In this document: one piece after another, positions 1 to 35,986 of the stretch
Layout of the letters: the number at the start of each line of letters is the position of its first letter
How positions within the stretch are numbered: the first letter of the stretch is position 1
NCBI GenBank assembly: GCA_011088145.1
Contig: JAALKG010000002.1
Span: 1 to 35,986 of the forward strand
Length of the DNA stretch: 35,986 nucleotides
Origin: Cyanobacteria bacterium MH1_Bin12
GTDB taxonomy: Bacteria > Cyanobacteriota > Cyanobacteriia > Cyanobacteriales > Cyanobacteriaceae
Reading direction: 5' to 3'
The notes under the pieces: generated by a model
Seen by the model: the letters and a program-made list of their open reading frames with translations, nothing else
What the model was told of the DNA's origin: nothing
The model's database searches: none
Position numbers and translations under genes: made by a program

Positions 1-853
1 GTGATTCATCCCATGGGCATAGCCGTGGGTCTTCTCAAGGAACACAGATAAGAAACAAAACAATGTGCCTAGTAACTCTGGAGAAAATTATATTTTCTTT
101 ATTAATTTATTATTACTTAATTATTCAAAAAAAAATTGCTAATATCAAAATAGTAAAAAGATTATTGGTGGATAAACTTATTTTTTAAGAAAAAAATCTT
201 ACTCAAAATAGTTAACGTAAATTCTGTTTTTAAAATTAATTAGAATAAATTATTGACAGTTTAATAAAAATAATAATAAACACTTTGATTCAAAAAATAA
301 ATTGAATTAATCTTTGATAATTATTAATCTGTTGTGATTTTTCATCAAAAAAAATGACAATTATCTTTATGAAAATTAATTAAGAATCATCCAGTATAGA
401 AATAGAAGAAATAAGTCTATTGATTATATTCAAAGTATGTTTACGGTTATATTTTTAATTTATCATTTTTATTTTCAAGCAATAAATCTTAATAAAACTT
501 TGTAAATAAGTGAATAATATGAAAATAAATTAAAAAAAAATGTTTTTCTGATAACAAAGTGCTAATCTGTAATTATAGAAGGAGTAATAAAGGAGCAAAA
601 CAGTCAATTAGACTACAAATTAAAATAATATAATCGGTCATTATGTATAAACTATTTAGCAGAGAAAATAGTTTTTATTATGAGAGAGACTTGCTTAAAA
701 ATTGAGTTTATATTGTTTTCATTTGGCAAAGTAATATTATCCACAAAAAATCGAAAGTAATTCAGGAGAAATTTACATTTAACTCAATGACTTGATCCTT
801 TGCGAGATCAAAAATAACGTTACTGTTCATCCAAAAAAATGGAGTATTAAAAT
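1..853. other. AT-rich intergenic region and hpf leader
   Basis: No gene is supported here. The first 51 bases read open in frame 1 and end in TAA, so they may be the last 16 codons of a gene entering from upstream, but the peptide is too short to identify. The rest is very AT-rich and full of stops. The part next to hpf may be a long 5' leader. lrtA-type genes in cyanobacteria are known for long leaders tied to light/dark mRNA stability. A small hairpin (TTGATC/GATCAA, 792-811) lies 42 bases before the start codon. Confidence 0.4.
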
Positions 854-1441
854 ATGAAATTATTGATTCAAGGAAATAATATTGACGTTACCGAATCTAT
901 TCATGACTATGTAGAAGAAAAATTAGAAAAAGCTGTTAAACACTTTCAAAATTTAGCAACTAAAGTTGATGTTCATTTATCTGTTGCCCGCAATTCTCGT
1001 ATAAGTAATAAGCACAAGGCAGAAGTGACTGTTTACGCTAATGGTACTGTCATTCGAGCTCAAGAACATAGCGAAAATTTATATGCCAGTATCGATTTAG
1101 TTTCTGATAAGATTACTCGTCAGTTACGTAAATATAAAGAAAGAAATCTCGCAAAGAAAACTCACACCACAGAAAAAACAACAGATGTAGTAGAAGAGAA
1201 ACCTGTAGATGGAAGTTTGATTTCTGATCGTGAACCAGAATTACCAACAGAAGTTGTACGAATGAAATATTTTGCGATGCCACCAATGAGCATTGAAAAT
1301 GCTTTGGAACAATTACAGTTAGTGGATCACGATTTTTATATGTTTGCCAATGAGCAAACGGGTGAAATTAATGTTATTTACCAACGTAATCATGGCGGTT
1401 TTGGTGTAATTCAACCTCGTGCTGCTCATACTGAAGAGTAA
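854..1441 (+). CDS. hpf: Ribosome hibernation promoting factor, long form (LrtA)
   Basis: 195 aa, the usual length of long-form HPF. The N-terminal domain (about 1-105, beginning [16 protein letters not shown]) binds the 30S decoding region. A charged linker (about 100-130) leads to the C-terminal dimerisation domain (about 130-190, with [20 protein letters not shown] and [11 protein letters not shown]). It silences ribosomes by pairing 70S into 100S particles in darkness or stationary phase. Cyanobacterial orthologues are called LrtA (light-repressed transcript). A GGAG lies 9 bases before the ATG. The gene stands alone, with a long AT-rich leader upstream and a convergent lasso-cluster gene downstream. 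The reading frame is intact, unlike many neighbours. Confidence 0.95.
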
Positions 1442-1481
1442 CCAATAAAGAATGAAGATCATTATTATCGGTTAGGGGGGT

Positions 1482-1517
1482 TCGATTTTGCTCCTCTATC
1501 TTAATGGAGCAAGTCGA
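1482..1517. terminator. Hairpin between convergent hpf and nucleotidyltransferase genes
   Basis: TCGA..TTGCTCC pairs with GGAGCAA.TCGA around an 11-base loop. It lies between two convergent genes. There is no clear T-run on either strand, so terminator function is inferred from structure and position. Confidence 0.5.
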
Positions 1518-1532
1518 CTCTGAAGTCCTGAT

Positions 1533-2729
1533 TTATTGGTTTTCAGGAAATAACCAAAGTTTTTGTATGTATTTCCAACACAATCTAACTAGCCTAATGG
1601 GATAATAGAGAGGAAACAAAATGGCTGGGAGAGGAATTGCCTTCCACTCGATCACGGTAGGAGTTGTGATAATATTAATCCAGTACCACAAACGGTCTTG
1701 CCAAGATTCCATGCTTTGGAAATAAAAGCAAGTGCTAAAAAAACCTTTTGTTTGATTGTTTGAAGACAACAGTTTCTCTATAATTTGAGTAGAAAGTCGA
1801 GTAATAATGGGTGTTGACTGTAATTTTTGACAAAGACTTTCGGGTAAATCCGTTCCGTAGATTGTCTCAATGAGATTTAGACTTAGTAAAGTCATGCGTT
1901 TACTTCCTAGTTTTCCTAGATAAGATTCTAGTAGCAACCAATCAATTTCAGGATGTTTTTGTAATAAATGGGCGAGTTCACAAATTAAGGATAAATGTGA
2001 CCAGTTATGTTTAGCTGCATGGGCGCACAGAAACAAAACTAGGATTTCTATTGTTAAAGTCTGGATTTTTTTATTTTCTAGATTTACCTCATCCAGTTTT
2101 GCCCAAATCATTTCGGATGTCGGAGAAAAAGAGAAATATTTAGGAAAAATTGACCAGTGTAAATCGATCGTCATATTTTTAGCTTCATTCCAATACATCA
2201 ATCCATAATGTAGTTTCTGATAAGCTCTTATTTGAGAATCAGTTAAATCGCATTGAGATTGATAACCCTCTTTTAGTAGTAACTTATGAACATTAACAAC
2301 CTTCGATTCGTGAATCAGCAGATCTAAATCTCCAAACTGGCGAGAAGATAGATCACCATAAGCAAGTTGAGCCAGAAGAGGCCCTTTAAAGGAAAGTACA
2401 GGGATATTTTGTCCCTCAAAAAGATTTAGTATTCTTAATAATTCTCCTGTCAAAGCCATATTTGTGCTGGTATTAGCAATGAAGTCCAAACGTAATTGAT
2501 TCAACAATTCTGATGGAACTAAATCAGGGCAATTAGCTTTGAGTTGTCGATACAGTAAGGGCATCACATTATGTTGGTAAGCCAAGGAAATTAAATATGA
2601 CCAGTCAATAGTCTGTTGTGCAAGCTGTTTTAATCGTTTCTTTTGAAGATCAGTTTTTTGCGGGTAGGTAGACCACAGTAGCAGTTCAACTTCAGATTGT
2701 TGAATTTGAGTGGGAATGTTAGTAATCAT
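1533..2729 (-). CDS. Nucleotidyltransferase-fold protein of lasso cluster (N gene)
   Basis: 398 aa from the ATG at 2729, which lies 7 bases after the upstream ABC gene stops. A longer frame to 2846 would run back into the ABC gene and is rejected. The central motif, FKGPLLAQLAYGD followed by FGDLDLLI, is the metal-binding DxD signature of the NTP_transf_5 type (uncharacterised nucleotidyltransferase) family. Members occur in lasso-peptide clusters of the paeninodin group and are proposed to modify the peptide or a phosphate on it. It is the last gene of the minus-strand cluster. The frame appears intact while its partners C, B2 and D are broken. Substrate and activity are not known. Confidence 0.8.
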   Translation of the reverse strand: MITNIPTQIQQSEVELLLWSTYPQKTDLQKKRLKQLAQQTIDWSYLISLAYQHNVMPLLYRQLKANCPDLVPSELLNQLRLDFIANTSTNMALTGELLRILNLFEGQNIPVLSFKGPLLAQLAYGDLSSRQFGDLDLLIHESKVVNVHKLLLKEGYQSQCDLTDSQIRAYQKLHYGLMYWNEAKNMTIDLHWSIFPKYFSFSPTSEMIWAKLDEVNLENKKIQTLTIEILVLFLCAHAAKHNWSHLSLICELAHLLQKHPEIDWLLLESYLGKLGSKRMTLLSLNLIETIYGTDLPESLCQKLQSTPIITRLSTQIIEKLLSSNNQTKGFFSTCFYFQSMESWQDRLWYWINIITTPTVIEWKAIPLPAILFPLYYPIRLVRLCWKYIQKLWLFPENQ

Positions 2730-2736
2730 GAGTATA

Positions 2737-3942
2737 TCAGCGATAATGTTGAGCTTGAGTAGCAAATAGGTGAGCGTAAGTACCTTCAAGTTTGAGTAAT
2801 TCTTCGTGAGTACCTGTTTCAGTGATTTTGCCACCTTCGAGAACAAAGATACGATCTGCTAGTCTGACGGTAGAGAGACGATGGCTAATTAAAATGGCAG
2901 TACGGTTGTGGGCAAGTTGGCGAAATTTAGATAAAACTTCAGCTTCAGCTTCGGCATCGAGAGCACTAGTTGGTTCGTCGAGGATGATGATTGATGCTTG
3001 ACGCAAAAAGGCTCTAGCGATCGCAATTTTTTGCCATTCTCCAATACTTAATTCTTCTCCTTCCTCAAATTCGTGACCTAGAATCGTATCATATCCATAA
3101 GGTAATTTCACAACTGCATTTTCGACTCCAGCTTGTCGAGCTGCTTGATAGATCATTTCCTCTTGTTGTAGTAACTTTAGCTCACCAAAGCCGATGTTTT
3201 CTCGAACAGTGACGTTGTAATGAACATAATCTTGGAAAACGACCGTAATTTGCTGTCTGAGCTCAGATATATTGAACTCTCGCAGGTCGATACCATCCCA
3301 AGTAATTTGTCCTTCAGTTGGGTCATAAAGTCGGCAAATCAGCTTAATCAGAGAAGTCTTGCCTGCACCATTTTCACCCACAATGGCAATAGTTTCTCCA
3401 GGTTCGATCGTCAAAGTAATGTCTTCTAATACAGGGCGAATACTATGGTGAGGATAATGAAATTTAACCCGATTAAACTCAATGCCAAACTTTAAAGGTT
3501 GAGGGATGGGGCGAGGAAATGGGGGATCAATGACTTTTGGTTCTAAGTTGAGAAATTGATAGAAATTGGATAGAAATAGACTATTTTCGTAGAGAATAGC
3601 CAAACTAGATAAAGACTCTCGCAACAAGCTTTGCCCCCTCTGAAATGCCTGGTAATACATCACTAAACTGCCCAAGCTAATCTTACCTTGCAATGTTTGA
3701 TAGGCAATGAATCCAGTCGAACCAAAAACAGCTAAAGTTCCACTCCACTGGGTAATTACCTCCGCTAGAGAACGCTGATTAGCCAAGGCTATTTTGTCTT
3801 GACGGATAGCAGTACGTAGTTCGCTGAATTGTTCTTGAAAGCGTGAACCAAGATCAAACAGGCGTATTTCTTTGGCGTAAGTTTCGTGGGTTAGTAGCCA
3901 ATTGAGATAATCAGCTCGTCTTTGTTGGGGTGTCCATTCCCT
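2737..3942 (-). pseudogene. Lasso-peptide ABC exporter (D gene), N-terminally truncated
   Basis: About 401 codons remain of a protein that is normally near 600 aa. What remains is the end of the membrane domain (readable from EWTPQQRRADYLNW at about 3939) and a complete ATPase domain: Walker A GENGAGKTS, signature LSIGEWQK, Walker B IIILDEP followed by TSALDAEA, and the H-loop ISHRLSTVRLAD. The frame is open upstream to about 3942, where it abuts a remnant of the cyclase gene, so a deletion removed the first ~200 codons with most of the transmembrane helices. No start codon is preserved; the TTG at 3786 is an internal codon. Such transporters export the mature lasso peptide and confer self-immunity. 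With so much of the membrane domain gone, export is unlikely. Confidence 0.85.
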
Positions 3943-3943
3943 A

Positions 3944-4735
3944 CATCGAACCCACAGGGGAATGACTGCGAAGACGACAACGCACTGCTTCAGTAAAAAT
4001 TTTCAGAAAAGCTTCTTCGTATTCTTCGTCTGAATCATAGTGAATTTCCTGACTAGCATCAAGTTCCCAGTAGCACTGTCAATTAAATTTTTCTTGATTG
4101 ACGGTTAAGCTATGGGCAGGAGGGAGCTTAAAAATATCTTCGTAAAAGGTAGAGGTTTTATCAATGCGTTCTAGGGTATCTACCAAAAAATCAGCGATTC
4201 TAGCTTCATTAATTCGTTTAGGGATTCGTTCCAGACAAAACAGAGCTTTAACTTCTGAAGCGAAGGCAAAAATTCGATTGGAATGGTAATAGATTAAGGG
4301 TTTACAACCCATATGATCTCTGGCACAAAAAAGTTGTTTTTGTTTGGAATCCCAAATAGCGAAGGCAAAATCACCGAGTAATTTCTGTGGACAAGCTTGC
4401 CCCCATTTTTGATAAGCATGAAGAACTAATTCACTATCAGTAATATCTGCAAAGGGGCGATGAGTCAAAGATAAAGCCTGAATTAGCTCTTCTCTATTAT
4501 CTAAACGAACATCAGCAGTGATGACGCAGTTTCCATCCGCAGAAATAGAGGGCTGTTTTTCCCTTAGAGATTCTGGACTATTCCATAACAGCCGATGACC
4601 TAAACCGCAATATTCCTCACGCCAAATACCCCTACCATGAGGTCCTCGATGGTGTAGTGTGTCCGCCATTTGCTCTAGTTCATTGGAATTAATAGGTTCT
4701 TCATCCCAATGAACAATTCCGACAATTCCACTCAT
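3944..4735 (-). pseudogene. Lasso cyclase (asparagine-synthetase-like C gene), truncated, internal TGA
   Basis: The start is the ATG at 4735, with GGAG just upstream. The N-terminal Ntn-hydrolase-like domain reads MSGIVGIVHW and then HHRGPHGRGIW. The glutaminase nucleophile Cys2 is absent, as is often seen in lasso cyclases, which do not need ammonia. An in-frame TGA lies at 4079-4081. Beyond it the same frame continues with good family similarity (CYWELDASQEIHYDSDEEY, then EAVRCRLRSHSPVGSM) and stops at the synthetase SGGxDS loop, where the sequence jumps into the ABC gene. The ATP-binding cyclase domain (about 350-400 residues) is missing. In intact clusters this enzyme activates the Asp/Glu side chain and closes the macrolactam ring. 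This copy cannot. Confidence 0.85.
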
Positions 4736-4785
4736 ACTTTCATCTCCATTAGAGTATTTTCGATAACAGCAGATTGTACTGCGGT

Positions 4786-5694
4786 TCAAAGTTCAAAATT
4801 TCTTGGATAAGTAAGACGAAAACAAGGAACTGTTTGTACAATTTGGCTCAGGAAATTAAATTCTTGTGCTACTCGAATTCGATCGCTAATATCAAAGCGA
4901 AAGACTGATTCAAGTAAATGAAACATTGCTTCTCTTGAAGATAATCGCTGAATTGAAATAGTATCTAATGTTTCTTCTTCAGGAGAAGAAAGAACGTATA
5001 TGCACCTAAGCAAAATATTCTGACAACAAAAAGCAATTCCCACATCGCTGGTATCGTATAAATGTGCTTTGTTTGTATAGTTAACCCCTCTATCTAACTT
5101 AGGTTTTTGTTCTGCAAATAAAAAATCGATCGATTCATCCCATAATCGTAATTGTGGAGGACTAGGCATTACGGAGAAAAAATCTTTCTTTTGCTCCACT
5201 AATAAAGAATCATCTGTAATAACTTCAAATCCTTTTTGTCCGAAGCTAGTTGCTAGAGTTGACTTTCCCAAACCGGATTTTCCCATAAAGGCAACTCCGA
5301 ATGTATTGATGGCGACTGCACTAGCATGAAGAAAATATTTTCCTTTATAAGTCAAAACCAGGGGCATTACTTGATTGAACAATAAGTGTGTTATGGTTTC
5401 TTGAGAAATATTTGATCGAGGATAGCAGTCAATTTTTTTATTGTAAGGAGAAAAGTGAAAATCGGCTAATTGAGGAAATTTGAGAAGATATTTATTATCC
5501 TCCTTTCCCAAAGAAAACCATATTTTCCCATTTGGAAGCGTCCAATGATGTATCCATTGACCACAAAAACTCCCAACAAAAGATGAAAAAATAAGCTGAA
5601 AATTATAGTCACAATTATTGCAACTAATTATAGGGAGGCTAGGAAAAAAAATGTTACTTTCCAAGCTTATATCGAAGTATTTATATTGATACAT
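4786..5694 (-). CDS. HprK-like kinase of lasso-peptide cluster (K gene)
   Basis: 302 aa. The P-loop GKSGLGKST (about residue 139), the preceding LHASAVAI and the following VITDDSLLVE match the C-terminal kinase fold of HPr kinase/phosphorylase. A divergent N-terminal half precedes it. In paeninodin-type lasso clusters such a kinase phosphorylates the C-terminal Ser of the precursor. The start at 5694 lies 18 bases after the B2 stop. Its last codons run past position 4789, overlapping the region upstream of the C gene start. The frame looks complete. Function is inferred from family and neighbours. Confidence 0.8.
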   Translation of the reverse strand: MYQYKYFDISLESNIFFPSLPIISCNNCDYNFQLIFSSFVGSFCGQWIHHWTLPNGKIWFSLGKEDNKYLLKFPQLADFHFSPYNKKIDCYPRSNISQETITHLLFNQVMPLVLTYKGKYFLHASAVAINTFGVAFMGKSGLGKSTLATSFGQKGFEVITDDSLLVEQKKDFFSVMPSPPQLRLWDESIDFLFAEQKPKLDRGVNYTNKAHLYDTSDVGIAFCCQNILLRCIYVLSSPEEETLDTISIQRLSSREAMFHLLESVFRFDISDRIRVAQEFNFLSQIVQTVPCFRLTYPRNFEL

Positions 5695-5712
5695 CCTGAT
5701 GTAACGATTAAT

Positions 5713-6138
5713 TTAAAAAACTTGTAATTTGTCAAACATGGTAAACTCTCGACAGACTGCCAAAGAATTCTTTAAAGGCATATTATTCCACTCTACCCAA
5801 GCATGGGCAGTAAACTGATCTAACTCTCGTTTTACCCCAATTCGTAACTGACTCTGGATTCCTTGGAGATCTAACAAAAACCACAGTATCATAGAGCTAT
5901 TGAGACAGTTAGCCCAAAGAAAATTACACCTAACTGCTATCTTTATGACTTTGCTGATTGCCTTTACTATCTGGCTATCTTCTGTTTTAAAAAGGTTTAT
6001 CCTCGATAAAATTTTAAGAGTAATTAATCTTTTTAAAAGAGATTGAGTCTGTTTTATACCTTTGAATTGGAGAGAAAAAGAGACTAAAGGGAATAGAACT
6101 AACATTTGTATTAGTAAAGTCCATTCAGCTCAGGACAT
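5713..6138 (-). pseudogene. Lasso leader peptidase (B2, transglutaminase-like), TGA at codon 3
   Basis: The visible frame starts at ATG 6105, but family similarity extends upstream: ATG (6138), TCC, TGA (6130-6132), then GCT GAA TGG, giving M-S-stop-AEWTLLIQMLVLFPLV. The AEW..LL start is typical of B2 proteins, so the TGA lies inside the original gene. The catalytic Cys (NCLNSSMILW) and His (AHAWVEW) are present. At the usual Asp position (family PLND) the sequence reads PLKN, so the third triad residue may be lost. B2 enzymes cut the leader from the precursor after B1 delivers it. A shortened protein from 6105 is possible. Gene identity is firm; the precise defect rests on remembered family alignments. 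Confidence 0.75.
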
Positions 6139-6157
6139 TTGTCTTAAGGTGTTTAAT

Positions 6158-6451
6158 TTACGTTTGAATGACTTTAACCAATTCATGTGCTATTAGCTTT
6201 TCTATTAAATTATATAAATCTTGGTGCAGTTGTTCTGGTTCTACTTCATAAATTGTTAGTAATTGCTCATAAGCTTTTTCTACTGACTCGGTTTCATTGA
6301 TGACTTCCCACATGGATGTACCGATATCATCTAAACCAAAATACTGTTCGCTATCTAAATTAAGCAAGACTGATTCATCTTCAAGTTGCTGAACTAAAAC
6401 CGATTCAGAAATAGATATTTTCACACTTTTTATTCCTTTTGTAAGCTTCAT
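6158..6451 (-). CDS. PqqD-like RiPP recognition element (lasso B1)
   Basis: 97 aa with the PqqD/RRE fold pattern: beta-strand segments followed by LNLDSEQYFGLDDIGTSMWE and a helical C-terminus. B1 proteins bind the leader peptide and present it to B2. The start at 6451 is an ATG with no strong Shine-Dalgarno. The 127 bases upstream, where a precursor gene could sit, contain no open frame starting from a plausible start codon. The gene is intact and 19 bases upstream of the original B2 start. Confidence 0.85.
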   Translation of the reverse strand: MKLTKGIKSVKISISESVLVQQLEDESVLLNLDSEQYFGLDDIGTSMWEVINETESVEKAYEQLLTIYEVEPEQLHQDLYNLIEKLIAHELVKVIQT

Positions 6452-6578
6452 TGGATTTACAATCTACTTGAGTCCAAAGTTAACATATTTCAATAATTAT
6501 GTCGATTAGTAAATAAGTTGAGTGAATAACCAAATGATTCAGTTTAAGGTGGGTTTGTCTTAAATAATTACCAATCAA

Positions 6579-7799
6579 TTATTGTTGAAGTTGTTTTTTT
6601 ATTAATGCGATCGCATCCTCATAACAAATAGGGGGAGAGAAAAAATATCCTTGTCCAAACTGACAACCTAAATTTGACAAAATTTTTAATTGTCCGGGGG
6701 TTTCTATGCCTTCAGCAACTGTTGTCATTTGTAAACCCTTAGATAAATCGATTAAGGCACGACAAATAGTTTGATGCTTATTATTATCTTCTAGGTCATC
6801 AATAAAACATTTATCGATTTTAACCGTATCAAACTTAAATTGAGTGAGATAAGCTAAGTTGGCATAACCAGTGCCAAAATGATCAATTACTAAAGGTAAA
6901 CCAAATTTGCGGCAAGATTCGACTAAAGAAGAAGCTATTTCCCCTTCAAATAAACTTCGTTCTAAAATTTCTAGTTTAATTTGCTGAGGTTTAACTTGAG
7001 AATTAGAAATTTTCTGTTGAAGAATTTCGAGAAAATTGGGATCAGAAATTTGTTTTTCAGCGATATTAATACTCAAAAAGATATCATAATCTGTCTCGGC
7101 TTTTATTTTTTCAATACTCATTAATGCTTGGTCTAATATCCATTCGCCAATAGGAATAATTAAGGAAGTTGATTCAGCCAAGGGAATAAAAACTGCTGGA
7201 GATATAAAGCCCCTAGAGACGAAAAACCAACGTAATCAAACTTCAAAACCACTAATTAAATTTGTTTTCAAATCGATAATTGGTTGAAAAAATAGCTTTA
7301 ATTCTCCTTTCTTAAAACCATTCCTTAAATCACTTTCTAGTCTAATTAATTCGATCGCTTGAATGATTTTTGTTTGATATTTTTGAGTGGTTAATTCTTC
7401 GATAGAATAATCTTTTTCTATTTGGTTGGATCTTACCCTACCAGTTTCGGAGCGAAAATATTTCATAACCACCATTAAAAGTAATTTTAAAACAGGATCG
7501 GCATCATCAATACGATTACTAACTTGTTCGCTGGTGACAACTGTTAAGGTAACATCGGTTTTGGCATGGGCGGAAGCTGAGCGAGGACGACCATCAACTA
7601 AGGCTAATTCGCCAAACATCTCACCTGTTGTTAGGGTATTGAGTATGGTGTGTTCATCATCAATATATGTCGAAATTTCAATCAAACCTTCATTAATAAT
7701 GTAGGCAACATCTCCCTCATCTCCTTCTCGAAAAAGACATTGTCCTGCTTGTAATTTATGATTAAGAAGTTCTTTTTCCCGATTATAATGACGAGCCAT
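6579..7799 (-). pseudogene. Cyclic-nucleotide-binding + EAL protein, split by in-frame TGA
   Basis: The first half (187 aa from ATG 7799; a TTG at 7841 is an alternative start) has a cNMP-binding domain with the phosphate-binding cassette FGELALVDGRPRSAS. It runs into the start of an EAL domain (LKLFFQPIIDLKTNLISGFEV). A TGA (7236-7238) then falls exactly on the Leu of the E-A/V-L signature. The same frame continues with LRWFFVSRGFISPAVFIPLAE and a full EAL domain (KLEILE, KIDKCFIDD, VAEGIET) to 6579. The DDFGTGY motif reads DHFGTGY, so one metal-binding Asp is already lost. Intact proteins degrade or sense c-di-GMP under cAMP/cGMP control. This one is probably inactive; the first half could persist as a lone cNMP domain. 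Confidence 0.85.
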
Positions 7800-7969
7800 A
7801 ATTATATTGTTGTTGAATATTTTTATTTCGATATTTTTCAAATGACCACTAGAAAAAGACTACAGTACCAAGGTAACTAACAATTAAATTATTGTTTGTG
7901 TGTGATATAAAACACAATTAGTTTTAAGTTAACCATCGGCGGTTAGAAACCCTCAATTCTCAATTGCTG

Positions 7970-8872
7970 TTATCTACTGTCTTTTAAACTACCTAAATAT
8001 AAATTACCGACAATTGTAATAAATAAACCATAAGTGACTAATTGTAATAAATAAATATGATCTCGATATCCTAATCAAGTTTTGAATAATATTCCCGGAA
8101 ATTGAGAATCTGGCAATATTTTACTCATATCCCAAATGGAAAATCCTAATAAACAGGATTGATGGGAGAAGCATAAATATTCGTAATGACTATTAATTTG
8201 ACTAAGTATAGCGATCGCATAATCTAAATTTTTTAACCCACCAATCACTAAACCAGAGACAATTAATAATAAAAATATTCCCATAACTTGAAAAAATAAA
8301 CGAATATTAATTTTAATTCCCCAATAAAATAGTCCCCATCCCATTATTACAGCTAAACTTAATCCTGCCATCGCACCTAGACAAGAACCAAAGAAATTAT
8401 CTTGTACTTGAGCATTAATAAAAAAGACAGTTTCAAACCCTTCTCTTAATACTGCGATAAACACTAACAAGAATATACCAAAACTGCTGTTGCGATCGCT
8501 ATCGAGAACCGTTTGAATGTTATTTTGCACCTCACTCTGAATAGATTTCGCTTGTTTACTCATCCAAATAAGCATCCAGCTGAGCATGGTAATGGCGATG
8601 ATTACCAACAAAGTTTTAAATAGTTGCTTCAAAAATGGTGCATATAAATAGCTACTTGATTCAATAGTGGCTAGACCTTCCCATAAGAATAAACCGACCA
8701 ATATACTGGCGACAATTCCGGTAATTACCCCCACATAAATCCAACTATAATATTCTTGTTTTTTGGCTTTCTGCAAACAAGTAAAAACGATACCCACAAT
8801 TAAAGTAGCTTCAAATCCTTCCCTTAAAGTCACAATGAAAGTCGGTAATACAGTCGAAAGATCCATACTCAT
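7970..8872 (-). pseudogene. FTR1-family high-affinity iron permease, TGA near the C-terminus
   Basis: A membrane protein with two REGFE iron-binding motifs (LREGFEATLIVGI near the N-terminus and LREGFETVFF in the middle), each in a transmembrane helix, as in FTR1/EfeU permeases. ATG 8872 is preferred (8866 is also possible; 8878 would be TTG). An in-frame TGA at 8075-8077 ends the frame after PGILFKT. The same frame then reads LGYRDHIYLLQLVTYGLFIT and stops with TAA at 7970, which matches the last helix of the family. About 34 residues are lost. The protein retains both REGFE motifs, so partial function cannot be ruled out. It is divergent from the aldo/keto reductase gene, with 71 bases between the starts. 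Confidence 0.8.
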
Positions 8873-8906
8873 AGGCAATACTTTATGTGCTATTATTTGT
8901 TACAAA

Positions 8907-8938
8907 AGTTAATAGTAATCTCAAAAGAAGTTAATAGT
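8907..8938. repeat. 10-bp direct repeat between divergent genes
   Basis: AGTTAATAGT occurs at 8907-8916 and 8929-8938. The copies are 22 bp apart start to start, about two helical turns, in the short space between the divergent ftr1-like and aldo/keto reductase genes. This placement suits an operator, but the regulator is unknown. Confidence 0.4.
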
Positions 8939-8943
8939 CAGTT

Positions 8944-9897
8944 ATGAACAATACTGTCCGTTTAGGAAAAACATCCATAGAAGTTGCACCATTGGGAATA
9001 GGTACATGGGCATGGGGAGATTCGATGTTTTGGAGTTATGGGCAAGATTACGATCGAAATGACGTAAAAAATGCCTTTATAACAGCGATGGAAGCAGGGA
9101 TTACTTTATTTGATACAGCGGAAGTTTATGGCAATGGAGAATCAGAAAGATTAATTGGACAGTTTAAACAAGAAAATAGTCAAAACATTACTATTGCGAC
9201 GAAATATGCACCTTTACCTTGGCGTTGGAATAAGCAATCCGTTAGTCAAGCTCTTACAGATAGTTTGAATAGGTTAAAAGTGGAATATATTCCTTTATAT
9301 CAAGTCCATTGGCCATTTATGTTGATGAGTCAAGAAACTTTAATGAATGCCTTGGCTGATGAAGTAGAAAAAGGTAGAATAGGTGCGATCGGAGTTAGTA
9401 ATTACTCTGCACAGGAAATGAAAAAAGCTTCAGAAATTTTATCCCCAAGAAATATTCCTCTAGCAGTTAATCAAGTTAAATATTCCTTGCTTACCAGAAA
9501 AATTGAGACAAAAGGAATTACTCATATGGCAAATAAATTAGGTATAACTCTACTTGCTTATAGCCCTTTAGCTCAAGGATTATTGACAGGAAAATATAGT
9601 CACAGCCAAAAACAAACTCCTGAAGGTGCGAGAAAATTGGATTTTCGTTTTAATGATAAAGGTTTAAATAAAATTGCTCCCGTGGTCAATTTGTTAAAGG
9701 ATATCGCTGCAAAATATGACAAAACCCCTGCTCAGGTTGCTTTAAATTGGTTAATCTCTCAAAGCAATGTTATACCTATTCCCGGTGCTAAAAATGCTCG
9801 ACAAGCTCAAGAAAATGCAGGTGCATTGGGTTGGCAATTAACCAATGGTGAGGTAGAGCAATTAGAACAAATTAGTCGTCCTTGGTTAAACAATTAA
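8944..9897 (+). CDS. Aldo/keto reductase
   Basis: 317 aa, intact. It is an NADPH-dependent TIM-barrel oxidoreductase of the AKR superfamily. Recognisable are LGIGTWAWGD at the start, the catalytic Asp and Tyr (LFDTAEVYGNGESE), the Lys of ATKYAP, the YQVHWP strand, GVSNYSAQEM and the C-terminal cofactor-binding IPIPGAKNARQAQENA. The substrate cannot be assigned. It stands alone and is transcribed away from the iron permease. A long inverted repeat and then a convergent ATPase gene follow. Confidence 0.92.
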   Translation: MNNTVRLGKTSIEVAPLGIGTWAWGDSMFWSYGQDYDRNDVKNAFITAMEAGITLFDTAEVYGNGESERLIGQFKQENSQNITIATKYAPLPWRWNKQSVSQALTDSLNRLKVEYIPLYQVHWPFMLMSQETLMNALADEVEKGRIGAIGVSNYSAQEMKKASEILSPRNIPLAVNQVKYSLLTRKIETKGITHMANKLGITLLAYSPLAQGLLTGKYSHSQKQTPEGARKLDFRFNDKGLNKIAPVVNLLKDIAAKYDKTPAQVALNWLISQSNVIPIPGAKNARQAQENAGALGWQLTNGEVEQLEQISRPWLNN

Positions 9898-10258
9898 CAA
9901 TTATCCCTTGTGAGTAAATCATCATGATTTTGAGCATTGAAAAATAATTATCAAAAAAACCGATAACTCGAAAAATTCAGAAATTATTTATTCTGAACGT
10001 CTTTAGAATATAAAAATTCCGACAAACAACCAAATTTTATCTCAAGTAAAACAGAAGTTGATGACGGAACTATTACGCATTAGGGATAATTTAATTTCTT
10101 AATCAATTGAAATTATTTATTTCTGAGCGAATTATCGTAATTTTATGATTGAAAAGAATTAGAACCATATTAGTTGTACAACTCATTATGTGGTTACCAC
10201 AATTCTTTTCAATTTGTTTATCGATTTTAAATTATTGAACAATAAACGATTAACTATG
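9898..10258. other. Convergent intergenic region
   Basis: 361 bases with no supported gene. The main structure is the nested inverted repeat at 10148-10213, listed separately. The rest is AT-rich without open frames. Confidence 0.5.
10148..10213. repeat. Long inverted repeat with nested palindromes
   Basis: ATTGAAAAGAATT (10148-10160) is perfectly complementary to AATTCTTTTCAAT (10201-10213). Between the arms lie two smaller palindromes, TTGTACAA and TGTGGTTACCACA. It sits between convergent genes, so it could be a bidirectional terminator. The nested palindromes also suit a small palindromic mobile repeat. There is no flanking duplication that I can see clearly. Confidence 0.6.
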
Positions 10259-11614
10259 TTATTTTTCATTTTTGCTCCATTGACTTTGAAAATATTCTTG
10301 GTACAATCGACAACCGACGATCGCTTTATTACCCACTAAATGAATTAAACCCATACTGTTAAGCTTATAAGTCACAATTGGATCTAGCAAGATTGGTTCA
10401 CTTGTATTGCAAACAGTTTGAAAGGCACTAGCCAAATCAGATTGTTCTTGTAAATTGACCCAATGATGCTGTAATTGGTGAGAATAAATTCCTGTGGTAG
10501 TAGTCGCATTTTTTAATAATTCTTCTAGATTCATCTTTCCTTCATAGAGATGATAAAGTGCTAGATGAACTAAAGCAGGATATCCTCCAACCATTGCCAT
10601 CAATTGTTTAACTTCTTTACGTCGTATCAAATTTAATCGATATTTTTGAGCTAATTGCATAATTTGTTGTTCATTAAAACCTTCCAATTCAATGGGGAGT
10701 CCAACATTGAAAGGGGATTGCTCTAACTTAAGAGGAACATAAATTTCAGTAGAATGAACTATTACAAACCGCAGTTTTTGCCAAATCCGAACTCTTTTTG
10801 CCTCCTCATAACAAGAACGTAATAGAGGGAAAAAATCATTAGTTAATTGAGGATGTTCAAAAATTTGATTTACTTCATCCAAAGCGAATATAAGGGGAGT
10901 CTCAATTTTGTCTAAGATATATTCTTCAAAATAAATAGTCCAACTCATCTTGCTGCCAATATCTTCATCCCAATAATCATCCAAATTAGGTTTGAGTTTT
11001 AATTTATGAGCACAATTTACACAAAGCCACCTTAAAAAATGATTTATATCTTGTAAAACTGTTTGATCAGCCTTTTGTAAATCTAAGTTAATAGTTTGGT
11101 AGTCTGAGTTTTTTTCACAAACATCTAAAATTCTCAGTAACAAAGAGGTTTTTCCTCTTTCCTGAGGAGCTTTTATCCTTACTAAAGCACCAGGTTTGGC
11201 AAGTTCTTCTATAATCTGATTTTCTACGGAAGTTTGCGTCAGATAAAAAGGAGAATTTAAAGGAACTGCACCACAAGGATAATTCGGTGCAATATCAGCC
11301 GATAAATTTTCTGAAAATAATGTTGAAGAAGTTTCTCCTGATGTGTGGGCTTCTAAAATATATGATTGTAGTATGGCTCGACAGTTTTTTTTTGTAACTC
11401 GCCTCTGAGTGATGTTAGAGAGTCTTCGGCACAACTCTGGAGCGACAACATTGGCAAAATAACTGGTGCTATAGCCTTCTTGTTGAGCAATTTCTTGATA
11501 GGTTTGGTTATTCCAAATACCTCGTAGAACTAACAATTCAGTAGAATTGAGATAACGATTGTCATAGTCGAGCAGTTGGGGATTAAGAATGTCAATAATC
11601 TGCTCTAAACTCAT
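10259..11614 (-). CDS. HTH-AAA ATPase (vMAP-like N-terminus, AAA_35 type)
   Basis: 451 aa, intact. The N-terminal ~85 residues form a helix-turn-helix-like region (LTELLVL-type helix, TYQEIAQQEGYSTSYF) of the kind found in cyanobacterial vWA-MoxR-associated (vMAP) and related regulators. An AAA-like domain follows from about residue 120, with the P-loop-like APQERGKTSLL (the first Gly of Walker A replaced), Walker B LIFALDEVNQIF and a winged-helix tail. Such proteins are STAND-like signalling ATPases, usually carrying WD40 or effector domains; this one has none after the ATPase. It is divergent from the sigma factor gene, across 607 bases. The role is unknown. Confidence 0.75.
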   Translation of the reverse strand: MSLEQIIDILNPQLLDYDNRYLNSTELLVLRGIWNNQTYQEIAQQEGYSTSYFANVVAPELCRRLSNITQRRVTKKNCRAILQSYILEAHTSGETSSTLFSENLSADIAPNYPCGAVPLNSPFYLTQTSVENQIIEELAKPGALVRIKAPQERGKTSLLLRILDVCEKNSDYQTINLDLQKADQTVLQDINHFLRWLCVNCAHKLKLKPNLDDYWDEDIGSKMSWTIYFEEYILDKIETPLIFALDEVNQIFEHPQLTNDFFPLLRSCYEEAKRVRIWQKLRFVIVHSTEIYVPLKLEQSPFNVGLPIELEGFNEQQIMQLAQKYRLNLIRRKEVKQLMAMVGGYPALVHLALYHLYEGKMNLEELLKNATTTTGIYSHQLQHHWVNLQEQSDLASAFQTVCNTSEPILLDPIVTYKLNSMGLIHLVGNKAIVGCRLYQEYFQSQWSKNEK

Positions 11615-12221
11615 ATAAAATTAATAAATATATTATTATTAATTACTTTAATTAATAGAATTTTACTGTAAATTTAGTTAATAATAATTAGGTTTTTTTA
11701 CTTAATATAACTTTATATCTTTCATGGGCAAGTTCTTCACGGCTAAATTTGTGTAAAAGATATTAAAAAAATATGAACTTTAGAGATTGAATTGTACTAA
11801 CAGAATATTTTATCTTAGGCATATAAAATAAAACCGATAAATAAAATTTCCATTGCTTATGATAAAAATTCTATTCAACTGAAAAAATATAAATCGAATC
11901 AACAGAAGAAGTTTTATTAAATAAAATGAGGATGTAAGTCACACTTGCTAGCTAAAAAGTATTAGGGGTAGTGCATTACAGGAGAATAGTATTTATATTT
12001 TGTCAAGGTCGTTTTTCTATCTCTACCTGATTTAATCAGACTTTTTGTGTTTTGTGAAGTTTAACCCTGACTTTTTCCCATTGTGTTCTCTTAAGTTTCT
12101 CCACACAATATATTTTAGAGTAAAAAAAACATTGATCTTAAAACTAAAAGATTTGTCGACAATGGGAGCAAATCAAACTTACAGAACAAAAAACTAAGCT
12201 ATGAATTAAGTAAATTAGAAG
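11615..12221. other. Divergent intergenic region
   Basis: 607 bases between the HTH-ATPase (minus) and sigma factor (plus) starts, presumably holding both promoters. It is AT-rich, and I see no open frame, RNA gene or strong hairpin. A less AT-rich stretch at about 11940-12110 could be a transcribed leader of the sigma gene. Confidence 0.4.
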
Positions 12222-13013
12222 ATGTTAATTAAACAGATGATTGAAAATACTAATATTTCAAGATTATCAGTACATTCGCTCTGCATAAATAACCTGCTCC
12301 CTCAAATTGCTCAAGGAAATCGAGATGCTTTTTGGCAATTATGGTTACTTTATGAAGACTATCTTCATTGTCGATGTCGAATGTGGATGGGAGGTAATCA
12401 AACAGATGCGGAAGAAGCTTTAAGTATAGCCAGACTCAAAGCTTGGGAAAAATTACCACAGTACGCAGCCAAAATGACTAATCCGAAAGCATGGCTTACT
12501 CGTATGACTCATAATCTCTGTGTGGATATTCATCGAAAACATCAAATAAGAGCAAAACATACAGAAAATATTGATACGATGGCGATCAAAAATAGAGAGG
12601 GTATTGAGGTGGATTCTCCTGAATCTGCTATTCTTCGCTACGAATTGAAAGTTTACATTCGTCATGGCATTAATTCTCTTCCTGCTACATTACGAGAGCC
12701 TTTAATTCTCCTGTACTACTACCAAATGTCTTATGCGGATATAGCCAGAAAATTAACTCTTTCTAAGAATAATGTTTATAAGAGGATTCAATTGGCACGA
12801 AATTATTTAAAAAAGTATTTAAATAAGTATTTTTCTGAAGATAATCATATTTTAAAACAGGATAATTACAGAAATTTAACGGGGAAAAAGTTGTCTGTGG
12901 AAACATCAAAATTAGCTAATTTTTCGATCGCAATTATCAAAAAATCTTCTCTAGAAACCATTAATTATCAGGTAACAGCATTATGTCTAGAAAAACTTTC
13001 AGTCGCATCATAA
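12222..13013 (+). CDS. ECF-like sigma-70 family RNA polymerase sigma factor
   Basis: 263 aa. Region 2 is visible (DAFWQLWLLYEDYLHCRCRMW, then the acidic DAEEALSIARLKAWEKL and NPKAWLTRMTHNLCVDIHR). Region 4 follows (LPATLREPLILLYYYQMSYADIA and NNVYKRIQLARNYLKKYL). A non-conserved tail of about 50 residues comes after it. The two-domain layout without region 3 marks it as an ECF/group 4 type factor. Its last 31 bases overlap the start of the TPR gene, so the two are probably translationally coupled. No anti-sigma factor is recognisable unless the TPR protein plays that part. The target promoters are unknown. Confidence 0.85.
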   Translation: MLIKQMIENTNISRLSVHSLCINNLLPQIAQGNRDAFWQLWLLYEDYLHCRCRMWMGGNQTDAEEALSIARLKAWEKLPQYAAKMTNPKAWLTRMTHNLCVDIHRKHQIRAKHTENIDTMAIKNREGIEVDSPESAILRYELKVYIRHGINSLPATLREPLILLYYYQMSYADIARKLTLSKNNVYKRIQLARNYLKKYLNKYFSEDNHILKQDNYRNLTGKKLSVETSKLANFSIAIIKKSSLETINYQVTALCLEKLSVAS

Positions 13014-13939
13014 CATTATCCGAATCTTCAGGTAAAGAAGTCGATATCAACTTATTTTTAAATCAAAAGCCAATGCGAGAACAACAAAAACTAAAAACAT
13101 TAATCAAATATATAGAGGAACATCCTTCTGGATGGAAAAAACGCTTAGAATTAGCTGACTTGTTTTACGAAATGGGAAAATGGCAACAAGCAGTGGACGA
13201 ATATCAACAAGTAATTCAACGACAACCTGAATTAATTTCAGTGCAATTAAAATTAGGTAAAATTTTACAATTGATGGATAGAAAAAAAGAGGCCATAGAA
13301 ATATATCAAGATTCTTTATCATTAGTTTCTAATCTCAAATTTTCCTGTCCAACATTAGCAGATATTAATTCAAATTTAGCAACCCAATATCATATTAACG
13401 GTTTGATCGAAATCTGTCGTAATAATTTTCTCTTGGCAGTTGATGCATTTTCCTTAGCTACCAAATTAGAACCTGATAAACCTTCACATTGGTTAGCCTT
13501 AGGACAAGTTCAGCAGTTAAGAGGAAATAACATTGATGCCATTTCCGCATTTAACACGATTTTGTTCCATTCTCCTGAGGATATTATCGCTTTAATTAAT
13601 ATTTACGATTCTTTGATGAATTTAGGAAAAACTTATCGTCTATCGTCGTTAAATACGAAGAAAACAGATCAAAAGAAAAATATTACTTTAACTAATAATA
13701 AATGGTATCGTCAGGCAAAAACAGTTTTAGATCAAATCCTCACTTTAGCCCCCGACAATTACCAAGCTCTCAAACGACAAATAGAATATCGTTGCCAAAT
13801 GAAACTTGTTTCGGGTATGGAAGGCAAGAAAACCAAACAATTACTTAATCATTTTTTAAAATTATTACCTAATTCAGGAGTTGGTTATCAATTACAAGCT
13901 TATTATTATAAGATGCAACAACAATCGTCCAAGTTATGA
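12983..13939 (+). CDS. TPR-repeat protein coupled to the sigma factor
   Basis: 318 aa. Tetratricopeptide repeats are visible at about residues 45-100 (LADLFYEMGKWQQAVDEYQQ, then LKLGKILQLMDRKKEAIEIY) and about 145-195 (NFLLAVDAFSLATKLEPDKP, HWLALGQVQQLRGNNIDAIS). A further helical region contains AKTVLDQILTLAPDNYQALK. No signal peptide or membrane helix is seen. The ATG lies inside the end of the sigma gene in another frame, so the products are likely made together. A scaffolding or regulatory role beside the sigma factor is an inference. It ends in TGA. Confidence 0.75.
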   Translation: MSRKTFSRIITLSESSGKEVDINLFLNQKPMREQQKLKTLIKYIEEHPSGWKKRLELADLFYEMGKWQQAVDEYQQVIQRQPELISVQLKLGKILQLMDRKKEAIEIYQDSLSLVSNLKFSCPTLADINSNLATQYHINGLIEICRNNFLLAVDAFSLATKLEPDKPSHWLALGQVQQLRGNNIDAISAFNTILFHSPEDIIALINIYDSLMNLGKTYRLSSLNTKKTDQKKNITLTNNKWYRQAKTVLDQILTLAPDNYQALKRQIEYRCQMKLVSGMEGKKTKQLLNHFLKLLPNSGVGYQLQAYYYKMQQQSSKL

Positions 13940-14037
13940 TCCTTTGTTAGATTTATAGGTATTAGAATTACTCATGAATGTATCGATATAGTATCATTGA
14001 AAACAACGGTAATTTATTTTAATGATGAGAATTGTCA

Positions 14038-14727
14038 ATGCAAACATTAAGTAATCTAACTCTTAAAAACCATTCTCCTTCATCTTTTCCTTTGAGGATT
14101 ATTGCTATCGGTGATAGTTTAATTTATGGTTATGGAGATAAAGAAGCTTGTGGTTGGGTAGAAAGATTGCGTTTGAATTTGATGAATGGCAATGGTGATC
14201 ATGTATTGTATAATTTGGGTATTAGAGGCGATCGCACTGAACAAGTTAAAAACCGTTTAAATGAAGAATTTAAGCATCGAGGAGAAATCAAAAAAAAATA
14301 TCCTGACTTAATTATTTTGTCCGTTGGCGTTAACGACACAGCTCGTCTAGGACATCATCAAGGTAGAAATTTGACTCATTACGACGAATATAATCAACAA
14401 ATAAATGATTGATTAAATCAAGCCCAACAGCTTGCACCAACTTTGTTTGTGGGCATGGTACCTGTAGACGAAAGTAAAATGCCCTTTTTTGACTGTTTAT
14501 ACTTTAATTTACGAGATCAATGTCATTATAAAGAAGCTGCAAAACAAGCTTGTCAACACCAAAAAATACCCTACTTAGATACCTTTGATTTATGGATGAG
14601 TCGAGGTGAAAATTGGCGAAAATCTCAAATGTCTGATGATGGTTTACACCCTAATGAGAAAGGATATGCAACCTTATTTCAAGAAGTAAGTAATTGGGCT
14701 TTACTACGTAAAATTATCGATAAATAA
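14038..14727 (+). pseudogene. SGNH/GDSL-type lipase or esterase, split by in-frame TGA
   Basis: The start is ATG 14038. Block I with the catalytic Ser (RIIAIGDSLIYGYG), the Gly block (NLGIRGDRT) and the Asn block (ILSVGVNDTARLG) are present. An in-frame TGA (14410-14412) follows YNQQIND. The same frame then continues with LNQAQQLAPTLFVGMVPVDE and reaches the catalytic Asp-His pair (DDGLHPNEKGY), ending at 14727. Readthrough would give a full protein of about 229 codons. Without it, the Asp and His are lost and the enzyme is dead. Substrate is unknown; the family includes lysophospholipases and acyl esterases. Confidence 0.85.
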
Positions 14728-14833
14728 AGAAAAAATTAGGCACAATTAAAATAACTATGATAGTATCTGAAGTTAAGTTAAGTAAAAATAGGTAAAGAAT
14801 ATTAAACCAATTGTTGGGGAGACTATTCACTAA

Positions 14834-15910
14834 ATGAAAAATCAAAGATTGTCTGCAGATAATTTACCCATAAACAACGATTATAATCGCCCCTTAAAAA
14901 TGGGTGTAATTGGAGTAGGCAATATGGGGCAACACCATACCAGAGTCCTAAGTTTACTCAAAGACGTTGAATTGGTAGGAATTGCTGATGTTAATGTCGA
15001 GAGAGGATTAGATTTAGCTGGTAAATATAGAGTTCGCTTCTTTGAAAATTATCAGGAATTATTACCTCATGTCGAAGCTGTTTGTATCGCTGCCCCCACA
15101 AAACTTCATCATCAACTTGGTTTAGAATGTTTAAATGCAGGAGTCCACGTTTTAATCGAAAAACCTATTGCCGCTAGTATCGCTGAAGCAGAGTCATTAG
15201 TTAACGCGGCTGCTGTCGCTAACTGCATTTTACAAGTAGGACATATTGAAAGATTTAATCCCGCTTTTTTAGAATTGAGTAAAGTCTTAAAAACCGAAAA
15301 TTTACTAGCATTGGAAGCTCATCGCATGAGCCCTTATTCCAATCGTGCGAATGATGTTTCTGTTGTTTTAGATTTAATGATTCATGATCTAGATTTACTT
15401 CTAGAGTTGGCAGATTCTCCCGTGATGAAAGTGAATGCCACTGGTAGTCGTGTTGCTGAATCTCAACATCTTGATTATGTAACGGCTACTCTCAATTTTG
15501 CTAATGGTATTGTCGCTACTGTTACCGCCAGTAAAGTTACTCATCGTAAAATTCGTGGTATTGTTGCCCATTGTAAAAACAGCCTAACTGAAGCAGATTT
15601 TCTCAATAATGAAATTTTAATTCATCGTCAAACCACTGCTGATTATACAACCGATTATGGTCAAATTTTTTACCGTCAAGATGGTTTAATTGAACAAGTT
15701 TATACCAGTAATATTGAACCTCTTCATGCAGAATTAGAACATTTTGTTAGTTGTGTCAGAGAGGGCAATCAACCTTCAGTAGGTGGAGAACAAGCTTTAA
15801 AAGCTTTACGTTTAGCTAGTTGTATTGAGAAGCTCGCTTTAGATGGTCAACTGTGGGAAGATGCTGCTATTGATTTAGCAAAACTGAATGGACATATTGC
15901 TAAGGTTTAA
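14834..15910 (+). CDS. Gfo/Idh/MocA family NAD(P)-dependent oxidoreductase
   Basis: 358 aa, intact. The Rossmann motif MGVIGVGNMGQHHTRVL (about residue 23) is followed by the IADVNVERG strand and the family signature IEKPIAAS, with the catalytic Lys. The C-terminal half contains a beta-sheet substrate domain (LDLMIHDLDLLLEL with a conserved HD). It probably oxidises a sugar or sugar nucleotide; the exact substrate is not visible. The IS element inserted 35 bases beyond its stop, so the gene itself is not damaged. Confidence 0.88.
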   Translation: MKNQRLSADNLPINNDYNRPLKMGVIGVGNMGQHHTRVLSLLKDVELVGIADVNVERGLDLAGKYRVRFFENYQELLPHVEAVCIAAPTKLHHQLGLECLNAGVHVLIEKPIAASIAEAESLVNAAAVANCILQVGHIERFNPAFLELSKVLKTENLLALEAHRMSPYSNRANDVSVVLDLMIHDLDLLLELADSPVMKVNATGSRVAESQHLDYVTATLNFANGIVATVTASKVTHRKIRGIVAHCKNSLTEADFLNNEILIHRQTTADYTTDYGQIFYRQDGLIEQVYTSNIEPLHAELEHFVSCVREGNQPSVGGEQALKALRLASCIEKLALDGQLWEDAAIDLAKLNGHIAKV

Positions 15911-15944
15911 AATTGATTGATAGGCAAGATTGTTCTGATTTCCA

Positions 15945-17347
15945 CCAGCAATTCCAAATTCGGAATGTAGCTAATAATACAGAAATAATGTTGTTCATAT
16001 TCAAAGACTGGTTAAGAAACGAATGTAGGTTTAGAGATGAGTCAAACCAGACCGTTGGAAAACATGGCGTTAAGTTTTTCAGTATTGTTAGAATATCTTC
16101 ACCAATGCATTGGTCAACTCCCAGATCCGAGAAAGGCGAGTAATGCGACTCGCTATAGCCTCAAGGATATGGTCTTAGGAGCATTTTCCCTATTTTTCAT
16201 GCAGAGTGAATCCTTTTTGGAGTATCAGCGCCAACTTCACAGTCGCTGCGGTCAGGACAATGCTCAGACTTTGTTTGGCTTGGAGAAAGTACCCACTGTT
16301 CCTCAGATTCGCAACGTTTTGGATGGGGTTGATGCTACCCATCTGTGGTCGATATTTGTCTGGTGCTATCAAGCCTTGGAACAAAGAAAGTATCTCAAAC
16401 GGTTTGAGCGATTGGGCAAAAACCTCTTAATTGCCCTTGATGGAATTCAATATTTCAACTCCGAGAAAATTGATTGTAACTGTTGCTCAACCCAAACTCA
16501 CCCCTGTGGTAAAGTTACCTATTCTCATAAGGCTATCTTTCCTGTGATTGTTGCCCCAAAACAGGAGCAGGTGATTTCTTTACCCCCTGAATTTATCACC
16601 CCTCAAGATGGTCATCACAAGCAAGACTGTGAGCAAAATGCAGCCAAACGTTGGATTGAGACCTATGGTGGTTTATTTAAAGACCGAGATATCACTTTAT
16701 TAGGAGATGACCTATTTTCTCACCAACCCATATGTGAGTTGAGTTTGACTCACCAATTCAACTTTCTCTTTGTCTGTCTGCCACAGTCTCATAACACTCT
16801 CTATGAATGGACGTTATTTTGAACTCTGGAATTATCGATATCTCAATCAGGTTCCTCTACGTGACCAACAACCAGCTCTCAAGGTCAATTGGTATGAGAT
16901 GAAAGTGACTCGTGAGAAAGATGGAGAATACCTCTATCATAATGCCTTTATCACCAACCATCTGATTACACCTCAATCGATCCATTCTTTAGGGGAATCT
17001 GGACGCAGTCGTTGGAAAACTGAGAATGAAAACCATAATGTCCTCAAAACTCAAGGATATCATTTAGAACACAATTTTGGTCACGGACAAAAGCATTTAG
17101 CCAAGGTTTTGGTAAGCCTCAATCTATTGGCCTTCCTATTCCATACTATTCTTTCTCTAGTGGATGAGCGTTATCAAAAGATTCGAAAACAACGAGGCAC
17201 TCGCAAAGGCTTTTTTCAGGACATTCTTACCTTGACGAAGTATCTACTATTTGAAAGTTGGCAGCATCTTTTGGAATTTATGCTCGCCGATTCAGCCCCC
17301 AATTTCTCTGTTAACTCTTCTTAATAATTTGAATTTGGAATTGCTGG
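15945..17347 (+). mobile_element. Insertion sequence with 17-bp inverted repeats and 7-bp target duplication
   Basis: 1403 bp. The left end CCAGCAATTCCAAATTC (15945-15961) is the exact reverse complement of the right end GAATTTGGAATTGCTGG (17331-17347). The 7-mer ATTTCCA flanks it on both sides (15938-15944 and 17348-17354), which is a target site duplication. Perfect ends and duplication indicate a fairly recent insertion into the space between the Gfo/Idh gene and tRNA-Met. The only gene inside is a DDE transposase broken by a frameshift. The family is IS4-like in its catalytic core; I cannot name it with certainty. Confidence 0.9.
16037..17324 (+). pseudogene. DDE transposase, frameshifted
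   Basis: The first part (16037-16822) carries the first catalytic Asp (LLIALDGIQYFNSEKI) and the second (ITLLGDDLFSHQP). The second part lies in another frame (readable from about 16800 to 17324) and carries the Glu-containing block (SRWKTENENHNVLKTQGYHL, then EHNFGHG). The frames change near 16805-16820, where LYEW is followed at once by NGRYFELWNYRYLNQVP. From memory of the family, the two blocks should be separated by roughly 15-20 residues, so a small deletion is likely, perhaps between copies of a short GAATGG-like repeat. No active protein is expected unless ribosomes shift frame. The start could also be the ATG at 16061. Confidence 0.85.
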
Positions 17348-17406
17348 ATTTCCACTCTCACAATTGCACTTTTTCGCTCAAGCCCTTATTATATTAGGTT
17401 ATATGA

Positions 17407-17479
17407 TGCTGGGTACAGGACTTGAACCTGTGTAACCCAAATTATGAGTTTGGTGCCTAAACCACTCGGCCAACCCAGC
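17407..17479 (-). tRNA. trnM: tRNA-Met (CAU anticodon)
   Basis: 73 nt on the minus strand. Acceptor GCTGGGT pairs with ACCCAGC, the D arm is GCC/GGC, the anticodon arm is CCAAA-CTCATAA-TTTGG with CAT, the T arm is ACAGG-TTCAAGT-CCTGT and the discriminator is A. CCA is not encoded. Elongator Met is most likely; a lysidine-modified Ile-CAU tRNA cannot be excluded by eye. Confidence 0.9.
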
Positions 17480-17666
17480 AAGAATCAACTATTGTCACAG
17501 CTCCTCATCGTAACATATTTTTATGATTAAATCAATAAAATCTAGATTATAAATTTAAAATGGTTATGCATTTATAATGAATCAATGTGAGTTTTGTTTC
17601 TTAATTACGATAGAATGTAAAGCGATCGATTTATCAAATTTATTTTAATTATTCTCTTAAAAAAAT

Positions 17667-17960
17667 ATGAATTCTACTATATGGGTAAGTCTTTTGGTTC
17701 TATTAGGTAGCCTTGGTTTAGGATTGGGTACAGGGTATTTTACTTTTACCCTTGGTAGTGAGTCATTGAAAGGTGTGAAATCTCCAGCAGATAATCCCAG
17801 TCAAAAAATTACAGATAAGCAATTAGATTTATCAAAAAAACAAGAATTTAAATTGATAGAAGAAAAGACAATACTTGTGAATGTTTATGATGATATCCAT
17901 GGGCAAAGAGAAATCAGTAAGAAGAAAAAAGATATTACCGATTTAAACAAGAAAAAATAA
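17667..17960 (+). CDS. Small membrane-anchored protein of unknown function
   Basis: 97 aa. One N-terminal transmembrane helix (about 5-27, WVSLLVLLGSLGLGLGTGYF) is followed by a hydrophilic, lysine-rich tail predicted to lie in the cytoplasm or periplasm. I do not recognise the family. The clean start, preceded by a tRNA gene on the other strand, and the composition support a real gene. It stands alone. Confidence 0.6.
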   Translation: MNSTIWVSLLVLLGSLGLGLGTGYFTFTLGSESLKGVKSPADNPSQKITDKQLDLSKKQEFKLIEEKTILVNVYDDIHGQREISKKKKDITDLNKKK

Positions 17961-18442
17961 AATTCCAATTATATAGCAGAGAACGAATTGATGAGGACAT
18001 TGATAATTGCTTAAATCATTGCTGTGTTCAGACTGTAATCTTTGTCCTTTGTTCGGGTGCGACTCTCCTATGATACCTGATGGCTGTGATTCACTATTAA
18101 AGAGGTTTTTAGAAAATTTGAGAATATACAATTAGCTGCAGTATTTGCTTAATTTTATGGATTAATAAATACCTTATGGAACAAAAATTTTATGACCTTT
18201 CTTCCAATATCAAAATCAGGTCGCACCCCTTTGTTCTTTGATCCTTGTACTTTGCTATCGCTACATAGACAAAAAATGCCGATGATATATTTAATGTTGG
18301 CAAATTGATTACTAGTGGAAAGCCGACAGTTTAAATTATAATATTTATCTCGGTGCAAAAATTAAATAAGTGGTCAATTTTAAAAGTCAATCATGAGTGA
18401 AAGCCAAAGGAGAATATTTGATTGTTATCGGAGAACTATCTC
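17961..18442. other. Intergenic region with repeat debris
   Basis: About 480 bases without a supported gene. It contains a repeat copy at 17972-18050 (listed separately) and a 9-bp inverted pair, GGGTGCGAC near 18054 and GTCGCACCC near 18213. Around the second arm lie CTTTGT-type motifs that end in a partial CTTTGCTAT, resembling the right end of the MITE-like repeat at 34492. It looks like remnants of small mobile repeats. Confidence 0.45.
17972..18050. repeat. Diverged copy of MITE-like repeat
   Basis: It begins TATAGCAGAGAACG and continues with TTGATGAGGACATT, closely matching the start of the element at 34492 (TATAGCAAAGAACG, TTGATTAGGACATT). The similarity weakens after about 60 bases, and the right terminal repeat is not clearly retained at this position. 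Confidence 0.55.
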
Positions 18443-19795
18443 ATGAGTTTCCATCAAATATTATTAAGAATTGGTGGAGTTTTACTTTTAATTGCCATCA
18501 ATGCTTTTTTTGTAACCGCTGAATTTGCCATCGTCTCTGTCAGAAAATCTCGTATTGACCATTTAGTCATGAATGGAGACTTAGCAGCCCAAACAGTACA
18601 ATCGCTACAAAACCGTTTGGACAGACTACTTTCTACCACTCAATTGGGTATCACCCTCTCTAGTCTAGCATTAGGTTGGATCGGAGAAGTGACGATCGCT
18701 ATATTTTTACAAGATATAATTGCTAATTTACCACTATCAGAACACATTATTCAACGGTTAACTCACTCTGTTGCCATACCCATTGCCTTTTTCTGCCTAG
18801 TTTATTTGCAAATAGTCTTAGGAGAATTATGTCCTAAATCTTTAGCATTATTATATCCTGAACAACTAGCCCGAATTCTAGCACCTTCTGTGAGTGTTAT
18901 TACCCGTATTTTTAAACCTTTTATTGATATTTTGAATAAATCTACCCAATGTTTATTAAAATTAGTAGGGGTTGAATACACAGGGCAAGGTTGGTATAAA
19001 CAAGTCACTTCAGAAGAATTACAATTAATTATCAATACAGAAAAAAGTTCTTCTGGTTTGGAAGCCGAAGAAAGAGAATGGTTAAATAATGTCTTTGAAT
19101 TTGGAGATGTCGAAGCATCAGAGGTAATGACTCCTCGGGTTAATATCAAAGCTTTAAATATATCAGCTACTTATAAAGATTTACTCGAAGAAGTTGCTAA
19201 AACCAGACATGCTCGTTTTCCTGTCATCGGAGAATCCTTAGATGATATTCATGGTGTAATTGATTTAAAAACTTGTGTTTCAGTTTTGGCTGATGATTCT
19301 GTCAATTTGAATACACCTTTAACAAAATTCATTAAGCCAATTCGTTTTTTTAATGAATCAATTTTATTAAGTGACTTATTAACTACTATGCAGAATTGTC
19401 GCCTCAAAATGGTAGTAATTGTTGATGAATATGGTGGTACATCAGGTTTAGTGACAAAACAAGATTTAATTAGTGAGATTTTGGGTAATGAAGTGGGTGA
19501 AGAAGGAGAGCATGAATCTTTGATTACAGTTATCGATGAACAAAATTTTCTGGTTGCAGCACAAATTGATTTAGATGAACTAAATGATTTATTAGATTTT
19601 AATTTACCTTTGATTGATGATTATCAAACTTTAGGAGGTTTCGTTGTTTATCACTGGCAAAAAATTCCTCAACTTCATGAAACTTTCTATTTTGATAATT
19701 TTCAGTTTAAAATTGTGGATATTGATGGCCCTAAAATCAATCAAATTAAAATTACGGTGGGTGGATTCAATTCAAATACTCCTCAGAATATTTGA
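18443..19795 (+). CDS. CNNM/CBS-domain transporter-like protein (HlyC/CorC family)
   Basis: 450 aa from ATG 18443, which has GGAG 9 bases upstream; an upstream TTG at 18422 is less likely. The N-terminal DUF21 (CNNM) membrane domain (about 1-190) contains VTAEFAIVSVRKSRI and LGELCPKSLALLYPE. Two CBS domains follow (about 210-330, with EVMTPRVNIKAL and VVIVDEYGGTSGLV). The CorC_HlyC domain is at the end. Bacterial members are linked to magnesium or cobalt efflux rather than haemolysis. The frame is intact; it ends in TGA. It is a single-gene unit. Confidence 0.9.
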   Translation: MSFHQILLRIGGVLLLIAINAFFVTAEFAIVSVRKSRIDHLVMNGDLAAQTVQSLQNRLDRLLSTTQLGITLSSLALGWIGEVTIAIFLQDIIANLPLSEHIIQRLTHSVAIPIAFFCLVYLQIVLGELCPKSLALLYPEQLARILAPSVSVITRIFKPFIDILNKSTQCLLKLVGVEYTGQGWYKQVTSEELQLIINTEKSSSGLEAEEREWLNNVFEFGDVEASEVMTPRVNIKALNISATYKDLLEEVAKTRHARFPVIGESLDDIHGVIDLKTCVSVLADDSVNLNTPLTKFIKPIRFFNESILLSDLLTTMQNCRLKMVVIVDEYGGTSGLVTKQDLISEILGNEVGEEGEHESLITVIDEQNFLVAAQIDLDELNDLLDFNLPLIDDYQTLGGFVVYHWQKIPQLHETFYFDNFQFKIVDIDGPKINQIKITVGGFNSNTPQNI

Positions 19796-19882
19796 ATAAC
19801 TTATTTTAACTTTTTCAATAAGTCTTAAATTATCTATAATTTTATTGTCAACCGTTCATTTTGAATTGTCCATTGTCATACT

Positions 19883-20233
19883 ATGCCATTAATTAAAGTT
19901 CAAACATCTATTGAAAATCTCGATCGAAAAGACGTTAAAATTCTACTGACTAATTTATCGAGTAAATTAGCCAAACATTTAGGCAAACCAGAATCGTATG
20001 TTATGACCAGTTTTGAAGCTGATGTTTCCATGACTTTTGGAGGAACTTTTGAACCGACTTGTTATCTAGAAGTCAAAAGTGTTGGTACCATGAGTAGCAG
20101 TCAAACCAAAAATATGAGTCAAGATTTTTGTACTGTAATTAGTGATAGTTTAGGAATAGCTAAAAATCGTATTTATATTGAATTTGCTGATGCTCAGGGT
20201 TATCTTTGGGGTTGGAATGCTTCTACTTTTTAA
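19883..20233 (+). CDS. MIF/phenylpyruvate tautomerase family protein
   Basis: 116 aa. It starts MPLIKVQTSI, exposing the catalytic N-terminal Pro after Met removal. It keeps the family features KPESYVMTSFEAD, MTFGGTFEPTCYLEVKSVG and IYIEFADAQGYLWGWNASTF, so it is a full-length macrophage-migration-inhibitory-factor-like tautomerase trimer subunit. The physiological substrate in cyanobacteria is not established. It ends 113 bases before the convergent sqdB gene. Confidence 0.9.
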   Translation: MPLIKVQTSIENLDRKDVKILLTNLSSKLAKHLGKPESYVMTSFEADVSMTFGGTFEPTCYLEVKSVGTMSSSQTKNMSQDFCTVISDSLGIAKNRIYIEFADAQGYLWGWNASTF

Positions 20234-20290
20234 AATTTGAGATTTATGATAATTGATCAGATTTAAATTATTCAGAATTTCAAAGAAAAA

Positions 20291-20320
20291 ACCCCTCACT
20301 GCAATCAACTTGTGTGGGGT
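20291..20320 (-). terminator. Terminator of sqdB
   Basis: ACCCCTCAC pairs with GTGTGGGGT with one mismatch. On the minus strand it is followed at once by a run of six T, which fits intrinsic termination of sqdB. Confidence 0.75.
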
Positions 20321-20346
20321 ATATTAAAGATTCGTTAATCTATTTT

Positions 20347-21507
<1,161 letters not shown>

Positions 21508-21639
21508 TTAATTTAATCTATCAATATGTAGGTTAATGTACCAATTATTGGCACATCTGTGATCATTGTAAAGTTATTTTTTTGATTAATCTAAAATTAT
21601 ACAGTATCATTTTTTGAGAATGTCGAGTTGATGGTACTG

Positions 21640-22773
21640 TCAATTAGCATAAATAGTGGAAGTCACTCGATTATTACTATTGCCTTCAACTGTGATATTT
21701 TTATTTTTTAAGTTACCTTTTGCACTTTTTCCTGTAACTTTCAAATCAGGTGCTAATTGTTGATAGTAAACATTACCATAGGCATTGATTTGTTGATTAT
21801 TTAAATTCCAATTTAAACTATTAGCATATAGTTGGGCTTGATTTTCTGTGGTTTTACCATAAATTCCTCCTTCTAAATTGACTTGATTATTCGTCAAATT
21901 AAACTTACCTTGATTAGCGGTTATGGTTGTTCCTTGTTTTGGTTGTACTAATGTTATCGCTTGATTAGATTCCATTTCTCTTTCGATATAGAACCAAGTA
22001 ATTTTAGTGGCGGCAGCTTGTAAAAGTGGTTGAAAAGATTGATATTCTATATTACCATTGACGATCGCTATATTAGTCTCTAAATCTATTTGTATTTGAT
22101 CTGTTTTTAACCGATCAGTTACTATTTTATCTTCATAACGTACAATATCTAATCTTTCATTGCCGATAACTTTATTCTCTTCAATTTGCCAATACAAATG
22201 TTGAGTTTTTAACTGTAAAGATGGTTCACTTGTTGTCGCAATAATATCTTTTTCTAATTCTAAAACCTGACTTTTTGTATTATATTTTCCTTGCTGTGCT
22301 AATACTACCAATTTAGCATGACTAACTTTAATAGACTCTTCTCCAGTCATGGTCATAATATTTTCTTCTGGTAACCAAATAACTTCTTCTCCCCTTAATT
22401 CAGCTTCATTTCGAGGATCGACTACAATAATATTTTCTTCTAAATAAATCTGTTTTCCACCATTTTTTAGCTCACCTTTATCTGCACTAATTTGTAAAAT
22501 TAATTTATCATTATCAAATAAATTAGCTGTCATTTTTTCTAGAATAGCTATTTTTTGATCTGGAGAGTAAGTAGTTTTTTCTGTTTTTAACCGCCATAAT
22601 ATTTCTCCTTCAGGATTAGATTGTTCTAAAGTAGAATTAGATAGAGTCAAACCGGGTTTTATTTCTCTTGTTAATTGAGAATCATTATTCTGGTCAACTG
22701 ATTTATTTCCAGTCTGACAACTGACTAATAATAAACATAGAAAAAAAAGCTTAATTTTATTGTTTAATATCAT
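21640..22773 (-). CDS. LptC-like lipoprotein (LPS export / OstA-like)
   Basis: 377 aa. The N-terminus MILNNKIKLFFLCLLLVSCQ has a lipobox (LLVSC), so the mature protein is probably lipid-anchored. The body is a series of short beta-strand repeats (ISADKGELKNGGKQIYLEEN, ANQGKFNLTNNQVNLEGG, and similar) typical of the LptC/OstA-N jelly-roll fold. Cyanobacterial LptC proteins are longer than in E. coli, as here. It probably carries LPS across the periplasm to LptD. The frame is intact. No other lpt gene is nearby. Confidence 0.85.
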   Translation of the reverse strand: MILNNKIKLFFLCLLLVSCQTGNKSVDQNNDSQLTREIKPGLTLSNSTLEQSNPEGEILWRLKTEKTTYSPDQKIAILEKMTANLFDNDKLILQISADKGELKNGGKQIYLEENIIVVDPRNEAELRGEEVIWLPEENIMTMTGEESIKVSHAKLVVLAQQGKYNTKSQVLELEKDIIATTSEPSLQLKTQHLYWQIEENKVIGNERLDIVRYEDKIVTDRLKTDQIQIDLETNIAIVNGNIEYQSFQPLLQAAATKITWFYIEREMESNQAITLVQPKQGTTITANQGKFNLTNNQVNLEGGIYGKTTENQAQLYANSLNWNLNNQQINAYGNVYYQQLAPDLKVTGKSAKGNLKNKNITVEGNSNNRVTSTIYAN

Positions 22774-22857
22774 AAGATTGAGCTACTTTTTAAAAGTAAC
22801 ATTGAATTATAAAAGCTCAATTATACTTTAGAATGGATTAATTCATCTTGCACTCAA

Positions 22858-23109
22858 TCAGACAACCTCCGCCACTACGTGATCAACAAATAGAATTCCA
22901 TTAAGATGATCCAATTCATGTTGAATAATACGAGCAATAAAGCCATTATATTCTTGCTTTTGCCAATGACCATCACGACTAAGATATTTAACTTCTACGT
23001 TTTGAAACCGATTGACTGTACCTCTTTTCTCTTTGACACTCAAACAACCTTCAACACCTGCTTCCATTTGTTTAGAATGATTAACAATCTTTTGAATAAA
23101 ATAGGCAAC
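22858..23109 (-). pseudogene. def: Peptide deformylase, N-terminal half missing
   Basis: What remains is the C-terminal half: EAGVEGCLSV with the metal-binding Cys (motif 2) and IIQHELDHLNGILFVDHV with HExxH (motif 3). The frame is open back to 23109, where a TAG stops it. The N-terminal GxGLAAPQ motif and surrounding ~90 residues are absent, and nothing upstream encodes them. The Pro that usually follows EGCLSV is Lys. A start at ATG 23067 would give a 69-aa fragment. Deformylase is essential in bacteria, so another copy must exist elsewhere. Confidence 0.85.
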
Positions 23110-23223
23110 CTAAATGCGTATTAGCTTAAATATAACATTTACGCTTTTGAGATATTTGGCTATCAGCTTTAGATAATTTTTGTAAATTGGGACTTTATTT
23201 TCATGCAAGTGCCTAAGTAATAA

Positions 23224-24069
23224 CTAACAAGGATTATGAAAGGGTAGAAAACTATAAGGAATAAAAATGAGAATTAGCCAAACTACTTGCCACCAATTAA
23301 ACTTAAATTGATGATTTTCCTCTAATAAATTATTAATTCTCTCTTCTAGACGATCGTCATTGAATGGACATTGTAACATTAAATTCAATGATTGTTTTTG
23401 TTTAACAGTTGCTGATGTAACAGTTACTAATGATTCGGCTATTAACAAAAAATCAACTTTTTCAGCTGCTTTTTTGTCGGCTCTTAGTTCTCTTAATAGT
23501 AATAAATTTTGCCAATTAGTTTCATTATTAGGAAATAAAAATGCGATCTTTTTTAAATAAAATAACCAGAAAAAAAAGAAAGGATCTTTATAGGTTTTAT
23601 GGGCATTTTCGTGGGCAATTACAGCGTTTAAATGATCTTTTGATAGTAATTGTATTAATCCTTCACTGATGACTAATTGCGATCGCAAAAATCCCACTTG
23701 AGCAGCGTAAGGGAAAGAACTATTTAAAATTTTAACTTCTTGATTATCTATATTCGTAGAGGAATATTCTTTGATTAAAAGTAATGATTTACGTAAATTC
23801 AAAAAACTTTTAAAAAGAATAATAATTGCAAATATAACATAAAATAAAGCAGAATAATAGCTAAATTTACTAGCTTTTATACCCCACATTTCCCCTTGAT
23901 AACCCATCAACGTAATAGTTAAACAAGTCATTAATAAAATCAAGGGAGGAAAAGCAAAGAAAAATAAGGATAATCCCCACTTTTTCTCCTGTTTGATTAT
24001 CGTCAATTTACTGATTAATCGAACAGTATAAGCAATAGTTAAAACAATTATTAGTAGAACTAGGTGCAT
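23224..24069 (-). CDS. M56-family (BlaR1-like) membrane metallopeptidase
   Basis: 281 aa from ATG 24069, which lies one base after the blaI stop; the frame continues to 24129 but overlaps blaI. Hydrophobic segments flank a zinc site HENAH (AVIAHENAHKTY). As in BlaR1/MecR1, this domain cleaves a BlaI-type repressor on signalling, but the C-terminal sensor domain is absent here, so what it senses is unknown. It is translationally coupled to blaI, forming a repressor-protease pair. Such pairs are common in cyanobacteria outside beta-lactam resistance. Confidence 0.85.
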   Translation of the reverse strand: MHLVLLIIVLTIAYTVRLISKLTIIKQEKKWGLSLFFFAFPPLILLMTCLTITLMGYQGEMWGIKASKFSYYSALFYVIFAIIILFKSFLNLRKSLLLIKEYSSTNIDNQEVKILNSSFPYAAQVGFLRSQLVISEGLIQLLSKDHLNAVIAHENAHKTYKDPFFFFWLFYLKKIAFLFPNNETNWQNLLLLRELRADKKAAEKVDFLLIAESLVTVTSATVKQKQSLNLMLQCPFNDDRLEERINNLLEENHQFKFNWWQVVWLILIFIPYSFLPFHNPC

Positions 24070-24070
24070 T

Positions 24071-24493
24071 TTATTCTTTTCCTTCTCTTTGTTGACGAAT
24101 TTCAGATAAGCGATTGGCAATTGCTTCAATCTGTTCGATACTATGACTATCTAAATCTCCTGCAAAAGAAGCAACGACTTCGGGATTACTTATCGCCAAA
24201 AAATTATTTAACTGCTCATAGGATTTGATTGCTTGAGCTTGTTGACGAGAAACTAAGGGTTGCCAATAAAAAGCACGACCTCTTTTTTCATAGGTTAACC
24301 AACCTTTTTTCATTAACCGTTGTAAAACTGTCATTACAGAAGCATAAGCCAATTCTCTTTGAGAATCATTGAGAATCTGCTCATGAATATTTTTCGCTGT
24401 AGCACCATCAAAGTCCCAAATGATATTTAGTATTTCTTTTTCTAAAAATCCTAATGATAATTTTTCTGGTTGATACTTCGGTAAAAAAGACAT
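24071..24493 (-). CDS. BlaI/MecI/CopY-family transcriptional repressor
   Basis: 140 aa. The winged-helix part (LGFLEKEILNIIWDFDGATA, then SVMTVLQRLMKKGWLTYEKR and GRAFYWQPLVSRQQA) is the BlaI signature. The C-terminal dimerisation region has weak helices. It likely represses its own operon with the M56 protease gene downstream. A dyad that may be an operator lies about 40-60 bases upstream of the start (24535-24554). Confidence 0.88.
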   Translation of the reverse strand: MSFLPKYQPEKLSLGFLEKEILNIIWDFDGATAKNIHEQILNDSQRELAYASVMTVLQRLMKKGWLTYEKRGRAFYWQPLVSRQQAQAIKSYEQLNNFLAISNPEVVASFAGDLDSHSIEQIEAIANRLSEIRQQREGKE

Positions 24494-24534
24494 AATATTG
24501 CGATAGTTGTGGTTAATATTTAAGAATTTACACG

Positions 24535-24554
24535 TTCACAGTATTCGTGGTGAA
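24535..24554. promoter_or_regulatory. Possible BlaI operator dyad
   Basis: TTCAC (24535-24539) and GTGAA (24550-24554) form a spaced perfect 5-bp dyad, 42 bases upstream of the blaI start. Function is inferred only from placement. Confidence 0.3.
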
Positions 24555-24845
24555 ATCGATCGATTTAAGGATTTTACTTTTACAGTTAAATTGAGAATCT
24601 TGTTAATAATAGTTTGTTGTCGATTATTAAGCCTGTTCCATATTTTAGCTTACTCTGGAAACAGTCGATGGTAAAAACCTTGTGAAAATAAGCAACTAAT
24701 TTCAACACAACCAGCAAGTAGGAAATGCTAAATATATCCAAGCCATAGTAGTAAAAGTTTTAGTCATTCTCAATTCTCATAACTCCTATCCTCACAATTC
24801 CACTTTTTCAGTAATTCTAAGTATAAGTAATATCTGAATTGAATG

Positions 24846-24875
24846 TTGCCAACGACCATCATTTTGCGTTAGAAT
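24846..24875 (+). promoter_or_regulatory. tRNA-Ser promoter
   Basis: TTGCCA (24846-24851), an 18-base spacer and TAGAAT (24870-24875) make a good sigma-70 type promoter directly upstream of the tRNA. Confidence 0.6.
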
Positions 24876-24892
24876 GTCAAATGTTTGATGTT

Positions 24893-24982
24893 GGAGAGAT
24901 GGCTGAGCGGTTGAAAGCGGCTTCCTGCTAAGAAGTTATGGGTTGTTAAGGCCTATCGAGGGTTCGAATCCCTCTCTCTCCG
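24893..24982 (+). tRNA. trnS: tRNA-Ser (GCU anticodon)
   Basis: 90 nt. Acceptor GGAGAGA pairs with TCTCTCC and the anticodon loop is CTGCTAA (GCT) in a CTTC/GAAG stem. The long variable arm typical of class II tRNAs is present, the T arm is GAGGG-TTCGAAT-CCCTC and the discriminator is G. CCA is not encoded. Confidence 0.95.
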
Positions 24983-25346
24983 TATTATTTCATGATTTAT
25001 CAAAATTGCTTTTGATGATTTGCACAAGAATGATCACAAAAGTTTTTTGTCCCTTTAATGAATCTTCATTATTGTAATTTTAAGAATATATTTTGCTTCG
25101 TTAACTACTTTTTCACTTCAAGAATTAATAAAAGTTCCAAGATTATTACCTGCAATAATAAAAATATTTCTACCTAACAGTTGTTACTTCATAGTTCTAA
25201 ATTCTGCTATATCATTAATACTAGGGTGTAATGAATGAGATTCTGAATTGTTGAGTCTTGTGCCTAACATCACATTAAATCAGTAAATAACAGAAAAATT
25301 TATTGTCAATTATTAATTATTAATTATTAATTATTAATTATCTTTT
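24983..25346. other. Intergenic region upstream of recQ
   Basis: 364 bases without a gene. It ends in a heptamer array (25308-25341, listed separately) that runs almost to the recQ start, so the array occupies the expected ribosome-binding region. Confidence 0.5.
25308..25341. repeat. Heptamer tandem repeat (AATTATT), about 4.9 copies
   Basis: Four full copies of AATTATT plus AATTAT lie immediately before recQ. Heptameric short tandem repeats (STRR) are a known feature of many cyanobacterial genomes. There is no Shine-Dalgarno sequence between the array and the ATG. Confidence 0.85.
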
Positions 25347-27479
25347 ATGTCCTCTTTACAACAAGCATTAAAAAAATACTTTGGTTATGATACTTTTCGT
25401 GATGGACAAGAAGAAATTATTGCTCACGCATTGGCAAATAAAGACTTATTGGTAATTATGCCCACTGGTGGCGGCAAGTCTCTTTGTTTTCAACTACCTG
25501 CTTTACTAAAAAAAGGTGTAACTATTGTGGTTTCTCCATTGATTTCCCTGATGCAAGATCAAGTTACCTCCTTGCAAGATAATGGTATTAATGCGACTTT
25601 TCTTAATAGTACCTTAGATTACAATGAAGTTCGTCGTCGTGAAGATGATATTTTAGCGGGTAAAATCAAGTTAGTTTATTTAGCACCAGAAAGATTAGTT
25701 AGCGATCGCTTTCGAGATTTTTTAGATAGAATTAATCAAACTATCTCCATTTCTGGTTTTGCCATTGATGAAGCCCATTGCATCTCAGAATGGGGGCATG
25801 ATTTTCGCCAAGAATATCGACAGCTAAAACAGTTACGTTCACGTTTTCCCCATGTTTCTTTAATGGCATTAACCGCAACAGCCACCCCCAGAGTCCAACA
25901 GGATATGATACGTCAATTAAATCTGCGTAATCCGACTATTCGTCGCTTTAGTTTTAATCGTGCCAATCTTTATTATGAAGTACAATCTCGTCACAAACGT
26001 ACTCACCCACAAATTTTAAACTTAATTAATCGTATATCTGGTTCAGGAATAATTTACTGTTTTGCTCGTAAAACTACTGAAGAATTAGCAGAAGGCTTGC
26101 AAAAAAATGGTATTTTGGCATTACCTTATCATGGTGGTTTAAGTGATAAAATTAGAGCGGAAAATCAAGATAAATTTATTCGTGATGATGTACAAATAAT
26201 TGTTGCTACCCTCGCTTTTGGTATGGGTATTAATAAACCAGATGTACGTTTTGTAATTCATCATGATTTACCTAAAAATTTAGAAAGTTATTATCAAGAA
26301 TCAGGAAGAGCAGGAAGAGATGGAGAATCGGCAAAATGTATTTTACTTTATAGCTCTAGTGATGAGGTTAAACTCAACTATTTTATTAAACAAAAAGAGA
26401 ATTTAGCAGAACAAAAAATAGCTCGTGAACAATTAAAAAAAGTCTTAGCATATGCTGAAACAAATTATTGTCGTCGTATTGTTCAATTAGGTTATTTTGG
26501 CGAAAAATTTAAAGGTGATTGTGAAGGTTGTGACAACTGTTTAAATCCTCCTCAAAAGCAAGATTGGACGATCGAATCTCAAAAGTTTTTGTCCTGTGTT
26601 GCCCGTACTCAAGAAAGATTTGGTGCCAAACGAATTATTGATGTTTTAAGAGGTTCAAAAGGAAAAAAAATTTATGAATATGGTCATCATTTACTTACTA
26701 CCTATGGTATAGGAAAAGATCATAGTGAAGAAGAATGGAAACATTTAGCTCGTTCTTTAGTTTTTCAAGGATTAGTGAATCAGACCAATGATGGTTACAA
26801 CATTTTAAAATTAAACAAACAAAGTTGGCTAATTTTAAGACAGAAAAAAAAAGTAGAAATTGCCATATCTAATAATGATAATTTATCTCAAATAAAAAAA
26901 GAGAGTCCGAGACAATTACAAGCAGAATTGTTACTAGAAAGACTTAAACAATTAAGAAAAAAATTAGCTGATCGAGAAAATATTGCACCCTATGTTATTT
27001 TTGGTGATTCAACCTTAAAATTGATGGCACAAATGCAACCTCAAACTTTAAATATATTAGGTAAATTATCAGGAATTACAGAATATAAATTAAATAAATA
27101 TGGTAACCATTTTGTGCAAGAAATACTCGCTTTTTCCCATGAACAAATAATGCCTTCCGCCTTACCCAGCAACACACAAATGAAAACATTGCAATTATAT
27201 CAACAAGGTTTAACTCTGTCAGAGATTTCTCACAAAAGAGGATTTTCAATAAGTACCATAACAGAACATATTAGTGAGTTGATTGAACTAAATCAACCAA
27301 TTGATATTAATAATTTTGTTGACCAAAAAATTCAGCAAGAAATTATTAAAGGAATTAATCAAATTGGAGATACATCTTTAAAAATAATTAAAGAACACTT
27401 ACAAGATATGTATAATTACGATCAAATTAAATTGGTGAGAGCTTGGTATCGAAGACAAAAAAGAGAAAATTACACCTAA
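25347..27479 (+). CDS. recQ: ATP-dependent DNA helicase RecQ
   Basis: 710 aa, intact. Helicase core: FRDGQEEIIAHAL (Q-motif region), Walker A MPTGGGKSLCFQLPAL, motif II DEAHCISEWGHDFR, motif III LTATATPRVQ, motif VI QESGRAGRDG. The RQC zinc-binding part includes CRR with CEGCDNC. An HRDC domain (about 535-605, LLERLKQLRKKLADREN) and a C-terminal HTH-like part (about 615-710) follow. It unwinds forked and recombination intermediates 3' to 5'. The frame is clean despite the surrounding gene decay. Confidence 0.96.
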   Translation: MSSLQQALKKYFGYDTFRDGQEEIIAHALANKDLLVIMPTGGGKSLCFQLPALLKKGVTIVVSPLISLMQDQVTSLQDNGINATFLNSTLDYNEVRRREDDILAGKIKLVYLAPERLVSDRFRDFLDRINQTISISGFAIDEAHCISEWGHDFRQEYRQLKQLRSRFPHVSLMALTATATPRVQQDMIRQLNLRNPTIRRFSFNRANLYYEVQSRHKRTHPQILNLINRISGSGIIYCFARKTTEELAEGLQKNGILALPYHGGLSDKIRAENQDKFIRDDVQIIVATLAFGMGINKPDVRFVIHHDLPKNLESYYQESGRAGRDGESAKCILLYSSSDEVKLNYFIKQKENLAEQKIAREQLKKVLAYAETNYCRRIVQLGYFGEKFKGDCEGCDNCLNPPQKQDWTIESQKFLSCVARTQERFGAKRIIDVLRGSKGKKIYEYGHHLLTTYGIGKDHSEEEWKHLARSLVFQGLVNQTNDGYNILKLNKQSWLILRQKKKVEIAISNNDNLSQIKKESPRQLQAELLLERLKQLRKKLADRENIAPYVIFGDSTLKLMAQMQPQTLNILGKLSGITEYKLNKYGNHFVQEILAFSHEQIMPSALPSNTQMKTLQLYQQGLTLSEISHKRGFSISTITEHISELIELNQPIDINNFVDQKIQQEIIKGINQIGDTSLKIIKEHLQDMYNYDQIKLVRAWYRRQKRENYT

Positions 27480-27586
27480 AATACCTTCAAGTGTAATTTA
27501 TTGCTCCTGAATTTAAAGCGATCGATTCAGATAATATTATGATCAGTAGAGTTGATATTCAATCAATGATAGACGATCGCTTGACA

Positions 27587-27811
27587 CTATTGATCTTCAG
27601 GAGGATATTTTTGAAGGTAAGCATCCATTTCCTCCAAAGAAACAAGTTGTTTAAGTCCTTCTTGACGAGAAAGCATAACAACTTGAGCCATTCTACCCAT
27701 TTCACCATCTCCCAAATCAGATTGAGCCAATTCGTCTAAAAATTCGTGATAAACTTCATCCAAACGGCGATAAAATTTGAATCTTAAATCCTGAGATTTT
27801 AATTTTTGCAT
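27587..27811 (-). CDS. Small conserved-looking protein of unknown function
   Basis: 74 aa from ATG 27811, chosen because a strong GGAGGT lies upstream; an upstream start at 27889 would not use it. The protein is helical and charged (SQDLRFKFYRRLDEVYHEFL, then GEMGRMAQVVMLSRQEGLKQ). I do not recognise the family. It lies between convergent recQ and upstream ssb on the same strand, 161 bases after ssb. Confidence 0.7.
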   Translation of the reverse strand: MQKLKSQDLRFKFYRRLDEVYHEFLDELAQSDLGDGEMGRMAQVVMLSRQEGLKQLVSLEEMDAYLQKYPPEDQ

Positions 27812-27912
27812 TATTGTTATTTTTACCTCCTGTCTTCTTGTATAACTACGAGAATTAATCTTAATAAACCTGAATTCGGGATCAGCCAAAAACCTGATAT
27901 TTTCGTACCCAA

Positions 27913-27972
27913 TTAACTATTAACTATTAGCTATTAGCTTTTCAAATTACAAATTATTAATTATTAATTATT
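27913..27972. repeat. Heptamer repeats TTARCTA and AATTATT
   Basis: TTAACTA, TTAACTA, TTAGCTA and TTAGCTT lie in tandem at 27913-27940, then three copies of AATTATT at 27952-27972 that run to the end of ssb. The second unit is the same as the array before recQ. Confidence 0.75.
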
Positions 27973-28398
27973 TTAAAAAGGCATCTCATCCAAATTAACC
28001 CCTTCAATTGGCTCATTATCATCTTCGGTATCCAAAGCACCATCCGACTGATAATTATTCATATCCACCACATTATTATCAGAAGTCGAGCCAGTTGAAC
28101 TTGAAAGAGGATAAATATGAGAAATAGTTATTTCAGCAACTTTTTCCTTATATCCTTGTCTTTCCTGCAAATCCATCTTCAAACGTCCCGTTAAAACAAC
28201 TTGATCCCCTTCATGGTATTGTTGCTGAACATCCGTTGCTAAGTTACCCCATGCGACAGCTTTTAGAGTATTAGGAGGACTGTCAGGTGCAGTAGATTCA
28301 AACTCAACCATCATATCAGTGACGGCTAGTTGATTGTCTTGAATATATCTTAATTGAGGACTACGAACTATTTTAGCCAATAAAACACAACTATTCAT
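27973..28398 (-). CDS. ssb: Single-stranded DNA-binding protein
   Basis: 141 aa. An OB-fold domain covers about 1-105 (MNSCVLLAKIVRSPQLRYIQ, LKAVAWGNLATDVQQQYHEG, DQVVLTGRLKMD). A Ser/Asn/Asp-rich linker leads to an acidic tip ending NLDEMPF, a variant of the C-terminal peptide that recruits repair proteins. It coats single-stranded DNA during replication and repair. The length and tail fit the shorter cyanobacterial SSB-type protein. The frame is intact. Confidence 0.9.
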   Translation of the reverse strand: MNSCVLLAKIVRSPQLRYIQDNQLAVTDMMVEFESTAPDSPPNTLKAVAWGNLATDVQQQYHEGDQVVLTGRLKMDLQERQGYKEKVAEITISHIYPLSSSTGSTSDNNVVDMNNYQSDGALDTEDDNEPIEGVNLDEMPF

Positions 28399-28818
28399 GG
28401 TATTTCTTTATTTTTCTTACTCAATGACGAGCTAATGATAATTAATTAATTACTATTTTGCCATAATTATACAATTCATTTGTACTTATGGGGAGAAATT
28501 TATTGAACAAATGTGATTTAAAAACTCATTTTATTCAAAAAATGAATACCTAAGCAGACTCCAAATAATTGAAAATTCTGGTTGTGTAACATCAGATATT
28601 CACCATCAAGAAAAAAAATCCTCATCCTTTACCTTACGAATGTTAATTTTTTATTCTCGATCGCATCTCTAAATATAATTTAAACTTATTTCTTTTAAAA
28701 GTAAATATCACCTTACAAAAGCATTTTTATGGCTAACGGCTAGGTTATTATATACTTTTCCTATTTATAATTTATGTAGCGACTTGCTTGACAGCTTCAA
28801 AATTGATTCATCATTCAT
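28399..28818. other. Intergenic region between ssb and cupA
   Basis: 420 bases between divergent ssb and cupA, presumably containing both promoters. It contains no trace that I can see of ndhF3 or ndhD3, which precede cupA in many cyanobacteria. Confidence 0.5.
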
Positions 28819-30108
28819 ATGACAAATTTAAAAACAAAACTTCCGCCATCAAATCATCAATTTGCAGACATTGTCCACCGTCTAGAAGCTGGTGGTTCAA
28901 TGTTACCAGATACTCCCGAAAATCTCATGCAGATTATCGGTATCTATAAAGCTTATGCGGTACCGATGGATTTTTATTGGCGTGACTTACTTTATATTGC
29001 CGAAAGAATTTTTCTCAAACCTCTGCCTTTTTTTAAATATTTTCTTCCTCAAAAATATCTTGATTTACCTAATCACTACGCAGGAGAAACCGCTGATTTA
29101 AGAATTTGGAGAGGAGAAGCTACTGCCCATCCAGAGTTACTTACCTTTATGGAAAAAGGAGAAACTAGCAACTTACCTAAATTAGCTCATCATTTGTTAC
29201 ACGATCGCATTAATATGGAGTTTGCTGAAGCTTGTATGCGAGCGATGTTATGGCATGGTAGAGATATGGGCATGGGAAAATTTGATGCTTATCTCGATAC
29301 AGATGAATATAGAACCAATGCTGATCAAGCTATCAAAGCTTTCTTTAAGAAAAATCCCCTGATGATGGGTTTATATAAATTATTTCCCGACATGTTTGTA
29401 GAACAGGTAAGACAATTATCTTACTATTCTAACTTAGGCTTGTTCTGGGAGGTGATGGCACCTGTATTTTTTGAAATGTCTGATTTATATGATGAAGGCA
29501 AAATGACCACTGTCAAAGAAGCTATGGACTTTTTAGTTAATGGAATTTTTGCTATAGCGGGAAGACCAATTTACCACCATGTTTATGTTGATGAAGAATG
29601 TTATGAAATTATTCCCAAATCAAAGGGATTTACTTGGCTTTATGAAGCTGCCTTACCTTATGTAGAAGCTGTTTTTTATCGCACTTCTCCTTTCCGAGGG
29701 ACAAAGTCTTATAATGCTCAAGCAAAACAAGTACCACAACAACAGCAAGATTTTCATTATGGTATTCTCTATGCTGATGTCTTTCCTGTGGGCAGTGCGG
29801 GTATTCCTCCGACTTTACTAATGAATGATATGTTACATTTTTTACCTCCTTATCTTTTGGAATATTATCAACAACATTGTCGGGGAGAAGATGACTAATT
29901 GGTTCAATTAGGAGTAACATTTCAGCGATCGATGTACAATGTGACTTCAGCCGTAATTCAAGCTCTGAGAACAGCTTTACTTTATCCGTTGGATGATGAA
30001 AATCCCAAACATTTACTCAAAAATCGTCAGTTTTTCGAGATGCAGATGGATAGATTTAAACGTCCTGAAGCAAGGCTAAATGATATTCAAAATAAAGATT
30101 ATCGTTAG
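28819..30108 (+). pseudogene. cupA: CO2-hydration protein CupA/ChpY, split by in-frame TAA
   Basis: The first frame (359 aa) contains the CupA/CupB signatures: RLEAGGSMLPDTPENLMQII, HHLLHDRINMEFAEACMRAM with His and Glu candidates, LYKLFPDMFVEQVRQLSYYS, PYVEAVFYRTSPFRGTKSYN and GIPPTLLMNDMLHFLPPYLL. It ends RGEDD-TAA (29896-29898). The same frame continues with LVQLGVTFQRSMYNVTSAVI and ends LNDIQNKDYR at 30108, which is the family's normal C-terminus, about 70 residues. CupA is the subunit of the NDH-1MS complex thought to hydrate CO2 to bicarbonate on the thylakoid. The cupS-type gene downstream identifies it as CupA rather than CupB. Confidence 0.88.
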
Positions 30109-30206
30109 GTAATTAATAATTACTTTTTTCAGATTAGTTAACTAAGGGGTGTAAAACTTGCACCCTTTGATAAATAAAAAATTTAGATCTCAGGAAAGAA
30201 TTTAAA

Positions 30207-30608
30207 ATGGCTGATATTGTTGATATTGCTGTAAGCAACGATGACTTTAATACTTTAGTCGCCGCAGTACAAGCCGCTAATTTGGTTGATGTTTTAAAAA
30301 GTAAAGGGCCTTTTACTGTATTTGCACCGACAGATGAAGCGTTTGCGAAATTGCCGGAGGGAACAATTACAACCTTATTACAAAATATACCTCAATTAGC
30401 AAGAATTTTAACTTATCATGTAGTCTCAGGAAAGTTAATGAAAGCCGATTTAGAAAAGGTTGATTCTGTAATCTCCGTAGAAGGTTCACCGATTTCTATT
30501 GATTGCTCTGATGCTTTTGAAGTTAAAAATGCGACTGTTGTAGCTGCTGATATTGAAGCAGACAACGGAGTAATTCATGTTATTGATAATGTTATTTTGA
30601 TGGGATAA
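30207..30608 (+). CDS. cupS: Fasciclin-domain protein, CupS-like
   Basis: 133 aa, one FAS1 domain and no signal peptide. The H1 motif ([13 protein letters not shown]) and H2 region ([11 protein letters not shown]) are present, with YHVV in between. In cyanobacteria the gene next to cupA encodes CupS, a FAS1 protein and subunit of NDH-1MS, so position and fold support this name. It is intact, 98 bases after the broken cupA. A GGGTG/CACCC-like hairpin lies in the gap (about 30144-30168). A generic FAS1 protein remains possible. Confidence 0.8.
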
Positions 30609-30707
30609 ATTGATTTTGTCCTAATCATCAGAATAAATGACTTGGTTAGGACAAAATTAAAAAGTCAAAAATATTATCAACTGTTCAGTTATTATCACCT
30701 ATTCGTA

Positions 30708-31115
30708 CTAATTTATTACTATGGTTTCCAATGCAGAAATAATCGCTTTATTGGCAGAGGGAAATTCAAAATTATTTAATTCATCTACTTTCACCCAACG
30801 AATTTCTGCACATTCTAATGGTTGAGGTATCCCCCTGACTATATGACAGAGATAGACGGATAATGTTACTTTAAATTCAGGATAAGAATGAGTGATATCT
30901 ATTAAATGTCGATCGCATTCTATCATTATGTCTAACTCTTCAGTTATTTCTCTTTTAATACAATCTTGAGGTGTTTCTCCTGCTTCTATTTTTCCCCCCG
31001 GAAACTCCCACATATTTGCCATCACACCTTTAGGAAGTCTTTTATCGATTAAAATTTCTTTTTGTTGATTAACAATTACAGCAACACCGATTTTTTTGTG
31101 AGGTAAGTTAGTCAT
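30708..31115 (-). CDS. mutT: MutT-type Nudix hydrolase (8-oxo-dGTP diphosphatase)
   Basis: 135 aa. The Nudix box reads GGKIEAGETPQDCIKREI followed by TEELDI; the usual final Gly before the hydrophobic residue is Asp, a common variant. The N-terminus GVAVIVNQQKEILIDKRLPK and WEFPGG match MutT. It removes oxidised dGTP from the nucleotide pool. The gene is intact and lies downstream of ffh on the same strand. Confidence 0.88.
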   Translation of the reverse strand: MTNLPHKKIGVAVIVNQQKEILIDKRLPKGVMANMWEFPGGKIEAGETPQDCIKREITEELDIMIECDRHLIDITHSYPEFKVTLSVYLCHIVRGIPQPLECAEIRWVKVDELNNFEFPSANKAIISALETIVIN

Positions 31116-31236
31116 GGGTAAATAAATATAGCAGTATGTATTCAGATAAGGACAAGTTAATATCTTAAAGCTTTATGGAAATGTCCTTATTCCCAATTCA
31201 GCCTACTTAAGGTTACTTATGAGTTAATCCTAAATC

Positions 31237-31259
31237 GAAGGTGAGCATAGCCCACCTTC
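31237..31259 (-). terminator. Hairpin downstream of ffh
   Basis: GAAGGTG pairs with CACCTTC, extended by GC/GC across one mismatch, with an ATA loop. It lies 22 bases beyond the ffh stop. There is no T-run, so it may be a weak terminator or an mRNA 3' end stabiliser. Confidence 0.45.
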
Positions 31260-31280
31260 TCAAAAACATATTCTCTTGAC

Positions 31281-32732
31281 TTATAACTCTCCAAAACCTC
31301 TTTTTTTCTTAGCTTTTTTCATTTTTTTCTTCTTACCACCTTGATTACGGAAGCCAGGGCGATTACCACCTAACATACCTCCCATACCTCCCATACCAGG
31401 CATTCCCCCCATACCAGGCATTCCGGGCATACCACCGCCCATACTCATTTGTTGCATCATCGATCGCATTCTAGTAAAATCACTAACTAAACGAGAAATA
31501 TCTTTTTCCTGATACCCTGAACCCTTTGCCACACGACGACGGCGACTAGGAGACTGTGCTAATAACTTCGGATTGCCTCTTTCTTCCTTCGTCATCGAAT
31601 TAATCATCGATTCAGTACGTTTGAGTTGAGCTTCTCCCTGCTCCAATTGTCCAGCACCAAGCTTATTCATCCCCGGAATTAACTTCATAACCCCAGCGAA
31701 AGAACCCATATTTTTCAACAGACGCATTTGCTTGATAAAATCATTGAAGTCAAATTCAGCCTTCATCATTTTATTTTGCATTTTTTCCACATCGGCAATA
31801 TCTAACTCTTCTTGAGCCTTCTCTACCAAAGTGACAACATCCCCCATATTCAAGATCCGAGATGCCATTCTTTCAGGATAAAATGGGTCTAACGCTTCTA
31901 CCTTTTCTCCTACCCCAATAAATTTAATTGGTTGTCCAGAAATAGTTCTAATGGATAATGCCGCACCACCAGGACTATCCCCATCCATTTTGGTTAAAAC
32001 TGCTCCTGTAATACCAATTTTTTCATGGAAGCTACGGGTTAAATTAGCCGCCTCTTGACCTATCATGGAGTCAACCACCAATAAAGTATCGTCAGGTTTG
32101 ACAGTATCTTTTATTTGAGCTAATTCATCCATCATGCTCTCGTCGATTTGTAAACGCCCAGCAGTATCAACAATGACTGTATCGATACCATCTTTAACTG
32201 CTTGTGCAATTCCTTGACGAGCTATTTCTACGGGATTAGCATCTGTACCTAATTGAAAAACAGGAACTGAAATTTGATTTCCTAAAGTAACTAATTGATC
32301 AATCGCAGCAGGGCGATAAACATCTGTTGCTACCATCAAACAACTACGTTTTTGTTTTTGTAAAAATAAAGCCAATTTAGCGGTGGCAGTAGTTTTACCA
32401 GCACCTTGTAAACCCGCCATTAAAATAACTGTAGGAGATTTTTCAGCTTGAGCAATGGGTACATTACTTTCTCCCATTACTTTAACTAATTCATCATAGA
32501 CAATTTTGATGAATTGCTGTTGAGGATTAACTCCTGAAATCACCTCAGCACCAAGAGCTTGTTTTTCTATTTCTGCGACAAAACTTTTGACAACATCAAA
32601 GTTAACATCTGCTTCTAATAAAGCTTTTCTTACTTCTTTTACTGCTTCTTTAACATTAGACTCTGAAATTTTTCCTTGACCACGCAGTTTTTTCCATGTA
32701 TCTTCTAAACGATCCGCTAGAGCATCAAACAT
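31281..32732 (-). CDS. ffh: Signal recognition particle protein Ffh (SRP54)
   Basis: 483 aa. The N domain is at the start (MFDALADRLEDTWKKLRGQG), followed by the GTPase G domain with GLQGAGKTTATAKLA, VDTAGRLQIDE, LTKMDGDSPGGAAL and the closing loop IKFIGVGEKVEALDPFYPER. The M domain has SPSRRRRVAKGSG and a methionine/glycine-rich tail (GGMPGMPGMGGMPGMGGMGG). It binds signal sequences of nascent proteins and, with SRP RNA, delivers them to FtsY. Complete and intact. Confidence 0.97.
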   Translation of the reverse strand: MFDALADRLEDTWKKLRGQGKISESNVKEAVKEVRKALLEADVNFDVVKSFVAEIEKQALGAEVISGVNPQQQFIKIVYDELVKVMGESNVPIAQAEKSPTVILMAGLQGAGKTTATAKLALFLQKQKRSCLMVATDVYRPAAIDQLVTLGNQISVPVFQLGTDANPVEIARQGIAQAVKDGIDTVIVDTAGRLQIDESMMDELAQIKDTVKPDDTLLVVDSMIGQEAANLTRSFHEKIGITGAVLTKMDGDSPGGAALSIRTISGQPIKFIGVGEKVEALDPFYPERMASRILNMGDVVTLVEKAQEELDIADVEKMQNKMMKAEFDFNDFIKQMRLLKNMGSFAGVMKLIPGMNKLGAGQLEQGEAQLKRTESMINSMTKEERGNPKLLAQSPSRRRRVAKGSGYQEKDISRLVSDFTRMRSMMQQMSMGGGMPGMPGMGGMPGMGGMGGMLGGNRPGFRNQGGKKKKMKKAKKKRGFGEL

Positions 32733-33096
32733 AATTAATTTAGACTATCAAATAAATATTCCTATATCTTCAAATTATTATTACAGGTTTTAGAACTGGG
32801 AAAAAATGAATCGGGAATTTTAAAAAGCGATCGTCATCATACATCAGATTTTCCGTACAAAATAAAGAAATATTAAAAAAATAGCTAGGAAAATAAATAG
32901 TTAAATTAGACTGATGGTAGAAAAGTAGTTTGAAAAGTATTGATATTGATACCCCTAGCCCCTCAATAAAAGGGATTATAGAATAATCAGTCCTCCTTAA
33001 TGAGGTTATTTAATAGGAGGCTCCGTAACTTTTTTAACAATTTTTTCAAGGAATATTAAGTAGAAATAAGTAGGAACAAAGCATTTAGAAAAGATC
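32733..33096. other. Divergent intergenic region between ffh and SQR
   Basis: 364 bases with no gene. A CCTCC/GGAGG inverted pair (32992-32996 and 33016-33020) lies about 75-105 bases upstream of the SQR start. The rest is AT-rich. It must contain the ffh and sqr promoters. Confidence 0.45.
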
Positions 33097-34342
33097 ATGA
33101 GTAAGGATAGCAATTATCAAATATTAATTATTGGTGGTGGTGCCGCAGGAATAACAGTCGCATCACAACTCAAAAAGAAAAATTCTCGCTTGAAAATAGC
33201 AATTATTGAACCTTCAGATAAGCATTATTATCAACCAGGATGGACATTAGTTGGAGGAGGAGTTTTTGAGCTTGAAGAGACAGTTAAAAATGAGCAAAAA
33301 GTTATTCCTCAAGGAGTTGGCTGGATTAAAGATTCTGCTACCAATATTAATCCTGAAGAAAATGAAGTGACCACTCAAAATGGTACTGTATACGGCTATG
33401 AATATTTAGTGGTTTGTCCCGGTATAACTATCGATTGGGACAAAATTAAAGGCTTAAAAGAATCTTTAGGCAAAAAAAAAATGAGGTCACAAGTAATTAC
33501 ACCAAAGATACCGCCTCGTATACATGGGAAACCATCAAGAATTTTAAGGGTGGTACAGCTATTTTTACCTTTCCCGCAGGAGCAATTAAATGCCCTGGTG
33601 CTCCCCAAAAAATTATGTATTTGGCAGAAGAAGCTTTTACAAAACAAGGAGTGAGAGACAAAACCAAAATTATCTATGGAAATGCCACAGGGGCAATGTT
33701 TGGTGTACCCGCTTATAATCTACCTTTAGAAAAAGTTGTTGAGCGTAAAAATATTGAGGTGAAGTATGCCCATAACTTAATTGAGATTAAGGCTGATAGC
33801 AAAGAGGCTGTTTTTGCTATTGGTGAGGGAGAAACCATCACTATTAAATATGATATGATTCATGTTTCACCTCCCATGACGACCTATGACTTTATCAAAA
33901 CTAGTCCTCTTGCAAATGGTCAAGGTTGGGTTGATGTAGATAAATATACCTGTCAACATACAAAATATTCTAATGTCTTTGGTTTAGGAGACTCTTCCAA
34001 TTTGCCAACCTCCAAAACAGCCGCAGCAGTAAGGAAAGAAGCACCTGTTGTTATCGAGAATATTCTGGCTTTGATGAATAAAAAAATCCTGAGCACAAAT
34101 ATAATGGCTACGCCTGTTGTCCTTTAATTACAGGATATGGAAAAACTATTATGGCTGAATTTGATTATACCAAGCAACCGTTACCAAGCTTTCCTTTAGA
34201 TCCAACTCAAGAAAGACAGAGCATGTGGTTGGTGAAAAAATATGCCTTACCTTGGGTTTATTGGAATAGAATGCTCAAGGGCAAATCATTTGAACCTGAT
34301 AGTTGGCGTTTTTTGTTACCAGAAAATAATGGTAATACTTAA
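33097..34342 (+). pseudogene. sqr: Sulfide:quinone oxidoreductase-type flavoprotein, two poly-A frameshifts
   Basis: The segment 33097 to about 33471 has the FAD motif ILIIGGGAAGITVASQL, YYQPGWTLVGGG and LVVCPG. At a run of ten A (33472-33481) the frame changes. The second segment (to about 34080) reads IKCPGAPQKIMYLAEE, YGNATGAMFGVPAYNL and NVFGLGDSSNLPTSKTAAAV. At a run of seven A (34080-34086) it changes again; the third reads NGYACCPLITGYGKTIMAEF and ends at 34342. Together they make a complete SQR-like protein of about 415 residues. It would oxidise sulfide and reduce quinone; a type II SQR is likely. Each break needs only one or two bases to repair, so expression by slippage, or sequencing error, is possible. 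Confidence 0.85.
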
Positions 34343-34491
34343 AATGCGATCGCATAGATAGATATATAGCCATATAAAAGTTAATCAAATTTTATTTCTC
34401 CCTAGATAAATTTTTAATTGAGGGAGAATTTTTTTGTGTTTTAAAATTTGATAGTTTTCTCAATAAATTGATCAATAGGAAAGTTATAAGT

Positions 34492-34589
34492 TATAGCAAA
34501 GAACGGGTTGATTAGGACATTAATGATTTCTAAAAGTATTGTGATGTCGAGATTTTAACTTTATCTTTTGCCCCTTATCCTTTGCTATA
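34492..34589. mobile_element. MITE-like element with TATAGCAAAG terminal inverted repeats
   Basis: TATAGCAAAG (34492-34501) and its exact reverse complement CTTTGCTATA (34580-34589) bound a 98-bp non-coding unit. A related sequence begins at 17972. The ends are consistent with a TA target, as for Tc1/IS630-related MITEs, but no parent transposase is in the window. Confidence 0.6.
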
Positions 34590-34722
34590 TAAAGATATTG
34601 CGTGAAAAGCAAGTAGCAAGTGAAAATTATTGATAGCTGATAGCCAAACATTCTAAATGTATTGATATAAGACTTTATCTATTGAAATAGAATGCAAATT
34701 CTAAATTTAACATTAATTTGCC

Positions 34723-34751
34723 TTGCTTTTTTTGAAAAGATTAGTTATAAT
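34723..34751 (+). promoter_or_regulatory. tRNA-Leu promoter
   Basis: TTGCTT (34723-34728), a 17-base spacer and a perfect TATAAT (34746-34751) place the transcript start about 20 bases before the tRNA. Confidence 0.7.
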
Positions 34752-34776
34752 TGATAACTGTGAGCAATTCACTTAA

Positions 34777-35080
34777 GGGGGTGTGGCGGAATGGTAGACG
34801 CGACGGACTTAAGTAAATTTGAGCCTTATAGAGGAAACTTTATGAGTGGATGTTCTCAAATTCAGGGAAACCTAAACCAGTGTAACTGATAAGGCAATCC
34901 TGAGCCAAGCCGAGAAATCGGAAGGTGCAGAGACTCGACGGGAACGACCCTAACGGATAATGCTGAGGGTAAAGAGAGAGTCCAATTCTCAAAACTCAAT
35001 TGAGCAGCAACGAAAGTTGTGAGAGGATGAAAATCCGTTGGCCTTAATCGGCCGTGAGAGTTCAAGTCTCTCCACCCCCA
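34777..35080 (+). tRNA. trnL: tRNA-Leu (UAA), split by a group I intron
   Basis: The 5' exon is 34777-34810 and the 3' exon 35030-35080, together 85 nt. Acceptor GGGGGTG pairs with CACCCCC, and the stem CGGA/TCCG flanks the anticodon U|AA, which the intron splits after its first base. A variable arm (GGCC..GGCC) and T arm GAGAG-TTCAAGT-CTCTC follow; the discriminator is A and CCA is not encoded. This arrangement is characteristic of cyanobacteria and plastids. Confidence 0.96.
34811..35029 (+). other. Group I intron in tRNA-Leu
   Basis: 219 nt, without an ORF. The conserved elements are readable: P near the start (TTGAGCC), Q (AATCCTGAGCCAAGCC), R (GTGCAGAGACTCGACGG) and S (AAGAGAGAGTCC), and it ends in the omega G at 35029. 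It is slightly shorter than the well-studied Anabaena trnL intron (249 nt). It is self-splicing in relatives. Confidence 0.95.
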
Positions 35081-35099
35081 TAAAAATTAATCGATTCAT

Positions 35100-35131
35100 A
35101 ACCTTGCCGATTTGGCGAGGTTATCTTTTTT
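35100..35131 (+). terminator. Intrinsic terminator of tRNA-Leu
   Basis: AACCTTGCC pairs with GGCGAGGTT (one wobble) around GATTT and is followed by ATC and six T. It lies 19 bases after the tRNA. Confidence 0.9.
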
Positions 35132-35135
35132 ATGG

Positions 35136-35891
35136 TTATTGTACCGCTAACAAGTCTCTAAACCCAACGACTTTACCAATAATAGCGATCGCAGGAGCTT
35201 GAAAACCAGTTTCTATTACCTGCTCAATAATAGTTTCTAAAGTACCATACAATTCTGCTTGATTAGGAGTTGTTCCCCATCTAATTAAAGCGATGGGAGT
35301 TTCTTTTGTTAATTGGGCTTTTAGCATTTGAGAAACAATGTATTCAAGATTGTGAATACCCATATAAATGACGATCGTCTCAGAGCCATGTGCGATCGCA
35401 TTCCAGTTAACATCAGGACGATATTTTCCCGCCGATTCATGACCTGTAACAAAGGTCACAGAAGAACTAAAACCTCGATGAGTCACGGGAATATTGGCAT
35501 AGGCAGGGGCGGCAATACCTGAGGTAATACCAGGGACTATTTCCACCGAAACACCTGCTGTAACTAAATCTAACATCTCTTCTCCTCCTCTTCCAAATAC
35601 AAAAGGATCACCTCCTTTCAAACGTACGACGATCGCATTATCTTGAGCCTTATCAATTAATAACTTTGTGGTTTCTGATTGCATTAAAGAATGACGACCT
35701 CGTCTTTTACCCGCATCTATTTTTTCCGCTGAAGGATTAATCATATTTAAAATGGCAGGACTAACCAAAGCATCATAAACAACGACATCGGCTAATTCTA
35801 AAATCCCTTTACCTTTGATAGTTAATAATCCTGGATCTCCAGGCCCTGCACCAACAAGATAAACTTTACCAACGAATTGAGACTGCTTCAT
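35136..35891 (-). CDS. cobA: Uroporphyrinogen-III C-methyltransferase
   Basis: 251 aa, the single-domain SUMT form. It shows the SAM-binding VGAGPGDPGLLTIKG, ADVVVYDALVSP, RLKGGDPFVFGRGGEE, the PGITSGIAAPAYANIPVTHR core and VTGHESAG. It adds two methyl groups to uroporphyrinogen III to give precorrin-2, the branch point to sirohaem and cobalamin. The frame is intact. A heptamer array lies within 30 bases upstream of the start codon. Confidence 0.94.
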   Translation of the reverse strand: MKQSQFVGKVYLVGAGPGDPGLLTIKGKGILELADVVVYDALVSPAILNMINPSAEKIDAGKRRGRHSLMQSETTKLLIDKAQDNAIVVRLKGGDPFVFGRGGEEMLDLVTAGVSVEIVPGITSGIAAPAYANIPVTHRGFSSSVTFVTGHESAGKYRPDVNWNAIAHGSETIVIYMGIHNLEYIVSQMLKAQLTKETPIALIRWGTTPNQAELYGTLETIIEQVIETGFQAPAIAIIGKVVGFRDLLAVQ

Positions 35892-35919
35892 TCTTTACTT
35901 ATTTTATTGAAGAGAAAAT

Positions 35920-35986
35920 TTTACTATTTACTATTTACTATTTACTATTTACTATTTACTATTTACTATTTACTATTTACTATTTA
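35920..35986. repeat. Heptamer tandem repeat (TTTACTA), nine copies, cut by window end
   Basis: Nine uninterrupted identical copies of TTTACTA and four more bases reach the end of the window, so the true array is longer. It lies just upstream of cobA. The absence of variation implies recent expansion or active length change. Confidence 0.95.

Follow-up and report, generated by a model that had tools for sequence, protein, structure and literature searches.

The locus and its interruptions

The window analysed here is a stretch of 35,986 nucleotides from the draft genome of Cyanobacteria bacterium MH1_Bin12 (67.5% complete, 190 contigs). Six lasso-peptide genes are positioned at 1533-6451, all on the minus strand, and profile matches far beyond chance identified them in the order B1-B2-K-C-D-N that a preliminary description had proposed (K, HprK-like kinase; N, nucleotidyltransferase). 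The general lasso set, namely an RRE protein (B1), a transglutaminase-like B2 and an AsnB-like C, is present together, with C only as its amidotransferase half. We confirm what the same description had claimed, a cyanobacterial lasso-peptide cluster that includes an HprK-like kinase and a nucleotidyltransferase gene, as well as its decay, which is evident in the assembled sequence and is wider than claimed, affecting C, B2, K and D.

The B1 gene (6158-6451) is an intact ORF for a PqqD-like RiPP recognition element of 97 aa (NF033536, 56 bits; PF05402, 54 bits), 64-65% identical to B1 of the relative loci L032 and L026. The leader peptidase gene B2 (5713-6186; Transglut_core3, PF13471; NF033537, 62 bits) is interrupted by an in-frame TGA at 6130-6132 with homology on either side, and a tblastn alignment with B2 of L026 (6186-5728) crosses this stop without a break. 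In the same comparison the window reads HAWVEWNNMPLKN versus HAWVEYDGQVLND; Cys and His are kept, and the catalytic Asp, 12 residues past the His, is Asn, leaving the Cys-His-Asp triad incomplete. K (4786-5694; 302 aa) matches its models weakly (TIGR04352, 45 bits; PF07475 (Hpr_kinase_C), 32 bits, just below cut-off) and retains its catalytic motifs, with the P-loop GKSGLGKST and TDD. A TGA closes its frame at a site where Leu-Pro is conserved, and homology reads on to 4756; K belongs to a divergent subfamily, its best relatives being 35% identical. At the end of the cluster, N (1533-2729, upper end approximate) is an intact ORF for an NTP_transf_5 nucleotidyltransferase (PF14907, 203 bits) with a GDLDLLI motif, 41% identical to N of L114 and L026.

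The most extensive damage lies between C and D. C (3947-4735, start of the span approximate) is the amidotransferase (GATase) half of a lasso cyclase, carries an in-frame TGA at 4079-4081 and breaks off at ...VGSM in the PP-loop (ATP-binding motif), from which point the synthetase half is absent. Its best model is NF033535 (lass_lactam_cya; 346 bits vs 157 for the next Asn-synthase model), whose whole-protein cut-off it does not reach because half of the protein is gone, and it is 53-59% identical to intact cyclases of 635-704 aa. D (2737-3957, upper end approximate) is an ABC exporter reduced to its C-terminal two thirds, with an intact ATPase domain (PF00005, 125 bits); about 200 N-terminal residues, part of the membrane domain, are lost, and the remainder is 65-67% identical to D of L125 and L026, aligning from residue 198-237 onward. 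The tblastn alignments of C and D overlap at their ends (3947-3957), where C is fused to D at about residue 198-237 of the latter. The deletion ending at this junction took about 400 or more residues from C, about 200 from D and anything between, and about 1.8 kb of coding sequence is gone. Since C is halved and fused to a headless D, B2 has both an early TGA and the Asp-to-Asn change, and no precursor gene was found, the cluster as assembled cannot work.

The cassette is located between hpf and a cNMP-EAL gene. The cluster-bearing segment (1442-6578) is absent from two relatives, G004 and G012, in which hpf adjoins cNMP-EAL-FTR1 and is separated from cNMP-EAL by 31-54 bp; the cluster may have entered horizontally. 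Target-site repeats were sought at the cluster ends, and only a 17-nt pair matching at 82% was found, likely by chance. As the nearest loci of C differ from those of B1, B2, D and N, and K is divergent, the cluster is a mosaic with no close intact counterpart.

Intact relatives and the missing precursor

Relative loci were sought in genomes with a cyclase alignment; approximately 140 were annotated, 150 cyclase loci served for gene position and 166 precursors for motif counts. Most of the roughly 140 loci have the intact order B1-B2-C-A-K-D-N with one to five precursor genes (A), in keeping with the earlier prediction that intact relatives should carry a precursor, and intact clusters occur in named strains such as Moorena bouillonii PNG, Dendronalium, Brasilonema, Fischerella and Oscillatoria PCC 10802. 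The relatives' precursors match the cyanobacterial family NF033528 (lasso_cyano), for which a scan of nine relatives gave three above the 33-bit cut-off and one just below. Their leaders carry YxxP in 145 of 166 cases and W in 18, Thr(-2) is present in 164, and the first acidic residue falls at core position 7-10 in 151. Ser is the last residue of 37 of the 166 precursors, double its frequency in the cores. Those of L110, L117 and L125, which are among the nearest relatives by D and B2, belong to these, whereas the nearest by K (L228, L234) end in Pro or Ala.

The window's order departs from the usual one, which is typical rather than strictly defining, and K lies directly 5' of C in only 3 of the 150 cyclase loci. 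Among the cyanobacterial relatives, searched as the preliminary description had suggested, L176 has the order K-C-A-D-N and L221 C-A-D-N; most loci follow the usual arrangement.

Scans for YxxP and for the wider [YWF]xxP across the first 9 kb of the window detected no precursor bearing a Y/WxxP leader, and a precursor-profile search of the genome, 67.5% complete and run with no positive control, returned none. Among the 150 cyclase loci, A is the gene immediately 3' of C in 133 (and in four more on the opposite strand), so the C/D deletion probably took the window precursor with it; the precursors of Oscillatoria PCC 10802 (L117/L200), however, lie between B2 and K, which leaves this less than certain. 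We favour, with a probability of about 0.83, the reading that the locus is a decayed copy of a kinase- and nucleotidyltransferase-bearing lasso cluster common in cyanobacteria, its precursor probably lost in that deletion.

From knowledge of the family, in the intact form B1 would bind the YxxP leader, B2 would cleave after the residue following Thr(-2), and C would join the N terminus of the core to an Asp or Glu about 8-10 residues on, closing the ring. K would then phosphorylate a Ser or Thr in the peptide tail, N would add to the phosphate placed by K, and D would export the product. In the window lineage, one deletion would have taken the 3' half of C, the 5' end of D and, probably, the precursor, so that no product would be made.

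Alternatives considered: draft errors, recoding and residual function

The missing Asn_synthase half of C was found nowhere else in the assembly (a candidate second copy on contig C87 was rejected, as the match reads as QueC), and a repeat search shows no repeat copy at the C/D join to account for a collapse. Together with the B2 active-site change, a coding change unrelated to TGA, and the likewise interrupted adjacent cNMP-EAL and FTR1 genes, these observations argue against an artefact in which the cluster is intact in the genome while a poor draft produced the C/D join and the nonsense codons. We consider such an artefact unlikely, although the low completeness of the draft speaks for it, as does a sample of seven in-frame stops from the genome, four of which are TGA at Leu positions. 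This excess hints at systematic base error or mutation bias; a T-to-G error signature is also hinted at by Ile-to-Ser differences (8 vs 1), but other pairs are equally skewed. Some of the nonsense codons may be sequencing errors, and the deletion or the stops may be assembly or base-call faults.

Premature TGAs at Leu occur in EAL, FTR1, K and C, and a reading of TGA as Leu was considered and rejected: TGA is still the stop at 3 of 30 homologous gene ends, the 28 tRNA loci found include none with a UCA anticodon, TAA and TAG also serve as premature stops, and open stretches past TGA exceed those in a relative only slightly.

The retained motifs of K and N would also fit a working minimal system, in which B1, K and N modify a peptide encoded elsewhere with no cyclisation, as for the linear polyphosphorylated peptides of Bacillota, and cyclase-less K/N/B1/B2/D clusters do exist in cyanobacterial relatives (L090, L093, L115, L116, L119, L123, L124). 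Part of the D membrane domain is missing, however, the stop of K breaks its own homology, and the uncontrolled profile search gave no precursor in the genome, which makes such a system very improbable.

Comparison with paeninodins and other kinase-bearing systems

The combination of an HprK-like kinase with an NTP_transf_5 nucleotidyltransferase, on which the preliminary description had based a paeninodin-group assignment, is present in the window. The functional set C, A, K, B1, B2 and D with N is shared with Priestia (L151/L242), and terminal Ser in 37 of 166 precursors, some near relatives included, would suit a true paeninodin-type cluster, derived from Bacillota, phosphorylating a C-terminal Ser and now decayed. 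The assignment nevertheless did not stand, as cyclase, precursor family, leader, gene order and K/N phylogeny all differ from the Bacillota paeninodin loci retrieved for comparison. Paeninodins are described as occurring only in Bacillota and as having a WxxP leader that hardly varies (PMC13381572); the window lacks a precursor, and those of its relatives are of NF033528 with mostly YxxP, versus NF033524 with WxxP in the Priestia control. The proposed phylogeny of both tailoring enzymes placed them outside the Bacillota branch: K groups with L228 and L234 (98/86), the Bacillota kinases lying elsewhere, and in a quick tree N falls inside a cyanobacterial clade (SH-aLRT 100) with the Bacillota N outside. 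Descent from Bacillota is already contradicted, and a true paeninodin-type cluster is highly improbable. The kinase alone does not imply C-terminal phosphorylation: 37 of the 166 precursors end in Ser, and in Bradymonas the lasso kinase acts on Ser3 (PMC10368454). Such phosphorylation may nevertheless occur, with a terminal Ser in L110, L117 and L125 but Pro or Ala in L228 and L234. The window cluster is a decayed member of an already known cyanobacterial lasso family, not of the Paenibacillus paeninodin group.

A homologue of the window kinase is present in 96 of 391 sampled genomes of the order (about a quarter), and none was found in 14 other genomes of the same family; most of the examined loci place it in a lasso cluster, as a rule alongside a nucleotidyltransferase and a precursor that can be recognised. 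On the kinase tree, the (K/R)(T/S) tail motif requires 4 changes where shuffles give 13.0 (none of 400 as few), and GSxD 7 vs 10.0 (3 of 400 as few), a tracking that is also expected from shared descent of linked genes. It is possible, though we hold it only tentatively, that K and N tailoring is standard in cyanobacterial lasso peptides and that kinase clades diverged towards a GSxD-like internal Ser, a (K/R)(T/S) near the C terminus or a Ser at the very end. Within the literature examined, kinase tailoring is reported mainly from Bacillota and Proteobacteria. The locus itself is a fossil of little weight on its own; the spread of the kinase across the order, with tail motifs following its tree, is weightier, and the intact clusters in named strains make the phosphorylation site testable.

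Among known systems, the cyanobacterial lasso family (NF033528, NF033535) shares with the window the cyclase family, split B1/B2, the precursor family in relatives and the gene neighbourhood; the window copy differs in that it has no precursor, an incomplete D and only half of C, and its K precedes C and is of a divergent subfamily. A published cyanobacterial cluster is that of Cyanocohniella sp. LLY (PMC9332814), and the cluster on a contig of this MAG (L180) also has K, D and N. Bacillota paeninodin clusters (Priestia aryabhattai pB2.3, L151; Paenibacillus cellulosilyticus, L150) share the HprK-like kinase, NTP_transf_5, B1, B2, C and D, but their genes run C-A-K-B1-B2-D, their K and N branch separately and, in Priestia, the precursor is of NF033524 with WxxP and a C-terminal Ser. 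Outside Bacillota, the Bradymonas (bsf) and Sphingobium (Syan) clusters, set beside the window by their published descriptions, have lasso kinases whose substrate is the linear precursor (PMC10368454, PMC8498205), phosphorylated at Ser3 in the case of bsf. Finally, the linear polyphosphorylated peptides of Bacillota (PMC13381572) combine an RRE, an HprK-like kinase, an NTP transferase and an exporter and, like the cyclase-less cyanobacterial loci, have no cyclase; they use an archaeal-type signal peptidase instead of B2, whereas the window has half a cyclase.

Gene content and decay of the cluster

The gene set recognized in the preliminary description was borne out by Pfam and NCBIfam assignments, which place six genes on the minus strand in the transcription order B1 (RRE, 6158-6451), B2 (leader peptidase, 5713-6186), K (HprK-like kinase, 4786-5694), C (amidotransferase half of an AsnB-like cyclase, about 3947-4735), D (ATPase end of an ABC exporter, 2737 to about 3957) and N (nucleotidyltransferase, 1533 to about 2729). 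K is matched weakly in both databases, but with the P-loop region covered, and its GKST and DD motifs are kept in an alignment with twenty relatives.

The proposed decay of the cluster is supported in the assembled sequence by a deletion joining C and D and by an Asp to Asn change in B2, and then by nonsense codons. C breaks off within its ATP-binding motif (...RSHSPVGSM), whereas in relatives about 400 residues more follow, and the bases directly after it encode D, starting around D residue 198-237. The missing Asn-synthase half was not found elsewhere in the draft genome; a match on contig C87 was rejected, as it reads as QueC. B2, which starts (6186) within the end of B1, contains a TGA at 6130-6132 and carries Asn at the Asp position that we take to be the catalytic one (McjB family). 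C also has an in-frame TGA at a hydrophobic residue of relatives (consensus GIxLxxYW versus KFN*QCYW), and K terminates in a TGA beyond which homology to its best relative extends. The neighboring cNMP-EAL (6579-7841) and FTR1 (8075-8878) genes are likewise broken by TGA.

Compared with relatives' proteins (mainly genome G003), seven in-frame stops occur in 12,361 aligned residues of the own genome, and the four that are TGA all fall at Leu. TGA interruptions are located at 7236-7238 (EAL), 8075-8077 (FTR1), 4786-4788 (K) and 4079-4081 (C), and were also noted in loci L285 and L280; the relatives' residue is Leu at the EAL and FTR1 sites, and probably also for K and C. TGA recoding was rejected because TGA also stands at true gene ends and a UCA tRNA was not found. 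As these stops may represent either decay or base error, the case for decay is made more strongly by the deletion and the Asp change than by the nonsense codons. On the same contig, a GDSL-like gene (14032) also reads on past a TGA (14410-14412), and a sulfide-quinone-reductase-like gene and a transposase (33097-34127 and 16037-17324) are further broken genes, each split into two overlapping frames.

Proposed insertion site and intact relatives

Comparison of the site (1442-6578) with loci L275 and L276 revealed that two genomes from the same family, G004 and G012, have no cluster here: cNMP-EAL and FTR1 come straight after hpf, and the gap from hpf to cNMP-EAL is 31 or 54 bases. A search for the kinase in the family's 14 other genomes gave no match. 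Gain of the cluster in the window lineage is the simpler reading, the alternative being its loss in these relatives.

Within the order, K homologues are present in 96 of 391 genomes. About 140 loci were annotated, in two collections, one of them of named genomes found via the cyclase; some genomes are in both collections, so the counts are partly non-independent. The commonest order is B1-B2-C-A-K-D-N, with one to five copies of the precursor gene A. Of 150 cyclase loci, 133 have A as the next gene 3' of C, and a further 4 have it there on the opposite strand. The anticipated intact clusters with a precursor exist, but usually C-A precedes K; the window's arrangement, with K immediately ahead of C, recurs in just three cyclase loci (L176, L117 and L200). 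In L176, K is followed by C-A-D-N, the order proposed for the ancestor of the window cluster. Given this order and the usual position of A, the window precursor was probably lost together with the C/D deletion. It may instead have lain between B2 and K, as precursors do in L117 and L200 (both Oscillatoria PCC 10802, sampled once in each collection); K also precedes C in these. A profile built from relatives' precursors gave no match in the own genome, a search made without a positive control on a draft 67.5% complete.

Other arrangements were also observed. Seven clusters of the type B1 - A,A - K - B2 - D - N (L119 at 4375-13450, L090, L093, L115, L116, L123 and L124) showed no cyclase; their QVGGSGGF-type cores are without an acceptor Asp/Glu at 7-10, and they are possibly a linear counterpart to the linear polyphosphorylated peptides of Bacillota. 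Between K and B2, L119 has extra ORFs whose sequences suggest a glycosyltransferase and an epimerase. Tandem proteins matching the B1 model, each about 311-327 aa long, lie beside C, A, K, D and N in a distant lineage of the phylum (L236, 11143-15982; L235, 6308-8234), and longer B1-matching proteins (403-425 aa) occur in L164, L181, L185, L189, L206 and L213. A haloarchaeal plasmid of Halopiger xanaduensis (L153, 4710-12483) carries N, K, C, B2, B1 and D with a YxxP-type candidate precursor.

Phylogeny and precursor sequences

The trees placed neither K nor N of the window with the Bacillota enzymes. Window K joins L228 and L234 (support 98/86), far from Bacillota K; L228 is from a MAG that bears the label Chromatiaceae, and L234 from a further cyanobacterium of the class. 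Window N falls among cyanobacterial sequences, in one clade with L026 and L114, and Bacillota N lie outside it, in a quick tree whose deep branches are weakly supported. B1, B2, D and N are most like loci such as L026, L110 and L125, whereas C is nearest the Dendronalium/Atlanticothrix/Moorena type, so that the cluster looks mosaic. In L228 and L234 an ORF predicted from sequence to be a protein-arginine-type methyltransferase directly precedes K, and L034 has a similar predicted ORF between its K and C genes.

The precursor set comprised 166 distinct sequences from 116 loci. The regular expression used requires a leader motif (Y/W/F then P; T/I/S/V at -2), so the leader statistics (Y 145, W 18 and F 3 at the YxxP position; Thr at -2 in 164) are partly built in, and those of the C-terminus are free of this. 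Counted from position 7 onward, an acidic residue first appears at 9 (88), 10 (26), 8 (25), 7 (12) or 11 (11). Ser is the C-terminal residue in 37 of 166 versus a Ser content of 0.106, [GDN]Sx[DG] occurs in 66, nearly all with long cores, versus 29.0 in shuffles (maximum 40), and 19 carry [NFLS][KR][TS] close to the end versus 3.3 (maximum 9), all excesses inflated by sequence relatedness. Mapped onto the kinase tree, a near-terminal [KR][TS] requires 4 changes versus 13.0 shuffled, GSxD 7 versus 10.0, and C-terminal Ser 9 versus 12.1, an agreement explained by linked inheritance as well as by kinase specificity.

Comparison with known systems

A published account confines paeninodins to Bacillota and gives their WxxP leader motif as almost invariant (PMC13381572). 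The window cluster is thus, by descent, outside the paeninodin group to which it had been assigned: NCBIfam assigns precursors of relatives to lasso_cyano (NF033528), the leaders mostly having Y, and the Priestia control to the paeninodin family (NF033524), and in the trees window K and N stand apart from those of Bacillota. In a Cyanocohniella MAG with a published lasso cluster, K, D and N lie beside C and A (L180), and the portion of that report available to us makes no mention of a kinase or nucleotidyltransferase (PMC9332814); kinase-bearing cyanobacterial clusters may already be catalogued in the RODEO survey or Kretsch 2023. C-terminal phosphorylation had been suggested, and the lost product may have been modified there or at another site: the Bradymonas lasso kinase targets Ser3 (PMC10368454), and in pseudomycoidin the terminal Ser is phosphorylated by the kinase, hexoses then being put on the phosphate by N (PMC8498205). 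By analogy, we propose that the kinase and nucleotidyltransferase set would work like that of other lasso clusters carrying both.
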